IMG/VR virus record: IMGVR_UViG_3300030202_001144
Location: 1 to 62,896 of that record
Direction: 5' to 3' (one strand)
From: a virus
DNA: 62,896 nt
A program made the translations under genes and the position numbers. Below, in pieces: positions 1 to 62,896 of the stretch. How positions within the stretch are numbered: position 1 is the first letter of the stretch; each line of letters opens with the position of its first letter. The notes under the pieces were generated by a model that was not told where the DNA came from, did not search any database, and worked only from the letters and a program-made list of their open reading frames with translations.

Positions 1-2
1 AA

Positions 3-1145
3 CCAAAAGGAGACGTCAACAGACAATCCCTTAACTTACATCAATGCGCGGTTGTCGGCGATAAGTTTATGCGAAGACTTGTTGCAGGAGATAACAATGC
101 TAGAAAAAAATGGGGGAAGTTATTACAGAAACGTAAAGCTACTGGTGAACCTTATATCTTATTTAAGGGAAATACAAATAAAAATAACCCAATAGCGTAT
201 AAAGACAACGCGCTTAAAGTTCACATGACAAATATATGTAGTGAAATAACATTACATACAGATGAAAATCACTCATTCGTTTGTTGTTTGTCTAGCTTAA
301 ACCTAGCTAAGTATGACGAATGGAAAAATACAAATATAATTTATGACTCAATATGGTTTCTTGATGGAGTGCTTGAAGAGTTTATACAAAGAGCTAAATA
401 CAGAAAAGGATTTGAAAACTCTGTAAGATCTGCTGAAAAAGGTAGAGCGTTAGGTCTAGGTGTACTCGGCTGGCATACATATTTACAAGAAAAAGGTTTA
501 CCATTTGAAGGTCTATTGTCACAATATGAAACAAGAAGAATTTTTAGTCAAATTAAAATCGAGTCTGAAAGAGCTTCAATGGCTCTTGCTGATGCTTATG
601 GAGAACCTCTTTGGTGTGTCGGTACTGGCTTTCGCAATACCCATTTACGTGCTATTGCTCCCACTGTATCTAATAGCAAGTTATCTGGAAATATCTCTCC
701 CGGGATTGAACCGTGGGCAGCAAACGTCTTTACAGAACAATCAGCTAAAGGTACGTTTATACGGAAAAATCCTACACTTGTTAAAGTTTTGGAAAAGGTA
801 GGAATAAATAATAAAGAAACATGGGACAAAATATTAGCAGATGGAGGTTCGGTACAAGATATACCAGAATTAGACGAAGATACAAAAGAAGTATTTAAAA
901 CATTTAAAGAAATAAATCAATTAGAATTAGTTAGACAAGCTGGTATACGTCAACAATATATTGATCAGTCAGTTAGTTTAAATTTAGCATTTCCAGCTGA
1001 AGCAACTCCTAAATGGATAAATCAAGTTCATTTAGATGCGTGGAAAAAAGGAATAAAAACTCTGTATTATATGCGTACAGAGTCAGTCTTACGTGGAGAT
1101 ATAGCGATGAAAGCAATGGAAGACTGTGTTAGTTGTGATGGGTAA
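3..1145 (+). CDS. nrdA: Ribonucleoside-diphosphate reductase alpha subunit, class I (5' truncated by window edge)
   Basis: Reduces ribonucleotides to deoxyribonucleotides for phage DNA synthesis. The frame is open from the first bases, so only the C-terminal half (about 380 residues) is present. Visible motifs are NICSEI, carrying the active-site Asn/Cys/Glu triad, a following CCLSSLNL segment, the APTVSNS and NISPGIEP blocks near the substrate site, LYYMRTES (the radical-transfer tyrosine pair) and a C-terminal CVSC that fits the redox-shuttle cysteines. The beta subunit is not in the window. The gene reads toward the minus-strand lysis genes and is separated from them by a terminator hairpin. 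Identification is firm; the start lies outside the window. Confidence 0.95.
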   Translation, partial: PKGDVNRQSLNLHQCAVVGDKFMRRLVAGDNNARKKWGKLLQKRKATGEPYILFKGNTNKNNPIAYKDNALKVHMTNICSEITLHTDENHSFVCCLSSLNLAKYDEWKNTNIIYDSIWFLDGVLEEFIQRAKYRKGFENSVRSAEKGRALGLGVLGWHTYLQEKGLPFEGLLSQYETRRIFSQIKIESERASMALADAYGEPLWCVGTGFRNTHLRAIAPTVSNSKLSGNISPGIEPWAANVFTEQSAKGTFIRKNPTLVKVLEKVGINNKETWDKILADGGSVQDIPELDEDTKEVFKTFKEINQLELVRQAGIRQQYIDQSVSLNLAFPAEATPKWINQVHLDAWKKGIKTLYYMRTESVLRGDIAMKAMEDCVSCDG

Positions 1146-1152
1146 TTAAAAA

Positions 1153-1171
1153 GGGAGGCGCAATGCCTCCC
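1153..1171 (-). terminator. Intrinsic terminator between convergent operons
   Basis: A 7-bp perfect stem, GGGAGGC/GCCTCCC, with a 5-nt loop. Read on the minus strand it is followed directly by TTTTT, so it should end the late minus-strand transcript after the endolysin gene. On the plus strand the T-tract is missing, so it may only weakly stop transcription leaving nrdA. Confidence 0.8.
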
Positions 1172-1218
1172 TAATTACTGGAACTTTTGGGTATGGTACG
1201 CCCATTATTTACTTGTTC

Positions 1219-1683
1219 CTATATTGTTTTATATTTAGTTTTACCGTTTTCATCTTTATAAGCTTTTAAACAACGGTTTCTATTTTCTTCTGGTGAAACA
1301 TATGATACATGTATCCAATTAGGATTCATATCTGTACCAAATTCCCATATAACTTGATCAAAGTCTAACATTTCTCTTATGTAGGTAAACATTTCTGCAT
1401 TAGATCTTCTTCCATATACATCGTCAATATCAATTGCTTGACCTTTACAATGTTGACTAGATGCAACACCACCAATTGCTGTATTAAGTTCTGGTGATCT
1501 AAAAAATGAATTTACTTTTATTGGTCCACCAACCCAAGATCTTAAAGGTTCAAATACTTTTTCAGCAGTAACTTTCATATTTTCTAACTGAGTAGGATTA
1601 GGTGTATTATCTATTCCTTTACGCTTAGCAGTTTGTGAATGTATTGCTTCAGCATAAGTTATGTGTTTACTTATATTTTCCAT
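1219..1683 (-). CDS. Peptidase M15-type peptidoglycan endopeptidase (endolysin)
   Basis: A 154-residue single-domain protein of the M15 / D-Ala-D-Ala carboxypeptidase fold, likely the phage endolysin that cuts peptide cross-links in murein. The zinc ligands are visible as the SxHxxGxAxD motif (H78, D85) and WIHVSY (H125). A longer in-frame start exists at 1776, but it would overlap the upstream gene by about 90 bp, while the ATG at 1683 sits two bases after that gene's stop and yields the usual family N-terminus. There is no signal peptide, so release depends on a holin; a 3-TM holin candidate lies at 34442-34900. It is the last gene of the late operon, just before the terminator. Confidence 0.88.
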   Translation of the reverse strand: MENISKHITYAEAIHSQTAKRKGIDNTPNPTQLENMKVTAEKVFEPLRSWVGGPIKVNSFFRSPELNTAIGGVASSQHCKGQAIDIDDVYGRRSNAEMFTYIREMLDFDQVIWEFGTDMNPNWIHVSYVSPEENRNRCLKAYKDENGKTKYKTI

Positions 1684-1684
1684 A

Positions 1685-2071
1685 TTATTCTCCACATTTT
1701 TTACTAGGGTTATCAACTCTTCTCCAGTCTTCTTTTTCAAACCAGTCTCTAAGCGTAGCTCCTTTTTTACGAGCACCCTTTACATTTGTTTTAGATGATC
1801 TTCTATATTTACCTTTAGCACCTGCAGATTTTTTAGCATTAACTAATTTCTTTCTTTGTGCTTTACTCATACTACGTATTTTAGAAGCAGGCAAACAAGT
1901 TTTAGTTGTGCCACCACCTTTTTGTTTTTTCTTTTGTACAGGATCATCTATCATCTTAGCAGGTGAAGATTTACGACAACTACCCTTGGCACCTTTTTTT
2001 GTACCAGGAACTCTTTCATATCCTTTCCAACATTTAACAGGAAAAGGATTATTAGACTGTATATATGACAT
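1685..2071 (-). CDS. Small basic protein, unknown function
   Basis: A 128-residue, strongly Lys/Arg-rich protein with several Cys residues. The C-terminus has a TLRDWFEKEDWRRVD segment followed by PSKKCGE, reminiscent of a short conserved phage/algal-virus domain (possibly the DUF5872 type; not verified). The start at 2071 was preferred to 2098 because it abuts the stop of the upstream 52-residue gene. It sits with two other small basic proteins next to the endolysin. The charge suggests nucleic-acid or capsid-interior association, but no function can be assigned. Confidence 0.7.
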   Translation of the reverse strand: MSYIQSNNPFPVKCWKGYERVPGTKKGAKGSCRKSSPAKMIDDPVQKKKQKGGGTTKTCLPASKIRSMSKAQRKKLVNAKKSAGAKGKYRRSSKTNVKGARKKGATLRDWFEKEDWRRVDNPSKKCGE

Positions 2072-2072
2072 A

Positions 2073-2231
2073 CTATTTTTTCTTTTTACCTCCTCCAAAT
2101 TTACCTGGACCTCCAGCTTTAGTGCATCTTACACCCCATCCTGAAGCATAAGCACTAGGCCAAACTTTAAATTTTCTTTTTGCAGCAGCTTTACAAGCTG
2201 AACTAATTTTAGCATATAATGGTGAACTCAT
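2073..2231 (-). CDS. Small basic protein, 52 aa, unknown function
   Basis: Short ORF filling exactly the gap between neighbours: ATG at 2231 and TAG at 2073-2075, one base before the next ATG. The product contains a KVWPSAYASGWGVRC segment, a pattern I recognise from small phage proteins of unknown function, then a Gly-rich tail ending in four lysines. Tight packing and sensible composition support it as a real gene. Confidence 0.65.
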   Translation of the reverse strand: MSSPLYAKISSACKAAAKRKFKVWPSAYASGWGVRCTKAGGPGKFGGGKKKK

Positions 2232-2236
2232 AATTA

Positions 2237-2383
2237 TTATATTTCGCTAAACACCGCATAGACTTTAACTTCACGTTTTTTGCCTTTTGGTATTACAGCT
2301 ATTAATTCTTTTCTTTCTTTTACCAGATCCTCTTCAACTGGATAATACTTAGGATTTTTACTATTTAATTTTCTTTTTTTCAT
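2237..2383 (-). CDS. Small basic protein, 48 aa, unknown function
   Basis: The ATG at 2383 lies immediately after the upstream gene's stop (2385), giving a 48-residue Lys-rich product (MKKRKLNSKNPKYYPVEED...). A longer start at 2425 would overlap the upstream gene by 41 bp. Nothing diagnostic is seen; it is retained because it fits the end-to-start packing of the late operon. Confidence 0.55.
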   Translation of the reverse strand: MKKRKLNSKNPKYYPVEEDLVKERKELIAVIPKGKKREVKVYAVFSEI

Positions 2384-2384
2384 T

Positions 2385-2933
2385 TTAACATTTCCATCTA
2401 CGTCTAGCAGCTTTACCTCTTTCACCGGTCCAGCCTTTTGATCTAGCGCAAAATGATTTTCTTCGTTTAGCAGCTTTGCTACCAGGTTTTACTTTACCTG
2501 TTACAGCTGTTTTTAATTTACTACCTGGGTTTTTACGTCTATATTCTTTAACTCCTTTTTCAGTCATACCAGCACCTTCTTTAGTAGTACGGAAATTACG
2601 ACCTTTACCTTTTGTAGTTTTTCTAGGTTCGTTACTTTTTTTTCTTTTTTTCTTAGGAACAACAGTGTCAATAGCTCCAGTATTATCTTGAGGTAGTTTA
2701 AAAGATTGTATTTTATTTTTAAACTCTTCTGTAGTAGGTTTTTGTCTACCTGATAATTCATATGGATCTCTTGGCCCAGTGCTTTTATTTATGTAATTTA
2801 CAGCAGCCATTGGTAATGAAAACATACCTAAAGAAGGTTGACCCATTAACGGTTCAGGAGCTTCTTCCATGTATCTAATTTCACCTTCTTGTTTAAGAGG
2901 GTAAGGAGATTTTATTTTAAATTTATTTCTCAT
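2385..2933 (-). CDS. Basic virion-associated protein candidate with MAFK-like N-terminus
   Basis: A 182-residue protein. The N-terminus (KFKIKSPYPLKQEGE) carries the short basic 'K-x-K-x-P-L-K-Q' pattern shared with several proteins at 34.9-40.1 kb. The middle is highly basic. The last about 70 residues (TEKGVKEYRRKNPGSKLKTAV, then SFCARSKG and ARRRWKC) form a compact Cys/Lys/Arg-rich domain I recognise from phage hypothetical proteins (possibly DUF6321; unverified). The function is unknown. The basic composition and shared N-terminal motif suggest it could be packaged in the capsid with DNA, which is inference only. Confidence 0.75.
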   Translation of the reverse strand: MRNKFKIKSPYPLKQEGEIRYMEEAPEPLMGQPSLGMFSLPMAAVNYINKSTGPRDPYELSGRQKPTTEEFKNKIQSFKLPQDNTGAIDTVVPKKKRKKSNEPRKTTKGKGRNFRTTKEGAGMTEKGVKEYRRKNPGSKLKTAVTGKVKPGSKAAKRRKSFCARSKGWTGERGKAARRRWKC

Positions 2934-2935
2934 AA

Positions 2936-3334
2936 TTAAAATTTACTAGCATTATTAACTTCATTAATTGCTTCTTGTATTTCACTTAAATCAGCTGGTA
3001 ACATTAAATCTAAACCAGCTTTAAAAACAGTTTCTTTTATACCGTCTTTAAATATTATAAGTGTAGGTGCCATACGCACTTTATATTTTTTCTTAGCAGC
3101 TGGACATGCGGCTATATCTGCTCTATAATATATAACGTTTTCTAACTCTGACCATTGCTCAAATTTATTTGCATCGTTAAACTTAGCGTAAAACTCTACA
3201 ATTACAGGTTTTGTTTGATCATCACCAAAAGCCTGTCTTTCATTTATCTTATTATCAAAGTTACCATCAGTAATCCACTCTTGAGCTGACATATTAAATG
3301 ATATTAATAATAAAATTATATTTAAGTATTTCAT
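2936..3334 (-). CDS. Exported thioredoxin-fold protein lacking the CxxC active site
   Basis: A 132-residue protein with an N-terminal signal peptide (MKYLNIILLLISFNMSA, then QEW). The mature part is thioredoxin-like: PVIVEFYAKF (beta strand and start of helix 1), YYRADIA, then KYKVRMAPTLIIFKDG with the conserved cis-proline. The WCxxC redox motif is replaced by YAKFNDANKF, so it is unlikely to be a dithiol oxidoreductase; a binding or chaperone role in the periplasm is more plausible. The start at 3334 (not 3376) abuts the upstream stop and gives the proper signal peptide. It lies between a one-TM protein and basic small proteins in the envelope/lysis end of the operon. Confidence 0.82.
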   Translation of the reverse strand: MKYLNIILLLISFNMSAQEWITDGNFDNKINERQAFGDDQTKPVIVEFYAKFNDANKFEQWSELENVIYYRADIAACPAAKKKYKVRMAPTLIIFKDGIKETVFKAGLDLMLPADLSEIQEAINEVNNASKF

Positions 3335-3335
3335 A

Positions 3336-3623
3336 TTATCTACCTCTTTGTTGCAACTCGTATAAGCGTTCGTCAATTTTCTCTATAGTTTCTTTTATTT
3401 CTTCTACATCTTCTTGCGTATCCATAATTGTTTGACGAATTAACTCATCTTTTAAATCATATTCTACCCTATCAATAACTGGTTTGGGTAATTCTTTAGC
3501 AAGAGCTATATCAGCCTGCATTACAAAGTATAAGCTAGCTAATGACACTACACCTCCTATTATTATTCCTATTGTTTTAAGATCAAGTGTTATTTTTGTA
3601 TCTTCACCTATTTGATTTGCCAT
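3336..3623 (-). CDS. Single-pass membrane coiled-coil protein (lysis-region, possible spanin or holin partner)
   Basis: A 95-residue protein: a short polar N-terminus, one hydrophobic segment (residues about 17-36, TIGIIIGGVVSLASLYFVMQ), then a charged helical stretch (residues about 55-92) with heptad-like spacing, ending in DERLYELQQRGR. Single-TM plus coiled coil fits small lysis-module proteins such as inner-membrane spanins, but no outer-membrane spanin partner is recognised. Position two genes from the endolysin and next to an outer-membrane barrel supports an envelope role. Confidence 0.72.
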   Translation of the reverse strand: MANQIGEDTKITLDLKTIGIIIGGVVSLASLYFVMQADIALAKELPKPVIDRVEYDLKDELIRQTIMDTQEDVEEIKETIEKIDERLYELQQRGR

Positions 3624-3624
3624 T

Positions 3625-4800
3625 TTATCTTAGTGTTATATTTAATCCAACTGAGCTGTTGTATATTCTACTATCCCAAAACTTAGTATATTCACCTTCA
3701 AAAAACACACCAATGCTTTTACTAAGTTTCCAACCAAACTGTACTCCTGTTTGATAATCTTCCCATTGTTCTTTTTCAGCGTCTTGTACTAATCCTCCTA
3801 ATCCCCAATTATTTCTATTGTGATAACTAAAGTCTTCATCACCTTTTACATATTTGTGGTAAGGTAATAAATAAGAACCATAAGCATGAAGCCAAAAGTT
3901 ATTTTTATAATGATAGAAGTCAAAACCGAGCACTGGTGATATAACACCAAAAGCATCTATATCTTCCCATATCTCATTATTATAACGATTCATAAGATCA
4001 GTAAACACTGTTTGCCTAAATTGTAAATCTGTATAAGCTACAGTTTCACCTTCAGGATTAATCCAATACCAATCACTTATTTCATTTCCATCTTGATCTT
4101 CTGATGTGTAATAAATATCATCATAGCCATAATAAAAACCAAGCGTGTACCATGGGTTTACAGCCCATCCGTTTTCATCTGTTTCGTTTAACCATATTTC
4201 TACAGGATTATAACCATAAGGTCTTTCATGTGTACGATACATGACTCCAGCTGATAAACTAAACTTTTTACCAATAGGTAGTTTAGCTCTTAACTCTGCA
4301 GATTTATAATCAAAGTTTATTTTACCTTGTGCTCTACTTTCAAGCTTAACAATATGATATTTACCGCTGTGTTTTAAGAAATATCGATGATTTTTAAATA
4401 CATCATCTCTGACTCTTTCTTTTTCAGTATGAAATACATATTCAAATCCATTAATCGCTGAGTTAGGAGCAGTCATAGATACGTTAGATTCAGTTCCATC
4501 GTAGTATTGTTTGCCTTTTAACTCATAATCAAACCTAGCAATCTTACGAATACCAAAACCATAGCGATAGTCATGATCGTAATAATCTGTACCGTCAACA
4601 ACAACAGGCACATCATACAAGTTACCATTAGGATTTGTTCTTACAAAATAACTAGGTGCATTTTCTTTTGAATTTTTAATATCTCCAGAAATATAAACCG
4701 TACTATATTTTAGAAAGTCTTTAAATAATTTCTTTTTTTCTTGAGCATTAGCAGAGACCGCAAACGCCACCACAAAGAGGACAATTTTCCATAATTTCAT
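3625..4800 (-). CDS. Phage-encoded outer-membrane beta-barrel protein
   Basis: A 391-residue protein with a clear signal peptide (MKLWKIVLFVVAFAVSANA, then QEKK). The mature part has many alternating aromatic/polar strands separated by Tyr/Asp/Asn-rich loops and ends in SVGLNITLR, all suggesting a bacterial outer-membrane barrel. No enzyme motif is seen. It is co-directional with late genes, so it would appear in the host outer membrane late in infection. Possible roles are blocking superinfecting phages, altering the envelope for lysis, or nutrient uptake; the sequence does not decide. Such exported barrels are unusual in phages of this size. Confidence 0.8.
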   Translation of the reverse strand: MKLWKIVLFVVAFAVSANAQEKKKLFKDFLKYSTVYISGDIKNSKENAPSYFVRTNPNGNLYDVPVVVDGTDYYDHDYRYGFGIRKIARFDYELKGKQYYDGTESNVSMTAPNSAINGFEYVFHTEKERVRDDVFKNHRYFLKHSGKYHIVKLESRAQGKINFDYKSAELRAKLPIGKKFSLSAGVMYRTHERPYGYNPVEIWLNETDENGWAVNPWYTLGFYYGYDDIYYTSEDQDGNEISDWYWINPEGETVAYTDLQFRQTVFTDLMNRYNNEIWEDIDAFGVISPVLGFDFYHYKNNFWLHAYGSYLLPYHKYVKGDEDFSYHNRNNWGLGGLVQDAEKEQWEDYQTGVQFGWKLSKSIGVFFEGEYTKFWDSRIYNSSVGLNITLR

Positions 4801-4806
4801 TTTTTA

Positions 4807-4896
4807 TTATTTATATTTTTTAAACATTAATTTATATAATAGCTTATTCCAAGCTTCCTGTAGTTTGTCTACGAATTTTGTAAATTTTTCTTTCAT
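4807..4896 (-). CDS. 29-residue cationic amphipathic peptide (possible)
   Basis: ATG at 4896 starts four bases after the 2,666-aa gene's stop, and TAA at 4807-4809 comes six bases before the barrel gene's ATG, so the ORF fills the gap exactly. The peptide (MKEKFTKFVDKLQEAW, then NKLLYKLMFKKYK) has a helical pattern with hydrophobic residues every 3-4 positions and a positive net charge. A membrane-active or lysis-accessory role is conceivable. It is too short to be sure it is translated. Confidence 0.45.
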   Translation of the reverse strand: MKEKFTKFVDKLQEAWNKLLYKLMFKKYK

Positions 4897-4899
4897 TTT

Positions 4900-7800
4900 T
4901 TAAAATTTTATTTTAGGTGCAAAACGTAAATCATTATCAAATTCTATATTTGGACCAAAATCTAATTCACTTGCTCTGCCTCTTCTACCACTTGATCCAT
5001 CTTCTAATCCTAAGTTCCATGTGCTATAACCTAATAAGAACATAAGCCTTAAGAAATAACTATATTCTTGATTAAACGCATTAGAAACATTTGTTAGTTT
5101 ATTATATATTCTAGATGTAGGTATGTTTGTAAATCCTTCAATTACTGCGGCTGCAGACTGTATCATGTATGGATTTTTTAAACTAAACAACCCATGCTGT
5201 TCTACTAACCAATCATTTTCTTTTTTATTCCAAACTAACGTGTTATATGCTTGGAAAATTTTTCTAGCTTTTATTGCTATAGGTGTTAAACCATCTGTTA
5301 AAGCAAGTGCAAACTCTCCTGATTTATACATGTTTTTAGGATCATTATATAATTGATAACCTTTTAAACCTATATTTTTAGCCCATGCTAAGTAAGCTCC
5401 AGGTAGTCCAGCACCTCTTAACATACTGTCAAGCCAACCATTCCAAAATCTACTTTCTTGTTTATCATATTTACCGCTTGGCCACTCTTGTTCTTCTTCA
5501 TCAAAAAACTTAGCAAACAACGCGTTTTGTATAAAAGCAAATACCGCGTATTGAAGAGTGCTATAATATAAAACTTTAGAAGCATTGTTAAAGTCACCTT
5601 TACCAATTTTAAATTGAGAAGGATCTTTTAATCCTGTACCTCTACGTTTAATTAAATCAACAGCGCCTCTTTTAATTATTCTACCGTACTGTAAAGGTGT
5701 GTTTTGAAATGCTAGCATTAGTCTACCCATTTGACTTGCTTGATTCATAGATATTTTAGAAGGATCACCAGATTGCTGTGCTTCTTCAGTTAATTTAAAC
5801 CAATCAAAATAAGCTTTTTCTTCTGCTTCAGCTTTACTAAAACCTTCATTTAAATAAGTTCCTATTCTATTTCTATAAAATGTAGCACCACCTGCTGATA
5901 TTGCAATACTATCAAATATTCTAGTTAATATAAAACCTTTTTTAAGCGTCCAAGAAATTAAATTATTAATTACTGTTTTAAAATCTTTTTCTTTAGTATT
6001 TCTAATTATATCTTGTATTTCTTGTTCTTGCAAACTAGTTAACATACCTTGTCTTCTATCTTTCATGTAATCAGAATTCCATAAATATAAAAAGTCTTTA
6101 CTCATCTGAGGTACATTAGCCATTGCTACACCAAATTTTAAAACATTATTATCTGATGTATTTATATAGTTTATAGTAGATATAAGCTGTAACATAGCTG
6201 ATCTAGCATTTAAGAACATTGTTACACCTACAGAACCATTTAGCCAACCCATAAAACCTGATGTTGCTTTGTCTTGCTCTCCTTTGTTTTGATTTTTACC
6301 AGTTTTCATACTGTAAATCATATTTTCTAAAGCTTCTCTATATGGTTTACCGTAAACAGCTTCTAGTTTATTATACATTTCAGGTGTAAAAACTAAATCA
6401 ACTTTTTGTATCCAAGGTGCTAAATATTTTTTTCTATCAATATTAACTAATTTTTTTGAAATATCTATCATTAAAGTACTATAACTCCAATCAGCTTCAG
6501 GTTCAATATAACCATTAGGTTGTTTAGAAAGCAAGCTAACTTCACCAGCAAATGTTCTTAACGTTTTATCTTTTCTTATAATATTTGATAATTCAAATTC
6601 ATTTTTCTTACTTAGACCTGGTATTTTCATTCTACCTTTATTCCATAAATAAATTCTAACAGCATCACCATATGTAAACTCACCATATCCAGGTACTTTT
6701 TCTTCTAATCTACCTTTTATTCCAGGGTATTTATTTAGCAACGTCATCCAACTATTAAGCAATGATATTCTAGCTTTACGTAGATTAAGGTTACCCATTT
6801 CATATGGGTCTAATAAATTTTCATATAGCCAATCAATTTGTTGATCACCTTTTGCTCCACTAGCTCTAGCTAACATCCATAGTAATCCTTTGTAATCTTG
6901 ATCAGCAGGGCCCATCCACCAAGTATTTCTATATTTACCTTTTTTACCTTTAGCTCTAGCTTCAACATTATCAAATTGTTTTTTAGGAGATATGTTTTCA
7001 TTTTCAGCTACAATCTGATTTAAACCTTTATTTAAATCTGTACTATATTCATCATAGTTGAAATCACTAGAAAACTTAACATCACCTTCTTCTAATAGTT
7101 GTTTAGTTAATTTACCTTGTGAGTTTTCAATATTTCTAAATTCAAAATTATTATAACCTTTAGAAAACTTATCTATTAAATAAAAAGCAACTGTTTGGTC
7201 TTTCATCTTACCTAGATTAGGTACAAAAAACTTTCTAGAGTTTTTAACTTCGCTACGCTTAGATTTAACTTGGGTGTTGATCTTTGCTTTAGCCATAACC
7301 TCAGACATGAGTATTTGTTGTAAAGCTGTTCTACCTTTAAAGAAAGGACTTAAATCATTGTTAATACTAAATCTAACGCTAGACGATTTACCACTTGCCA
7401 TGTCATTAAGAACAGCATCCATTATGTTATCGTTCTTTAATTCATTATATAAGTTAGGATTTTTATTACCTATTTGGTTTAAAAAACTTTGATTTCTTAA
7501 AGACTTTCTAGCTTGTTGTAATACAGCAACATTAGTAATTAATCTAATTAAAGATGTTCTTCTATCAAAAACACCAGTTAAACCTATTTCTCTACCTGTT
7601 TTTTCTGTTATTTCTACAGGACCTAATTGTTTTAATTCTGCAGCAGGACTTTTACTATATTTATTTATAATTTCTGTAGCTTTAGCTTTACCATAATATG
7701 TTTGTAAAAACAATGCTCTTGTTACTTTTTTCTTTTTTATTCTTTGACCTTCATCGTTAAATTCTTTTAAGACTTCTGGCATCATTTTAGCAGAATAAGT

Positions 7801-10800
7801 AGACTCACCTGTTATAGGATCAACTGGATTATTAATAACATCAAGTAATAACTTCCAATTGTCATACATAAATTTATCTAAATCAGAACCTTTTTTAAAA
7901 GTTATTGTTCTAACTAATGGGTACAATTTGTCTTGTAAAAGTTTTTGAAAATTATAAAACTGTAGTGTTTCAATATTAGGTGATCTTAATATTTCATTTT
8001 CTACTTGCTTTATAATCATTTCTACAGGGTTTTGATTAACTCTTAAAGCTTCATAAGTTTTAACAATAGAACCAGAACCTAAATCAAAAGCTTCAAAACT
8101 TCTTAATTTTTGTAATTCATCATTTTCCGCCTTAGTCCTACCTTGTATAGCTTCTAATTCTAAACCTCTTTTTAAATCTCTTTTTTGTTGTTCTAATTGT
8201 TTTTTAACTTCAGGATCTTCTTCCGCAGCTATTCTTTTATTTATAGTTGTATCAGGATCATCTAAAGTTTCTAAACTAATAATTCTATCACCTAACGGTA
8301 TAGTTTCTATAGTAATATCATTACCATCTACATCTACAAAACTAAAAACAGGATCACTTAGTAGTTCAATTAATTGATCTTGATCTTCATCAAATTTAAT
8401 TTTTTGTTCTTCTGCAGTTGATTCATCTATTTCACTAGTAGTTCTTTCATCTATTTCACCAGTAAATTTTTGAGTTGTAATACCAGGTTTTTTTAAGGCT
8501 TCCTTTATTTTATTATTTAACTGAGCATTTATCCATGCGTTTAAATCATTGTTCTCTGTTATTGTTTCACCTTTTTTGTTTTTATAACCTTTTTTATCTT
8601 GAGCTTCAAGTCTTTTAGATATTTCAGCTTGACTCATTCCTTTCGCCGCTAAACCATCTTTAAATTGTTCTCTTAATTTTAAAAATTCTTTATTAAAGTT
8701 TCTTATGTGTTTTAATAGTTCTACCTGTGTTTCAGCTATTAAATCCTCTATTAAAATATTAGGTAGATTAGAATATTGAGTTTGTATTTTATAACCTATA
8801 ACATCAGCATAATCTTGTAATATATCATACACAACACTATCAATACCTGTTTGTGTAGAAAATACTTCAGGACTATAATAATCGTTTATATTATCTTTAA
8901 ATTCCTCAGGGTTTAATCTTTTTGTAACTTTTAAAGAAAACTTAGTATCTATTTCATCTGCTAGTTGACTTTCTTCTTCGTCAGTTGTTGCTGCTGTTGC
9001 GGCTGCTGTAACAGCTGCTCTACGCTGTGCTCTTTTTCTATTTTTTTCAACTATAGTTTCAGCTACTTTTTTAAAACGATCAGCTTGTTCTTGCTGTCTT
9101 ATTTTTTTCTTTTTAAGTTTTTCTTTAGTAGTTGTTTCAAGTTCTTTTTCTTCTTGCTGTAATCCCTTTTTTTCTTCTTTTGTTAAACCTTGTTTTTCAC
9201 CTAGCTTTTTAAAAGCTCTATTATATTTTAACATACCTGATTTAACACTTTTATTATAATCACGCAGCATGTTAAATACATCTTTACCACTACCTAAATC
9301 TATATCTCTTGCACCAACAAATTGCATAGCTCTTCTCCAAGAGTTTCTAATTTTTTGTATTGCGTCTTCATCATAACTTAAGTTTATATCAGGATCACCT
9401 ATAGCTTCTGAATATAAAGTTAAAGCTTCTTCCCAACTATTACTTAGTGATTCATCTATTAGTCTATCACCTTCTTGTTTACTTATAGCTTTGTTTTGAA
9501 CACTTCTTCTAACTTTTTCTTTTACATCCTCAGCTCTTTGTAAATAACCTAATAATCTTCTTTTAAATGAACTAGGTAATACACTTTGATCTGCATCATC
9601 TTTTAACTGTAAATCTAGCTTAGCTAATTCATTAAATAAAGCTTTACCAAGCAGTCTACCTGCTTCCGGATCATTTTTAACTACTTCGTTTATTAACGCA
9701 TGTAAAAATTCATGTTGAGCTGTTTGAGTCATTCGTCTACCAGAAGCATCAGGTTTACCAGCATTGTATTTAAATTCAAGAGCATATTTAGTTCCGTCTT
9801 GATCAAACATAGCTCCAAATGAACCTTTTTTAAGGAATCTATTTTTTAAATATCTTTCAAACTCTTGATTTGTCATTTCTCTACCAAGACTTTTACTATA
9901 TCTATTTACAGTGCTTTTTAAATATTCTAAAGCTTGTTGTTCATTGTCAAAAGCTTTATATATAGTATTACCTGCTACACCAGCTCTAGCAGCTGCCATT
10001 ATACCTTTTCTTTGTGACTTAGTTAACTCGTTATAATAAGTATTATTTATTCTGTCTTTTAACGCTTGAATTTGATCATCATAACCAGTAAAACCTTTAG
10101 GAGCTTTTTTCTTATCGTTTTCTAGTTGATTTAACTGTTGTATGTCAGATAAAATAGTCGAAGCTGCTTTAGCTGACATATTTGGTGGAACATGATTAAT
10201 AGTATTTTTATATTGATCAACTTCACCTAATAAATTATCTACTTCTTGCTGTGTATATATACCTTGTTCTATTTGACTAGCTAACAATGATTTTAAATCA
10301 GACTCATTGTAAGCCATAAATGCTAAAGAATTAAATCTATCAACAGCGTCCCAACCCATAAACTCTCTTAACTGCTGATTTGCAGAAGAAGTTATTGTTC
10401 CTGCGCCTGGCATAAATGCACCAGCTGTAAATGATAAAGCAGAAGTGTGTATAAAATCTTGTAAAGTATAATCTTCTTTGACTATTTGTTGACCAGCTTG
10501 TCTATTAATATCAGCACCAATTTGAGTTGTTTCTCCAAACTGTTGTATATTTTCTTGAAAAAGCTCTTTCCAACCTTCTCTTTGTATCATATCAGCTGTT
10601 CTGATAATATCTTTTCCAGTTTGTTTTAAACCTTCTCTAGTTCCAAATCTTTGACCTTGTGTTTTCCAAAAATCACTCCAACCTTTCCAACCACCTTTCA
10701 TGTATCTTTGAACAGCTACTTCAATGTTTTCTTTAACAGGTTTACCAAATAATAAGTTTTGAGCTTTTGTTTGGGGACTTATAGGTGCTGTAATAGCATA

Positions 10801-12900
10801 CCAAAAACCTGTTTGTGTTGATGCGCTAGCAGCAAGTTCTCTAACTTCATCTTCAGGTAAACCAGCTGCTCTTCCAGCCATCATAGTATCTTCATAACCT
10901 CTTACAAAACCTATAGTAGACTGTGCTATAATAGCATCCGCAACTACACTTTTAACCGGTAATGATTTTAAAAATCTTTTTGTGTTACCTAATACACCCA
11001 TACCTTTAGTGTAACCTCCTACTGCAGCTTTAAACTTACCAATACCTCTTGTTAATGCTACTTGTCCAAATAAGTCTCCAATAACTCTAGATGACTCAAA
11101 AGCTAAACCATAACCCGATGCGCTACTACCAGCAGAACCATCTCTTCTTACTCTTGAAATAATTTCAGATCTTTGCTGAGGTGTTAATAAAGCTGTTGCT
11201 TCAATTTTATTAGTAGTATCATAAATTCTATTAGTATTATCTACTAAATATTCAACACCATAATCTTCTAAAAATAATTTTCTACCTCTTTTATAACCAT
11301 ACCTTAAATTATCACCTCTTTCAAAATTGTTAATTAAAGTATTACGCCTCCAATTTTCTGCAATTTCATCAGTATATTCGCCAGGCAAACTTTCCATTGT
11401 ATACGTGGCAAGTGGAGTTGTAAAGTCATGCCAAAAACCTATCCAAGCATTACTACCTATTTTATTTAAAAACTCTCCTGTAGTTATATCACCTTTAGAT
11501 TCAATAACTTTTTGATATTCTTTTTCTATTTTTAGTTGATTTTTTTCTAATTGATTATAAACATAAGGTGTTTCTACTTTCATCCAGTCTTTTATAAAAG
11601 AAGGATTAAAGTTTCCTGGAGATATATTAAACTGTATTCCTTCAGTATCAGCATCTCTACCTGGATTATTTCTTTCCCAAATTAATTTTTGTTGTTTTAA
11701 ATCTCTAGTTATCTGCTCGTTTAAATATAAGTTTAAACCTTGTAATTTTAAAAGCTCTCTATGCTTCATTGCATTTTCACTATCATCACCTTTTATTTTA
11801 CCAAGCATTTCTTGTATGTATCTTTTATGCTGCCTGTTAACTAAAAACCCATTAAAATCTTTTATATTAAAATTAGAATCCATTTTTAAAGATTCAGCAC
11901 CAAAAAAATCTTCTACAAAACCATCGTCTTCTGAAAACTCTTCAAATATGTAAGGTTGATCTAATTTTTCTAAATCAATAACTGATGCTATTTGATCAGG
12001 AGTTCTTAAAACAAATCTATCAACTTTTCTTCTAGCTTGTCTTTTTAGTCTTTCTACATCAGTCCAATATGGCATATCATTTTGCCACATTATTTCAAAA
12101 ACTTCATGGTTTTTTAAATATCTATTTTCTTTTTCTATAAATATCTTAGATGTACCTTTTATAATATCATCATAATTGTGAACCCATGAAGTGTAACCTG
12201 GATACATCCCAAACATTAAATCTTGTTTTTCTATTAAACCTTCGTCTAAAGCTTTTTGAATACCAGGTTGTTTTAAAAATGCAGCAATATCTCTTTGTCC
12301 GTAAACTTGATCTTCAGGTTTTCCAAGTGATCCGTATCCTTCTGAATCAAACCCTGCAATTTGAAAATTATCTCTTTCAGGATCTAACCCACCTACTTTA
12401 TTATAAACTTTTTTAATTTGATTTAGTGTAGTTTCATCAAGTTTATCTCCTTCATTCCATTTTTTAGGTTTAGAAAGCTTGGTAGCATATGATCTACCTG
12501 TAGCAACGTCAAGAATTTTTATATCATCACCAAACACTGTATTACCAATATCTCCAAACATTCTATCAAATTCTTCAACATTACCAATTAAAGGCTCGGG
12601 ACCTTGTGGAATACCAAAATTAGTATGAAAATCTTCTTTAAAAAGTCTTTCAGTCATTTTGTCTAAATCAAAATCTTGATATTTAGGAACTGGCATAAAA
12701 GGATCTTCAGGAAGAATACGCATCTTACCACCTCCAAACATACTTTCATCCATTGGTTGCATACTTATTTCTTCTTCTGTAGCCTCAACTGCTTTTGCAT
12801 TTGGATTTGACGCCAACCATAAGAATTTTTCTGTCTCTGGCCAGTTTGAAACATCTACCCTTTGACCGTCAGGCAATTGATAGATAAATAATTCTTCCAT
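4900..12900 (-). CDS. Giant virion (internal/ejection) protein with HEFLH metallopeptidase motif
   Basis: A 2,666-residue protein, the largest in the window and 13% of it. The architecture resembles phage large polyvalent/internal virion proteins. The N-terminal part is acidic. A zinc-peptidase-like TAQHEFLHALINE lies at residues about 1060-1070. A long charged coiled coil follows at about 1220-1310. Near 1380-1480 there is a sigma-region-2-like helical stretch (LIAETQVELLKHIRNFN, then LNAWINAQLNNKIKEAL). The C-terminal third contains MGRLMLAFQNTPLQYGRIIK and hydrophobic helices, a pattern I associate with ejection proteins. It follows two smaller putative internal virion genes, so it is probably packaged and injected with DNA. 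Individual activities are unproven. Confidence 0.8.
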   Translation of the reverse strand: MEELFIYQLPDGQRVDVSNWPETEKFLWLASNPNAKAVEATEEEISMQPMDESMFGGGKMRILPEDPFMPVPKYQDFDLDKMTERLFKEDFHTNFGIPQGPEPLIGNVEEFDRMFGDIGNTVFGDDIKILDVATGRSYATKLSKPKKWNEGDKLDETTLNQIKKVYNKVGGLDPERDNFQIAGFDSEGYGSLGKPEDQVYGQRDIAAFLKQPGIQKALDEGLIEKQDLMFGMYPGYTSWVHNYDDIIKGTSKIFIEKENRYLKNHEVFEIMWQNDMPYWTDVERLKRQARRKVDRFVLRTPDQIASVIDLEKLDQPYIFEEFSEDDGFVEDFFGAESLKMDSNFNIKDFNGFLVNRQHKRYIQEMLGKIKGDDSENAMKHRELLKLQGLNLYLNEQITRDLKQQKLIWERNNPGRDADTEGIQFNISPGNFNPSFIKDWMKVETPYVYNQLEKNQLKIEKEYQKVIESKGDITTGEFLNKIGSNAWIGFWHDFTTPLATYTMESLPGEYTDEIAENWRRNTLINNFERGDNLRYGYKRGRKLFLEDYGVEYLVDNTNRIYDTTNKIEATALLTPQQRSEIISRVRRDGSAGSSASGYGLAFESSRVIGDLFGQVALTRGIGKFKAAVGGYTKGMGVLGNTKRFLKSLPVKSVVADAIIAQSTIGFVRGYEDTMMAGRAAGLPEDEVRELAASASTQTGFWYAITAPISPQTKAQNLLFGKPVKENIEVAVQRYMKGGWKGWSDFWKTQGQRFGTREGLKQTGKDIIRTADMIQREGWKELFQENIQQFGETTQIGADINRQAGQQIVKEDYTLQDFIHTSALSFTAGAFMPGAGTITSSANQQLREFMGWDAVDRFNSLAFMAYNESDLKSLLASQIEQGIYTQQEVDNLLGEVDQYKNTINHVPPNMSAKAASTILSDIQQLNQLENDKKKAPKGFTGYDDQIQALKDRINNTYYNELTKSQRKGIMAAARAGVAGNTIYKAFDNEQQALEYLKSTVNRYSKSLGREMTNQEFERYLKNRFLKKGSFGAMFDQDGTKYALEFKYNAGKPDASGRRMTQTAQHEFLHALINEVVKNDPEAGRLLGKALFNELAKLDLQLKDDADQSVLPSSFKRRLLGYLQRAEDVKEKVRRSVQNKAISKQEGDRLIDESLSNSWEEALTLYSEAIGDPDINLSYDEDAIQKIRNSWRRAMQFVGARDIDLGSGKDVFNMLRDYNKSVKSGMLKYNRAFKKLGEKQGLTKEEKKGLQQEEKELETTTKEKLKKKKIRQQEQADRFKKVAETIVEKNRKRAQRRAAVTAAATAATTDEEESQLADEIDTKFSLKVTKRLNPEEFKDNINDYYSPEVFSTQTGIDSVVYDILQDYADVIGYKIQTQYSNLPNILIEDLIAETQVELLKHIRNFNKEFLKLREQFKDGLAAKGMSQAEISKRLEAQDKKGYKNKKGETITENNDLNAWINAQLNNKIKEALKKPGITTQKFTGEIDERTTSEIDESTAEEQKIKFDEDQDQLIELLSDPVFSFVDVDGNDITIETIPLGDRIISLETLDDPDTTINKRIAAEEDPEVKKQLEQQKRDLKRGLELEAIQGRTKAENDELQKLRSFEAFDLGSGSIVKTYEALRVNQNPVEMIIKQVENEILRSPNIETLQFYNFQKLLQDKLYPLVRTITFKKGSDLDKFMYDNWKLLLDVINNPVDPITGESTYSAKMMPEVLKEFNDEGQRIKKKKVTRALFLQTYYGKAKATEIINKYSKSPAAELKQLGPVEITEKTGREIGLTGVFDRRTSLIRLITNVAVLQQARKSLRNQSFLNQIGNKNPNLYNELKNDNIMDAVLNDMASGKSSSVRFSINNDLSPFFKGRTALQQILMSEVMAKAKINTQVKSKRSEVKNSRKFFVPNLGKMKDQTVAFYLIDKFSKGYNNFEFRNIENSQGKLTKQLLEEGDVKFSSDFNYDEYSTDLNKGLNQIVAENENISPKKQFDNVEARAKGKKGKYRNTWWMGPADQDYKGLLWMLARASGAKGDQQIDWLYENLLDPYEMGNLNLRKARISLLNSWMTLLNKYPGIKGRLEEKVPGYGEFTYGDAVRIYLWNKGRMKIPGLSKKNEFELSNIIRKDKTLRTFAGEVSLLSKQPNGYIEPEADWSYSTLMIDISKKLVNIDRKKYLAPWIQKVDLVFTPEMYNKLEAVYGKPYREALENMIYSMKTGKNQNKGEQDKATSGFMGWLNGSVGVTMFLNARSAMLQLISTINYINTSDNNVLKFGVAMANVPQMSKDFLYLWNSDYMKDRRQGMLTSLQEQEIQDIIRNTKEKDFKTVINNLISWTLKKGFILTRIFDSIAISAGGATFYRNRIGTYLNEGFSKAEAEEKAYFDWFKLTEEAQQSGDPSKISMNQASQMGRLMLAFQNTPLQYGRIIKRGAVDLIKRRGTGLKDPSQFKIGKGDFNNASKVLYYSTLQYAVFAFIQNALFAKFFDEEEQEWPSGKYDKQESRFWNGWLDSMLRGAGLPGAYLAWAKNIGLKGYQLYNDPKNMYKSGEFALALTDGLTPIAIKARKIFQAYNTLVWNKKENDWLVEQHGLFSLKNPYMIQSAAAVIEGFTNIPTSRIYNKLTNVSNAFNQEYSYFLRLMFLLGYSTWNLGLEDGSSGRRGRASELDFGPNIEFDNDLRFAPKIKF

Positions 12901-12908
12901 ATTTAATT

Positions 12909-14738
12909 TTAATTTGAAGGATAATCTCTTTTAAACTGTTTTTTATAAGCAGCTTTCATTCTAGCAATATATTCCTCCATAGTTTCGTAATTGTCTTTTG
13001 TTCTTGCTACACCTTCAGCAGGAATTATTTGCGGGTTATCAACTCTCCAATCAGCAGCCCATGCCAATGCTCTAAGCGAGCTTAAGTTTTCCATTTTCTT
13101 TCTTTCAGCAGAAGACAAATTGTTTAATACATATTCAAATCTATCTTGAGCTTTTGATAAATCATAATCACCTATACCAACTACACGTCCATTTTTAACT
13201 TCAAACAACTCACCCTTCATATCCATTTTATTAAATGCTTTTCTAGGATCTTGTTTTTTAAGATCGTAATAGTCTTTATTAGTAGGAGCATTAGTTTTAA
13301 GCTCAGCAGCTGGAGCAGAGTTTAACCATACATCATAAACCTCGTCTTTACTAAATAATTCTTTATTAGTTAGTTTTTTCATAACAGAAGCTATAGCTGA
13401 ACTAGGTTGTTTACTATTAAGTGTTATGACTTCTTGCAACGTATTTACTCTATAATCTAGAGGTCCTTCAGGTCCGGATGAAACACTTGGTTTAGTAATA
13501 TTTTTATTAGTCTGCATAAATATATTACCATTTTCGTCTTTAGTAATACCATCGTAACTAGTTAAATTTTCTAATACTGTATTAAATAAAGCTTCTTCCA
13601 TAGTAGCATTATCTGGTAATAAATTTTGATAAGAGTTTTCAAAACCTTTATTTAAATTTTTTAAATCAATGTTCCAAAAATTAGCTAATTGCTGTGGACC
13701 TGTAGAAACAACACCACCAATTTTTTGCTTTATTAAACCTATCATATCTTTTCTTAACAGATCAATATTTAACTGTTTGTTAACAGCTGTGGAAACATAA
13801 CCGTCATTTAAGTTAGTTGTTGTTACAGCTTCACCACTCCAGTATTTATCAGATAATACACCTCTATCATTTAAAATACCTAAACCATCACCTTCTGGTG
13901 TTTTAGTACTAGGATATAATTTTTTAATAGTTTCATTAACTACTTGAGGTACTGTTGAAACAAAACCAAAATCTTTACCTTCTCCAGTTCTAGCATTAAA
14001 AGCTCTAGCACTCATAATTTTTTCTCTATAAGCACCTTGTACCATTTTACCATCTACTAAATCATGTTCATAGCCAGAAACTTTTATCATTATATCGTTG
14101 TTAGCTTCATCATATAACATTTCAAATCTAGCATCGTCATAAACACCACCTAATGCATTTACAAAATATTGATTATTGGCTATTTCATTTTCATCATTAC
14201 CTATGATGGTTATAGCTGAACCAATAGTTGGAGCTTTTTCTTTCCAATAAGAACCTAAAGCACCAAAATTAGTTGTAGTTTGTTTTGTTAAAGTCAACAA
14301 GTCATAATAATCATTAATAGCTTTTTGTGCAGACTTTCTAGCTTCTTTATCTCCAAATTGAGTTTTTAAATAAACTTGTGCTTGAGTTGCAATATCAAGT
14401 CTTTTTTGTAATGTAGCTTGTAATTGATCATCTATGGCTGAAGTTTGAGGCATAGTGTTCATATTACTCATCTGCTCTAAGTTCCAAAGATCAGCATTTG
14501 TTTGAACCTGCTGCATCCTGTTTATTACTTGTTGCTGTTCTTGTCTTTTTCTTTCTTCTTCTTGTCGTCTAGCTTCTTCTTGTTGCTGAGTTAGTTTTTG
14601 ACCTCCTTGTAGTACATTTACCATTGCAGCTCCTGGAGCTACAGATCTACCTCTTCTTGGTTGAGAATATTGACCGTAGTTTACGTTAGGTAAACTAACT
14701 CCTGGTAAGGGATAACTTGATGATTGTTTTGTAGCCAT
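12909..14738 (-). CDS. Putative internal virion protein
   Basis: A 609-residue protein. The N-terminus is Pro/Gln/Arg-rich, followed by a Gln/Glu/Arg coiled coil (residues about 50-80) and then a mixed alpha/beta region (MLYDEANNDIMIKVSGYEHDLVDGK). There is no enzyme signature. Its place between the coiled-coil gene at 14740 and the giant protein at 4900 matches the block of three or four internal core/ejection proteins of short-tailed phages. Assignment rests on position and composition. Confidence 0.7.
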   Translation of the reverse strand: MATKQSSSYPLPGVSLPNVNYGQYSQPRRGRSVAPGAAMVNVLQGGQKLTQQQEEARRQEEERKRQEQQQVINRMQQVQTNADLWNLEQMSNMNTMPQTSAIDDQLQATLQKRLDIATQAQVYLKTQFGDKEARKSAQKAINDYYDLLTLTKQTTTNFGALGSYWKEKAPTIGSAITIIGNDENEIANNQYFVNALGGVYDDARFEMLYDEANNDIMIKVSGYEHDLVDGKMVQGAYREKIMSARAFNARTGEGKDFGFVSTVPQVVNETIKKLYPSTKTPEGDGLGILNDRGVLSDKYWSGEAVTTTNLNDGYVSTAVNKQLNIDLLRKDMIGLIKQKIGGVVSTGPQQLANFWNIDLKNLNKGFENSYQNLLPDNATMEEALFNTVLENLTSYDGITKDENGNIFMQTNKNITKPSVSSGPEGPLDYRVNTLQEVITLNSKQPSSAIASVMKKLTNKELFSKDEVYDVWLNSAPAAELKTNAPTNKDYYDLKKQDPRKAFNKMDMKGELFEVKNGRVVGIGDYDLSKAQDRFEYVLNNLSSAERKKMENLSSLRALAWAADWRVDNPQIIPAEGVARTKDNYETMEEYIARMKAAYKKQFKRDYPSN

Positions 14739-14739
14739 T

Positions 14740-15411
14740 TTAACTTCCTATTAATTTACCAATTCCGCCAACTACTTGACCAACTGAATTATACATATTT
14801 GCTTCAGCAGCAGCTTCAGCTGCACGCATATCTCTTAGATCTTGGTTAGCATTGTCTAACATACCAGCAGTTCTATTCAACTCTGCAACTTGTCTTTGTT
14901 CCTCTACATTAAACATAAATTGTTTACCCATTACATCTGCCGACTGTAATCTTTGTTGCTCTTGCATCCTCATGTTATTTAATCTTTCTTCACCTTGAGC
15001 ATATAGTTTTTGATTTTGAGCTTCTTGTAATTGTATGCTAGCAGAAACTTGTTTTTTACTTTGTAATGCAGCTTGAGCTAAAGCTGTAGCACCACCAGCA
15101 CTAGCACCTGTTGCTCTTAAAGTGTCTAATGTATTTGCTAAAGATATATCAGCTTGTTCTGCTTGAAATTTAGCTGCTTCTGTTGCTACACCTAAATTAG
15201 CATATGTATTAGTTAACTCACCACTAGTATCCGATATATTTTCATAAGGATTTATAATAGGCTGTCTAGTATTTTCTAGTGTAGTTAGTTCACCTTTAAG
15301 ACGTTGTGTTTCAAGCTCCGCTCTTTTTCTATCATCTCTCGCTCTTCTTTGTGCGGCTCCTGCTCCAAGTATACCAACTGCTCCGCTGATTACTCCTGAT
15401 GCTGCTCCCAT
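14740..15411 (-). CDS. Putative internal virion/ejection protein (coiled coil with glycine-rich ends)
   Basis: A 223-residue protein with a Gly/Ala-rich hydrophobic N-terminus (MGAASGVISGAVGILGAGAA), a long Ala/Gln/Glu-rich helical body, and a C-terminal VGQVVGGIGKLIGS segment. This pattern, small hydrophobic glycine-zipper ends with a coiled-coil core, is common to small internal core proteins of podoviruses that insert in the cell envelope during DNA entry. It starts the row of internal virion genes downstream of the nozzle genes. Confidence 0.72.
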   Translation of the reverse strand: MGAASGVISGAVGILGAGAAQRRARDDRKRAELETQRLKGELTTLENTRQPIINPYENISDTSGELTNTYANLGVATEAAKFQAEQADISLANTLDTLRATGASAGGATALAQAALQSKKQVSASIQLQEAQNQKLYAQGEERLNNMRMQEQQRLQSADVMGKQFMFNVEEQRQVAELNRTAGMLDNANQDLRDMRAAEAAAEANMYNSVGQVVGGIGKLIGS

Positions 15412-15413
15412 AT

Positions 15414-15803
15414 TTATGAATATTTATATATTATATCGTGTTTTTTATCTAACACTTTGTATTTTAGTTTTTTTACTTTGTCTACTATGTTTTTATTAGA
15501 TGTTGTTGCCCATACAAATTTACAACCTTTTTTTAAAGCTTTATTAACCATGTGATCAATAAGTGCTGTAATTAAATCGTTTCTATTTTTTTCTCTATAA
15601 TTAATATTAGATATAACAAAATCAACATAAGCTATTTTAGCATTAGTATAATACAAATAACCTGCTGCTACTTTTATATTATTATAGATTACAACATAAC
15701 CTTTTTTAGGTAGACATTCTATATCTGGAGTTTTTAAACCCCAGTCGTTCCACCAATTAAGAATATTTTTTTCTTTATTAGTTTTAAATTTTTTTATTAG
15801 CAT
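15414..15803 (-). CDS. GNAT-like acetyltransferase-fold protein
   Basis: A 129-residue protein with the strand/helix pattern of a short GNAT fold: LPKKGYVVIYNNIKVAAGYLYYT, VDFVISNINYR, a helix with ALIDHMVNKALKKG, then FVWATTSNKNIVDKVKKLKYKVLDKK. Similar small GNAT-like genes occur inside tail/internal-virion clusters of marine podoviruses. The acetyl-CoA P-loop (Q/RxxGxG/A) is not clear, so it may be a non-catalytic member. The target is unknown. Confidence 0.62.
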   Translation of the reverse strand: MLIKKFKTNKEKNILNWWNDWGLKTPDIECLPKKGYVVIYNNIKVAAGYLYYTNAKIAYVDFVISNINYREKNRNDLITALIDHMVNKALKKGCKFVWATTSNKNIVDKVKKLKYKVLDKKHDIIYKYS

Positions 15804-15808
15804 TTAAT

Positions 15809-17146
15809 TTAATATGATGATTGCTTGTATTCTGTAGATACAGCAAATAATTCGTTTGTTTGACTAGATCCTGCTGAGTTAGTGGCTTTAAATGTAGCTA
15901 CTGCAAAAAATCCTTTTACACCTGATATATCAGCTCCAAAAATAATTTCACCAGGATTTGATGGACTAGTATTGATTAAGTTAGCAAAGTATTTATTTTC
16001 TTTTGCTTTAAAAGTGTTTGCTAATAAATCTTTTTCCATGTTAAGCAATGACGTAGGCACTTGATAAACATCTATAGGGTGAGCTGTATCTGACGTATCA
16101 TTTAAAAATGTTTGAAAAGTTTCTAGTTGCCAATTACCATCTCCTTCATAATTAATAGTTTGAAAACTTTTACTCATAGATGGTTGAGCATTAAAAATAG
16201 TAGTTACAGTTGAATCGTGTTTTTCTTCATAAAACTGAGCTCTATTTACATTTTCAGAATAATGTTGATAAAGATCTCCTGTTAAATTAAAAGTATAAAA
16301 CCTATTATCTACGCTAAACATTTGAGCAGGAACAAAATCAAAAAAGCTTGTCCAGCCTCTAACTTTTTCATCAAACCCTAAAGTAAAAGCTCTAGATCCA
16401 TCACTTTTACCAATAGTAGGTTGTATTGATAAAACATATTGTTTACTATGAATATCCCAACCACCTACTAATTTACCTAAGCTACCTAAGTTGCTTAAAC
16501 TTAATTGATCTCTAAAATAATCAAACATACCATAACTAGATATTTCTGTTAAACCATCTTGAGATAATCTCATTACAGCACTTTTATTAGCGTCTGTAAA
16601 ATATTTTCTATAACCATAAACAGCAAATGATTCAGGATTTGTTGCAATACCATATTCACCAGCATAAGGTTGTATTTGTCCAATTACTAAATTAGTGCTT
16701 GTTGTTATAGGTTGACCTTCAGCCGTATATATAGCGTCTTTATCAATTAAAGCTCTATTAACTTTATATTCTTGAAATATATTTAAATTAGTATCTTCAG
16801 CATATAATAGTTGTATTGTACCTTTTGCTGGATCTACTGTTCTTGTTATGTCATTAGCAACTGAAAACTGATTAGTTTCATTTACATCTGTTCTTGAATT
16901 AAAAACACCAGAGTATATTATAGTATTACCAAACTGCTCTTGATATTTATTTTCTGTAGCTAAATAAGCTCTTGGTGCAATACCAGAAAACTTACCATTA
17001 AAATCACCTTTTATTCTAGACTCTTCAACATACCAATCATATTGAGCATTTGTTCTATCCATAGTACCAGTTGCAGAGTTCCAAGTTTGGTTTATCTTCT
17101 TTAAAATATAGGTATTATAGTATTTTATTTGTAATGTAGTTGCCAT
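15809..17146 (-). CDS. Tail nozzle/stabilisation protein, second subunit
   Basis: A 445-residue beta-rich protein. Stretches such as QFGNTIIYSGVFNSRT, NETNQFSVANDITRTVDP, LYAEDTNLNIFQEYKV and NPESFAVYGYRKYFTDANK are of the type I recognise in the C-terminal part of podovirus and crAss-like tail stabilisation (nozzle/muzzle) proteins. Here this part is a separate ORF downstream of the 1,580-aa nozzle protein, so the function seems split over two genes. There is no frameshift signature in the 32-bp gap. Confidence 0.75.
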   Translation of the reverse strand: MATTLQIKYYNTYILKKINQTWNSATGTMDRTNAQYDWYVEESRIKGDFNGKFSGIAPRAYLATENKYQEQFGNTIIYSGVFNSRTDVNETNQFSVANDITRTVDPAKGTIQLLYAEDTNLNIFQEYKVNRALIDKDAIYTAEGQPITTSTNLVIGQIQPYAGEYGIATNPESFAVYGYRKYFTDANKSAVMRLSQDGLTEISSYGMFDYFRDQLSLSNLGSLGKLVGGWDIHSKQYVLSIQPTIGKSDGSRAFTLGFDEKVRGWTSFFDFVPAQMFSVDNRFYTFNLTGDLYQHYSENVNRAQFYEEKHDSTVTTIFNAQPSMSKSFQTINYEGDGNWQLETFQTFLNDTSDTAHPIDVYQVPTSLLNMEKDLLANTFKAKENKYFANLINTSPSNPGEIIFGADISGVKGFFAVATFKATNSAGSSQTNELFAVSTEYKQSSY

Positions 17147-17178
17147 GTTTTATAATCACTTATTTATTTAATATTTTA

Positions 17179-20100
17179 CTATGATGGCCAGCCAGTTGTC
17201 TTGTACCACGATGTAGTGTGGAAAGGTGGACTAGTATTACTAACAGCTTGAATATTTTGAGGACTTGGTGGTGGAACTTGCAATACAGTGTCATACACTA
17301 AAGATAATCTTGCATTAGCACCACAAGTACTTAAGCTTGTCCATGTTATCTTATTATTTATCCAAGTACATTCACTGTAATCAAATGGACCATCACCAAC
17401 GTTTCCAGAATCACCTGGAACCACCGAATTGTTTTGTTGCAACTGTGTAGGATTAAAAGCACTTAATTGACCTATAACATGATATTGTACACCTGCTGTA
17501 CTGTGATTAATTGCTACTGGACCAGTGAAAGCTCTGTTTCCATCACCTTTAGCAGGAGCATCCATTCCAGTAGTATCTTGTGTATTATAACCACCAAAAC
17601 TAGCATTTAAAATAAACGTTGTACTAGTTTGACTATATGTTTTAGCGTATATATAAACATCATTACTAGTCCAGTTAGCAATTTCACCAACCCATGTTGG
17701 AAGAACAGGAGTTGAAGTAGCTGTTGGACACGTAGCCGCCATACCAGTACCGGTTGGTGGAGTTTGCCAGTGATTAAGAGGATTTATATAAAACGGACTT
17801 GAAGGAACTGTAGAAGCAGTATAAGAACTTGCAACAACATTGCTATAAGTTGTAGCTGTAGGCGTAAACTGTATAGCTAGTATACTTGAAGCCCCTGTTC
17901 CATTTTGATCAGTAAGTTGAATAGTAACTTCATGTAGATTAGGTGCAAAGAAATCACCTTGTAAAGTTCCTGGTTGTCCACTTACATTTGTTTTTCTTTC
18001 TAACCATATACCATAAAAATTATCTGGACTATTACCAGTACAAGTTGTTTGGTTTTCTTGACCTTGAGCTTTTATAAAATAATAAGTTGCTATGTCAGTA
18101 GAAGATGTAGGAGCTGTTGTATTAGTTCCTGTTATATAACTATACCATACTCCTGAACCATTCTGCCATCTTGCAGATTGTATAGTCCACTGCAGATCTC
18201 TCGTTCTGTCACATGTATTACAACTACCATTAAATCCTTTTACTAAACCTATACCATTAAACGCATTACCTGTAGCTTTTAATATTGTTGATTGAGTTGG
18301 GCCTGGTTGAGGATTAGTAACTAAATCTATAACTGGTAAATCATTTAATAAAGTTCTTACAAATGTTTGATTTGAAACAGTTCCATCTGCTTGTGTAAAT
18401 TGTATATTAAATTGATATTTTTCTAAAAATTCAAAGTTTAATAAAGCAGCATGAGGTTCTACTAATTGTATTTTCCAAGATCCTCCACCTGCAGCTACAA
18501 TTTGAAACTCACTATTTCTATTAACACTAGTATCTATTTGATCACTTAAATCAAAAGAATAAACAGATGATAAAATAGCTGTACTTGTAACATCATTACC
18601 TTGAGGAGTTAATGCAAAAAACGGAGTGGTTAAATCAGCTCCTGCACAATCACCTTCGTTATGTAACCAAGTAAAAGTACTTAAGCCAATTATTGCAGTA
18701 CCAGAACTTACAATAGCTGTATTAATGTCTGATATTAAACCACTTGTTGATGTTTCGTAAAATAAATCTAAATTAGAAACAGTAGGTGAAGTTTCATAAA
18801 CCGACAAAGACATTGAGTCTGGATATTCCGCGCCACCAGCTTGAGTATTAAAAGTAGCTTGTTGTACTCCAATAGCTTTTTGTACATTTACTTTAGCTAT
18901 AAAAGGTTTTGATTCTACATCAAATATAGCGTTATTATTTATTTCACCGTTAGTAGTAGGTGCATCATCAAAAGCTACACCAGGAAAAACATCTTTAATA
19001 GCACCTATTAATTCAACTGAATCAGGCGTTGTATTAGGGCCGTATTGTTGATTGTTACCAGCAGCCAAAACAGAATTATTAGTTACTCTACCAAACCAAG
19101 TTAATTCACTATTAAACTGAACATCTTGATTACTTATCTCTTTTAATTGTCTAGGTACTTTATTTATATTGTCATGTATTAGTGTTACAAAAGCAGTACT
19201 ACCTATTTCTGTTGTATTACCTTGTATTGGATAACCACTAACTATTCCAGGTAAATATACATTGTAAAACTCTTGTTGTTGTTGTTTTACTACTACTCTA
19301 TATGAATAAAAACCATTTACATTTATATCAAATGTATAATTGTTTACAGTAAGAAAAGTTTTAGGTTCTGTTCTAGTGCTAGGATTACTACTAGGATCAG
19401 TGTCGCCTTGGAACATATATGCATCATCTATTTCTTCATTTGTAAAAAATAAATACCTATCAGCTGAGCCTTGCTGATTAAATGATTCAACTTCAACATA
19501 GTCTTGATATTTACCTCTTAAGTATTTACCAGCACCAAACAACTCAGTAGTAGCTGTAACAGTAAGTCCAAAGTTTTCTATTTGGTATCTATATTGAGAA
19601 TTATATAATACTCTTCCTCTTAATTTATAATTAGAAGCAGCAGGTGCACCAGAACTAAATGTAACAACTATTTCATCATTACCACTATCAGTAACAGCAT
19701 ATGTGTTAGAAGCAACTTCTACCCAGCCTTTTCCTTCATTCAACCATAAAGTAAATAAAGTAGTAGCATTTAAATCTTGATAAGATAAATTAAGAAATGT
19801 ATAAGCAGCTTGATTAGCTACTGTATTAAGCTCTTGTGTGCTCCAATTAAAAAAAGCTGGAAAAGGACTAGACATTGGTCCTTCTACAGTATACAAACTA
19901 GGTTGTGCATATAAACCACTAGTGTCACCATTAATATTTATAATAGAGTCAAATCTTATATTTAAATTTTCTCCTGTCCAACCTTGAACCTGTGATGCGT
20001 TTTCAACAGGTCTATAAGTTGTAAAATAATTTGATCCTTCAGTTGGTTCACCACCTGCAATTAACACATTATCTTTTGAAGATAATATTACATCAGTTTG

Positions 20101-21921
20101 CCTACCCCATTTGTCTGCTAAAATTATACCTACTTGATAATTTCTGTTTTGTTTTACTGAATGTTGAGGATATTCCTCTGCTATTTGAGCAACTCTATCA
20201 CTTAAACCAACCGCATAGTTTAAACCTAACGGAGCGTTATATCCTTGTGTAAAGTTAGCATACATAACTCTATTACCAGCTATAGCTTGAGCTAAAGCTT
20301 TTACAGGAACCTTATCATAAACTCTTGTTGTTTCGTCTGTAGGTAAAGTTTTAAAAGGTACTGTTGATTGATATGTATATTGATATATGTTAGTATTATT
20401 TAGATTAGTTATAAATTGTGGATTAACTTCAATGCTTTGAAGAATTTTATAAGCTAATGCATCAGACTCTTTATATATAATATCTATTTCGTTTATTTTA
20501 TAATCATCTATTATATTTAATGAAGGCAGCTCTATGTTTAATATTATGTTGTTAATATTGTTTTGCATAAACTTTACAATAGTAGATCTCATTGTATCGT
20601 CTTCATCTTCATTTAAAAACTCACCTTCATGTTGAGGTATAAAACACTCCTGTGTAAATGGAGCTATAATAGAATATTCACCATCATCAAATCTAAACCT
20701 ATAACTAAACCTTATAAATTTATCACGTAATAATTCTGGATCACCTTGCCAACCTTTAAAACCAGCTTCTTGCACAACTCTTACAGCATATCCTTGTTTA
20801 GTACCTGTGTTTGAAACTACACTTGGATTACCTGCGTTATTATTGTCTTGTAAATAAAAATATTTATTAACATCAGACACCCACCATTTTCCTTGAGTGT
20901 TTAAATTATTAAAGTCATTATTGTTAGCAGTTGCTGATCTTTCACCAGAAGGAGTACCATCCCATCCTGATGAATTATTTGTAGCAGCAGCCGTACTAGT
21001 CCAAAAATCTGTAGATTTTAAACTTGCTGGTGCTGTTGTTTGTGTTTCAGTTATAAGATTATTATAATCAGCTTCTGTAGCTAATCTATAACCGTATGGA
21101 GCTAGATTTCTCGTATCAGTTACAGCATGCCTATTGTAAAGCTTTTGATATATAACGCCATTAGATAATTGATTTTCATAATAACACCAGCAACCAGTGC
21201 TAAGTTGATCAAAATTATCCCAATCAGCAAAAGATTCAGCTTGTGGTATTAAATCGCCATTTCTATATCTACTTACATCTAAATTATCAGTAGCCCAAAT
21301 AGTAGAACCTATAGTAATACTAGGTAGGTTTTCAGCATCAGACATTGTACTAGGTTTTAAAGCGCTAACACTTCTTAAATCTATTAAAGCAGGAGCAATA
21401 TAAGGAGAAAACTTAGCAACACTTACGCTTTCTTCACTATTATAATAATTAGGGTTTTGAGTAGCTGTAACTACATTTATAACCCTAGGTTGATTTCTAT
21501 TATCTGTAAAAAACAATAAAGACTCTAACAGGTTTATACCATGCATTGTATTAGCTGTAGAAAAATTTAAATATGAACCACTTGCTAAAACAGTTGCAAC
21601 AGTAGTATTAGAACTTGGCTGCCATCTATTTATAGAACAATTAGCTGTAGAAGGCGCTAAAGTACTACCTGTATAATCTGTTAAAAAGAAATAAACATAA
21701 CCACTAGCGTCATCAACATATGTACCTATACACTGTTGACCTGAAGCACTGTTTATTATAATTTCATTACCTAAAACAGCTTCTAGCGCGCCAACATCTT
21801 GGTCTTCAGATCTAGAGACCGCAATATTCTTTGCGTCTCTGTATTCGTTATTTGGTACTAGTCTATCATCTAAGTCTTTATTCATTTTAGACTTGATGAA
21901 GCTGTTTTTATTTTCTGCCAT
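17179..21921 (-). CDS. Tail nozzle/stabilisation protein with inserted FISUMP domain
   Basis: A 1,580-residue structural protein. The N-terminus (FIKSKMNKDLDDRLVPNNEY, then RDAKNIAVSRSE and GALEAVLGNE) matches the start of stabilisation/nozzle proteins in crAss-like and related podoviruses. Residues about 199-385 form a FISUMP domain (IGSTIWATDNLDVSRYRNGD, GCWCYYENQ, YGYRLATEADYNNLI, ending YAVRVVQEA), normally found in secreted Bacteroidota/Fibrobacteres proteins. The remainder is beta-rich with Thr/Ser/Asn-rich Ig-like stretches. It likely forms the distal tail tube and may contact the cell surface through the FISUMP insertion. It lies between the ring and internal virion genes. Confidence 0.83.
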   Translation of the reverse strand: MAENKNSFIKSKMNKDLDDRLVPNNEYRDAKNIAVSRSEDQDVGALEAVLGNEIIINSASGQQCIGTYVDDASGYVYFFLTDYTGSTLAPSTANCSINRWQPSSNTTVATVLASGSYLNFSTANTMHGINLLESLLFFTDNRNQPRVINVVTATQNPNYYNSEESVSVAKFSPYIAPALIDLRSVSALKPSTMSDAENLPSITIGSTIWATDNLDVSRYRNGDLIPQAESFADWDNFDQLSTGCWCYYENQLSNGVIYQKLYNRHAVTDTRNLAPYGYRLATEADYNNLITETQTTAPASLKSTDFWTSTAAATNNSSGWDGTPSGERSATANNNDFNNLNTQGKWWVSDVNKYFYLQDNNNAGNPSVVSNTGTKQGYAVRVVQEAGFKGWQGDPELLRDKFIRFSYRFRFDDGEYSIIAPFTQECFIPQHEGEFLNEDEDDTMRSTIVKFMQNNINNIILNIELPSLNIIDDYKINEIDIIYKESDALAYKILQSIEVNPQFITNLNNTNIYQYTYQSTVPFKTLPTDETTRVYDKVPVKALAQAIAGNRVMYANFTQGYNAPLGLNYAVGLSDRVAQIAEEYPQHSVKQNRNYQVGIILADKWGRQTDVILSSKDNVLIAGGEPTEGSNYFTTYRPVENASQVQGWTGENLNIRFDSIININGDTSGLYAQPSLYTVEGPMSSPFPAFFNWSTQELNTVANQAAYTFLNLSYQDLNATTLFTLWLNEGKGWVEVASNTYAVTDSGNDEIVVTFSSGAPAASNYKLRGRVLYNSQYRYQIENFGLTVTATTELFGAGKYLRGKYQDYVEVESFNQQGSADRYLFFTNEEIDDAYMFQGDTDPSSNPSTRTEPKTFLTVNNYTFDINVNGFYSYRVVVKQQQQEFYNVYLPGIVSGYPIQGNTTEIGSTAFVTLIHDNINKVPRQLKEISNQDVQFNSELTWFGRVTNNSVLAAGNNQQYGPNTTPDSVELIGAIKDVFPGVAFDDAPTTNGEINNNAIFDVESKPFIAKVNVQKAIGVQQATFNTQAGGAEYPDSMSLSVYETSPTVSNLDLFYETSTSGLISDINTAIVSSGTAIIGLSTFTWLHNEGDCAGADLTTPFFALTPQGNDVTSTAILSSVYSFDLSDQIDTSVNRNSEFQIVAAGGGSWKIQLVEPHAALLNFEFLEKYQFNIQFTQADGTVSNQTFVRTLLNDLPVIDLVTNPQPGPTQSTILKATGNAFNGIGLVKGFNGSCNTCDRTRDLQWTIQSARWQNGSGVWYSYITGTNTTAPTSSTDIATYYFIKAQGQENQTTCTGNSPDNFYGIWLERKTNVSGQPGTLQGDFFAPNLHEVTIQLTDQNGTGASSILAIQFTPTATTYSNVVASSYTASTVPSSPFYINPLNHWQTPPTGTGMAATCPTATSTPVLPTWVGEIANWTSNDVYIYAKTYSQTSTTFILNASFGGYNTQDTTGMDAPAKGDGNRAFTGPVAINHSTAGVQYHVIGQLSAFNPTQLQQNNSVVPGDSGNVGDGPFDYSECTWINNKITWTSLSTCGANARLSLVYDTVLQVPPPSPQNIQAVSNTSPPFHTTSWYKTTGWPS

Positions 21922-21923
21922 TA

Positions 21924-23192
21924 TTAATTTTTAATCCATTTAGATTTGTTACGCATAACTTGTACTATTTCATCTAGTTTAATATTAGACAATCTAATTT
22001 TTGCGTTTCTTAGCTTAGCTGCTTTTTCTTTTTTAAGTCTCATTACAACATACTCTGGTTGATTAATTCTTGTAGAAATTATAGAATATATTATATAAGC
22101 ATACATAGCGTCTTCTGCTAATTTAGGTACTTTACTATCAAGATCATATGCTAAACCATCTGATACATATTCAAAAACCATTAAATTACCAGCTAAATTA
22201 CTAGAAAAAGAAAGTTTGTTTTCTCTTTCATTTATATTAAACCAACCGTTCATTTGAGAAGCAGACGGCTCTAATCCATATCTTTCACCATAACCATAAC
22301 CAGTACCTAAGCCCCAACCATAACCATATCCATAGAAATCTGGATCAATAGAGTTATTTATTTCAGCTTCAGTTAAATTACTGTTTATTAAAGTAGTATT
22401 TGCTTTGTGCCATCTTTCTTGAACTATTGATGTACCTTCTGTATCATTTCCAAAATTATCTTGAGTAGGAATACCATCATCATCTTGAAGTTGGGTATAA
22501 TAAGGACTAATAGTTATGTTATTTGTAGGATATATAATATGTTTAACACCTAATTGATCTATCCATGAACACCTAACATAGTTAACATAATCTTGAGGAA
22601 GTATTAATGTTAAGTTAGCAGGTATAGTTAATTCAGCTGACTTTATACTTTTTAATGTATCATAACTAAATTCTTGCATTGCTCTTTTAGCATGAAATAT
22701 TACATCAGTTCTTTTTACATTAGGTATTAATTTGTCTTTTCCAACATATCCTACTAAAAAATTATTTACAATATCATTTAGTTTTATGTATTGATAACTA
22801 CCATAGTTATCTTCAACCACTTCACCAAAAGCTTTTTCTTGATCTGTATCTCCATATTTACCACCGCTTAATGATTTTAATTGAACAACTATAAATAAAT
22901 TGTTTGCTGGAGCACCTTGAGTAAACTCAATTGTATTACCTGAAACCGCATATTGTGTTGTAAATTCAGACCATGTTCCTGGTGTACCTAATAAACTAGT
23001 ATATATTTTAAAATTATTTAAAGCATATTCTGCAGTTGTAGGATTCCATGAACCATAATATAAATCAGTGTCAAATGTAGTTGTAAACTTAGTGGTGTTA
23101 CCATCGCCTCTAAAGTTTTGTGAACCTGCATAATATTGTTGCGCTGTTTCTGTTATTAAACCGTTATTCGGTGGTTTTATTATACTAGCCAT
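21924..23192 (-). CDS. Head-tail connector / ring protein
   Basis: A 422-residue protein. Its middle region (LNDIVNNFLVGYVGKDKLIP, then RTDVIFHAKRAMQEFSYDTL) and the LPQDYVNYVRCSWID segment are typical of crAss-like ring/tail-tubular A proteins, which link portal to nozzle. The N-terminal about 120 residues form a separate beta domain. There is also a Gly/Tyr-rich loop (YGYGYGWGLGTGYGYG) near residue 290, probably surface exposed. It is adjacent to a second ring-type protein and the nozzle. Confidence 0.8.
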   Translation of the reverse strand: MASIIKPPNNGLITETAQQYYAGSQNFRGDGNTTKFTTTFDTDLYYGSWNPTTAEYALNNFKIYTSLLGTPGTWSEFTTQYAVSGNTIEFTQGAPANNLFIVVQLKSLSGGKYGDTDQEKAFGEVVEDNYGSYQYIKLNDIVNNFLVGYVGKDKLIPNVKRTDVIFHAKRAMQEFSYDTLKSIKSAELTIPANLTLILPQDYVNYVRCSWIDQLGVKHIIYPTNNITISPYYTQLQDDDGIPTQDNFGNDTEGTSIVQERWHKANTTLINSNLTEAEINNSIDPDFYGYGYGWGLGTGYGYGERYGLEPSASQMNGWFNINERENKLSFSSNLAGNLMVFEYVSDGLAYDLDSKVPKLAEDAMYAYIIYSIISTRINQPEYVVMRLKKEKAAKLRNAKIRLSNIKLDEIVQVMRNKSKWIKN

Positions 23193-23198
23193 TTTTTA

Positions 23199-24113
23199 TT
23201 ATTGTTTTTCGTTTATTTCATTAGCTGCTAATTCTTGAGCTGCTGCTTGAACTATAGCAGGATCTTTAATAGTTACACCAGCATATTTTAAAACTTCTAA
23301 AATAACTGTGCTTTGCTCTGATACATCTAATTCAAAATCAACAGAAGTTGTTGGATCCCAAACATAATAACCAGTAGGAGTTGTAAAATTCCACATTACA
23401 TCTGATGGTTTTCTAACATAAGTTACTGATATATTAGAGTTTATTGTTTGAGGATATATTATAATTTTTTTATCTTCATATACATATACTGGAAAATACT
23501 CAGAAGGTTTTGTAATAGTAGACATATTCATTTGAGCTAGCTCATTTCTTTCTACACATTGAACTTCTTTATCATCTTTGTATAATACAGTTCCTAATTT
23601 ATAAAAATCTTGTGGATATAAAGTTATTAATAACGTAGATCCAGCCGCAATAGATCCAGCAGTAAGATTAAAAGTACCACCAGTTATATTGTAATTAGTA
23701 TAAGCAACACCATTTAGTGTTACTATAACATTACTATCTTCTACTTGAGCTTGTGTTATTGTTGTTAATGTATAAGCGGTTTGATTATTAACTGTCGCAA
23801 AAGTCTGCGTACCGCTTGCCACTCCAGAGTTGGGAGTGTTAAAATAGTTGGGATTACTAGCAACATAAGTAGCGCTGCCTAGTACTTTAAAAATATCTAG
23901 TTTTTCTTGAACCGTTTTATATCTATCACCATACTCACTTTCGTTTTGTGGTAATCTCATTTGTTGATTTAACGTTTCAAAATAGCTTTCAAATATTTCT
24001 AGTTGAACTTGAGTTGCAATTTTATTAAACTCGTCTGGAGTTAAATAACCTCTTTGTTCTTTGTTGATTATAAGTAAGACTGTTTTGTAAACTTTATCTA
24101 CATTTATTGCCAT
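23199..24113 (-). CDS. Head-tail adaptor / ring protein with beta-sandwich insertion
   Basis: A 304-residue protein. The N-terminal helical part (MAINVDKVYKTVLLIINKEQ, RGYLTPDEFNKIATQVQLEIFE) is the standard start of small adaptor proteins in crAss-like phages. Residues about 100-165 are an inserted Thr/Asn-rich beta domain (TVNNQTAYTLTTIT...GTFNLTAGSIAAGSTLLITL), probably exposed. The C-terminal part has KPSEYFPVYVYEDKKIIIYP and ISVTYVRKPSDVMW, which fit the family. The gene begins just downstream of the structured intergenic RNA. Confidence 0.78.
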   Translation of the reverse strand: MAINVDKVYKTVLLIINKEQRGYLTPDEFNKIATQVQLEIFESYFETLNQQMRLPQNESEYGDRYKTVQEKLDIFKVLGSATYVASNPNYFNTPNSGVASGTQTFATVNNQTAYTLTTITQAQVEDSNVIVTLNGVAYTNYNITGGTFNLTAGSIAAGSTLLITLYPQDFYKLGTVLYKDDKEVQCVERNELAQMNMSTITKPSEYFPVYVYEDKKIIIYPQTINSNISVTYVRKPSDVMWNFTTPTGYYVWDPTTSVDFELDVSEQSTVILEVLKYAGVTIKDPAIVQAAAQELAANEINEKQ

Positions 24114-24129
24114 TTAATCTTATTTTTAA

Positions 24130-24310
24130 AACGGCCAGGGGGATGAGTCCGCTTCCTATTACGCTCCCCGGTGAGGGGGAGTGTAAGGGAGGAGGCGAGC
24201 TCATCTCTTTGCTGTTTTGTAAAGCCCACGATTAACATCTGCACGGACCGCTCTCACACACAGTTTGCACTAGCTGGTCCTTATAGTCACTTGCGCGTTC
24301 TTTACAATTA
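24130..24310 (-). ncRNA. GC-rich structured intergenic RNA candidate
   Basis: About 180 nt between two late genes, at roughly 55% GC against about 30% around it. It contains several strong pairings: a 9-bp stem ACGCTCCCC/GGGGAGTGT with a 6-nt loop (around 24161-24184), nested in GATGAG/CTCATC (24142-24205); GGACC/GGTCC; and an 8-bp outer stem TTGTAAAG/CTTTACAA. It lies in the transcribed direction of the late operon, so it would be part of the mRNA or be processed from it. There is no ORF of note. I tested it by eye for hammerhead and tRNA features and found none. The class is unknown. Confidence 0.6.
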
Positions 24311-24326
24311 TTATTATTACATGTTT

Positions 24327-25133
24327 TTAGAGTTTTTTATCTATAGACTTGTAAATTTCTACTCCTTCATCTGTTTTAAAGAAAGCAGCCATTGCTGAAT
24401 AAGGATTTTCATCAAAAGGAACATTCATTAGTTTTCTATTGTTAGAAGCCCAACTAAATGATCTTTGATCTTGAGATAATTTTATAATCCCTGCTTCAGT
24501 TGCTCTAATTGCAACGTTTCTAAGATGAACATTTTCATCTCTTACTAACTCCATAAATAATATAGGATTAGCTCTTGCAAAAATTAATAAATCTCTTTTT
24601 AATTCTTTTGAAGACATCTCATTAACTTTAGAACCTACTTCAACTCTTAATATTGCTTCTGCTAAATCAATATCAATTTCTCTAGCTAAATTTAAAGCAT
24701 CAACTTGAAGGCTTAATAATTGTAGTTCATCAGTAGCTTCTTCTACAGCGTTAAACTCTGAATACATTTTGTTTCTTAACGGATGATATAATGATAAAAG
24801 CTTTTGAAGATTTTGTTTTTCTTTAGGAACCATTAATGCTCCATCTTTAAAAATTATATGACCTAAAGTTGCTTCACCTTTTTGTTCATCTACAAAAGGA
24901 GAATCTTGATTAGTAGCATATCTAAGTTCTCTTTGTTTACCTGACTCAGCGTCAAAATAAAGTAATGAGTGTTTTCTAGTATGTTTAGAAGGTATTGTAA
25001 ATGTTAATGGTTCTTTATTATCATTTAAGTAATATCTTCTATCTTTTATTTCCCAAGAAGGTTTAACTTCTTTTTTAGGTGGATTAACCTTAATAGGTTT
25101 TTCAACCACCTCTGATTTTTTATTTTTTTCCAT
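24327..25133 (-). CDS. Capsid-region structural protein, unknown role
   Basis: A 268-residue protein following the major capsid gene. The N-terminus is Lys/Pro-rich (KKSEVVEKPIKVNPPKKEVK); the rest is mostly helical with two Leu-rich helices (residues about 110-200). Position suggests a minor head or head-completion protein. Its start is preceded by a leader whose 20 bases are identical to that of the scaffold gene, suggesting shared translational control. Confidence 0.68.
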   Translation of the reverse strand: MEKNKKSEVVEKPIKVNPPKKEVKPSWEIKDRRYYLNDNKEPLTFTIPSKHTRKHSLLYFDAESGKQRELRYATNQDSPFVDEQKGEATLGHIIFKDGALMVPKEKQNLQKLLSLYHPLRNKMYSEFNAVEEATDELQLLSLQVDALNLAREIDIDLAEAILRVEVGSKVNEMSSKELKRDLLIFARANPILFMELVRDENVHLRNVAIRATEAGIIKLSQDQRSFSWASNNRKLMNVPFDENPYSAMAAFFKTDEGVEIYKSIDKKL

Positions 25134-25159
25134 AATATAATATAATTAAATAAGTTAAA

Positions 25160-25190
25160 GGTATATGGGCGCCGAAGCGCCCTTACCTTA
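25160..25190 (-). terminator. UUCG-tetraloop hairpin downstream of the major capsid gene
   Basis: On the minus strand GGGCGC-TTCG-GCGCCC (25167-25182) forms a very stable 6-bp stem closed on a UUCG tetraloop, with AAGGT/ACCTT able to extend it after an internal loop. There is no T-run, so it may act as a 3'-end stabiliser or partial terminator that separates abundant capsid mRNA from downstream genes. Confidence 0.65.
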
Positions 25191-25200
25191 TTTCAAGTAC

Positions 25201-26643
25201 TTACACTCCTTTGAATAATACAAAGTTGTTAGCACCTTGAGTTACAAGACATCTCTCTGATAAGAAGTTAACTTCCATAGCATCAAGAGTAGAAGTAAAT
25301 GCCCCACCAACTGAACCAGTTAGCCAAGACTTCATTCTTCTATCATCAGCTTGAGAAGCTCTATATCTTACGTGTAAGAAAGGTCTTCTAATGTTTGTAC
25401 CAAGAATCTGATCATAAACAGTAGATGTTCCAGCAGGTATTAATACACCTTCAATAGAACTAACACCGTCCATAGCACCTCTAGTAGAAGCATCGTTTAA
25501 GTATTTCCAGTCAGTTTTATAGAAGTCATAAGAACCTCTTCTGAATCCAGAGAAACCTAAATTTAATGCCATTTCCTCAGAGTTCTCAAATAAACCAAAT
25601 GCAGTACCACCAGCATAGCCTCCAGATATATTAGCTAACATATCATCAAAATCTAAAGCTGTTTGTCTTTGTAAGAAAAGCATGTTTTCTTCAATAGCAC
25701 CTTGAGTATCTAAGTTTTTAAGAATAGCATCGAATGAATCAATACCAGCAGCAGCAGTGAATCCAACGTTTACATTACCTCTATCTTCAATAGCAGCAAA
25801 TAAACCTTGTGTACCTTTAGTAAGTGCTTTAATAGCAGCACCACCATTTTTAGATAATTCACCTTCAACCATAGACATTTCTAAGTAATCTTCAAATCTA
25901 AGTCTTGTTTCAGACTCAGCTTTAAGATACCATAAATATCCAGATGTTCCGTCTTCAGTAGCAACTTCAACCCAACCGATTTGTGCAGTATCAGAACCAG
26001 ATACAACGTACTTACTTCTAATAATGATTGGTGAGTTAGAGAATTGTGTGAAAGCAGGATCAACACTGATGTATTGATCGCCAGTTACAGCACCTGCAGC
26101 GTCTGGAGCATTGCTTACAGACTGACCTTTTTGTACGTCAGAACCATAAACAAAGATTTTACCAGTTGCAGCAAATCCTTGTAAATCAGCAGCTGTGTAA
26201 GGAAGAACGTTTAATACACCTGTAGCAGTGTTACTAGCAGATACATAAGCTTTGATTTCTTTACCAGCGTCATCCATAATAACGATAGTACTCTTAGGAG
26301 ATACTACGTTTTTTACTGTAGCTGTTACAGTAATTGTAATAGTATTTACACCTGCACCATTTCCGATAGCAACACCGTCATACGCAATGTGTAATCTATT
26401 TTGTTCAGACCAAATTACTTGGTCAGACGTCATAGGCATTTCAGCACCTACCATTCTCAAGAAACCTGATAACGTTCTGTTTCCATAACGCTCAACTTCT
26501 TGTTCGTAGATTTCTGGTAAATATTGCTGCGCAAAGTCAACAAAATCATTACCTGCCTTATCAGTCCACTGTAAGTAGTTACTATTAAGTAACTCTTGTT
26601 TTTGTGATGGGATAATAGACCCAAATTGTGGAGTTAAACTCAT
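25201..26643 (-). CDS. Major capsid protein
   Basis: A 480-residue HK97-fold capsid protein candidate. The N-terminal helix region (KQELLNSNYLQWTDKAGNDF, VDFAQQYLPEIYEQEVERYG) and the C-terminus (NFLSERCLVTQGANNFVLFK) are conserved in capsid proteins of crAss-like and related phages. An inserted beta domain at residues about 95-225 (NTITITVTATVKN...KIFVYGSDVQ) is likely surface exposed. It sits downstream of portal and scaffold genes and is followed by a strong hairpin, as expected for the most abundant late product. GC is higher than in its neighbours, which may reflect codon selection for high expression. Confidence 0.9.
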   Translation of the reverse strand: MSLTPQFGSIIPSQKQELLNSNYLQWTDKAGNDFVDFAQQYLPEIYEQEVERYGNRTLSGFLRMVGAEMPMTSDQVIWSEQNRLHIAYDGVAIGNGAGVNTITITVTATVKNVVSPKSTIVIMDDAGKEIKAYVSASNTATGVLNVLPYTAADLQGFAATGKIFVYGSDVQKGQSVSNAPDAAGAVTGDQYISVDPAFTQFSNSPIIIRSKYVVSGSDTAQIGWVEVATEDGTSGYLWYLKAESETRLRFEDYLEMSMVEGELSKNGGAAIKALTKGTQGLFAAIEDRGNVNVGFTAAAGIDSFDAILKNLDTQGAIEENMLFLQRQTALDFDDMLANISGGYAGGTAFGLFENSEEMALNLGFSGFRRGSYDFYKTDWKYLNDASTRGAMDGVSSIEGVLIPAGTSTVYDQILGTNIRRPFLHVRYRASQADDRRMKSWLTGSVGGAFTSTLDAMEVNFLSERCLVTQGANNFVLFKGV

Positions 26644-26654
26644 TTTAATTAGTT

Positions 26655-27851
26655 TTAATTGTTAAATTTCCTTGTTTTTATTCTAAGTTTTGAAGCATCA
26701 GAGCCACTTATTGCGCGAACTTTGAGTCCTTTAACAAAAACATCTCCTGAGCTTTCTTTTCTAGGTTCAGTACTTAAGTTTTTAGTTTTAGCAACTAATT
26801 CTTTAGTAGCATCCGCTTTTCCTTGCTCATAAAAATGTTTTGCAATAGTATCAGAATTCCTTGCAGCATACATGGCTTTGTGGTATCCTTGTGGATCAAC
26901 TAACATGCCATCTTTGTCTAAGAACGTCTCGACAAAGTTTGTAATATCTGTTTGATTTTCCACTATTTCGTTAGGATTTCTTACTCCGTACCTAAATTTT
27001 TTATCACCTACTTTAAAATCAAAACCTTTGAATTCATCAGTAAAAGTATCTTTAGTTACTTTTTGAAAAACCTCTCTTTGTTTAGATAGTGTTTTCTGAT
27101 CTTCGTTGTATCGGTTGAAAAAATCTATAGCTTTTTGTTGATCAGCATTTACATTTGATCTCAACTTGATTTCATCATAGTACTTGCTTTTTAAATCGTT
27201 TAAATAGCTTTTAGCTTTTCCAACTTCTTCTTTGAACGCTAATTTTTTCTTTTTAACTTCGCGTTCTTCATCTACATCTTCATCTACTTTAAAATTATCT
27301 TCCATTAAGAAGTTAACTTCATCGTAGCTTAAATGTGGACGAGTATTTTTATAATATTCTCTTAACAATGCTTCATTATCAATATTTTCATAATCAGCAT
27401 TTAATCTTACATAATCTTCTACCGTTCCTCCAGTTTCTTCCATAAATGAAACTAGTTTTTCTACATTTTCAGGTAACTGTTTTACCGGAGCTTCTACTTT
27501 TTTTATCGGCTCAGGTTTTTCTTTTGTTTCTTTTTCTTTTTCTTCTTCAGTTACTGGTATTTCTTCAATAACATTCTCAGCGGTCCCTTCGTGTGTTTGT
27601 CCCACTTCTTGCAATCCCACCTCGGATCCTTCTTCGCGTAACACGCTGCTCTCTGTTTCTTGCTTTTGAACGGCATCTTTTTCTTCTGTTTTAGTTAAAT
27701 CAACTTTAATTGGTTCTGCTGCTTTTTTTTGAGCTGCTAAATCAATTTTAACTGTTTCTTCTGGAACTGTTAATTTTTTAGGTACTCTTTTCTTTTTAAT
27801 TTTAAAGTCACCTTCTTGTTTAACAGGTTCATTTGTTTTAGTTTCTGACAT
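26655..27851 (-). CDS. Capsid scaffold protein candidate
   Basis: A 398-residue, highly charged protein. Residues 1-130 are low-complexity Lys/Glu/Val/Pro (KEKEKETKEKPEPIKKVEAP). The centre is helical with coiled-coil propensity (REVKKKKLAFKEEVGKAKSY), and the C-terminus is basic. Location between portal and major capsid genes plus this composition fit the scaffold role. No protease motif is seen. The leader is an AT repeat without Shine-Dalgarno. Confidence 0.75.
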   Translation of the reverse strand: MSETKTNEPVKQEGDFKIKKKRVPKKLTVPEETVKIDLAAQKKAAEPIKVDLTKTEEKDAVQKQETESSVLREEGSEVGLQEVGQTHEGTAENVIEEIPVTEEEKEKETKEKPEPIKKVEAPVKQLPENVEKLVSFMEETGGTVEDYVRLNADYENIDNEALLREYYKNTRPHLSYDEVNFLMEDNFKVDEDVDEEREVKKKKLAFKEEVGKAKSYLNDLKSKYYDEIKLRSNVNADQQKAIDFFNRYNEDQKTLSKQREVFQKVTKDTFTDEFKGFDFKVGDKKFRYGVRNPNEIVENQTDITNFVETFLDKDGMLVDPQGYHKAMYAARNSDTIAKHFYEQGKADATKELVAKTKNLSTEPRKESSGDVFVKGLKVRAISGSDASKLRIKTRKFNN

Positions 27852-27884
27852 AATATAATATAATTAAATAATTAATAAATAGTT

Positions 27885-30299
27885 TTATCTAGGTTCAAAT
27901 TGTTCTAAATCAAAACCACCTAAAGAATCAAAACCAGCAGATTCAAAATCAGTAGGCAAAGCGTTGTTCTGTCTTTGCTGTATTAATTGAGATTCCTGCG
28001 TGCCTTGCATTTTAATTCTTTTATCTTTTCTGTTTTCTATTTCTTGTTCTTTTCTTCCTTCTGCATCTGCTTTAATTTGAGCTAACTGCATATTGTAATT
28101 AAACTCTTCAGCCATTAATTCTTTTTTAATACTAGCTTCAGTTTGCATACGCTGTATTTCAAATTGAGATTTAGCTTGTTCTATTTGAACTTCAGTTTCA
28201 GCTAACGCTTGTCTTTTCTGCATTTCAGCTAACGTTGCTTGTTCAGCAGCTTGAGCATTAGCAGCAGCTTGAGCTTGTATATTAGCTTGTTGAGCTGCTT
28301 GATCTTTTTCTAATTTCTTCTTACGCTTTTGCTTTAGTAATTGATTAGCTAGTTTTAAATTTTTAACTTGTCTAATATCTATAGCATCGTCTAAATCTAT
28401 ACCACCAGAAGCTAAAGCAACTTGTATGTTTTGTTCAAGCTGTGCTTTTTGCTCTTCGTCTGGTTCTAATTCTAAAAATATACCAAAGTCTTGTAAACTT
28501 TTTTCTTGTAACTCTTCTAATGTACCTGTATTGTATGCAGATATAGAATCTATTAAAGCAGCTCTAGTTAAAGGATATTGAAGAACATCTGCTATTCTTA
28601 ATGAAATGTTTTCACATACTCTTAACGTTAAATACAAACTAGCTTTCATCAAATGTCTTAAAGCTGTGTTAGAATTAGCTGCAGCAATTTTTTGTAAACC
28701 TACTAACGCTTTTACATCAGGAGTACTTGCATCTGTAGCTTCGTTTAATCCGGTCACGTCTCTTATCATTTGTAAATAATATTGATAAGTTTGTATTAAG
28801 CTAGCTATTTTTTGTCCACCTGAAGACGTTTGTAATTCTTGAATAGGTACTTTACCTCTATTTATATCACCTTCTTGCGTCATTGATCTACCAACAATAC
28901 TACCTGTTTGAAAGTACATGTTTAATGCTTCTGCAGGATTATAGTTAGTACCATTACCTAAATCAACTTCAGCTAAACCATCAACATCTACAAAAACACC
29001 ATCTGGAACCATACGAGATAACACTTGTTGTAGTTTTAAATGCGTCAATTGAATCATATCAGCAAAACCTGTAATACGACTTACTGTTGATTCAATCATA
29101 CCCTTATATAATTTAGGAGCACATATACAGTAATTCATATTTACTTTACTAACATTAGAGTTAGGTCTAGTCATATTTTCAGAAAGTTTCCATTCCAACA
29201 TCATATCGTGACCTAATATTTTAGCGCCTGTATATAATACTTCTATAGCTCTACCAACTCTTTCAAAATTGTCATTAACTGGAGGATTAAATGTATCTGG
29301 CTTTTCTAGTGCTTTTTCTAAACCTTGTTCAGTTTGTTTTATTTTAAAAACTTGATTACTATATGTTTTATATTCAAAATATAATACCTGAACCTGATTA
29401 TAAGAATCTTGTTGAGCATAAAAGTTTCTAGTGTAATTAGCATCACCAGGATATTTTTCTATTTTTTCTAACTCTTGATCAGTTAACCATGGAAATTGTT
29501 TTTTTACTTCTACTAAACTCATTGATTTAACTTCACCTACATAGTATATATCTTCAAAATTTGGATCTTCTGTGTAAGAATATACTAGATTAGCAGGATC
29601 AACATAATCAATATCAATTCCATTTGCTAAATTAAAATTAGTTTTTGTTGCACCTATACCTATTACTGTTAAATCTTCTATTAATCTTCTTTTAACTAAC
29701 TCATATTTGTTAGCTTGTAATACGTTGTCAATAGCCTCTTCTTCTGCAATTTCTATAGACTGCTTGTAACTTAGCTGCATATGTAAGTCTAAATCCTCTT
29801 GAGTTTCAGGAATATTATTAGGATCAGCGCTATTAAAGAAATTTAAACCTGTAGCTTCTTTAGTAGCCTGTATCATTTCTTTAGCATACATATCACGCAT
29901 TATAGCGTCTGCGTATTTTGTTCTTTGCTTTAATGACTCAGGATCTTGAGCAAATGCTTTTATATCAAAAATTCTTTGAGACATACCATTAACTATTATA
30001 TCTACAAATTTCGGTATAATAGGAACTGGTTTCCAGTCTAAATTAAGATATGATAAATCACCGTTTACAGCAAGTTCATCTTTATATTTTTGAACGGGTT
30101 GTTCACCTCTAGCATATAGTCTTAGTCTATGAAAATTTAACCAGCTGTTTTGGTATCTGTTACCCATACCTCCTCTATCTCCAGAAAACCACTCTCCTTC
30201 AATAGCTCTACCTACAGCGTAACCATATTCCATTGTTTGCTTTTCCGCGTCCGGTACCACCTGACTAGGAAATGAACCTGCATAATTATATGTTATCAT
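27885..30299 (-). CDS. Portal protein
   Basis: An 804-residue protein directly downstream of the large terminase. Features include NLDWKPVPIIPKFVDIIVNG, followed by MSQRIFDIKAF, early in the protein (clip/wing region of crAss-like portals), ISLRIADVLQYPLTRA in the core, and a long C-terminal Gln/Ala/Glu coiled coil (residues about 660-780), the barrel/crown-like tail of large portals. It forms the dodecameric DNA entry ring and terminase docking site. Confidence is high from motif, length and position. Confidence 0.88.
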   Translation of the reverse strand: MITYNYAGSFPSQVVPDAEKQTMEYGYAVGRAIEGEWFSGDRGGMGNRYQNSWLNFHRLRLYARGEQPVQKYKDELAVNGDLSYLNLDWKPVPIIPKFVDIIVNGMSQRIFDIKAFAQDPESLKQRTKYADAIMRDMYAKEMIQATKEATGLNFFNSADPNNIPETQEDLDLHMQLSYKQSIEIAEEEAIDNVLQANKYELVKRRLIEDLTVIGIGATKTNFNLANGIDIDYVDPANLVYSYTEDPNFEDIYYVGEVKSMSLVEVKKQFPWLTDQELEKIEKYPGDANYTRNFYAQQDSYNQVQVLYFEYKTYSNQVFKIKQTEQGLEKALEKPDTFNPPVNDNFERVGRAIEVLYTGAKILGHDMMLEWKLSENMTRPNSNVSKVNMNYCICAPKLYKGMIESTVSRITGFADMIQLTHLKLQQVLSRMVPDGVFVDVDGLAEVDLGNGTNYNPAEALNMYFQTGSIVGRSMTQEGDINRGKVPIQELQTSSGGQKIASLIQTYQYYLQMIRDVTGLNEATDASTPDVKALVGLQKIAAANSNTALRHLMKASLYLTLRVCENISLRIADVLQYPLTRAALIDSISAYNTGTLEELQEKSLQDFGIFLELEPDEEQKAQLEQNIQVALASGGIDLDDAIDIRQVKNLKLANQLLKQKRKKKLEKDQAAQQANIQAQAAANAQAAEQATLAEMQKRQALAETEVQIEQAKSQFEIQRMQTEASIKKELMAEEFNYNMQLAQIKADAEGRKEQEIENRKDKRIKMQGTQESQLIQQRQNNALPTDFESAGFDSLGGFDLEQFEPR

Positions 30300-32510
30300 C
30301 TATTTTATTATTTTTGAAATATTTCCTTTATTACTATATTTTTTAAAACCTAATGGTTTTGGTGTTAAAGTTCTAGTAAATATGGGTTTATACATATTTT
30401 TATTACAACCCATTATTGCTAAACCACTACTAATAGAAGCATCGTGTTTTGTTCGATTATTTATATCAAACTTAGCCCAGTCTTCTAATGTTTTTTGAAA
30501 ATACATATCACCATATTTTAAACCTAAATTACCAATGTAAGTTTCTATATATGATTCTATAGCAGCGGCATGCGCTTGTTTAATATCTTCACTTGAGTTA
30601 GGTATTCCACCTATTTCTCTTTCTGTTACTGAAAGTTTCATAAAAAGTTTATCAGGTCTGTTCATGCTAAAACCTCTATAACCTCTTCTTTTAAAATGAT
30701 ACAGCAATCTTGGCTTATTGTTTTCTGCTAATATTGGCATACCATAAAAAATACAAGCCATCAAAACATCTTCAAAAAATATTTCAGCTGTTTGTGGTCT
30801 TGATATATATTCTAAAAAAAACATATTTGGAGGTACGTTTTCCATAGAAAATTTAGTAAGTCCGTGTAACGAACCGTTTGATCCTCTAGAATCTACTGTT
30901 CCAGATATGTCATAAGGGTCACATCCAAAACATCCTGTATGTTCGTTTCCTGGATATTTAACACCATTTTTAATTATAACATTGTTTTGTAAATGTTTAG
31001 GTGGAACCCATGAAACATTAAATCTACCGTTTTCATTTGGCATAAAAATAACTCTAGTATCTTTAACACCATTCTCCCACATAAAAGATCCTTTAGTTAC
31101 TATTTTGTAGCTATTTGTATCTTCGTTAAAATCTATTTGTTCGTATATCTTTACTAGATTAAATAAAGAAGCTTTAGATTCATCTCTAAAAGCATGTTGA
31201 GTTGTTCTTGGAAACTGTCTGTAAAACTCATTTAAAGCGTTTTGATCTTGCTTTAATCCTTCAACTTCATTTTCCCAATATTTAATAACTCCAATATCAA
31301 TTTTATCTCCTCTAGGTCCAATGATTGGTTTTCTAGGTGTGTCGAACACAGGTAATCCATAAGAATCAATGTATCCTTCGTAATTCCATTCCATAGGAAT
31401 GAACAAACTATAGAGTCCCGAACGTGTTTGTCCATTTGCGTTTCTTTGTGTAACATCTGAATCATCATATAATTTTTTAAAATTATCACCACCTTTGTCT
31501 AACGAGTTGCTTGTTGAACCCATCATACATTTTCCAATAATTCTACTACCTAATCTTAGTGTGGTTTTTGTAACCCTCCAGTTGTTGAGGATGTTGTTCG
31601 GCTTCTCCCACTTCCCTGATTCATCATGTACAAGGAGTTTGAGTTTCTCCCCATCGTAGGAGTTATCACCTGTGTTCTTCCAGTCGATGGTGGTATCAAG
31701 TCCTTGTAACTCCTCCACGGTTTCATTGGTTTCGAGTTTACGTCTGGTAAACTTGGAGGCGGGTACACGATAGGCAAGCTCGGTTTTTGGACGATCCATT
31801 CCGTCCTGTATTGGTTTGAAAAAGAAGGGATAATTAACCGAAATTGGAACCACTTTGTCTGTGAACATCTTCTTTGCATCAGGACCGGACTTTGATAATA
31901 TACCATACCTGGAGTCACTTGATATGGTTGCCAGGTTGACCACCTCTCCAGAGGCCATGAAAGAAAACCCGGAACGTCTGTTCTTAAGGTAGCACATCCC
32001 GTAGCATCGTTGATCTGCTTTACAAGCTTCCCAGAAAATAAAGAATAATCTATTTGCTTCTCGAAAGTCTGGTGCCCCGACGTCAATTTTAGACCACTGC
32101 AGGTACATATAATGAGTGCCAGTAATATAAGTAGCTTCATCTTTATTATAAAACCAAAAACCTTCTTCTCTACGAGTAAATTCTTGATCAATATAATCAT
32201 ACCATTTTTCTTTAAAATCTTCTGGATATTGTTTCCAATCAAAAACAGTTTTAATTTTTGATAAAGATTTAGGATACTCTGTTTTATCCCATTTATTATC
32301 TTCAAAACTGTGTATGTTTTTTTGTTTAGGTAAAGCTATTTTAAGGTTTTGTATTTCATATATCTCACCTATTTGACCGCTTTTACTTATTATAACAATA
32401 TCGTGCTCTTTATTATAACCATATTCCCATTTTTTCTTTTTATTGTTTTTACTAACAATATGTGGCTTAATATGATCTTTTAATATTTTATATAAAGTTT
32501 GCGAATACAT
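30300..32510 (-). CDS. terL: Terminase large subunit
   Basis: A 736-residue DNA-packaging motor: N-terminal ATPase plus C-terminal RNase H-like nuclease. The Walker A equivalent is LKNRRSGFSF at about residue 173, Walker B is KLLVHDESGKW at about residue 293, and a coupling-like MMGSTSNS follows. The nuclease part starts near CFGCDPYDI with a metal-binding Asp. A segment of about 560 bp covering the ATPase core has much higher GC than the rest of the gene. The stop overlaps the portal start region end to end. Confidence 0.92.
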   Translation of the reverse strand: MYSQTLYKILKDHIKPHIVSKNNKKKKWEYGYNKEHDIVIISKSGQIGEIYEIQNLKIALPKQKNIHSFEDNKWDKTEYPKSLSKIKTVFDWKQYPEDFKEKWYDYIDQEFTRREEGFWFYNKDEATYITGTHYMYLQWSKIDVGAPDFREANRLFFIFWEACKADQRCYGMCYLKNRRSGFSFMASGEVVNLATISSDSRYGILSKSGPDAKKMFTDKVVPISVNYPFFFKPIQDGMDRPKTELAYRVPASKFTRRKLETNETVEELQGLDTTIDWKNTGDNSYDGEKLKLLVHDESGKWEKPNNILNNWRVTKTTLRLGSRIIGKCMMGSTSNSLDKGGDNFKKLYDDSDVTQRNANGQTRSGLYSLFIPMEWNYEGYIDSYGLPVFDTPRKPIIGPRGDKIDIGVIKYWENEVEGLKQDQNALNEFYRQFPRTTQHAFRDESKASLFNLVKIYEQIDFNEDTNSYKIVTKGSFMWENGVKDTRVIFMPNENGRFNVSWVPPKHLQNNVIIKNGVKYPGNEHTGCFGCDPYDISGTVDSRGSNGSLHGLTKFSMENVPPNMFFLEYISRPQTAEIFFEDVLMACIFYGMPILAENNKPRLLYHFKRRGYRGFSMNRPDKLFMKLSVTEREIGGIPNSSEDIKQAHAAAIESYIETYIGNLGLKYGDMYFQKTLEDWAKFDINNRTKHDASISSGLAIMGCNKNMYKPIFTRTLTPKPLGFKKYSNKGNISKIIK
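31555..32115 (-). other. terL: High-GC mosaic tract inside terL
   Basis: Hand counts give about 45% GC over 31561-32100, versus about 30% in 31501-31560 and about 27% in 32101-32160. Codon choice changes with it (more C/G third positions), while the reading frame and ATPase motifs stay intact. The edges are sharp. This looks like a segment exchanged with a different phage, or a co-conversion tract left by a lost intron or intein. Confidence 0.7.
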
Positions 32511-32788
32511 TACTTAGATCTTCCTTCTGCAAAACCCTTGAAGGTTTTTTCTTTTTTAACTTCTTCTTTTGGCTTATCTTCTAGCATATTTTTTTCTTCT
32601 TCAATACGGTTAAGTATTTCAAAAGCATCAAATATAGCTAGTTTTTTTGTAGCTGCTGCATTTTTAAGTCTGTCTGCAGATATATCATCATCACTATCAA
32701 CAATAGGTTCTTTTGCAACTTTTATTAATTCATCTACTGCTACTTGCCCAGCTTGGATTATATTCTTCTTCGTTTCCTTTATTTTCAT
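32510..32788 (-). CDS. Small terminase-like protein
   Basis: A 92-residue helical protein ending at the terL start. The conserved-looking segment SADRLKNAAATKKLAIFDAF followed by EILNRIEEE is of a type found in small proteins directly upstream of terL in related phages, so it is a candidate small terminase or terminase accessory. There is no clear HTH. It overlaps the upstream gene by about 59 bp in another frame. Confidence 0.6.
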   Translation of the reverse strand: MKIKETKKNIIQAGQVAVDELIKVAKEPIVDSDDDISADRLKNAAATKKLAIFDAFEILNRIEEEKNMLEDKPKEEVKKEKTFKGFAEGRSK

Positions 32789-33338
32789 ATTTAATTACAA
32801 TATCATTTGATTTCATACAATAAAGACGTTCTTCGTCTATAACAAACTCCCATTCACCGTATGGAGTATAACCTATTAAGTCTCCTGGATATATTTCTTT
32901 GCTTTCTAAGAAACTATTACCATATTTTAGTATACCTATTAAGTCTTGTTCTTTTTTGCTGCTTAGATTTGATTTGTTTTTTATAGGTTTTACAAAACAT
33001 CTATCATTAAAAGTATTCCAAACATCATTTTGTTTATATAAATAAACTTGATCTGGTTGGCAAAAATATAAATTATCTTTGAACCAAGATCTACTTTTCT
33101 TTTGTTTACCTTTAGTATCATAAAAAACTCTAAAAACGTTTTGATGAACTATAACAATATCTCCCACATTTATTCCGGTATAATAGGCTAAAGGGCATGC
33201 TTTAACAACAGCATGTCTATTAACAAATTTAAAGCTTTCTATTTTAGAATTTACTATTAATTTTTTATCCTCTACCTGAACTTCATTGTTATATGTTTCA
33301 CCTAGGGGTTCTACGATAAAATCATATAAGCTTTTCAT
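32730..33338 (-). CDS. Tandem GroES-like fold protein (cryptic)
   Basis: A 202-residue protein not obviously an enzyme. The C-terminal half reads LIGILKYGNSFLESKEIYPG, DLIGYTPYGEWEFVIDEERL, YCMKSNDIVIKYE, which follows the strand order of co-chaperonin GroES (GDKV...Y.GTE..IDG.EYL...DILA). The N-terminal half has a similar layout (AYYTGINVGDIVIVHQNVFR...LYFCQPDQVYLYK). It may be a duplicated GroES-like beta barrel working in capsid assembly. Assignment is by pattern only; the classical mobile loop is not evident. Confidence 0.55.
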   Translation of the reverse strand: MKSLYDFIVEPLGETYNNEVQVEDKKLIVNSKIESFKFVNRHAVVKACPLAYYTGINVGDIVIVHQNVFRVFYDTKGKQKKSRSWFKDNLYFCQPDQVYLYKQNDVWNTFNDRCFVKPIKNKSNLSSKKEQDLIGILKYGNSFLESKEIYPGDLIGYTPYGEWEFVIDEERLYCMKSNDIVIKYENKGNEEEYNPSWASSSR

Positions 33339-33565
33339 TAGTACTCTAAATCATATTCTATTGAAATAGCCATGTTAGAGTTAAACTTCTTCCACGGCAA
33401 AACCTCATTAGATTTTTTTATATGTATGTTGTAAGAATTATCTTTTTCATTAAACAATATGTGTGATATTTCATGACCACCATATACTTGTTGTCCAACT
33501 GCATAATGCATTGCGTCATTCTTATAATCAGTGCCAATACTGATTTTTCTTATATTATTTTCCAT
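33338..33565 (-). CDS. Small protein, unknown function
   Basis: A 75-residue product starting at MENNIRKISIG. This start at 33565 limits the overlap with the upstream gene to 11 bp; an alternative at 33580 exists. It contains VGQQVYGGHEISHILFNEKD and NIHIKKSNEVLPWKKF, likely a small beta-rich protein. No family is recognised. The stop overlaps the start of the GroES-like gene by one base. Confidence 0.6.
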   Translation of the reverse strand: MENNIRKISIGTDYKNDAMHYAVGQQVYGGHEISHILFNEKDNSYNIHIKKSNEVLPWKKFNSNMAISIEYDLEY

Positions 33566-33806
33566 TTTCAACCTCATCAATTGATTTTATAGAACCATCT
33601 TTTAAATCAATAGATACATCTCCGTATTTTTCTTGCAATTCATTTTTAGCTTTATCTACAAGTACATTGTTTGATAAAAATTCTTTTACTAATAAATCTT
33701 TTTGAACTTCTAAACTTCCTATTTGTACAGCTATTTCATTAGCTTTGTTATTTAAGTTTTTAACGTTCTCTAATTCTTCCTTTGTAATTTTTTTAGCTTT
33801 TGCCAT
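33555..33806 (-). CDS. Small coiled-coil protein
   Basis: An 83-residue protein: Lys/Glu-rich helices (KKITKEELENVKNLNNKANE, then IAVQIGSLEVQKDLLVKEF) and a short beta-hairpin-like end (KYGDVSIDLKDGSIKSI). Such short hairpin-of-helices proteins are common in phage late operons with unknown role, possibly chaperone- or scaffold-like. Confidence 0.62.
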   Translation of the reverse strand: MAKAKKITKEELENVKNLNNKANEIAVQIGSLEVQKDLLVKEFLSNNVLVDKAKNELQEKYGDVSIDLKDGSIKSIDEVENGK

Positions 33807-33839
33807 AATTTAATAAAATTTAATTGTTTTTAATTGTGT

Positions 33840-34433
33840 TTACTGTAGTAAAACTAAACTTCCTGCAGTTGTAGTAGTACTATTTAATGATTTAAAAGCG
33901 ACTGGTAAAACACCTGAATTTGCAGCCACTGCTATTGTAGTTTCAGAATCATCTGAAGCTAATGTACCAACTATATTACCAGCTGAACCACCTACATAAA
34001 CTGCAACACATTCGTTGTTCCAATATTTAGTAGATACAGGAAAATCAAGATTACCAGCTACTAATGTAACTGTAACTGTTCCTGCGATTGGGTTTTGACC
34101 ATCACTTCCTAGTGGAGCTAAAGCAGCTGCATTAAATATAAAAGTTTCTGTAGCTAAAGCTTTATTGTATGCTTTAGGACCTACATATGTAGCTTTTACA
34201 CTATTAACAGAAGCATTAGGAACACTACTATCAGTTGTTAATTCAAAAGTATAATCAGTTGATTTTGCATATGCTGTTCCACCTGAAGGAACACATACAG
34301 CTGTTTGTGAAGCTGCTAAATTAGCACTAGTATTCGCGCTAATATTTAAAGCAGTATCTTGTTTTACTGTACTTGCAACAAACGGTATTGCTCTAACCGC
34401 GAAATCATTTAAACTTGCTATGTAACTTCCCAT
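33840..34433 (-). CDS. Putative head decoration or accessory structural protein
   Basis: A 197-residue, Ala/Ser/Thr/Val-rich, beta-predicted protein with almost no charged runs. The end (VLPVAFKSLNSTTTTAGSLV) resembles small surface proteins of phage heads. It lies between the holin and the small genes upstream of terminase. No known family is identified; the role is inferred from composition and location. Confidence 0.62.
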   Translation of the reverse strand: MGSYIASLNDFAVRAIPFVASTVKQDTALNISANTSANLAASQTAVCVPSGGTAYAKSTDYTFELTTDSSVPNASVNSVKATYVGPKAYNKALATETFIFNAAALAPLGSDGQNPIAGTVTVTLVAGNLDFPVSTKYWNNECVAVYVGGSAGNIVGTLASDDSETTIAVAANSGVLPVAFKSLNSTTTTAGSLVLLQ

Positions 34434-34441
34434 TATTTTTT

Positions 34442-34900
34442 TTATTTTTTGTTAAATATATTACTTGCCTTTTCTGTCGTACGTCCGCCGAAATAGGCTA
34501 AAACAACGGCCATCATGACCTTCTCAAAAGTATCGTTCCATAATTCATTTATATGAAATGGTATAGTTTCTACACTATCTAATATTCCAGCAAATGAAAA
34601 AACTATTATACACCATACTAAAACTAAAGGTCGTACGTTTTTTGACATCCATGAATCACTCATAGAATCTGCTTGCCATCTTGATGTTATGGCTTCTATT
34701 TCTTTATTTTGTTGTTCAAAAATTATTTGTTGTAATTTTACTTTATCTTCAGCAGGAGCATCTGATTTAGTAATAGCTTCAATAGCTTCTTTTGGAGATG
34801 TAACACCTTGTAATACATTACCTAATGTAGGGTTTATTACAGATGCAGCGCCAAACAATAATTGACCAACAGTTGTATCTTTAAATTTCTTTTTACTCAT
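34442..34900 (-). CDS. Holin, 3-TM type
   Basis: A 152-residue protein. The motif EAITSRWQADSMSDSWMSKN followed by VRPLVLVW is diagnostic of the 3-TM holin family (GTA_holin_3TM type). Two clear membrane segments follow: VLVWCIIVFSFAGILDSV and FEKVMMAVVLAYFGG, with GGRTTEK at the end. It would open the inner membrane so that the endolysin at 1219-1683 reaches murein. The gene lies far from the endolysin, but both are in the late block. Confidence 0.82.
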   Translation of the reverse strand: MSKKKFKDTTVGQLLFGAASVINPTLGNVLQGVTSPKEAIEAITKSDAPAEDKVKLQQIIFEQQNKEIEAITSRWQADSMSDSWMSKNVRPLVLVWCIIVFSFAGILDSVETIPFHINELWNDTFEKVMMAVVLAYFGGRTTEKASNIFNKK

Positions 34901-34929
34901 CTTTTATAATCACTTGATTAACAATGTTT

Positions 34930-36243
34930 TTACTTTTTCTTTCTAGTTGCGTTTATTACTATAGGTTCTGAGCCTGATCCCATGCCTCCACCAGCATCAT
35001 GTATACCATAAAACTCTTGCATAAACTCTTTATCTTCATCTGAAATATAATCTTTATATTTATCAGGTGTAAAAAAGAATTGATCATATGTTTTAAAACC
35101 ACCCGCAGCGCCTTGATCACGTGAAGCTCTACTTAAAAGTTGAGCTTGCATATAACCTCTTTTTGCTTGATCTTTTTCTTTTTCAGTTGCATTTGGATTA
35201 TTTTGTTCCCATTTAGCTAACCAACCACCTTTACCAAGTGTTTGATAATCGTTAGCATCCCAAACACTCATATATGGTAAATTACCTTTAGTACTTACAC
35301 CAGCTCTCATACCACCCATATCAGCACCTAAATAACCTCTACCTAAATTAATATTTTCTTCTCCTGTACCGTAAAAAGTTTTACCTTTGTATAAATCTTT
35401 AAAGTTTTCTTCCATAGATTTATTAGGATTATAACCTGAGTCTTTTAAATCACCTCGATCATCATAAGCTTCAGTGCGACGCATAACGTCAGCTAACGCG
35501 TATGGAAAGTTTTCTCTATATGTTCTTTTATCAAAATTAGAAGAATCTGATTCTAAAGCTTCTGGTTTTATTAAACCATCTCTACCATATAATTCATAAT
35601 TACTAGTAGTATCTACAGCATCGATACCTTTGTCAAATTCATCACCTTTAAGACTATAAGTTTTCATCCAACCATAATCATCTGATTTAGGTGCTTCATC
35701 TTGTACTTTGAACAAATCTTTAGGAGATAAAAATTGATCAGCTAATGTTGGACCACCTTCTGGTTTCCAGCCAACTTGATCTGAACCTGTATAATTTTCA
35801 CCACCCTTAATATTCTCGATTATTTCATTCATACTTACTCCACCGCCTTTACCACCAGATTTAGCCATCATAAATTTAGTAGCACCTTTATATGCTTCAT
35901 TAATTAAAGGATATTTACTAGCAACCTTTCCTATAATAGGATTATCATATAAAAACTTAACACCTCTATCCATTAAACTAGGATTAGACATTTCTATATC
36001 GGGTTGCATAGAAATACTAGCATCATATTCTTCTGCAGTTCTAGGATCTTTTATTCTGCTTAAATCTTCAAATTTTAGATTATCACCCATTGCTACAGCA
36101 TCTTTATAATCTAATACTGTTCCTTCTCTAGTATCATCATCAGTTTGTCTTACTGGCGAAATAACTCTCCCATCTCTACCTAGCGTTCGTTGATTACTAA
36201 GAGTAGGTTGAGGTCTAAAAGGGTTTTTTATTTTAAAAGCCAT
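34930..36243 (-). CDS. MAFK-motif protein 1, unknown function
   Basis: A 437-residue hydrophilic protein beginning MAFKIKNPFRPQP, a basic N-terminal motif shared with two consecutive upstream genes. The rest is Asp/Gly/Tyr-rich with no recognised fold. The stop/start overlap with its neighbour (36243) indicates coupled translation. It may be a virion cargo or minor structural protein. Confidence 0.68.
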   Translation of the reverse strand: MAFKIKNPFRPQPTLSNQRTLGRDGRVISPVRQTDDDTREGTVLDYKDAVAMGDNLKFEDLSRIKDPRTAEEYDASISMQPDIEMSNPSLMDRGVKFLYDNPIIGKVASKYPLINEAYKGATKFMMAKSGGKGGGVSMNEIIENIKGGENYTGSDQVGWKPEGGPTLADQFLSPKDLFKVQDEAPKSDDYGWMKTYSLKGDEFDKGIDAVDTTSNYELYGRDGLIKPEALESDSSNFDKRTYRENFPYALADVMRRTEAYDDRGDLKDSGYNPNKSMEENFKDLYKGKTFYGTGEENINLGRGYLGADMGGMRAGVSTKGNLPYMSVWDANDYQTLGKGGWLAKWEQNNPNATEKEKDQAKRGYMQAQLLSRASRDQGAAGGFKTYDQFFFTPDKYKDYISDEDKEFMQEFYGIHDAGGGMGSGSEPIVINATRKKK

Positions 36244-37202
36244 TACGAATACATTGATTGATTATCTTGCTCTATATCACCTAACATTTCTTTAGCTGAT
36301 AATTGATTCCATTTAGTTGTTCCAGGTGATTTTTGCTCTTGAAATGCTACATTATTTAAAGCATCAAGTAGTCTTTGTCTTTCTTCTGGTGTATCATATA
36401 AACGTAAAAGATGACTGTTACCACTCGATAAACCAGCTTCACTTATTCTTTTTTCTAATGCTTCAAGGCTTTCTATTTGTTCATTTGGTTTTAATCCTAT
36501 TTGAGCACCAAGTTTATAAAAATTACCATAAAGCTCACTTGGTTGATTTAAATATCTAGCAATACGTCCTTGAGCATCTGAACCTGATCTAGCTTCAGTA
36601 GGACTTCCTAAATACTCTCTAATTATTTTATCTTGTAAATGTCCTGTAGCTACGTGACTTAATTCTTCACCTTTTATTGCGTCATCAGTGTCTGGTAAAA
36701 ACCTAATTTGAGTTTTAGGACCTTCACCAATATAAATTGGCTTTCCATTCATATTATCTTGCATAAAAGTTGCATCAGCATCTTTTCTTCCTACATTAGT
36801 AGTTTCATTATAAGGAACGTTTAAAGTAGATATAATCATTTTGTCAATATCTTCTTCATTCATTTTTTCACCTGTTGCAAATCTAGCTTGCTCCATTAGT
36901 TTTTTTCTTATTTCAGGATCAGTATATCTATCGTAATATCTTTTTTGTGCAGCATCTAAACTATCATAGTCAATTTGACTTAAGTCTGTGTTCATGTTAG
37001 GATTAAAACTAGCCCACTCTTGATCACCTGTACGATATGAATCATCTATGCTACTTCTTTCATATCTCACTATTTGTTTAGGACTTTCTTGTCCATAAGC
37101 AAAACCATAACCTCCTGGTTCATCGCGATTAGGTAATTGTTGAAACCAATCATGATTTTGTTTTAGTGGTGATTTTAAGGGGTTTTTTAATTTAAATGCC
37201 AT
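36243..37202 (-). CDS. MAFK-motif protein 2, possible inactive metallopeptidase-like
   Basis: A 319-residue protein beginning MAFKLKNPLKSPLKQ. Around residue 180 it has KGEELSHVATGHLQDKII, resembling an HExxH helix with the first His replaced (EELSH), so it could be a degenerate or variant zinc peptidase. It lies next to a small gene with an intact HELIH motif. The overlap of one base at both ends marks a tightly coupled trio. Confidence 0.66.
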   Translation of the reverse strand: MAFKLKNPLKSPLKQNHDWFQQLPNRDEPGGYGFAYGQESPKQIVRYERSSIDDSYRTGDQEWASFNPNMNTDLSQIDYDSLDAAQKRYYDRYTDPEIRKKLMEQARFATGEKMNEEDIDKMIISTLNVPYNETTNVGRKDADATFMQDNMNGKPIYIGEGPKTQIRFLPDTDDAIKGEELSHVATGHLQDKIIREYLGSPTEARSGSDAQGRIARYLNQPSELYGNFYKLGAQIGLKPNEQIESLEALEKRISEAGLSSGNSHLLRLYDTPEERQRLLDALNNVAFQEQKSPGTTKWNQLSAKEMLGDIEQDNQSMYS

Positions 37203-37564
37203 TATGAATTTCTATAAGCTTTTTGTTCCCATTTAAATCCTGGCCAACCTTCAGGTCTCCATTTACCTTCATATTTTATTTTACCATTTCTACGAGGATA
37301 TGATACCCCGTCAAATATTAATTCATCTTCGTTATAATCTAAACCTTTAGATCCTCCTGAAGTTCTATAATCTTTTATATCTTGTAAATGAATTAATTCA
37401 TGATTTATAGTACCTTGTTGTTCAGCTGGTGACATTGTTCTTTCAACAAGTATACTACCATTTTTTGTGGCAACACCTAATGTACCTTCCTCCATATCCA
37501 TATTGTATATAGGTGTATTCATACTACAAGTGCAATAAGGTGCACCTTTCATCTTAAATGCCAT
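37202..37564 (-). CDS. Small HELIH metallopeptidase-like protein with MAFK N-terminus
   Basis: A 120-residue protein: N-terminal MAFKMKGAPYCTC, then a helix with GTINHELIHLQDIKDY, giving a zinc-protease HExxH (H55-H59) and possible third ligand downstream (Asp/Glu-rich region). The length is minimal for a minigluzincin-like peptidase. A role in capsid maturation or in the injected set is possible; no canonical prohead protease is otherwise seen in the window. Function unproven. Confidence 0.68.
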   Translation of the reverse strand: MAFKMKGAPYCTCSMNTPIYNMDMEEGTLGVATKNGSILVERTMSPAEQQGTINHELIHLQDIKDYRTSGGSKGLDYNEDELIFDGVSYPRRNGKIKYEGKWRPEGWPGFKWEQKAYRNS

Positions 37565-37578
37565 AATATTTTTTTTTA

Positions 37579-37609
37579 TAATAGCCCCGGTAAAAACCGG
37601 AGCTTATTA
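37579..37609 (-). terminator. Intrinsic terminator-like hairpin
   Basis: On the minus strand CCGGT-TTTT-ACCGG with flanking GC and AATAA/TTATT pairings makes a long stem, followed by an A-rich stretch and the start of the HELIH gene. It lies directly after the His-rich gene (stop 37622) and likely attenuates transcription there. Confidence 0.65.
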
Positions 37610-37621
37610 TTTTAAAGAACT

Positions 37622-38269
37622 TTATTTGTGTCCTGGACTACAATGTCTAAGTATTGCTGGTCTTCCAGCTAACTTCATAGCAGGTCCATGAGGCTTACCA
37701 TGCTCTTTAGCAGGGTGAGATACATTACCTTTTATGTAATCTCTATGTGTAGCTGATTGATCTCCGTGAGATGAACCGCTATGTCCATGATAACCTTTGT
37801 CAGTACCTTTATAGTTTGCATAATCTATATGAGTAGCTGATTGATCACCTTTCATAGAACCATGTTTTTTAACTGGTGCGTATTCTCTAACAGCTTTATC
37901 AAGCATTCTATTTGGCATGTCGCCTTCAGCTTTACCTTCTTCAATATCTGGTATAGGCATAGCTTTAAGATCTTCGCTTTCTTTTACTGGAAAAGTTTTT
38001 CCTGCATATTCAAAAGATTTGTCTCCTGCTTTTTTAGCTTGTGAAGCTACATAGCCAAAGTTTTGAACCGGCATGTCCATTTCTCTTGCTGGATAATCCA
38101 TTTTAGCTGGATAATCCATTTTAGCTGGATGATGAGTTTCATCATTTTCTAAATAATGTAATCTTGCAGAGGCACTCAAATCTTTATTATGAGCCATTTT
38201 AGCATCATAACGTTCTTCTTGTCTTTTAGAAAACCTTGGGTGGTTTCCTGAATAATGTCCGTGTCCCAT
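37622..38269 (-). CDS. His-rich protein with short internal repeats
   Basis: A 215-residue hydrophilic protein rich in His, Gly, Lys and Asp. There are two visible repeat families: PAKMDY in tandem (residues about 48-62) and GDQSATHIDY / GDQSATHRDY (residues about 140 and 170). The His clusters (MGHGHYSGNHPRF, KGYHGHSGSSHG) suggest metal binding or low-complexity packing. It is bracketed by hairpins, so it is probably expressed as its own unit. No family is recognised. Confidence 0.66.
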   Translation of the reverse strand: MGHGHYSGNHPRFSKRQEERYDAKMAHNKDLSASARLHYLENDETHHPAKMDYPAKMDYPAREMDMPVQNFGYVASQAKKAGDKSFEYAGKTFPVKESEDLKAMPIPDIEEGKAEGDMPNRMLDKAVREYAPVKKHGSMKGDQSATHIDYANYKGTDKGYHGHSGSSHGDQSATHRDYIKGNVSHPAKEHGKPHGPAMKLAGRPAILRHCSPGHK

Positions 38270-38288
38270 TTTTTTAGTTTTAATAAAA

Positions 38289-38310
38289 CCCTGCTAGAAA
38301 ACTAACAGGG
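38289..38310 (-). terminator. Intrinsic terminator
   Basis: On the minus strand CCCTGTTAG-TTTT-CTAGCAGGG pairs over 9 bp (one G-T) and is followed by TTTTATTAAAAC. A clear rho-independent terminator directly downstream of the 96-aa gene at 38332-38622. Confidence 0.8.
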
Positions 38311-38331
38311 AATTATGATTAATAATTTGTG

Positions 38332-38622
38332 TTATGCTACTACTAAGTCAGTAATTTTTACGCCTGTATTGTTTTGTACAATTGACATAATACCTCCTGG
38401 GTTCGCAGTTACAGCTGAAATAAATAAATCAGCCCACTCTTTACCTTTTGCAGTTACTTCAAATAAGTAGCTTTTACCTCCAGCATAAACTACAAAGTTA
38501 TCAGCAGATGCGTTTCCATTTGCTAAACCTTGGTATACTGCTTCAACGTCTCCGATTAATATATCAGAAAGTTGATTAGCTACATTAATGTCTGCAGCTT
38601 TAATTTTAATGAAATTTGCCAT
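38332..38622 (-). CDS. Small, probably abundant structural protein
   Basis: A 96-residue alpha/beta protein (MANFIKIKAADINVANQLSD, then NFVVYAGGKSYLFEVTAKG). It is set apart by its own 5' leader with a 16-bp direct repeat and a strong terminator, which suggests a separately expressed, abundant product such as a capsid cement protein. No family is recognised. Confidence 0.66.
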   Translation of the reverse strand: MANFIKIKAADINVANQLSDILIGDVEAVYQGLANGNASADNFVVYAGGKSYLFEVTAKGKEWADLFISAVTANPGGIMSIVQNNTGVKITDLVVA

Positions 38623-38630
38623 AATTTTCG

Positions 38631-38666
38631 TGTTAAATGTTATTGTTAAATGTTAAATGTTATTGT
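38631..38666 (-). repeat. 16-bp direct repeat in a gene leader
   Basis: TGTTAAATGTTATTGT occurs twice (38631-38646 and 38651-38666) separated by TAAA, giving a 20-bp period. It lies 9 bp upstream of the start of the 96-aa gene on the minus strand. Possible promoter/regulator site or A-rich translational enhancer. Confidence 0.6.
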
Positions 38667-38691
38667 TGAGTTTTATACAGCTCTCTTACTG

Positions 38692-38904
38692 TTATCCTTT
38701 TGCAAGTTGAGTTATAGGTCCTGCTTTATACGAACAAGGAGCTTTTAATACTTCTTTACCGTATATACCTGAACTTAAGCCTGGACCATGAGGTCTACCA
38801 ACTTGATCTAGCGGCCCATCCCATATATGTGATTCACCTACTATACCAACTTTAGTTCCTGGCTTTAACTTTTCCATTGCTGGGTCATATTTTTTATGAT
38901 TCAT
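38692..38904 (-). CDS. Small protein, unknown function
   Basis: A 70-residue basic protein (MNHKKYDPAMEKLKPGTKVG, then HIWDGPLDQVGRPHGPGLSSG). The GRPHGPG segment resembles KPHGPAMKLAGRP in the His-rich neighbour at 37622-38269, hinting at a shared short motif. Function unknown. Confidence 0.6.
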   Translation of the reverse strand: MNHKKYDPAMEKLKPGTKVGIVGESHIWDGPLDQVGRPHGPGLSSGIYGKEVLKAPCSYKAGPITQLAKG

Positions 38905-38914
38905 AACTATTGTG

Positions 38915-39418
38915 TTAAACTGGTTTATATAATTCTTCTAATTTATTTTGCGGTGCCTGCATTTCTGGTGGATTCACATTTGACATAACATCATTTATTA
39001 CTTCGTTTTTAAACTCTGTTTTGTCTGCAGGATCTATTTCAGATGAAAATGTATTAACTGATTCTTTAACATTGTCAACTAAAGGTTTACCAGTATTTAT
39101 AGCATTTTGCATTAAAGTTTGTTTTGAAACACCGGTTTTATCAACAGCACCACCTAATGGAGCTAATGTTTGATTTTGTAACTGAGGATTAATAGGATTT
39201 GTATTGGCAATATAAGTTGGCATAAAACCACCTGGGTTTTGACCATATTGAGCTGTTCTATCCATGTGACCCATTGTATAAGCTTCAGGAGTTGCAAACT
39301 GCTGATAATTAGTCATACCTTCAATTCCTTCGTGAGCAAAACCTGTTTGTTTTAAACCACCAGGCAAACCCATTTGTCTCAATGGAGGTATTTTATAAGA
39401 TATTTTTTTTCTTGCCAT
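38915..39418 (-). CDS. Small protein with basic N-terminal motif, unknown function
   Basis: A 167-residue protein beginning MARKKISYKIPPLRQMGLPG, a variant of the K-x-P-L-K/R-Q motif seen in the MAFK group. The remainder is Asn/Pro/Gln-rich and probably extended (TNPINPQLQNQTLAPLGG). It could be a packaged or scaffold-type protein. No family is recognised. Confidence 0.62.
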   Translation of the reverse strand: MARKKISYKIPPLRQMGLPGGLKQTGFAHEGIEGMTNYQQFATPEAYTMGHMDRTAQYGQNPGGFMPTYIANTNPINPQLQNQTLAPLGGAVDKTGVSKQTLMQNAINTGKPLVDNVKESVNTFSSEIDPADKTEFKNEVINDVMSNVNPPEMQAPQNKLEELYKPV

Positions 39419-39420
39419 AA

Positions 39421-40116
39421 TTATTCGTTTTCTTTATTAACATCAGGTGCAAACTCTTTCATAAAATCTTCACCTGCTCTATTAGTTTGACTCTTGATAA
39501 AATTTTCTTTTTTCTTTTGTAATCTTTTTGCTTTTGCGTATTTACCATCAGCTAATGCTTGTTTTAATCTAGCGTCAATCGAAGGTAAATTTCTTTTGTT
39601 AAATCCAAATTTATTTTTATTAGGATCTCTTTCTGCGTCTAACATTGGATCGTCCATAAAACTATATGGATTTATAGTATTGCTGTTATTGTTAGCGCCT
39701 GAATCAGTAGTACTTTGTGGGTTTGAATAACTACCACTTCCAAAAACAGGAGGTTTTACATCTGGTAATTTCATTCCACCAAACTTTGTTTGAGTTGGCG
39801 TGCCTGGAATTAAAGGTGCAGGTTCTGGTTTAGTAAACTTATCAAGCATATTAAGCTCTGATAAAGCATTATAAGCAGCGCTACCTGGTCTTACGTGATT
39901 ATTTTTTACTGGATGAGTAGTTCTCATTTTTTCAGCTTTTTTATAACTAGCGTCATTACCTGCTGTGCCGGGACTATTCATTTGTCTCATCTTGTTCCAA
40001 CCTTCAGAGTGCATCATATCACTACCGCAGTGTTTTAATGGATGAGGTAAATCTCTTTCTAAGTCATCACCAAACATTATTTTTGCAGCGCGTTTTACAT
40101 TATTTTTAAAAGCCAT
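39421..40116 (-). CDS. MAFK-motif protein 3, unknown function
   Basis: A 231-residue protein beginning MAFKNNVKRAAKIMFG, with LPHPLKHCGSDMMH soon after. The centre is Pro/Gly/Asn-rich, and the C-terminus is a Lys-rich helix (DARLKQALADGKYAKAKRLQ). This is the layout of a disordered cargo protein with basic ends. It is the first gene after the wHTH regulator in the direction of transcription. Confidence 0.64.
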   Translation of the reverse strand: MAFKNNVKRAAKIMFGDDLERDLPHPLKHCGSDMMHSEGWNKMRQMNSPGTAGNDASYKKAEKMRTTHPVKNNHVRPGSAAYNALSELNMLDKFTKPEPAPLIPGTPTQTKFGGMKLPDVKPPVFGSGSYSNPQSTTDSGANNNSNTINPYSFMDDPMLDAERDPNKNKFGFNKRNLPSIDARLKQALADGKYAKAKRLQKKKENFIKSQTNRAGEDFMKEFAPDVNKENE

Positions 40117-40118
40117 GT

Positions 40119-40565
40119 TTATCTATTTTTATCTATATTAACATTATATATAGAAGTTCTTAAAACTTTATTTGTATACGTATCTTTTCTCATTATAATA
40201 TTTCTTCTTTCGCTTGTAGGTATATCTTCATAACCTAACATTATTTTATAAATTTTATTTATAAGTTGTTTTGCTTTAAACGATATTTTATAAATATTAT
40301 ATTTTTGAGTCGTTCTATTTCTATGACGCCAAACAACTATCCAGTTGTTCTTTATTAATTTGTTCCATCTTTTTTTATCCCAACTATAAGAGTATGTACC
40401 CATTTTAAAATCTTTTATGGTAAACATATCTACACAATCTAAATAAATTAACAATTCTAATTCAGCATCATTTAAGCCGTTGTTCTTACAAGCCCACTTA
40501 CGTATTATACGATAATGTTTCAGCAAATTCAGATCTTTTAAATCTGATGCTTCTAGCCTTTTCAT
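40119..40565 (-). CDS. Winged-helix DNA-binding protein (MarR-like), putative regulator
   Basis: A 148-residue protein. LNDAELELLIYLDCVDMFTI then FSYSWDKKRWNKLIKNNWIV-like helices, followed by WRHRNRTTQKYNIYKISFKA (wing) and a long C-terminal helix, match a winged HTH of MarR type. The stop-proximal basic tail would favour DNA contact. It overlaps the groES 3' region by 4 bp, so it is made together with the chaperonins. A role in late-gene control is inferred. Confidence 0.6.
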   Translation of the reverse strand: MKRLEASDLKDLNLLKHYRIIRKWACKNNGLNDAELELLIYLDCVDMFTIKDFKMGTYSYSWDKKRWNKLIKNNWIVVWRHRNRTTQKYNIYKISFKAKQLINKIYKIMLGYEDIPTSERRNIIMRKDTYTNKVLRTSIYNVNIDKNR

Positions 40566-40822
40566 AAAACAACGACCACATCTTGTGATTTTATAACATG
40601 ATAAGTATTATCTTCTACTTCTATTTTATGTCCTGCGTGTCTATCAAAATAAATAGTATCATTTTCATTTAATCCTTTTATTTCATCACCTACAGCTAAA
40701 ATAGTAGCTTTAGTATATCTAATATCATCTTTATGTTTTTCACCTAAAAGTAAACCACCTTTTGTTTTTGTGGTTCCTTCTTTGGTTTTTTCTATTATTA
40801 AATTTCTACCTATTGCTTTCAT
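40562..40822 (-). CDS. groES: Co-chaperonin GroES
   Basis: An 86-residue Cpn10: MKAIGRNLIIEKTKEGTTKT with mobile-loop region KGGLLLGEK, then RYTKATILAVGDEIKGLNEN, DTIYFDRHAGHKIEVEDNTY and HVIKSQDVVVVL. All strands of the family are present at slightly below the usual 97 residues. It caps the GroEL ring. The start at 40822 overlaps the groEL 3' end by about 17 bp, so translation is coupled; the gene order EL-ES is the reverse of the usual bacterial ES-EL. Confidence 0.88.
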   Translation of the reverse strand: MKAIGRNLIIEKTKEGTTKTKGGLLLGEKHKDDIRYTKATILAVGDEIKGLNENDTIYFDRHAGHKIEVEDNTYHVIKSQDVVVVL

Positions 40823-42362
40823 CAACTCTAATATTATTAATTACACAATCTGTAGATAAAATTGTAGTAGCTACTGAAGCAGCGTTTTTTAACGCGCTTT
40901 TAGTTACAAGCAAAGGATCAATTACACCTTCATCTATCATGTTTGCTTTAGCTTTATTTATTACATTTATACCTACACCATCTTCAGCAGGTATAACTAT
41001 TTCATCTATACCAGCATTATTTAATATAACTTTATAAGGAGACATAATAGATTCTAATAAAATTTGTTCACCTTGATTATCTCCTTTTACATTAAAAGAA
41101 GCATTTAACAAAGCAACTCCTCCTCCAGGAACTATACCTTCTTTTATAGCAGCTTTAGTAGCACATATAGCGTCTTCAGCTCTATCTAATTTTTCTTTTA
41201 GTTCAACTTCTGAATTAGCACCTATTTTTACAACCGCAATTTTTGCAGATAATCTAGCTAATCTTTTTTCTAAACTTATTATTTTATCAGGTATTTTACA
41301 ACTTTTTAATTCCTTTTTGATTTCTTCTATTATACTTAATGTTTCCGGTTTTGTTTCACCTATTTGTATAATAGTTTCATCTTCTGTAGTAACACTTTTT
41401 AAACATGAACCTAAATAGTCTATATCTATTAAATCCATATCGTCACCTAAATTTTCATTTATAACAACAGCATTTGTAAGTAATGCAATATCATCTAATA
41501 TTTGCTTTCTATTTATACCTAATACTGGAGCTTCTACTACATTTATTTTTATATTGCCTTTTGTTTTGTTCATTGCTAATGCAGTTAAAACATCAGGACT
41601 TAAATCACCTATTATTAATAATTGTTTTTTATTTTTTATAACATGTTCTAATATAGATTGTATTTGCCTTATAGTAGAAACTTCAGAATCAATAATTAAA
41701 ACTAATGGATTATCTAATTCTGCAGACTTGTTTTCTTTGTTTGTTATAAAATGAGGTGATGTTATACCTTTAGGATATTGTGCACCATCAATTACTTCAG
41801 TTTTAGTTTCACCCGAAACTGATACTTCCATCATTACTACGCCTGTTTTATCTACTGATCTAAAAGCATTAGCTATTAATGTACCTAATTTTTTATCGTT
41901 ATTAGTAGATATAGTTGCAACATGATCAAGCATTTCATCTTTAACAGGTATTGAAATATTATCTAAATATTTTACAACTTTATCAACACAGCTGTTTACA
42001 CCTTCTTTTATTATTCTTACGTTTTTTTTATCTAACACTTTATAAGCATTATCTAAAATAGCGTGAGCTAATACGGTTGCTGTAGTGGTTCCGTCGCCTG
42101 CTTCCTGTACTGTTTTTTTAGCAGCTTGTTTTAATAATGTAGCACCCATATTTTCTACTGGGTTTCTCAATATTATGTTTTCTGCTACAGTTACACCATC
42201 TTTAGTAATTATAGGATTACCATTGGAATCTTCTAAAATAACACACTTACCGCTAGCTCCTAAAGTGGAGCTAACAGCTTGTGTAAGTTTTTCAATTCCT
42301 TCAAATACTTTATCTCTAGCCTCGTTACCGAAGTTAAGATTTTTTACTATCATATTTGACAT
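40806..42362 (-). CDS. groEL: Chaperonin GroEL
   Basis: A 518-residue group I chaperonin. The ATP motif GDGTTT is at residues 89-94; the catalytic Asp region RAEDAICATKAAIKEGIVPG, then GGVALL, lies at about 392-412; MIDEGVIDPLLVTKSALKNA is near the C-terminus. It is about 30 residues shorter than E. coli GroEL and lacks the GGM-repeat tail. Paired with a phage GroES, it probably folds capsid or tail-fibre proteins whose genes flank it. Phage GroEL genes are known from a few phages (for example EL and AR9) and metagenomes, but pairing with GroES is uncommon. The leader is a run of ATTTA repeats. Confidence 0.92.
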   Translation of the reverse strand: MSNMIVKNLNFGNEARDKVFEGIEKLTQAVSSTLGASGKCVILEDSNGNPIITKDGVTVAENIILRNPVENMGATLLKQAAKKTVQEAGDGTTTATVLAHAILDNAYKVLDKKNVRIIKEGVNSCVDKVVKYLDNISIPVKDEMLDHVATISTNNDKKLGTLIANAFRSVDKTGVVMMEVSVSGETKTEVIDGAQYPKGITSPHFITNKENKSAELDNPLVLIIDSEVSTIRQIQSILEHVIKNKKQLLIIGDLSPDVLTALAMNKTKGNIKINVVEAPVLGINRKQILDDIALLTNAVVINENLGDDMDLIDIDYLGSCLKSVTTEDETIIQIGETKPETLSIIEEIKKELKSCKIPDKIISLEKRLARLSAKIAVVKIGANSEVELKEKLDRAEDAICATKAAIKEGIVPGGGVALLNASFNVKGDNQGEQILLESIMSPYKVILNNAGIDEIVIPAEDGVGINVINKAKANMIDEGVIDPLLVTKSALKNAASVATTILSTDCVINNIRVDESNR

Positions 42363-42387
42363 AATTTAATTTAATTTAATTTAATTG

Positions 42388-42675
42388 TTATTTAAAGGTT
42401 TTGACGACTTTTGGTCCTTTTAAGAAATCTACTTTCTTAGCATAGTGTTCTACTGATCCATCAATAGCTTGTTCTGCTCCTTCAATAGTTTCTCTACGGG
42501 TTACGTCGTGCCAAGTATCTTCATTTGGATCTTGGTATTCAGTTTGATAAAAACCGTTAGGTAATTGGGTTATCCTCCAGTTCTTTTTTTCTGAAAGATG
42601 TTTCCAAAGGTTAATGGTTTCTTCTGAAATTTGTGGTTGACTATTCCACGTTCTAGTCTGATAATAAAACGTCAT
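42388..42675 (-). CDS. Small Trp/Tyr-rich protein, unknown function
   Basis: A 95-residue protein (MTFYYQTRTWNSQPQISEET, then NWRITQLPNGFYQTEYQDP). The pattern suggests a small alpha/beta fold with a helix near ETIEGAEQAIDGSVEHYAKK. It sits alone between a hairpin and groEL. No known function. Confidence 0.6.
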   Translation of the reverse strand: MTFYYQTRTWNSQPQISEETINLWKHLSEKKNWRITQLPNGFYQTEYQDPNEDTWHDVTRRETIEGAEQAIDGSVEHYAKKVDFLKGPKVVKTFK

Positions 42676-42705
42676 AATTTTGGTTTTAAGTTATTATTGG
42701 TTTAT

Positions 42706-42726
42706 TGCTCTTACCCGAGCAGGGTA
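42706..42726 (-). promoter_or_regulatory. Mutually exclusive hairpin element downstream of a tail gene
   Basis: On the minus strand the order is TACCC-TGCTC-GGGTA-A-GAGCA: TACCC pairs with GGGTA and TGCTC pairs with GAGCA. The two 5-bp stems interleave and cannot both form with such short loops, giving two alternative hairpins. No T-run follows. It may be a weak terminator or attenuator ahead of the chaperonin genes. Confidence 0.4.
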
Positions 42727-42761
42727 TAATATTATTATTACTGATTTTATGTATATTTTAC

Positions 42762-43451
42762 TTATATTCCAGCTACATTATCTATATCAGCTGCATCTAC
42801 ACTTATTATGTTATCTATATCATCACCATCAACCCCTATAACATTATTTGAATAACCAGTAGCTGTAGCTGTAAATTCAAGTCTTGGAACATAAGAAAAA
42901 TTTTGATAACCATTCAGGGTTTGTACTAAAAGCGGCGCTTGATTATTATAATCGTCATACCACATTACAGCTAGTTTTAAGTAACCAGTACTAAATGCAC
43001 TAATAGCAGTTGAGTTTAAAGTTATGTCACTAATACTATTTGTATCAGGCCAATATGTTGTACTACTTCCTCCATATAGAGTGCTAAAATCTACATCACC
43101 AAAATCACTTGATGATAAATTTGTATCTGCATTTCCTTGAGCTGTAGACTTTACAATAGCTATTGGAAAATTACTACTACTAGTAGCTGTAGGATCAAGT
43201 CTTAATCTTAAGTTACTAATAGTGTATCCTGTTTGATAACTAGTTACATCAAAAGCAAAGAAAGCGCGATATAACTGCCATTCACTTCCTTTACCACCAG
43301 ATACATATCTCATCCTAACAGAAATAGCATTGCTACTAGTAGGTTGATTTGAAGTAAAATCATTTGCAGTACTAGAGTTTCTACATTGACTAAACGAATT
43401 AATTGATGAATTCCCTAGTATTCCATATTTAGATGCATTTATTGTAGGCAT
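42762..43451 (-). CDS. Tail-fibre-associated or receptor-binding beta protein
   Basis: A 229-residue protein. The core (GSEWQLYRAFFAFDVTSYQ, then TISNLRLRLDP) resembles a DNRLRE-like/carbohydrate-binding jelly-roll. The C-terminus carries a short repeat of the type VIGVDGDDIDNIISVDAADI, a pattern seen at the tips of phage surface proteins. It is next to two tail-fibre genes, so a host-binding role is likely. Confidence 0.62.
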   Translation of the reverse strand: MPTINASKYGILGNSSINSFSQCRNSSTANDFTSNQPTSSNAISVRMRYVSGGKGSEWQLYRAFFAFDVTSYQTGYTISNLRLRLDPTATSSSNFPIAIVKSTAQGNADTNLSSSDFGDVDFSTLYGGSSTTYWPDTNSISDITLNSTAISAFSTGYLKLAVMWYDDYNNQAPLLVQTLNGYQNFSYVPRLEFTATATGYSNNVIGVDGDDIDNIISVDAADIDNVAGI

Positions 43452-43453
43452 GA

Positions 43454-44752
43454 TTAACTAACTTCTACCCAAGTACCGCTTGGATTAAAATATATTATAT
43501 TTGAATCTATAGTATATCCAACAACTCTAACATAATCACCAGCTCCACTAGGTGGAGTTGTAGTAAATTCACCAGCTGTAGTAGATACATATAGAGGCGC
43601 ACCAGCGCTTAAACCATGTGATGCAATTCTAATAAGTCCTTGTAATAACATACCATCACTAGATGAACTTGTTCCTAAAGCAACACCTAACATCCTTGTA
43701 GCTCCATCACTATCTGCATCGGCTAACGACCAAGCAGCTGCTAAATTACTTTTATAATATATTTTACCAAATGTAGTAGATGAGCTGTGTAGTTTTATAA
43801 TTATACCGTTTCCTTCTGCACCAGCTCCAGGAGCAGCAAAAGTATTTAATTCAATACCACTATCTGGATCTAATACAAGATTTCCATCACTTGATAACGT
43901 ACAGTTTCCTGTAACTGATACACCACTTGATGTTGTTTGAAATTTCTGTGAATTATTATGATATAATTGAACACCAGCGTTACCTGTACAATAAACAGCA
44001 TTTTCACTACTTTGTGATTGTATTATAACATCATCACTAGCTCTTAAATATAAATCATCACCATTACTATCTATATATAAATCAGCTGTTGCATTTAAAA
44101 TATAAGAGTTTGATCCGTCGTGATATAATTCTAAATCAGTAGAACTTCCCAGCGTTATACGAGATTTATCAGGCCATTTAGTATAAAGAGCACTACCAGT
44201 ACTTGCAGCACTACCATCTAATCTAAAATATTCAGTAGCAGTTCCATTACCACTATCTGCATAAAATGTTATATCACCATCTTCAGCTTGATTCCATAAT
44301 TCAAAATTTCTACCACCACTTTCATTTATTAAAAAGAAATCATTATTTGCATCGTTTAACATTGAAAATGTATTGGCTGTGTTGCCAAAATTTCTCCATT
44401 GAAAAGCAACTAGATTACTTAAATAAACATTATTTGTTATTAGTGTAGAAGTAGAGTTGCCAGCTAAAGGTAAATATGCAAAACCTGATACAGCACCAAG
44501 ATCAGAAACTAATTGAGTTCCTGTTCTATACTTAATCTCTCCACTATCACTTACTAAAAATTTATCAGTATCTGATGTAGCATTAGATATAGTATCAACT
44601 TTTGCTTTACCACCAACATGTAAGGAATATGTTGTAGCTTGTGCAGCGCCGCCAGTAAATACACCACCGGCAGCTACTACATCTCCTTCTTTTTGGTTTC
44701 CATTTAATATTATGTCACCATCAGTTGTTATATTTGTTTCAAAATGTGGCAT
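43454..44752 (-). CDS. Tail fibre protein
   Basis: A 432-residue fibre. The central region has LELYHDGSNSYILNATADLY and IDSNGDDLYLRASDDVIIQS, the familiar repetitive trimeric fibre pattern found in marine phages, then KFQTTSSGVSVTGNCTLSSD. The C-terminal part is a separate domain (IRIASHGLSAGAPLYVSTT). It likely trimerises and contacts the host with the adjacent 829-aa fibre. Confidence 0.72.
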   Translation of the reverse strand: MPHFETNITTDGDIILNGNQKEGDVVAAGGVFTGGAAQATTYSLHVGGKAKVDTISNATSDTDKFLVSDSGEIKYRTGTQLVSDLGAVSGFAYLPLAGNSTSTLITNNVYLSNLVAFQWRNFGNTANTFSMLNDANNDFFLINESGGRNFELWNQAEDGDITFYADSGNGTATEYFRLDGSAASTGSALYTKWPDKSRITLGSSTDLELYHDGSNSYILNATADLYIDSNGDDLYLRASDDVIIQSQSSENAVYCTGNAGVQLYHNNSQKFQTTSSGVSVTGNCTLSSDGNLVLDPDSGIELNTFAAPGAGAEGNGIIIKLHSSSTTFGKIYYKSNLAAAWSLADADSDGATRMLGVALGTSSSSDGMLLQGLIRIASHGLSAGAPLYVSTTAGEFTTTPPSGAGDYVRVVGYTIDSNIIYFNPSGTWVEVS

Positions 44753-44777
44753 TTAATTTAATTTTATTTTTGTTGTT

Positions 44778-47267
44778 TTATCCAACATATGTTAATAATA
44801 CTTCATAAGCACTATCAGAAGGTGTTCCTAAGAAAGCTATTTCTAAATCAGCTGAAGATCTAGTTACATCCGCGTATACTGTTGCTCCACCAGATGTTAT
44901 TACTTCGCATTTTACATCTAAAGCAACAGTCCCAGCTCCGAATACACTAGAGTTTGAAACATCAACTGTAAATGTTCTTACACCACCTGAATCAGCTTTT
45001 GATACATATGCTAAACTTGAGTTTAAAACTATACGTTTACCAAGAGCACCTGTATCAGTTGGAGTAGCCCAAGAACCATCACCTCTTAAGAATGTACTAG
45101 CAGAACCACCGCTTGGTACATAACCTACGTTATTTCCACCGTTATATTTATTCGCTATTACTTCGACAGCTCCTGTGGTTGGAGTAACTTCTATAGCATT
45201 TGATAATCCTGTTGAAGTACCTGAAGTACCTTGAGATACACTAGTTACATTTTGAGTATTTGTATCTGTCCACGGAACGTTAACTACTAATTGATCACTT
45301 GAATTTTTAGTAACACCATAAGTTCTATTAGCAGTTGTTGATTGTGAATTTGCTGCAGGTGTGCTTCCAGTAGAATATCTAATTTTGCCAAGACCAAGTG
45401 TACTAGTGGTCATTGCACTATATGTTGTATTTGTGTCACTCCATGGTACGTTAACAACTAGTTGATTACTTGAATTCTTTTGAATACCATAAGTACGACT
45501 TGCGGTTGCACTAACAGCATTTGCAGCTACAGTTTGTGTAGTGTTGTCTTCTAACTTACCTAAACCTAATGTAGTTGCTGTCATCATACTATATTCAGTA
45601 TTGGTTGGAGTAACCCAAGTACCGTCACCACGTAAGAACGTAGTTGAAGAACCACCAGTTGGAACAATACCTATTGATGTAGTACCACCGTAAATTTTAG
45701 ACTGTACCCATCCATTTGCGGTTACTGTAAACATATCTGAATCAAATCCAGCCACACCTTTTTCAGTAGCACCATCTGTAGATCCTGCACCTGCTATGTT
45801 TTGGTCAGCAAGAACTGTTGTATAGTCTGAAGCAGATGGAGTTGAACTTGCAGCAATTGCATTATTAGCAAAGATAAAGTCACCAACTTCTACAGTATCA
45901 CTAAAGAAAGTACCATCAGTTGTTACTACATAAAAGTCACCTTGATCAAGCGCCACGTTACTACCACCAGTTAACGCTGGTGAGTTTGTACTAGCATTAT
46001 ATCCTCCTTGGAATTTACCAACACCACCAACTTGAGATAATACATATCCTTTAGAAGCAGCATCTGTAGAAGCACTTGGAGTAGCTGGTACTGTTACTTG
46101 ACCAGCAAAACTTGATTGACCTGTACCTGAGACAGTTAATTCACCACCTACAGTTAAATCATTAGTAGTAGTTATATTATTTCCACTAAATGTTGCTGGT
46201 GCATTTATGAGTTGACCATTTGTGTCGTCCCAAGCCATAAATGTATCATCAGATAAAGCAGCATTGTTTTTAAGAACAATAGTACCAGATCCTGTTATTG
46301 TTCCACCACTAATACCACCGTCAGTTGCAATACTTGTTACAGTACCACCTGAGTTTGTATCACTCCAAGGAACATTTACTACTAACTGATTACTAGAATT
46401 TTTCTGTATACCATATGTTCTTGATGCTGTAGCTGAAACTGTATTAGCAGCAACTGTTTGAGTTGTATTGCTAAATAATTTTCCTAGACCAAGAGTAGTA
46501 GCAGTCATCATGCTATAAGTAGTATTCGTATCTGTCCAAGGTACGTTTACTAGCATTTGATCACTAGAGTTTAATTGTACTTTATATGATCTACTTGCTG
46601 TACTTGATACAGTATTACCCGCAACTGATTGCGTAGTATCACTACCAAGTTTTACTAATCCTAATGCAGAAGCTGTTGCTGTACTATATGTAGTGTTAGT
46701 ATCAGGTAATGTAATAGCTAATACATAAGGATCACCAGTTGTACCTGTTCCTGATAAATTAGTACCAGCTGTACCAGTAGCTGCAGTAACTTTTACATAT
46801 TTGTTATTGCTAACTGTTTTATCATCGTTGTCATCATCTCTAAGATACCATTGTGACATAGTACCTGCTGTACCGCTTGAAGCAGCTGTTAAACGACCTT
46901 GATCATCTACTGTAATAGACGCGTTTGTGTAAGATCCAGCTGACACCGCTGTGTCATCTAGTTTAATAGAAATTGTATCAGTTGATGGAACTGATGATGT
47001 TAATCCTGTTCCACCTGCTATTGTTAATGTGTTACCGTCGTTTATTACAGATGAACCTGTATCACCTGCTGCTGTAAAACTATATGAAGCTCCTATGTCT
47101 ACCCAACCAGAACCTGTATATAGCCTAGCTACATCACTTGCGGTATTGTAATAAACTCGTCCTTCGTATAAATTACTACTTGGATCAGAGCCTAAATTCT
47201 CAAATCTTAGTTTTTGCGCCGATGCACCACTACTAAAATCGATATTGTTTACGAATGCTATTGCCAT
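44778..47267 (-). CDS. Large repetitive tail fibre protein
   Basis: An 829-residue Ser/Thr/Gly-rich fibre. A repeat of about 45 residues, with the motif ASRTYGIQKNSSNQLVVNVP then WSDTNTTYSMMTATTLGLGK, occurs about five times, in two groups separated by a middle domain with VTVPATPSASTDAASKGYVL and FLRGDGTWVTP boxes. Repeat units differ at few positions, including a duplicated FLRGDGSWATP. This is typical of elongated trimeric fibres that evolve by unit duplication. The C-terminal domain (VRTFTVDVSNSSVFGAGTVA) may be the receptor-binding or capping part. Confidence 0.75.
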   Translation of the reverse strand: MAIAFVNNIDFSSGASAQKLRFENLGSDPSSNLYEGRVYYNTASDVARLYTGSGWVDIGASYSFTAAGDTGSSVINDGNTLTIAGGTGLTSSVPSTDTISIKLDDTAVSAGSYTNASITVDDQGRLTAASSGTAGTMSQWYLRDDDNDDKTVSNNKYVKVTAATGTAGTNLSGTGTTGDPYVLAITLPDTNTTYSTATASALGLVKLGSDTTQSVAGNTVSSTASRSYKVQLNSSDQMLVNVPWTDTNTTYSMMTATTLGLGKLFSNTTQTVAANTVSATASRTYGIQKNSSNQLVVNVPWSDTNSGGTVTSIATDGGISGGTITGSGTIVLKNNAALSDDTFMAWDDTNGQLINAPATFSGNNITTTNDLTVGGELTVSGTGQSSFAGQVTVPATPSASTDAASKGYVLSQVGGVGKFQGGYNASTNSPALTGGSNVALDQGDFYVVTTDGTFFSDTVEVGDFIFANNAIAASSTPSASDYTTVLADQNIAGAGSTDGATEKGVAGFDSDMFTVTANGWVQSKIYGGTTSIGIVPTGGSSTTFLRGDGTWVTPTNTEYSMMTATTLGLGKLEDNTTQTVAANAVSATASRTYGIQKNSSNQLVVNVPWSDTNTTYSAMTTSTLGLGKIRYSTGSTPAANSQSTTANRTYGVTKNSSDQLVVNVPWTDTNTQNVTSVSQGTSGTSTGLSNAIEVTPTTGAVEVIANKYNGGNNVGYVPSGGSASTFLRGDGSWATPTDTGALGKRIVLNSSLAYVSKADSGGVRTFTVDVSNSSVFGAGTVALDVKCEVITSGGATVYADVTRSSADLEIAFLGTPSDSAYEVLLTYVG

Positions 47268-47274
47268 GTTTTTG

Positions 47275-47979
47275 TTAGTTTAAAAATGCTTTGCCCGCAA
47301 ATGACGAGCTAAATGTTATTGTTAATTGATTTGTGTTTGTATATTCTACCGCACCACCTAAAACAGAAGTATCCCCGGTGTCAACCACTGACACTGATGG
47401 ATATTTTCCTAAGTTATGCGTTATATTCCAAGTAGATGCAGCAGCACCTTGAGTGAAATTAAATGTTTTATCGCCAGCTTCAATATTAAAATGTATAATA
47501 GTATATTGAGATCCTTCTGGAGCTATAACACCATTACCACCTATATATGTTAAAGTAGCGATATAATATTGATTGTTAGTAGGATCTACAACATATGAGT
47601 TTAATTTATAATGACCAAACTGACTTATTTGTTCACCTTCTCCTAGTAATATATCTTTTCCTACTAAATATTCTAAAAATTTTACTACATTTTGACTGTT
47701 TAGTTCTATTATAGATAAATGAACAGTAGTTAATGTATTAAATGCGTCTCCTGATCCACCACCTCCAGATTTTGATATTGTTCCTTCACCACCATTTTCT
47801 GTGTCAGACCATTTAAAAGACATTTGTCCGCCAATATTTACTTTAGCGTTTAAATTTAAATAAGTAGCAACATCTTTAGCTGTAAACTGTTTGGTTCGCC
47901 TGTTAGATGCTTCTGTTCCTATCCATGCATCATTGTCTGTAACTGTTCTATCGTACGGATATGAACTTATTCTAGCCAT
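47275..47979 (-). CDS. Tail fibre/appendage protein
   Basis: A 234-residue protein. Its N-terminus (MARISSYPYDRTVTDNDAWI, then GTEASNRRTKQFTAKDVATY) is a conserved attachment module also seen in shortened form in the next gene (ISTYTVGTPKASDMVLGTQL). The C-terminus (STWNITHNLGKYPSVSVVDT) is a common small capping domain of phage fibres. It probably connects or tips the fibre complex. Confidence 0.7.
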   Translation of the reverse strand: MARISSYPYDRTVTDNDAWIGTEASNRRTKQFTAKDVATYLNLNAKVNIGGQMSFKWSDTENGGEGTISKSGGGGSGDAFNTLTTVHLSIIELNSQNVVKFLEYLVGKDILLGEGEQISQFGHYKLNSYVVDPTNNQYYIATLTYIGGNGVIAPEGSQYTIIHFNIEAGDKTFNFTQGAAASTWNITHNLGKYPSVSVVDTGDTSVLGGAVEYTNTNQLTITFSSSFAGKAFLN

Positions 47980-47994
47980 TTTTTTTAAATTTTA

Positions 47995-48456
47995 TTATGA
48001 ATATACTCTAATTTCTATAGATCCAGCTACTAATTTAGCGTCAGCACCACCAGTTAATATAGTTATTATACTTGTGCTTGTTCTTGTCCATCTAACCACT
48101 GTTCCGTCGTTATTACCACCGTTTACGAACACTTGTACTTTGTCAGCTGTAAAAGGCGTACCAGAATTTGTTATTGTATAAACACCTGCACCTGTTCTTG
48201 CTAATGTCATTGTGCCAGGTATAGTATTTTGTAGCTGAATTGATGTTGGAGCGTTAGTTCCAGTCTGTGTTAATAACGCGGAGTACAGTGTATAACCTAA
48301 TGTTCCGATAGATTTAGCTAAATCGGTTATTTGTTGTACTGTAAAATTTCTTGTTTTGTTAGTATCTCCCTCTATATTTGGATCCGCAAGCTGAGTTCCA
48401 AGAACCATATCGCTTGCTTTGGGAGTTCCTACTGTATATGTGCTTATATCTGCCAT
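47995..48456 (-). CDS. Tail fibre/appendage protein (short)
   Basis: A 153-residue protein with the same kind of N-terminal module as its neighbour (GTPKASDMVLGTQLADPNIE, then TRNFTVQQITDLA). The C-terminal beta domain (ADKVQVFVNGGNNDGTVVRW) is likely solvent exposed. It looks like a short fibre or adaptor made with the preceding fibre genes. Confidence 0.68.
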   Translation of the reverse strand: MADISTYTVGTPKASDMVLGTQLADPNIEGDTNKTRNFTVQQITDLAKSIGTLGYTLYSALLTQTGTNAPTSIQLQNTIPGTMTLARTGAGVYTITNSGTPFTADKVQVFVNGGNNDGTVVRWTRTSTSIITILTGGADAKLVAGSIEIRVYS

Positions 48457-48467
48457 TTTTTGCTATT

Positions 48468-48707
48468 TTAACTTTTTGGTTTTGTTCCTTTACCGTAATT
48501 ACCTCTATTTTGCGCTACTTTTACGAATCTTTTTTTAGTATGATCGTAATCTTTGTCTAACAACCAGTTAATACCGTGTTTTTTTGCAGCTTTTCTTCTT
48601 TTTCGCTGATTTTCTGCCTTTTTTTGTCTTCTACTAGGCGTTTTTGCAGCGGCAAGATCTCTTTTTGCTTTTGCTTTAGCGGCTTTAGGACTTAGTTTTT
48701 GAGGCAT
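48468..48707 (-). CDS. Small highly basic protein
   Basis: A 79-residue protein in which Lys/Arg/Ala dominate (KAAKAKAKRDLAAAKTPSRR, QKKAENQRKRRKAAKKHG), ending in a Tyr/Asp-containing segment. A DNA-condensing or capsid-interior role is plausible. It is the second gene of the late transcript. Confidence 0.65.
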   Translation of the reverse strand: MPQKLSPKAAKAKAKRDLAAAKTPSRRQKKAENQRKRRKAAKKHGINWLLDKDYDHTKKRFVKVAQNRGNYGKGTKPKS

Positions 48708-48712
48708 TTTTT

Positions 48713-49075
48713 TTATAAATTAGAATAACCAGCTCCTTTTGCAAAAATTTTCATGAAATTATTAACTCTATCTTTAAATGAAGGTTTTGTAACTGGCTTC
48801 GGTAATACAGGAGCAGTTCCTGTTGAATCATTTACTGGTACAGGCTTAGGTCTAGTATCATCATGCTTCTTTCTTTCTGCTGCATCTGCTAAATCTTTAG
48901 CCTTTGCATTAGCAAATTTATCATGAACTTCATATTTAGCTGCTTGAGCTAATGAATCAAGCTTAGAAACATGATTTTGTTTACCTGGATGTCCTTTTCC
49001 ACCGTCTTTTTTGCTGGCATGAACCGCTTTTCTTTGTGCTGCAGACTTATATCCGCCGTGTTTACCTTTTCCCAT
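48713..49075 (-). CDS. Small basic protein, first gene of the late block
   Basis: A 120-residue protein (MGKGKHGGYKSAAQRKAVHA, then SKKDGGKGHPGKQNHVSK) with a basic, Gly/His-rich N-terminus and a more structured helical middle. It is the first gene after the divergent control region on the minus strand. Function unknown; probably nucleic acid- or virion-associated. Confidence 0.65.
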   Translation of the reverse strand: MGKGKHGGYKSAAQRKAVHASKKDGGKGHPGKQNHVSKLDSLAQAAKYEVHDKFANAKAKDLADAAERKKHDDTRPKPVPVNDSTGTAPVLPKPVTKPSFKDRVNNFMKIFAKGAGYSNL

Positions 49076-49372
49076 AATTTTTTATTTAGAGTGTATATAT
49101 ATATCCTTACAGGTTTTTTAGCTAATTTACATTGTGACACAGCTACTTATTAATAATAGTATATATAGATATTATACTTAGTATAATATCATAAGGGGTT
49201 ACTTATAGAGGGTTATGGGGTTACTACCTATTTTTTGACATAGCTTTTTTTTAGGAAAGTCGTTTTGTTTTTGCCGGGTTGCCCTTTGTTTTAGAGATTT
49301 GCAATAACGTTTTTACCTTTGGTTTGTAATACCGTCTAGCTTTTTAGCTTTTTTTATAGTGCTATGCGAGTC
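49076..49372. promoter_or_regulatory. Divergent control region between late and early modules
   Basis: About 390 bp without genes separate the first minus-strand gene (ends 49075) from the first plus-strand gene (49466). It holds a long AT run (TATATATATATCC) that could be a minus-strand -10 region, a 23-bp inverted repeat at 49168-49190, and T-rich tracts. Plus-strand promoters of the phage type follow at 49373 and 49409. No minus-strand copy of that promoter is seen, so late genes must use another signal. Confidence 0.6.
49168..49190. promoter_or_regulatory. Perfect inverted repeat (possible operator)
   Basis: GATATTATAC-TTA-GTATAATATC: two perfect 10-bp arms around a 3-bp centre, lying midway between divergent modules. 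The symmetry and AT-richness suit binding of a dimeric regulator; each arm also holds TATAAT-like sequences in both directions. No second copy was found in the window. Confidence 0.55.
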
Positions 49373-49404
49373 ACGGACTTGCGAGTGAATGATTACGATG
49401 GAAA
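49373..49404 (+). promoter_or_regulatory. Degenerate copy of the phage promoter
   Basis: ACGGACTT with the standard 16-bp spacer, but the downstream box reads GATGGAAA rather than GATAATAT. It lies 36 bp before the intact promoter at 49409 and looks like a partly decayed tandem duplicate. Confidence 0.45.
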
Positions 49405-49408
49405 CTTC

Positions 49409-49440
49409 ACGGACTTATGTCTATGTTATGTAGATACTAT
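49409..49440 (+). promoter_or_regulatory. Phage promoter copy 1 (ACGGACTT-N16-GATACTAT)
   Basis: Upstream box ACGGACTT (49409-49416), 16-bp spacer, downstream box GATACTAT (49433-49440), 25 bp before the first plus-strand gene. The same two boxes with exactly the same spacing recur before six other genes or gene groups. Confidence 0.75.
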
Positions 49441-49465
49441 ATTTGAATTTAAAAAATAATATACT

Positions 49466-49720
49466 ATGAGTAACACAAAGAAAACTAAAGTAAACACATT
49501 GCAAACTAAAAGATTTGTAATACGTAAGTCATTAATCGGTAAGAATACTGTAATCGTATTCACTAATCACAAAGGTGATAAATGCGAGTACAATCACGAT
49601 GTAGTCTATAACCAATTAAAAGACAAGTTCGAGTCAATGCCATGCTTCGCTAAGTATTCCAGTTATACCAATAGCAAGAATCTACCAAAGTTTGTCCGTG
49701 ACTTAGAAGTCATTATGTAG
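49466..49720 (+). CDS. Small basic early protein (paralogue A)
   Basis: An 84-residue protein that is a close paralogue of the next gene (shared KRFVIRKxLIGKN, then YNHDxVYNQLKxKFxxMPCF and LPKFVRDL). The core resembles a small alpha/beta DNA- or RNA-binding domain; the function is unknown. It forms a compact cassette with its own promoter and terminator and is the first gene of the plus-strand module, so probably expressed very early, possibly against a host function. Confidence 0.72.
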   Translation: MSNTKKTKVNTLQTKRFVIRKSLIGKNTVIVFTNHKGDKCEYNHDVVYNQLKDKFESMPCFAKYSSYTNSKNLPKFVRDLEVIM

Positions 49721-49727
49721 TGTAAGC

Positions 49728-49758
49728 AAAGAGGTAACTTCGGTTGCCTCTTTCTTTT
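49728..49758 (+). terminator. Intrinsic terminator with UUCG tetraloop
   Basis: AAAGAGGTAAC-TTCG-GTTGCCTCTTT: 11 bp (one T-G pair) closed by a C(UUCG)G tetraloop, followed by CTTTT. Ends the transcript of paralogue A. Confidence 0.88.
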
Positions 49759-49777
49759 ACCCTCTGCCCTGACCTTC

Positions 49778-49809
49778 ACGGACTTGCATAATGATTTAAA
49801 CGATACTAT
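49778..49809 (+). promoter_or_regulatory. Phage promoter copy 2 (ACGGACTT-N16-GATACTAT)
   Basis: ACGGACTT at 49778-49785, 16-bp spacer, GATACTAT at 49802-49809, 25 bp before the ATG at 49835. Box distance and leader length are identical to copy 1, consistent with duplication of the whole cassette. Confidence 0.75.
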
Positions 49810-49834
49810 TTCTGAATTTAAAAAATATATAACT

Positions 49835-50074
49835 ATGAGTAAAAATCAAAACTTAGTCACAAAAAGGTTTGTCATTAGAAAGACCTTAATTGGTAAAAAT
49901 GTAGTAATTACTTTTACTAATAAAAACAACGAGCAATGCACTTATAACCATGACCTGGTTTATAATCAACTAAAAGAGAAGTTTGATAATATGCCTTGCT
50001 TCAATAAATATGGCAATTATACTAACACTAATAACTTACCTAAGTTTGTTAGAGATTTAAAGAAATTAGTATAA
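49835..50074 (+). CDS. Small basic early protein (paralogue B)
   Basis: A 79-residue paralogue of the preceding gene: KRFVIRKTLIGKN, CTYNHDLVYNQLKEKFDNMP, NLPKFVRDLKKLV. An ATG at 49784 is in frame, but it lies within the promoter, so the start at 49835 (MSKNQNLV) is chosen; this also aligns with paralogue A. Two copies with separate promoters and terminators imply dosage or diverged targets. Function unknown. Confidence 0.72.
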   Translation: MSKNQNLVTKRFVIRKTLIGKNVVITFTNKNNEQCTYNHDLVYNQLKEKFDNMPCFNKYGNYTNTNNLPKFVRDLKKLV

Positions 50075-50089
50075 TTAATTAGTGACATT

Positions 50090-50122
50090 AGGCTATTACT
50101 ATTATAATCTTAATAGCCTTTT
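50090..50122 (+). terminator. Intrinsic terminator
   Basis: AGGCTATTA / TAATAGCCT (9 bp) around a 12-nt AT-rich loop, followed by TTTTG. Closes the paralogue B transcript. Confidence 0.8.
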
Positions 50123-50153
50123 GTCATTTATTATTCTAACTGATGTCACCTCC

Positions 50154-50185
50154 ACGGACTTGCGTGATATTCCTTGCGATAATAT
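50154..50185 (+). promoter_or_regulatory. Phage promoter copy 3 (ACGGACTT-N16-GATAATAT)
   Basis: ACGGACTT at 50154-50161, spacer of 16, GATAATAT at 50178-50185. The leader to the ATG at 50262 is 76 nt, longer than in the other copies. Confidence 0.72.
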
Positions 50186-50261
50186 ATATAACAAGTTGCA
50201 CATCAAGAGATAGTGCATTGAGCATACTAACAATTTTTAATAACTAAATAAATTATCACCT

Positions 50262-50498
50262 ATGAACTATGAAGAACTAAACTACTTACTAGCTCAACAT
50301 ACTGAGATAAACTACGTAGATGACTGCGAAGTTTTCTTTGATGATAATAACTTAAACATAGAAGACTACAAAGATTATAAATTTATACTCTTTGAATACA
50401 CCTCTGATATGGTTGAACTAATTGAATCACTCACGTCTAACAACATAAAATACACTAAAGAAACTGACGAGTGGGGACTAGATTATATATTAATCTAA
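50262..50498 (+). CDS. Small acidic protein, unknown function
   Basis: A 78-residue protein with strong negative charge (NYVDDCEVFFDDNNLNIEDY) and an alpha/beta alternation ending in WGLDYILI. Acidic small proteins expressed early by phages often mimic DNA or bind host enzymes; that is only a possibility here. It is served by promoter copy 3. Confidence 0.65.
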   Translation: MNYEELNYLLAQHTEINYVDDCEVFFDDNNLNIEDYKDYKFILFEYTSDMVELIESLTSNNIKYTKETDEWGLDYILI

Positions 50499-50499
50499 C

Positions 50500-50531
50500 A
50501 CAGACTTAATAATAACAAGTAACGATAATAT
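50500..50531 (+). promoter_or_regulatory. Phage promoter copy 4, leaderless (ACAGACTT-N16-GATAATAT)
   Basis: ACAGACTT at 50500-50507, spacer 16, GATAATAT at 50524-50531. With GATAAT as the -10 hexamer, six bases (ATTAAT) separate it from the ATG at 50536, so the expected start point coincides with the A of ATG: a leaderless mRNA. Confidence 0.68.
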
Positions 50532-50535
50532 TAAT

Positions 50536-50784
50536 ATGGAAAATTTATACGAACAACTGCTACCTAAAGTAAAATACGGTCTTAATAAAAACAAGGCTAG
50601 TTATAGTAGCACAGTAAAACATATCATCGCTAAGCTTCATGTTTACGATAGATATACTCAAATGACAATAGAAGAAATACGAACACTAGCTACCTTTTCT
50701 GATCAAGATTTATTTACTTGGTCTACATTCGATTGGAAATGGGGCAATAAATTATTTAAACAAGATGAAGAAAAAAAATCATAA
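50536..50784 (+). CDS. Small protein expressed from a leaderless promoter, unknown function
   Basis: An 82-residue protein, mostly helical (MENLYEQLLPKVKYGLNKNK, then HIIAKLHVYDRYTQMTIEEI) with a Trp-rich end (FTWSTFDWKWGNKLF). No other in-frame ATG lies near the 5' end, so the leaderless arrangement is not an artefact of start choice. The 3' end overlaps the start of a 54-aa membrane protein by 20 bp. Confidence 0.65.
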   Translation: MENLYEQLLPKVKYGLNKNKASYSSTVKHIIAKLHVYDRYTQMTIEEIRTLATFSDQDLFTWSTFDWKWGNKLFKQDEEKKS

Positions 50785-50929
50785 AACAATAGTAAAAGTA
50801 ACAGACTTAATTATTCAAGCGTGGATATATAGTTTGATGGGTTTAACTATCATTGGTATGTTAACTTTAATATTTGGTTTTATTACTGGTGAAGCAGATT
50901 TTCCTGCATCATTTGGTATATATGGATAA
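50765..50929 (+). CDS. Small single-pass membrane protein, 54 aa
   Basis: ATG at 50765 lies inside the 3' end of the preceding gene in another frame; stop TAA at 50927-50929. The product starts MKKKNHKTIVKVTD and has a hydrophobic stretch (WIYSLMGLTIIGMLTLIFGF) at residues about 20-39. The basic N-terminus predicts the N-in orientation. Similar nested TM ORFs occur at 51553 and 54640. Confidence 0.6.
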   Translation: MKKKNHKTIVKVTDLIIQAWIYSLMGLTIIGMLTLIFGFITGEADFPASFGIYG

Positions 50930-50941
50930 GCCTCTAGAGGC
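50930..50941. repeat. 12-bp perfect palindrome
   Basis: GCCTCTAGAGGC directly after the stop of the 54-aa gene and three bases before the mini tRNA-like element. It could form a short hairpin or serve as a protein site; position suggests a boundary for RNA processing. Confidence 0.45.
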
Positions 50942-50944
50942 AAT

Positions 50945-50993
50945 GGAGCATACTACGGTACTAAGGTGTGGGTTCGACTCCCACTATGCTCCC
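50945..50993 (+). ncRNA. Mini tRNA-like element: acceptor stem plus T-arm only
   Basis: GGAGCAT (50945-50951) pairs perfectly with ATGCTCC (50986-50992). Between them is a canonical T-arm, GTGGG-TTCGACT-CCCAC, and only 16 nt (ACTACGGTACTAAGGT) where the D and anticodon arms should be. The result is close to the minimal minihelix known to be recognised by RNase P and the tRNA 3' end enzymes. It cannot decode. A gene starts 13 nt downstream, so the element may define that mRNA's 5' end. Confidence 0.7.
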
Positions 50994-51006
50994 TAAAATT
51001 ATAATT

Positions 51007-51366
51007 ATGAATTGGAAACAAAAACAACTATGGCTTGAAGACTGCTTTGTAAGAGCTATGCTTCATGAACATAATATTGTAGAAACTACTACAAAAAGAC
51101 AATGGCGTAATGGTACACGTCAGTTTAAGTTACCAACAGGTCAAACGCTAGCAACCTATAAATCAGGTATGGTTCGTAGATGTGATAGTAGTGACAGAGT
51201 TTATCAGATTAATCCTCAATATAAAAGAAAAGTTAGATGGATGTATCTTGATGGTATTGATTTAGTCACAAAAGAATACACAACTACGTCACGAGTAAAG
51301 ATCTGGTCAGGTTTAGCTAGACTAAACTATTTATTACAGTATTATCTTAAAAACTATAAAAAATGA
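51007..51366 (+). CDS. Small basic protein, unknown function
   Basis: A 119-residue basic protein (MNWKQKQLWLEDCFVRAMLH) with a beta-rich middle (RQFKLPTGQTLATYKSGMVR) and a C-terminal helix. The start at 51007 is preferred over an in-frame ATG at 50968 that lies inside the T-arm of the tRNA-like element. Possible nucleic-acid binding from charge; no family recognised. Confidence 0.68.
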   Translation: MNWKQKQLWLEDCFVRAMLHEHNIVETTTKRQWRNGTRQFKLPTGQTLATYKSGMVRRCDSSDRVYQINPQYKRKVRWMYLDGIDLVTKEYTTTSRVKIWSGLARLNYLLQYYLKNYKK

Positions 51367-51578
51367 ATGGAGACTTATATTTATTTGTACTAGACTTTGA
51401 AGATGGTAGAGTGTATAAATACTTATACCCTGAAGTTGTACAAAACGAGGATGGTAAGGTTGTGGAAAATGACCACGAATCTTATTTAGTCCAGTTAGGA
51501 CATAAAGCAACTAACTGTGAATGGATGATAACTAAATACGAAGAAATAATAGATGAAGCATACACAAAATTTAATTAG
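51363..51578 (+). CDS. Small acidic protein, unknown function
   Basis: A 71-residue acidic protein (MNGDLYLFVLDFEDGRVYKY, then GHKATNCEWMITKYEEIIDE). It starts 4 bp before the upstream stop, so translation is coupled. Resembles phage small proteins that bind partner proteins; nothing diagnostic is seen. Confidence 0.65.
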   Translation: MNGDLYLFVLDFEDGRVYKYLYPEVVQNEDGKVVENDHESYLVQLGHKATNCEWMITKYEEIIDEAYTKFN

Positions 51579-51750
51579 TAAACTATTGATGTTTGCATTA
51601 GTTTACTTTGTAGGTATTTTTACTGCTATGTATTACTGCTACAAGCAACCACTTGATGAGCATATTCTAATACATAATAGAGAAATTAATTTTCCTGATC
51701 AAGAATGTTATACTAGGTCAGACATACACTTAATAATATATGGTGAATAA
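51553..51750 (+). CDS. Small single-pass membrane protein, 65 aa
   Basis: Starts inside the 3' end of the preceding gene in another frame (26-bp overlap). The first 30 residues hold a hydrophobic segment (LISKLLMFALVYFVGIFTAM) after a short basic N-terminus; the rest is polar and Cys-containing (FPDQECYTRSDIHL). Likely an inner-membrane peptide of the infected cell. Confidence 0.58.
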   Translation: MKHTQNLISKLLMFALVYFVGIFTAMYYCYKQPLDEHILIHNREINFPDQECYTRSDIHLIIYGE

Positions 51751-51757
51751 TATCTAC

Positions 51758-51789
51758 ACGAACTTAATAAAATTTACTTCAGATAATAT
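51758..51789 (+). promoter_or_regulatory. Phage promoter copy 5 (ACGAACTT-N16-GATAATAT)
   Basis: ACGAACTT at 51758-51765, spacer 16, GATAATAT at 51782-51789, ATG at 51810 (20-nt leader). The upstream box has one change from ACGGACTT. Confidence 0.7.
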
Positions 51790-51809
51790 TAATGTAAAAA
51801 ATAATTATT

Positions 51810-51998
51810 ATGTGGTGTAAATGTGGTAACAAACTGCCGCAAGTCAGAGTTGACTACGGCTATAAAAAATGTGTGCAATGTTCTGATACAGAGCAAGTTA
51901 GCTATGTACCAATCATTACTCACAAAACTGGTAACACAATACAAATTGTTAGTCAAGCAGTATCTGCCAGTGTACATAAAGCTTGGCGACGTAAATAA
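51810..51998 (+). CDS. Small zinc-ribbon-like protein, 62 aa
   Basis: Two cysteine pairs, MWCKCGNK (C3, C5) and KKCVQCSD (C21, C24), suggest a small Zn ribbon, followed by a helix-rich basic tail (SASVHKAWRRK). A plus-strand overlapping frame begins at 51823, but this frame has the promoter spacing and Cys pattern. May bind nucleic acid or a host polymerase. Confidence 0.6.
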   Translation: MWCKCGNKLPQVRVDYGYKKCVQCSDTEQVSYVPIITHKTGNTIQIVSQAVSASVHKAWRRK

Positions 51999-52005
51999 AA
52001 TAACT

Positions 52006-52197
52006 ATGGCAAAAATGAAAGAATTAGATCGAGTTGCACAAGTTGTAGCCGAGAATATGTTAGAACAATTATATGAGAATATACATTGGTCTATGCCCGC
52101 AGATGAAAATCTTGAAGGCGATGAATACATGCAAATGCATAACTATATAATGTCAAGAGCATTACATTATATGTTTAAACTTACAAAAAAGAAATAA
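52006..52197 (+). CDS. Small helical protein, 63 aa
   Basis: ATG at 52006 is 7 bp after the preceding stop. The product (MAKMKELDRVAQVVAENMLE, then YMQMHNYIMSRALHYMFKL) is predicted helical. An upstream in-frame extension to 51823 would overlap the zinc-ribbon gene almost entirely and is rejected. Function unknown. Confidence 0.6.
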   Translation: MAKMKELDRVAQVVAENMLEQLYENIHWSMPADENLEGDEYMQMHNYIMSRALHYMFKLTKKK

Positions 52198-52199
52198 CT

Positions 52200-52325
52200 A
52201 TGGAATGGTATGATTATATGAATCCACACGACCAACCAGAATATCAGTGTTGTGTATGTGAAAAACCATTACAAAATGATGAAAGATATTGCAGTCATGA
52301 CTGCTTTAAAGCCGATATGCGATAG
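52200..52325 (+). CDS. Small zinc-finger-like protein, 41 aa
   Basis: ATG at 52200, TAG at 52323-52325. The product has CCVCEKPL and YCSHDCF (C-x2-C...C-x3-C), the spacing of a small treble-clef-like zinc finger. Tight spacing to the upstream gene supports translation. A second small Zn protein in the same transcript as 51810. Confidence 0.58.
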   Translation: MEWYDYMNPHDQPEYQCCVCEKPLQNDERYCSHDCFKADMR

Positions 52326-52678
52326 TGTTTTTCATAGTTATATAGTAGCATATTGGCAAACAACCGGAAGCGCACCGCTAACACCTACAATTTAACATAG
52401 GTAAGTTATGAGCGACTCGAGGTTGGTTGACTAGGTCAGGTTGTGGTAGATAAAGCTAGGGTGAAATAGACCAATGATGTGGTTCTACTGGCTACGACGG
52501 TATGAGGTTCGAGTCCTCACTAGTCACTAATAGGGTAAAACACGAAGGACGGTTAGCTTAACGTCAAAAACATTATGTGGTGTCTACGGAGTAATTACCG
52601 AGTGACGTACGGAAGTGTATTATGTGAGACGGCGAACCCCTGAAAGCGTGGGTATGTGCACGATACCACCCTTGACAT
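52326..52678 (+). ncRNA. ORF-free structured region upstream of the initiator-like tRNA
   Basis: About 350 nt with GC clearly above the local average (42% and 53% in two counted 60-nt blocks). It includes a 100-nt tRNA-like element (52428-52527) and other pairings: CACCTA/TAGGT, CAACC/GGTTG, AGCG/CGCT before it, and GGTAT/ATACC in the last 60 nt. Direct repeat ATTATGTG occurs twice after it. No ORF is supported. It may be a precursor transcript containing several processed RNAs. Confidence 0.5.
52428..52527 (+). ncRNA. Aberrant tRNA-like element with intact acceptor and T-arm
   Basis: TGACTAG (52428-52434) pairs perfectly with CTAGTCA (52520-52526) and a canonical T-arm TGAGG-TTCGAGT-CCTCA lies next to it. 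The interior (about 70 nt) does not fold into normal D and anticodon arms; a hairpin near TAGACCA/TGGTtCTA with a 6-nt loop is the best local stem. It could be a decayed tRNA, a tRNA with an unusual insert, or a processing element. No CCA is encoded. Confidence 0.6.
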
Positions 52679-52750
52679 AGCGGGATAGAGCAGTGGTAGC
52701 TCGCAAGGCTCATAACCTTGAGGTCGTAGGTTCGACTCCTACTCCCGCAA
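52679..52750 (+). tRNA. tRNA-Met(CAT) with initiator features
   Basis: Clear cloverleaf: acceptor xGCGGGA/TCCCGCx, D-stem GAGC/GCTC, anticodon arm CAAGG-CTCATAA-CCTTG, variable AGGTC, T-arm GTAGG-TTCGACT-CCTAC. Two bacterial initiator hallmarks are present: an unpaired 1-72 position (A opposite A) and an A11-U24 pair. The third hallmark (three G-C pairs in the anticodon stem) is only partly met. No CCA is encoded. The next gene starts 20 nt downstream. Confidence 0.85.
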
Positions 52751-52770
52751 CTAATTTTAAATCTAAAACT

Positions 52771-53304
52771 ATGGCAACAAGAAATATGATTATGGTTGTA
52801 CCAGAAGAGTACGGCTTCAATGAACATGGTCTAATGACTGCGGTTCCTAACAGTGTAGAAGAAAAAAGCTACCTTAATTTATACATGCATCATGATGGTT
52901 ATCCTGAATGGCAAGGTGTACAACTAGCAAATTGGAGATTAGCTAATCCAACTATGGATATAGCTCGTGCTTCAGCTAAACTAGCACGTGATATGTACTA
53001 TGACAGTAGCTATTTATATCCATCAGTAAATAGTATTGATCACCAATATACTTACATAGTATGGGTCGGTAAAGAAAATAATAAAATATCTTGCTTTGAT
53101 AGATATAATAGTAAACATGTATTTACTATGACACCTAATGAAATTAAAACTAAGTATGCAGGCGATATGGATTATACTGATTTTGCTAAAGGTGAAACTA
53201 GATGTCGCCGTAATAATACAATTTCAAAAGAAGAATTAGCTACATATAATAAAGTTAGAGCTAATGCACAGAATATAATAGATATATTAACCCATTCGGA
53301 CTAA
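52771..53304 (+). CDS. Protein of unknown function downstream of tRNA
   Basis: A 177-residue protein (MATRNMIMVVPEEYGFNEHG) with Trp/Tyr-rich middle (HHDGYPEWQGVQLANWRLAN) and a beta region with HQYTYIVWVGKENNKISCFD. Translation is taken from 52771; an in-frame ATG at 52693 lies within the tRNA and is rejected. The leader between tRNA and start is nearly identical to that at 54178-54197. No family recognised. Confidence 0.68.
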   Translation: MATRNMIMVVPEEYGFNEHGLMTAVPNSVEEKSYLNLYMHHDGYPEWQGVQLANWRLANPTMDIARASAKLARDMYYDSSYLYPSVNSIDHQYTYIVWVGKENNKISCFDRYNSKHVFTMTPNEIKTKYAGDMDYTDFAKGETRCRRNNTISKEELATYNKVRANAQNIIDILTHSD

Positions 53305-53327
53305 AATAAATTAACTCACGATAATAT
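53296..53327 (+). promoter_or_regulatory. Phage promoter copy 6 (TCGGACTA-N16-GATAATAT)
   Basis: Upstream box TCGGACTA at 53296-53303 (overlapping the preceding stop), spacer 16, GATAATAT at 53320-53327, ATG at 53355. The upstream box has two outer changes but retains CGGACT. Confidence 0.65.
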
Positions 53328-53354
53328 AAATGTATAACAAATAAAAATTAGATT

Positions 53355-53570
53355 ATGAGAACTATTAAATTCAAAGGTAAAGACACAATGTTTATTGACG
53401 GTGTTGAGTACAAAGGTTACACAGTTGGTAATCTGCCAAATTCATTTGGTTTTAAAGAAAAATATTTAGGCACAGATGAAGAGGGTAATGACCAATACAA
53501 ATATGGTAAATCAAAGTGGTTTAAATTCAGAAGTTTAACTTGGTTAGAAAAACCTCCAACACCTTGGTAA
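53355..53570 (+). CDS. Small basic protein, unknown function
   Basis: A 71-residue beta-rich protein (MRTIKFKGKDTMFIDGVEYK, then FKEKYLGTDEEGNDQYKYGK). Ends just before the next ATG (2-bp gap). Served by promoter copy 6. Confidence 0.65.
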   Translation: MRTIKFKGKDTMFIDGVEYKGYTVGNLPNSFGFKEKYLGTDEEGNDQYKYGKSKWFKFRSLTWLEKPPTPW

Positions 53571-53571
53571 T

Positions 53572-53832
53572 ATGGATTCAAAGAAAAAATATGAACAAAT
53601 GGTAGAAGACGGAGATATAGTTCCTACATATGCTAGAGAATTATATGAGTTATCTAAACTACCTCCGCCAAAGCCAAGGCCTTTAGGTACAATGATAGTA
53701 CCTGATGAAGCTAATGCTAGAGAATTATGGGAACAATACTTTAAAGCTAATAGTCCTGGTATATATGGATGGGAAGAGTTTGAAATAGCTTACTCATTCA
53801 TGATCTGGTGCTATGGAAAACGAAAAAGATGA
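53572..53832 (+). CDS. Small acidic/aromatic protein, unknown function
   Basis: An 86-residue protein. The C-terminal half (DEANARELWEQYFKANSPGI, then WEEFEIAYSFMIWCYGKRKR) is helical and aromatic with a short basic tail. It is in an apparent three-gene unit with its neighbours (overlap of 4 bp with the next start). Confidence 0.62.
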   Translation: MDSKKKYEQMVEDGDIVPTYARELYELSKLPPPKPRPLGTMIVPDEANARELWEQYFKANSPGIYGWEEFEIAYSFMIWCYGKRKR

Positions 53833-54026
53833 GAAAATTTAGAAGATACAAAGAAAACTTAAGACGAGTAGGTAATGATATATGGTCTTACTCTACTCAT
53901 GTCGCAACAATAGAATATCCTGGTAAACTAATACAACATGGTTGGTGGAGTGTAACAACACAGAAACATATTAACTATGTAGCAAGAGAATTATGTTTAA
54001 CTATTGAAAAGGATTATACAGATTAA
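53829..54026 (+). CDS. Small basic protein, unknown function
   Basis: A 65-residue product from ATG 53829 (MRKFRRYKENLRRVGNDIWS), then YSTHVATIEYPGKLIQHGWW and a C-terminal helix (NYVARELCLTIEKDYTD). I recognise the NDIWSYSTHVA...WWSVTTxKHINYVA pattern from short phage proteins of unknown function. The stop is 5 bp before a tRNA-like element. Confidence 0.64.
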   Translation: MRKFRRYKENLRRVGNDIWSYSTHVATIEYPGKLIQHGWWSVTTQKHINYVARELCLTIEKDYTD

Positions 54027-54031
54027 TTAAC

Positions 54032-54177
54032 GGGCGCGATAAGGTATTGACCGAGACGTGGTAACAGTAAGCTAAGAACAGTCACAACTCACCAGGGAAT
54101 CCCATGGTTGACCGTACGGCTGAGACGCTGAATCCAACCGAGTCATGGTAACGCAGGTTCGAGTCCTGCCGCGTCCA
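54032..54177 (+). ncRNA. Elongated tRNA-like element with G-U acceptor pair
   Basis: GGGCGCG (54032-54038) pairs with CGCGTCC (54070-54076 offset to 54170-54176) with a G-U at the third pair, followed by discriminator A. The T-arm GCAGG-TTCGAGT-CCTGC is canonical. Between them are about 114 nt where a normal tRNA has about 45; GGTTG/CAACC, CCA/TGG-GGG/CCC and a CCGTACGG palindrome give local structure, but no standard anticodon arm is found. G3-U70 is the identity element of alanyl tRNAs and tmRNA. A gene begins 20 nt downstream, exactly as after the initiator-like tRNA. Confidence 0.62.
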
Positions 54178-54197
54178 CTAACTTTAAATTTAAAACA

Positions 54198-54662
54198 ATG
54201 GCAGAATTATTAACTGATGAAATCATCAAAGAAAAATTAGAGATGGATGGCTTTATGGAAGAGCCAGATGCTCCTTGGTTACTAGAATATATTTCAACAG
54301 AGTATGGTGGTAACTTAGATAATACAACAGACTTTGTAGATGACAAATGGACTTTAAAAATATACAGTGAAATGACCTACGATGGTTACGATATATTTTG
54401 GTGTACTCATGAAGATAAACCTTATGTATCTCAAGACGGTTATTATTATGAAGACTATAATGAATGGTCAGACAAAGCAGTACAAGAACTAACTAGTGGT
54501 AACAATGTATGGGTAGATCCTAATCTATGGTCAGACATGGAGTTTGACTTTAACCATGAGCTAGAACATTGGTGGCAAGATATATATGAAGAGTATTGGG
54601 ATCAGTATAAAGAAGAATTATTAGACTCAGGAGATTATTATGAAGAAGAAGATAAAGGATAA
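54198..54662 (+). CDS. Highly acidic aromatic protein, possible DNA mimic
   Basis: A 154-residue protein with very many Asp/Glu and Trp/Tyr residues (DGYYYEDYNEWSDKAVQELT, then EYWDQYKEELLDSGDYYEEE). A HELEH stretch (H120-H124) resembles a zinc-protease HExxH but is in a Glu/Trp-rich context and may be chance. The charge profile recalls DNA-mimic anti-restriction proteins. It follows a tRNA-like element at the conserved 20-nt spacing. Confidence 0.65.
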   Translation: MAELLTDEIIKEKLEMDGFMEEPDAPWLLEYISTEYGGNLDNTTDFVDDKWTLKIYSEMTYDGYDIFWCTHEDKPYVSQDGYYYEDYNEWSDKAVQELTSGNNVWVDPNLWSDMEFDFNHELEHWWQDIYEEYWDQYKEELLDSGDYYEEEDKG

Positions 54663-54723
54663 TGCAGAACAAATATGCATTATAGTATTTGTAATAGCTT
54701 ATACTATAATAGTAAATAGTTGA
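54640..54723 (+). CDS. Nested small membrane peptide, 27 aa (possible)
   Basis: ATG at 54640 lies inside the 3' end of the acidic protein gene; TGA at 54721-54723 is three bases before the sigma-factor ATG. The peptide (MKKKIKDNAEQICIIVFVIA, then YTIIVNS) has a basic start and a hydrophobic helix. The arrangement repeats that at 50765 and 51553. Confidence 0.45.
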   Translation: MKKKIKDNAEQICIIVFVIAYTIIVNS

Positions 54724-54725
54724 TA

Positions 54726-55250
54726 ATGAAAAAAAGATTAGAAGAAATATTTAAGAATAATTATGGAGATATATATGCGGTGATCTATAATAAAACTAAG
54801 AACAAGCATTTGTCTCATGAAATAATACAAAGAACTTTCTTTAAATTATTAAATAGTAAATCTAAACCTAAAGATACTAAGCTATTGTCTTATGTTATAG
54901 TAGCCGCATGTACTACATTATTAGATCACTATCGTTCATTAAAAACTAGAAGAAAAAATCTAGATGATAATAGATATAATGAAAATATTTTAGACATAGT
55001 TGATAATAATCTTTCAATTGAAGACGTTATAATACTGAATAATAATAATAAATTAATCAAAAGATTAATTGATTCTTTATGTGATGACTTTAAAAAAGTT
55101 ATAATATATAAGTATTATAAAGAGATGACGTTTAAGCAGATAGCTGAGAAAACAAATGTAAGTATTAATACAGCTTTAGGCAGACATAGATATGCTTTAA
55201 ATAAATTAAGGAAATTATCATCCGGACTTAATATAAATAACTTTAGATAA
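54726..55250 (+). CDS. ECF-like sigma factor (sigma 1)
   Basis: A 174-residue two-domain sigma-70-family protein. The N-terminal region 2-like part reads YAVIYNKTKNKHLSHEIIQR, TFFKLLNS, followed by a low-complexity Asn/Asp linker; region 4 has a clear HTH, MTFKQIAEKTNVSINTALGR, HRYALNKLRKL. It would redirect host RNA polymerase to phage promoters. The ATG at 54726 is chosen over TTG at 54720. Promoter copy 7 lies inside its 3' end. Confidence 0.82.
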   Translation: MKKRLEEIFKNNYGDIYAVIYNKTKNKHLSHEIIQRTFFKLLNSKSKPKDTKLLSYVIVAACTTLLDHYRSLKTRRKNLDDNRYNENILDIVDNNLSIEDVIILNNNNKLIKRLIDSLCDDFKKVIIYKYYKEMTFKQIAEKTNVSINTALGRHRYALNKLRKLSSGLNINNFR

Positions 55251-55253
55251 TAT
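55222..55253 (+). promoter_or_regulatory. Phage promoter copy 7, leaderless (CCGGACTT-N16-GATAATAT)
   Basis: CCGGACTT at 55222-55229 inside the sigma-factor 3' end, spacer 16, GATAATAT at 55246-55253. With GATAAT as -10, six bases separate it from the ATG at 55258, again a leaderless layout. The start of the downstream protein is fixed by its conserved N-terminus. Confidence 0.7.
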
Positions 55254-55257
55254 AAAC

Positions 55258-55764
55258 ATGAATATATTTTATTTACATTCCGATCCAGTTAAAGCTGCAA
55301 CAGTACAATACAATAAGCATGTAGTTAAAATGATATTAGAATCAGCTCAAATGCTTTGTACAGCTCATCATCATTATGGCGCTGGTGATAATGTTCCTTA
55401 TAAAAAAGCACATTATAATCACCCTTCAACTATATGGTGTAGGCAAAACGATAAACAATATATGTGGTTGTTTAATCACATGTTAGCATTAGGAGCAGAG
55501 TATACTAAACGATATGGTAAAAAACATGTATCAATAGATAAATGCTTTGGTCCATTATCTTTTTTACCTCCTAATATACCAACAGATCAAGAATTTACAG
55601 AACCTCCACAGTGTATGCCTGATAAATATAAAGTTCCAGGTTGTAGTATTACAGCTTATTGGAATTATTATGAAGGTGAAAAATATATTGTAGCTAATAA
55701 AAACGAAATGTTAATAACAAGACCCAAAGAATATGAGACGAAAATTATATCAACACTTAATTGA
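55258..55764 (+). CDS. Phage protein of the MNIFYL family (annotated in places as pyrimidine-dimer glycosylase-like)
   Basis: A 168-residue protein starting MNIFYLHSDPVKAATVQYNK, then HVVKMILESAQMLCTAHH. This N-terminus is strongly conserved in T4-like and other phages. Some databases name the family after pyrimidine-dimer DNA glycosylase, but catalytic residues were not checked. Conserved His/Trp residues (HPSTIWCRQN, YMWLFNHMLALGAEYTKRYG) suggest an enzyme or DNA-binding role. Expression is from a leaderless promoter. Confidence 0.75.
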   Translation: MNIFYLHSDPVKAATVQYNKHVVKMILESAQMLCTAHHHYGAGDNVPYKKAHYNHPSTIWCRQNDKQYMWLFNHMLALGAEYTKRYGKKHVSIDKCFGPLSFLPPNIPTDQEFTEPPQCMPDKYKVPGCSITAYWNYYEGEKYIVANKNEMLITRPKEYETKIISTLN

Positions 55765-55840
55765 AACTAATTATAGAAACATTGCATCAGCAATTAAACA
55801 ATTTAAAAAGAAACGTAATGACAGAAAAAGAACTAAATAG
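55733..55840 (+). CDS. Small basic protein, 35 aa (possible)
   Basis: ATG at 55733, TAG at 55838-55840, overlapping both neighbours in a different frame. The peptide is rich in Lys/Arg (IKQFKKKRNDRKRTK at the end). Possible small nucleic-acid-binding protein; it may equally be a chance ORF. Confidence 0.35.
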   Translation: MRRKLYQHLIETNYRNIASAIKQFKKKRNDRKRTK

Positions 55841-56096
55841 ACTAGCAGATTTAATTGTAGAAAAATTAATTGGTGCTCAAGAAGAGAATGATGCTCAGTT
55901 TAAAAAAGAATTAGCTGAGATACAGGCTTTAAATCCTAACTTAGAAATAGGTACGATTACACAAGAACAACTTATTAAACAAGAAATAGAACCATTAGAA
56001 GAATTAATGGCAGAACAAATAGCTAATGAAGAATATCTTGAAGCTAAAAAGACTCATGATAAAATTGAAGAGCTTAAAAAGAAATACAAACTGTAG
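55818..56096 (+). CDS. Small coiled-coil protein with UvrB/C-like motif
   Basis: A 92-residue acidic protein. The ATG at 55818 is preferred over TTG at 55761. The C-terminal NEEYLEAKKTHDKIEELKKK follows the UVR motif pattern of UvrB/UvrC/McsA linkers. Could mediate protein contacts in DNA repair or with host UvrA/Lon-type partners; unproven. Confidence 0.6.
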   Translation: MTEKELNRLADLIVEKLIGAQEENDAQFKKELAEIQALNPNLEIGTITQEQLIKQEIEPLEELMAEQIANEEYLEAKKTHDKIEELKKKYKL

Positions 56097-56131
56097 TACG
56101 CATAGTAATGTGTATAGCATAATGTAGCATT

Positions 56132-56746
56132 ATGAATGAACGTAATATTAACTGGTTAATTGAACGCAGGATTATATTTAGACGAGATCCTATAAACGAT
56201 AAACCAACTATTGAAACCCATCAGTATAAATACTATGAAGACGGGACGTATGAGTGTTATCATTTATTTAATAGTAAATCTAAAATTACTACATATAAAT
56301 CATTAAAGTGGCATTTATTTGTATTATACTATCTTAATATGGATAACATAATAAACTCTGATTTTGTTACTGTAGCTAGATTTATTGCTGATAAACAAAA
56401 TGGTTTTGTTACATTTTTTATTAAGAATAAATTATTAGAAGAAATAATTGGAGATGTATTAATGCAAGGTGGTGATCCTCCAAAAAATAAGCTTAGAAAG
56501 ATAATATTTAAGATGTCAACGGGGTTATCTACTAGGGAAAAGCTATCAATAGTAGGTAAACTAATTGGTAGAAGTAAATTAGATAAAGAAACAATATATC
56601 AAGGTATGATTGATATAAATTCTGATGGTGTAAGAATAACTACGCGTTGGTTAGCAGAGCTATTAGGTGTTTCACAAAGAACAATACATAGACATATGTG
56701 TGAAGATCTTAAAAGAGAAAAAAAATTGATGAATGAAGAGTTATAA
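56132..56746 (+). CDS. HTH DNA-binding protein, putative regulator
   Basis: A 204-residue protein. The C-terminus holds an HTH: ITTRWLAELLGVSQRTIHRH, then MCEDLKREKK. The preceding segment (NKLRKIIFKMSTGLSTREKL) is also helical. The N-terminal half is unique (YYEDGTYECYHLFNSKSKIT). It overlaps the sigma-factor gene by 14 bp, so both are co-translated. Likely a middle-stage regulator or replication-origin binder. Confidence 0.65.
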   Translation: MNERNINWLIERRIIFRRDPINDKPTIETHQYKYYEDGTYECYHLFNSKSKITTYKSLKWHLFVLYYLNMDNIINSDFVTVARFIADKQNGFVTFFIKNKLLEEIIGDVLMQGGDPPKNKLRKIIFKMSTGLSTREKLSIVGKLIGRSKLDKETIYQGMIDINSDGVRITTRWLAELLGVSQRTIHRHMCEDLKREKKLMNEEL

Positions 56747-57482
56747 TGTATCTAATTACATCAGGTATAAAGAAGATTTAAAACAATCAATGCCTGAAGA
56801 TAAGTTCTATGATTATTATACACGAGATGAACTTATTATAAAGTTTCTACCATTAGTTGAAACAATGGCTAGAAAATTCTCTACAGATAGTAGAGCGTGT
56901 GGAGTATTAACTATAATGGATTTAATACAAGCTGGAGCTGAAGCATTAACTAGAGCTGTAGATAAATTAGATTGGTCATTACTAGAAGACTCAGAAGATA
57001 TTGAAAAGACTTTAAAAAGTTTTTTTAGCAAAAGAATAAAAGGACATATACGTAGGCGTATTGATATAGGTAGAGGAACTATGCGTATACCTGAACATAA
57101 ATTAAATGAAATACGTAGTAATCCAAGAGATAAAAAAATGGTTGCTATGTTTTTTAATAGTGTATTTTTATCTATAGATAAAGAATCAAGTGTAGATGAA
57201 AATATGGTTTATCAAATACCTGATAAATCAGAACCATATAATATACAGTTAATGAATGTATATTTAAAAAGTTTAATGCAGAAATATTTAGATTTTGCTG
57301 AATATGAAGTATTAAGATTAAGTTATGGTTTAGACTGTGATAAACATTCTGCTAAACAAATTGCAGAACTTTTAAACATAGTAGGACCGAGTGCTTATGT
57401 TAGAATTTCAGAGCTAAAAAAGCAGGCGGTACAAAAACTTATAGACAATGTAGATCACTCGCAAGTGCTTGATTATCTGTAA
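56733..57482 (+). CDS. Sigma-70-family factor (sigma 2)
   Basis: A 249-residue sigma factor. The region 2-like part is LIIKFLPLVETMARKFSTDS, VLTIMDLIQAGAEALTRAVD; FSKRIKGHIRRRIDIGRGTM, then RIPEHKL, is the region 2/3 boundary seen in phage and SigF/RpoS types; region 4 is LSYGLDCDKHSAKQIAELLN, then SAYVRISELKKQAVQKL. It may direct late transcription on the minus-strand block. The family assignment is firm; its promoter target is unknown. Confidence 0.83.
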   Translation: MKSYNVSNYIRYKEDLKQSMPEDKFYDYYTRDELIIKFLPLVETMARKFSTDSRACGVLTIMDLIQAGAEALTRAVDKLDWSLLEDSEDIEKTLKSFFSKRIKGHIRRRIDIGRGTMRIPEHKLNEIRSNPRDKKMVAMFFNSVFLSIDKESSVDENMVYQIPDKSEPYNIQLMNVYLKSLMQKYLDFAEYEVLRLSYGLDCDKHSAKQIAELLNIVGPSAYVRISELKKQAVQKLIDNVDHSQVLDYL

Positions 57483-57488
57483 GTTAAG

Positions 57489-57512
57489 CATGTAAATATT
57501 AATTAAAACATG
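57489..57512 (+). promoter_or_regulatory. Interrupted inverted repeat upstream of the replication genes
   Basis: CATGT and ACATG flank a 14-bp AT-rich spacer, followed by GATTATAATAATAACG, which resembles a -10 region. It lies in the 63-bp gap before the ERF gene. No ACGGACTT box is present, so the replication operon may use a different promoter or read-through. Confidence 0.4.
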
Positions 57513-57545
57513 TGATTATAATAATAACGCTTAAAAATAACACGA

Positions 57546-58058
57546 ATGACAATTAACGAAAAATTAGCGACAATCCAAACAAAGTTTAAATCGAAGAAAA
57601 GTAGATTTAACTCCTTCGGCAAATATTACTTTCGCTCTGCTGAAGATATTCTAGAAGCAATTAAACCCTTTATTAAGGAGCTCGGTGTAACAGTAGTAAT
57701 CAACGAAGAATTAGTTGATACAGCGGTAATTAAAACAACTGCAACTGTAACTGATGGTAAAGAAACAATTAATTCTACAGCTATAGTAGGTGTAGATTTA
57801 GATCAGAAAGGTATGCAAATGCCTCAACGATACGGTTCAGCATCTAGTTATGGTAAGAAATATGCATTAGGTAATTTATTTCTTATTGATGACACTCAAG
57901 ATAGTGATGCTACTAATACTCACGGTAAAAAATCTAAAAATAAATTAACTGATATTATTGCAGCTAAAAATTATTTAGTAAACGGTGGTAAATTAGAAAC
58001 AATAAAAAACAAATACGACTTGACAGCTGCTCAAGAAAAAGAATTAAATACATTATAA
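57546..58058 (+). CDS. erf: ERF-family single-strand annealing recombinase
   Basis: A 170-residue protein with FGKYYFRSAEDILEAIKPFI, ELGVTVVINEE and QMPQRYGSASSYGKKYALGN, LFLIDDTQDSDA, the hallmark ERF core. It anneals complementary single strands during phage recombination/replication. The C-terminal part after residue 125 is a short basic linker plus helix. It pairs with the exonuclease one gene downstream, as in two-component annealing systems. Confidence 0.88.
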   Translation: MTINEKLATIQTKFKSKKSRFNSFGKYYFRSAEDILEAIKPFIKELGVTVVINEELVDTAVIKTTATVTDGKETINSTAIVGVDLDQKGMQMPQRYGSASSYGKKYALGNLFLIDDTQDSDATNTHGKKSKNKLTDIIAAKNYLVNGGKLETIKNKYDLTAAQEKELNTL

Positions 58059-58059
58059 T

Positions 58060-58467
58060 ATGAAACAAAAAGCAAAAGCAATAATATATTTAACACTATT
58101 TGCGTTATTTATATGTGGAGAGATTACAGCTCAAGACTTTAATGGTTCTTGGGGCACAGATCAAAGCAACTATTATTTAACTATTAAAGATAAAGAGTTT
58201 ATTAGTTATAAGTTTGTTCCTTATGAAGATGAAGATGGTTGTATAAGTTGGAAAAAAGTTTATTCACCTGGAATAGAAGAGTTTTTAAAAAAAGAAGACA
58301 ACGTGATTGTAACTAATTACTGGGTAGATGAAAACAAATACTATGTTAAAGTAACATATACTTTAGTAGGTGATAATGATTTAAGTGCAGAATTTAATGG
58401 TAAATTAAAAGGAGATTTTTATTACAAAGTTGTTAACTATAAAAGAATGAAACTTGAAAGTAGATAA
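58060..58467 (+). CDS. Exported lipocalin-like protein
   Basis: A 135-residue protein with a signal peptide (KAIIYLTLFALFICGEITA, then QDFNGSW). The mature part is all-beta (YLTIKDKEFISYKFVPYEDE, VTYTLVGDNDLSAEFNGKL, DFYYKVVNYKRM), like a small lipocalin or DUF-type periplasmic protein. It lies inside the recombination operon and overlaps the exonuclease start by 14 bp, an odd place for an exported protein. Role unknown. Confidence 0.72.
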   Translation: MKQKAKAIIYLTLFALFICGEITAQDFNGSWGTDQSNYYLTIKDKEFISYKFVPYEDEDGCISWKKVYSPGIEEFLKKEDNVIVTNYWVDENKYYVKVTYTLVGDNDLSAEFNGKLKGDFYYKVVNYKRMKLESR

Positions 58468-59185
58468 AATAATAGAAAAACTTAAAGATGATGAACACTA
58501 TTACGGAGAGTTTGGTAAACAATACTTAAGTAATAGTGACATCAAAACTTTATTGACTAACCCATTAGCTTTAGGTCAGCCTTCTGAACCGAGGGCTGCG
58601 TTTCTAGTTGGCGGATATTTTCACACCGCTATACTTGAACCAGATAAGTTGAAGAAATACCGAGTAATACCTTCGTCAACTAGAAACACTAAAGTATATA
58701 AAGAAATGTCAGGTGGTGAATTATGTTTACTACAACATGAAGTTGATTCGTTAGAACTAATGATAGATAAGGTTTTAAAGAATAAAATATGTAAAGATTT
58801 AATTAGAGGTATTAATGTAGAATATGAAAAACCAGGTATAAAAGAAATAGCTGGTAAAATGTGGAAAGGTAAAGCTGATATTGTAAATCACGATGAAAGA
58901 TTAGTAGTTGATTTAAAAACAACTAATGATATTCAAAAGTTTTCTAAGTCAGCATGGACTTACAATTACGATTCACAAGCTTATATATATAACTTATTAT
59001 TTGGTTATGAGTTTGTATTTGTAGTTATAGATAAAAACACGCATCAAATAGGGTTATTCGACTGTTCACCCGAATTTTTAGAGCGTGGTAAAGATAAAGT
59101 AGAAAGAGCAGTTGAACAATACAGTCTGTTTTTCGAGACAAAAGGTTTTGAACCAGATCAGTATTTTATTAATAAAACATTATAA
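58454..59185 (+). CDS. PDDEXK-family exonuclease
   Basis: A 243-residue nuclease. The catalytic core is WKGKADIVNHDERLVVDLKT (Asp...Asp-x-Lys), followed by SQAYIYNLLF (QxxxY). The N-terminal LSNSDIKTLL and FLVGGYFHTAILEPDK match the family of phage RecE/YqaJ-like exonucleases. The start is a TTG (58454): no in-frame ATG occurs until residue 83, so this is one of the few non-ATG starts. It acts with the ERF protein in recombination. Confidence 0.82.
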   Translation: MKVDKIIEKLKDDEHYYGEFGKQYLSNSDIKTLLTNPLALGQPSEPRAAFLVGGYFHTAILEPDKLKKYRVIPSSTRNTKVYKEMSGGELCLLQHEVDSLELMIDKVLKNKICKDLIRGINVEYEKPGIKEIAGKMWKGKADIVNHDERLVVDLKTTNDIQKFSKSAWTYNYDSQAYIYNLLFGYEFVFVVIDKNTHQIGLFDCSPEFLERGKDKVERAVEQYSLFFETKGFEPDQYFINKTL

Positions 59186-59186
59186 T

Positions 59187-59507
59187 ATGGCATCAATAAT
59201 TAGAGCTAGTATTAATCTTACTAATGTAGATAAAACTAAAATTATCAACGGTAAAAAAGGTAAATACTTACCTATTGTATTGACTTTAAACGATGAACCA
59301 GATCAATTTGGTAATCAAGGTCCTATTACAATAGCACAAAGCAAAGAAGAAAGAGACGCTAAAGAAGCTAAAACTTATTTAGGCAATGTACAAGTGGTTT
59401 GGACTAACGGTAATAATGTAGAAGTTGCTCCAAAAGATAATAACCAACAACCAGTTAAAGCAGCTGTAGTTGCTCCTGACGCGGTTGAAGATGATTTACC
59501 ATTTTAA
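59187..59507 (+). CDS. Single-stranded DNA-binding protein-like
   Basis: A 106-residue protein from ATG 59187. The N-terminal part (SINLTNVDKTKIINGKKGKY, then LPIVLTLNDE) looks like an OB strand pattern; a polar linker leads to a C-terminal acidic tail AVEDDLPF, which mimics the DDIPF tail of SSB that recruits partner proteins. Lying between exonuclease and primase-helicase, it should coat replication intermediates. Confidence 0.75.
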   Translation: MASIIRASINLTNVDKTKIINGKKGKYLPIVLTLNDEPDQFGNQGPITIAQSKEERDAKEAKTYLGNVQVVWTNGNNVEVAPKDNNQQPVKAAVVAPDAVEDDLPF

Positions 59508-59510
59508 AAT

Positions 59511-61223
59511 ATGACAGAAACATACGAGATCAATGGATTTGTAATTGATACATTCAATCAATATAATCTAGAGCAGAAGAAACAGGGTGTATGTCCTCTT
59601 TGTTCTCATGATAGAAAACCTGAAAATCGTAAGAAGAAATGTGCTTCATACGACTGGGAACGTGGTCTTGGTACTTGTCATAATTGTAATACTACTTTTC
59701 AATTACATACCTATCAGCGTAAAGGCGCTAGTGATAGAGAATACGTTAGACCAGTAGATAATACTGATTATAATATACCAAGAACTAAAGTTGCTGAATG
59801 GTTTAAAAGTAGAGGCATTTCAACAGATACACTTGTCAATTTACAAGTTGGAGAAGGTTTAGAGTATATGCCTCAAACTGGTAAGAAAGAAAATACAATA
59901 CATTTTACTTATCATGTAGGTGATCAGCTTATAAATATAAAATATAGAGATGGACGCAAAAACTTTAAACTATATAAAGGTGCTGAAAAAGTATTTTATA
60001 ATATAAATAGTATTGTAGGTTATGACAGTTGCATTATAACTGAAGGTGAAATGGATGTATTAGCATTACATGAAGCTGGAATTAAAAACGCAATATCAGT
60101 TCCTAATGGAGCTACACTTAGTCACAATAACTTAGATTATCTTGATAACTGTATTGATTACTTTGAAGATAAAACAAAAATAATATTAGCAGTAGATACT
60201 GACGATCCTGGCTTAGCATTAAGATCAGAATTAGTTAGAAGATTAGGAGCAGAAGTATGTTACTTAGTAGATTTTGTAGACTGTAAAGACGCTAATGAAT
60301 ACTTACTTAAGTATGGTAAAGAAAAGTTACAAGAGGCGGTTTCTAAAGCTAGACCCTATCCTTTAGAAAATGTAACAACCTTTAAAGATATTGAAGGTGA
60401 CGTAACAGACTTTGTTAAACATGGTTTTAAACCAGGTTTTCAAGTTGGCCTTTCTAACTTTGATAACATATTTAGTACCTATACAGGACAATTTATAACA
60501 GTAACAGGTATACCTAGTTCAGGTAAATCAGATTTTGTAGATCAAATGGTTGTAGGTTATAATAAAAATTATAACTGGAAAACAGCTTTTGCATCTCCAG
60601 AAAATGCTCCTAATTATCTACATGCTCATAAGCTTATGCGTAAAGTATGGGGTGATATGCCTAGACGAGATGATATTGGCGGAGCTAAATGGAATGAGGT
60701 AGCTGAGCATGTTAATGATAATTTCTTTTTTATCGACATGGAAAAATATACTCTTGAATCTGTATTACGTAAGGGTGCAGAACTAGTTAAACGTAAAGGT
60801 ATTAAATGTTTAGTTATTGACCCGTTTAATAAAGTTAGAGATAAAAATGCTACATCACTAGATGTTAATATGTATACAATGGAATATCTAACAAAGATAG
60901 AAACATTTGCAAAAAAGTATGACGTACTAGTATTTATTGTAGCGCATCCAACTAAAATGTATAAAGATAAAGATGGCAAAATTGAAGAACCAACTATGTA
61001 CAATATTAAAGGTGGAGGGGAATGGTATGACGCGTCATATCATGGCCTTCTCGTACACCGCGACTATGTACTCAAGAATACTAAAGTCAAGGTGCTTAAA
61101 GTTAAGTTTCAAAATCTCGGAGAAAACGGAGCTGAAGCTTACTTTACATGGGAACCTAATTCGGGTAGCTTTGTACCACAAATAACTGATATGATTAACG
61201 AAGAAGCAATGCCTTGGGAATAA
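59511..61223 (+). CDS. Primase-helicase, T7 gp4/Twinkle-like
   Basis: A 570-residue bifunctional replication protein. Zinc finger: CPLC (C28, C31) and CHNC (C56, C59); Toprim: ITEGEMDVLALHEAG near residue 178; RecA-fold helicase with Walker A GIPSSGKS near 333-340, then CLVIDPFNKVR (Walker B) and VFIVAHPTKMYKD. It opens the fork and makes primers for a DNA polymerase that is not in the window. The start ATG follows the SSB-like stop closely. High confidence. Confidence 0.93.
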   Translation: MTETYEINGFVIDTFNQYNLEQKKQGVCPLCSHDRKPENRKKKCASYDWERGLGTCHNCNTTFQLHTYQRKGASDREYVRPVDNTDYNIPRTKVAEWFKSRGISTDTLVNLQVGEGLEYMPQTGKKENTIHFTYHVGDQLINIKYRDGRKNFKLYKGAEKVFYNINSIVGYDSCIITEGEMDVLALHEAGIKNAISVPNGATLSHNNLDYLDNCIDYFEDKTKIILAVDTDDPGLALRSELVRRLGAEVCYLVDFVDCKDANEYLLKYGKEKLQEAVSKARPYPLENVTTFKDIEGDVTDFVKHGFKPGFQVGLSNFDNIFSTYTGQFITVTGIPSSGKSDFVDQMVVGYNKNYNWKTAFASPENAPNYLHAHKLMRKVWGDMPRRDDIGGAKWNEVAEHVNDNFFFIDMEKYTLESVLRKGAELVKRKGIKCLVIDPFNKVRDKNATSLDVNMYTMEYLTKIETFAKKYDVLVFIVAHPTKMYKDKDGKIEEPTMYNIKGGGEWYDASYHGLLVHRDYVLKNTKVKVLKVKFQNLGENGAEAYFTWEPNSGSFVPQITDMINEEAMPWE

Positions 61224-61475
61224 ATGCCGAGAAAAAAGAAAGATGTAATGGGTCAATATATGCCTACTACAGAAGAGGTAAAAGCGTATGCTTGGTGTAT
61301 CAACAACATGATATATATATCACCATTCGCAACTGGCGAAGGGACTTGGTACATTGACATACAGATAAATAATAAGAAACATAGATCTCCACAGACATAT
61401 GGCTCTGTAGCTATATGGATTAAGATGTATGAGTATTACAAATATTATTATAATAAATATGCGAACAAAGTTTAG
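61224..61475 (+). CDS. Small basic protein, unknown function
   Basis: An 83-residue protein (MPRKKKDVMGQYMPTTEEVK, then WCINNMIYISPFATGEGTWY). The beta pattern with VAIWIKMYEYYKYYYNKY at the end suggests a small OB- or HTH-like protein. It starts immediately after the primase-helicase stop and overlaps the next start, so it is part of the replication operon. Confidence 0.62.
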   Translation: MPRKKKDVMGQYMPTTEEVKAYAWCINNMIYISPFATGEGTWYIDIQINNKKHRSPQTYGSVAIWIKMYEYYKYYYNKYANKV

Positions 61476-62112
61476 AAATGCAGAAGAAGCTTATAATTAT
61501 TTTCTTGATAAGATTATAATTGATGGTATACCACAAGGTGATACTAAAGCTTTATTTAATGTAGGTTTTACTATGGAAAAACCTATGGAAAATTATATAG
61601 TAAACGAAGAACGTAATTGGAAACTAAGATATGCTGAAGCTGAATGGGAATGGTATTTATCAGGTGATTCTAACATTGCTAAGTTAGGAGAAATATATGG
61701 TAAAGTACCTCAAATATGGGAACGTATGGCTGACAGTGAAGGATATGTTAATTCTAATTATGGCTGGCAATGGCAAAGAAAAGACCAAATAGATTATGTT
61801 ATTGCTAAATTAAGAAACCAAATAAAAACCAATAAACCAACAAGACATGCAGCGATTTCAATTTACGACGCTAAGGAGTGGCGCGAATATAGTAAAGATA
61901 CTCCTTGTACTTACGCAGTACAGTTTTATATACTACATAATAAATTAAATATGTGTGTTGTGATGCGTTCTAATGATCTCTGGTACGGCTTCTGTAATGA
62001 TCAGTATCAGTTTTCATCATTACAAAAAATGATTGCAGATACGTTGTCTATTGACGTCGGAACTTATTATCATTTTGCTCACAATTTACATTTGTATAAT
62101 AACAAACTCTAA
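61459..62112 (+). CDS. Thymidylate synthase-like / deoxypyrimidine hydroxymethylase-family protein
   Basis: A 217-residue protein of the thymidylate synthase fold. Hallmarks: RNWKLRYAEAEWEWYLSGD, DTPCTYAVQFYI with the catalytic Cys at residue 150, and MRSNDLWYGFCNDQYQF with the substrate-binding Asp and Asn. It is shorter than ThyA and resembles phage deoxypyrimidine methylase/hydroxymethylase relatives, so the product (dTMP or a modified pyrimidine) cannot be fixed from sequence. The ATG at 61459 gives MRTKFRNAEEAYNYFL; a longer start at 61429 overlaps more. Supports nucleotide supply with RNR. Confidence 0.82.
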   Translation: MRTKFRNAEEAYNYFLDKIIIDGIPQGDTKALFNVGFTMEKPMENYIVNEERNWKLRYAEAEWEWYLSGDSNIAKLGEIYGKVPQIWERMADSEGYVNSNYGWQWQRKDQIDYVIAKLRNQIKTNKPTRHAAISIYDAKEWREYSKDTPCTYAVQFYILHNKLNMCVVMRSNDLWYGFCNDQYQFSSLQKMIADTLSIDVGTYYHFAHNLHLYNNKL

Positions 62113-62896
62113 TGTATTACATATATCATATACCAGGAAAAAAAATAGGTGTTACTCGTAATTTAAAAAACCGCGTTACATTAATGCAAGGTTATAAAAA
62201 AGGAGAATATGAGGTTTTAGAAACACATGAGGATATAGATTATGTATCTAAGAGGGAGTTAGAATTACAAAATGAATATGGATATAAAATAGATAATAAA
62301 TCATATAAAGAACTAGTTAATAAAAATAATAAAATGAACGTAAACGTAACAGAGCAAACTACTACGTTTCCATGTCCAGTTAATAAATTAAAAGGACAAT
62401 TGATGGATAACATAGGTATGATATGGCAGACACAACATGGTAAATTTATGTTAGACAAAGAAATGGTAAGATGGATAATGAAAAATGCTAGAGTATCTAT
62501 GTATAATAATGACAGAAGTTATATATACAATAAAGCATTAGCTGAATGGTTTAATGATCAAAATGCTTTAGACACATTATTAGATTATGCAGAAGGTATA
62601 GATAGAATAGAAATATTTAATCAAATAAGATACTGGGCTAAGTCTAGAGGTTTGTTTGATAAAGGTGATGCTAAAACTCAATATATAAAGCTACAAGAAG
62701 AAGCTGGTGAACTAGCTAAAGCATTATTAAAAGATGATGAAGAAGAAGTTATAGATGCTATTGGTGATATGGTTGTAGTATTAACTAACTTAGCACACAT
62801 AAAAGGTGTTAGCATAGAAAGGTGTATAGCATGCGCTTATGATGTAATCAATAAGCGTACAGGTAAAATGATTAACGGAACATTTGTAAAAGATGA
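62112..62896 (+). CDS. GIY-YIG-like nuclease domain fused to MazG pyrophosphohydrolase (3' truncated by window edge)
   Basis: One open frame from ATG 62112 to the window end, 261 codons. Residues about 1-65 look like a compact GIY-YIG domain: YIYHIPGKKIGVTRNLKNRV, then ETHEDIDYVSKRELELQNEY (Arg and Glu at catalytic positions). Residues about 185-261 are MazG: KLQEEAGELAKALL and EEVIDAIGDMVVVLTNLA (ExxE...ExxD) ending NKRTGKMINGTFVKD. The middle is helical. MazG cleaves nucleotide triphosphates, including (p)ppGpp-pathway targets. The ATG overlaps the preceding stop (TAATG). The fusion is visible directly; activities are inferred. Confidence 0.78.
   Translation, partial: MYYIYHIPGKKIGVTRNLKNRVTLMQGYKKGEYEVLETHEDIDYVSKRELELQNEYGYKIDNKSYKELVNKNNKMNVNVTEQTTTFPCPVNKLKGQLMDNIGMIWQTQHGKFMLDKEMVRWIMKNARVSMYNNDRSYIYNKALAEWFNDQNALDTLLDYAEGIDRIEIFNQIRYWAKSRGLFDKGDAKTQYIKLQEEAGELAKALLKDDEEEVIDAIGDMVVVLTNLAHIKGVSIERCIACAYDVINKRTGKMINGTFVKD

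Follow-up and report, generated by a model that had tools for sequence, protein, structure and literature searches.

The window, the whole stretch of DNA analysed here, is an IMG/VR virus record of 62,896 bases. The minus strand carries mainly late genes, and the early genes, on the plus strand, begin at about 49.4 kb. They encode a primase-helicase of the Toprim/DnaB type, an ERF recombinase, a DUF3799 nuclease-like protein and a sigma-factor-like protein. Since the nearest cultured relatives in a comparison of the primase include phages of Flavobacteriia (Cellulophaga phi10:1, Tenacibaculum JQ and the Flavobacterium elemo phages), the host is probably a member of the Bacteroidota. The phage itself is probably of marine source. 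A tRNA-Met gene with the anticodon CAT is found at 52679–52751 on the plus strand. It is probably initiator-like, has A:A at 1:72 and does not encode CCA. This tRNA was the sole call of ARAGORN in the window. The three elements M, B and C were not called by the program, and they lack the D-arm and the anticodon arm of a tRNA gene.

Three tRNA-like elements in the early region

Element M (50945–50993, plus strand) is a minimal tRNA-like RNA. Its acceptor stem is formed by 50945–50952 and 50985–50992 and has 8 bp, GGAGCATA/TATGCTCC, i.e. 7 bp plus a −1:73 pair. A GG-bearing linker of 15 nt leads to a T-arm with a 5-bp stem (50968–50984). The linker CTACGGTACTAARGT is common to M and the relatives L002, L018 and L073, the stems of which differ (GAGCATA, GAACATG). 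Element B (52428–52527, plus strand) pairs 52428–52434 with 52520–52526. Its linker of 68 nt consists of a GG-containing part, a variable insert and, adjoining the T-arm (52503–52519), a small hairpin whose loop reads GACG. Among the 26 members of family B, the stem of this hairpin varies in a matched fashion around the GACG (TACC/GGTA, TACT/AGTA, TATC/GATA). Element C (54032–54177, plus strand) has the acceptor strands 54032–54038 and 54170–54176 with one G:U at 3:70, a linker of 114 nt with a predicted P2-like helix that bears an insert, and the T-arm at 54153–54169.

The earlier note on this DNA had described three acceptor-plus-T-arm elements, and they were found at the same places with small corrections only. 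The acceptor stem of M was one pair longer than the 7 bp given before, and the linker length of C was confirmed. The note had also put two of the elements and the real tRNA 13–20 nt before genes. M, C and the tRNA-Met are followed by an ATG at this distance, and B precedes a non-coding stretch and the tRNA instead of a gene. The box GGTTCGANTCC was observed only four times in the 62.9 kb, namely in M, B, C and the tRNA-Met, and tolerating one mismatch added no further box. By chance, 0.51 boxes are expected, and none of 100 shuffles reached four.

The stretch between B and the tRNA-Met (52533–52676, plus strand) is conserved and counts as an RNA of no assigned kind. Its flanks GGGTAAAACACGAAGGACGGT and CTGAAAGCGTGGGTATGTGCACGATACCACCCTT reappear in L007, L021, L083 and L084, and it is shortened in L073. 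An Rfam search of 52330–52680 matched no known RNA.

Conservation of the elements in related phages

The neighbouring proteins were used in two scans of viral contigs, which yielded 85 related loci, comprising 1.34 Mb. These loci cover parts of uncultured records and have a common ancestry, so that their copies are not independent, and the family labels follow our own sequence rules. In this DNA, 148 perfect T-arms were present on the gene strand and 1 on the other strand. This strand bias rules out chance T-arms, as do the 3 that were found in one first-order Markov simulation. In 125 of the 148 T-arms, the 3' acceptor strand was followed by CTA, either directly or with one base in between. 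For 79 of 133 T-arms a perfect 5' acceptor strand with at most one G:U was found within 140 nt upstream, compared to 4.4 when the upstream DNA was shuffled. Nearly all non-canonical elements have a GG at most 9 nt after the 5' acceptor strand. Judging from tRNA structure, this is probably the GG of the D-loop that docks in the T-loop. When 18 relatives were searched whole, the pattern matches of a given genome all shared the same strand and spanned no more than about 5 kb. M, B and C are real RNA structures. The earlier note had proposed compensatory changes in related phages as a check, with loss of the stems as the refuting outcome; in the relatives, the acceptor and the T-arm were kept by such compensatory changes, and this refuting outcome did not occur.

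The elements form the families M, B, C and D and are found in the early region, in the vicinity of a single real tRNA-Met. Each type was almost always present in one copy per locus, where single copy refers to the stretches examined. No such T-arms were detected in the regions examined of Cellulophaga phi10:1 and Tenacibaculum JQ. The region of Flavobacterium elemoA contains two, one of them within an annotated tRNA-Ala.

The window carries M, B and C, and family D was added by the relatives. Its members have a 6-bp acceptor, an A, the linker ATGGTTAAT, a 5-bp T-arm, A73 and CTA, in total 40 nt. At least 12 acceptor sequences occur among 22 distinct copies and the fold is kept, with a covariation of 0.869, whereas shuffles gave 0.227 and slid pairs no more than 0.148. 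With 40 nt up to the end of the acceptor, family D is about as short as armless mitochondrial tRNAs, and arms are absent in both. Unlike these tRNAs, family D is without any anticodon arm and therefore cannot decode.

An attP site in a tRNA gene retains the T-arm plus the 3' acceptor strand. The elements contain these parts and could be seen as remnants of tRNA genes or of attP sites matching tRNA 3' ends. However, they also have a 5' acceptor strand that covaries with the 3' strand, and several distinct elements occur per genome on the gene strand only. The covariation on both sides of the stem led us to reject tRNA decay and attP remnants, and we regard this origin as highly improbable. Bacterial Y RNAs of the YrlA type, tRNA mimics that bind Ro60, contain a tRNA-like module in which a T-arm of this kind occurs, and an example is found in L116. 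The window has no Rfam match to YrlA, a search of 16 phages gave no TROVE gene, and the order of the parts and the neighbouring gene differ from those of YrlA. For this phage group, an identity with YrlA is contradicted unless the host Ro60 is the target, which makes it extremely improbable.

Family C corresponds to the tRNA-like domain of tmRNA

The acceptor of element C reads GGGCGCG/CGCGTCC followed by A, with the G3:U70 and A73 of alanine-charged tmRNA. Family C was defined by its 3' strand only and has 38 members. The pair 3:70 is G:U in 37 of them and A73 is present in all 38, and at 4:69 all four Watson-Crick forms occur. The common layout comprises G3:U70, A73, a GG linker and a P2-like hairpin of variable size. 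In the window, the D-loop of C is GGTATTGAC, the same as in L012, which scores 63.9 bits. The D-loop of C is of the tmRNA kind, for which GGNNTTGAC or GGATTCGAC is the general form, and stands without a D-stem. Some relatives have diverged linkers, e.g. AAATGGTTAG. The D-loop of family C is identical to that of Bacteroidota tmRNA, where starts such as GGGGCTG-ACTGGTTTTGAC with G3:U70 have the phage counterpart GGGGGTG-ACCTGGTTTTGAC.

Matches to the Rfam tmRNA model were found in 23 of 30 relatives, and 7 of the 30 scored 60–66 bits, above the curated cut-off of 47 bits. The window C scored 30.9 bits and was below the cut-off. Of 80 genomes from one bacterial family, the presumed host family, 75 carry a full-length tmRNA of about 393–404 nt. 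Three extra short tmRNA matches in these genomes turned out to be tRNA-Ala genes with 32–35 bits. Scores near 30–35 bits were therefore not counted as proof, and the assignment of the window C rests on its D-loop, G3:U70, A73 and the relatives. Element C has 146 nt, and the full-model family C matches in the relatives have 68–164 nt, so that the mRNA-like part is absent. The P2 helix between the D-loop and the T-arm of the window C is a prediction. From its sequence, we conclude that family C is the tRNA-like domain of a tmRNA without the mRNA part. The suggestion of the earlier note that the elements may be tRNAs in decay, kept as sites where mRNA is processed, is not supported here, since family C matches tmRNA and not a decayed tRNA.

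Domain-only RNAs in other viruses

Domain-only tmRNA is known from the mycobacteriophage DS6A and two plastids. In E. coli, an RNA of the DS6A type acts as an inhibitor of tmRNA, with the titration of SmpB as a possible mechanism (PMC4131195, PMC11915505). Like element C, these RNAs lacking the coding sequence ('TLD only') are message-free tRNA-like domains, encoded by a phage in the case of DS6A. The acceptor G3:U70, A73, the D-loop and the absence of an mRNA part agree with element C, where DS6A was compared by its description. They differ in their hosts, in the large variable insert of the window C and in that families M, B and D occur alongside. Beyond DS6A and the two plastids, no other domain-only tmRNA was found in a search of mainly open-access literature.

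Two pattern scans of diverse viral contigs, which required at least 6 of 7 acceptor pairs and themselves demanded the D-loop and T-loop, gave at least 51 distinct domain-only candidates, 47 of them with G3:U70. Many of them encode CCA, which points to other hosts. In 32 candidates chosen for a full-size hairpin, G3:U70 was present in all 32 and the pairs 4:69 to 7:66 were variable. The P2 helix of these 32 pairs in 197 of 224 cells compared to 104 after shuffling, which supports the helix by covariation. A 78-nt copy was observed amid the tRNA genes of the cultured Streptomyces phage BRock, where it is unannotated.

Several T-arm matches in the cultured phages JWDelta, Tunturi_3, QDWS595, Panino and cr50_1 lack a 5' acceptor strand in the 90 nt upstream. 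They look like the permuted kind of tmRNA and were left uncounted. For the elements of the window, a permuted two-piece tmRNA was rejected, as the order of the pieces is wrong.

A further RNA of similar outline is T4 rnaC (species 1 RNA), a small RNA of a tRNA cluster with a long insert that ends in a T-arm and a 3' acceptor strand. Unlike in the elements, only 5 of 7 positions of its 5' acceptor strand pair, and we claim no kinship. The earlier note knew of no described phage system of this kind. A search of the literature for tRNA punctuation in phages found no paper, but the domain-only RNA of DS6A (PMC4131195) and, in outline, T4 rnaC are similar.

Placement of the elements relative to genes

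The elements could act in cis as tRNA punctuation, with RNase P and RNase Z sites that split the early polycistronic transcripts and define a short leader, the RNA itself being without function. Since CCA is not encoded, as in the Bacteroidota genomes examined, cleavage by RNase P and RNase Z is plausible. An ATG was found 8–35 nt downstream of 108 of 172 elements, compared to 19% of random positions. In family D, where the fold is retained with freely varying acceptor sequences, this was the case for 28 of 31 copies. Across phages, the type of element in front of a given gene differs, and in some it is the real tRNA. As in mitochondrial tRNA punctuation, tRNA-like structures lie between co-directional genes as plausible substrates of RNase P and RNase Z.

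Unlike in mitochondria, the elements are absent from most gene boundaries and belong to single-copy families, and genes persist without an element. Only 6 of 44 homologs of the gene after M carried an element, 12 of 37 of the gene after the tRNA-Met and 5 of 26 of the gene after C. Family B was directly before a gene in 2 of 26 cases. Its conserved inserts, like those of the other single-copy families, are its own, and family C keeps G3:U70 beyond the needs of cleavage. The real tRNA has the same spacing to the ATG in 27 of 33 cases, so that the spacing is unspecific and by itself no proof of a role in cis. The punctuation proposed in the earlier note is thus supported by the nearby ATGs and opposed by the homologs without an element, by family B and by the single-copy types. 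We consider it possible but unlikely. Downstream of some elements, a promoter-like motif was noticed, which speaks for a role in trans.

Alternatively, the elements may be uncleaved leader structures, where the tRNA-like fold aids ribosome binding or the stability of the 5' end in hosts without a strong Shine-Dalgarno sequence. The usual distance of 10–25 nt to the ATG would suit such a leader. However, the spacing is loose, B and part of family C are not before genes, and the genes persist without the element, which makes uncleaved leaders quite improbable. That each type is almost always single-copy per locus fits distinct RNA genes better than generic marks. Taken together, the evidence leans to trans-acting RNA genes, with punctuation in cis as the chief rival.

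Possible function of the RNAs in trans

Since one element resembles a message-free host tmRNA, the phage may use the set as decoys for the tRNA and ribosome-rescue machinery. With moderate confidence, we favour an interpretation of the elements as small RNA genes. Their products would be matured by the host RNase P and RNase Z and act in trans, probably as decoys. Each RNA represents the upper half of a tRNA with an acceptor/T-stem helix of 12–13 bp and neither a D-stem nor an anticodon arm. The genes, co-directional with the early genes and nearly always one per kind per genome, would be transcribed with them. Host RNase P and RNase Z may then excise the RNAs from the early transcripts, and the CCA-adding enzyme of the host may complete the ends. 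The gene arrangement suggests that the excised RNAs work in trans. Element C should be charged with alanine due to G3:U70 and A73. It might compete with the host tmRNA for SmpB, AlaRS, EF-Tu or the stalled ribosome, and such a competition would damp trans-translation during infection. No SmpB gene was found in 16 phages searched, so any SmpB involved would be that of the host. The alanine signature is absent from M, B and most D elements, which would more likely keep busy those factors that recognise the elbow of a tRNA or mature its ends. If the downstream mRNA gains a clean 5' end, this would be incidental or an additional advantage. Counted against this interpretation are the score of the window C below the tmRNA cut-off, the similar scores reached by tRNA-Ala, and the position of 28 of 31 D copies before an ATG, which is compatible with a role in cis as well.

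More tentatively, phages may commonly encode an anticodon-less tRNA-like kit. It would combine a tmRNA domain of tRNA size that blocks or hijacks trans-translation with the D minihelices as a separate, so far undescribed RNA class that serves as decoys or RNA-processing signals. If so, the 40-nt minihelices of family D with their GG elbow and free acceptor sequence would be among the smallest natural tRNA-like structures. The findings as a whole point to a conserved phage RNA class that is missed by ARAGORN and caught only in part by the Rfam tmRNA cut-off. This offers a testable hypothesis on how phages meet the ribosome rescue of the host. As BRock is a cultured phage with a tmRNA-domain RNA, the function can be tested directly, and family D provides a natural test of the minimal tRNA portion needed by the processing enzymes.

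tRNA-like RNAs in other phages and contigs

The rnaC of phage T4 (species 1 RNA, in T4 69500-73500) has the same outline as the elements of the window, in which a tRNA-like RNA is reduced to acceptor stem and T-arm. At its 3' end, a perfect T-arm is joined to the 3' acceptor strand and followed by AGG, and this strand pairs with the 5' end of the RNA at 5 of the 7 positions. A further tRNA-like element, unannotated, was observed in Klebsiella phage RaK2 at about 195690-195750, where the acceptor GCGGGTG/CACCCGC and a T-arm are present without an ordinary tRNA body.

Minimal elements made up of an acceptor stem and a T-arm, whose linker is AATGGTTAAT, were also observed in a Porphyromonadaceae contig (L119) and a Bacteroidales contig (L117), both outside the marine-type phage group. 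In L119, several of them are packed into about 500 nt. In a Chitinophagaceae contig, YrlA-like Y RNAs were arranged in a row, and the sequence of the adjoining protein, judged by eye, looks like that of a Ro60/TROVE protein.

Promoter-like motif and conserved non-coding stretch

A promoter-like motif consists of ATACGA, 9 nt and GATAATWW, the spacing being fixed at one value. In the related phage loci, the motif was found 173 times on the gene strand and once on the opposite strand. In the window, its downstream half GATAATATWAAT is repeated ahead of early genes (50524-50535, 51782-51793 and 53320-53331). The motif is possibly read by a phage sigma factor (54720-55250).

The stretch 52533-52676 is non-coding and conserved; its ends are constant and its middle varies. 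An Rfam search with this stretch gave no match, and it was found again in five comparison loci (L007, L021, L073, L083 and L084). It is followed by a tRNA-Met (52679-52751), which looks initiator-like from its A1:A72 mismatch; tRNA-Met with the anticodon CAT is the usual tRNA of the phage group.
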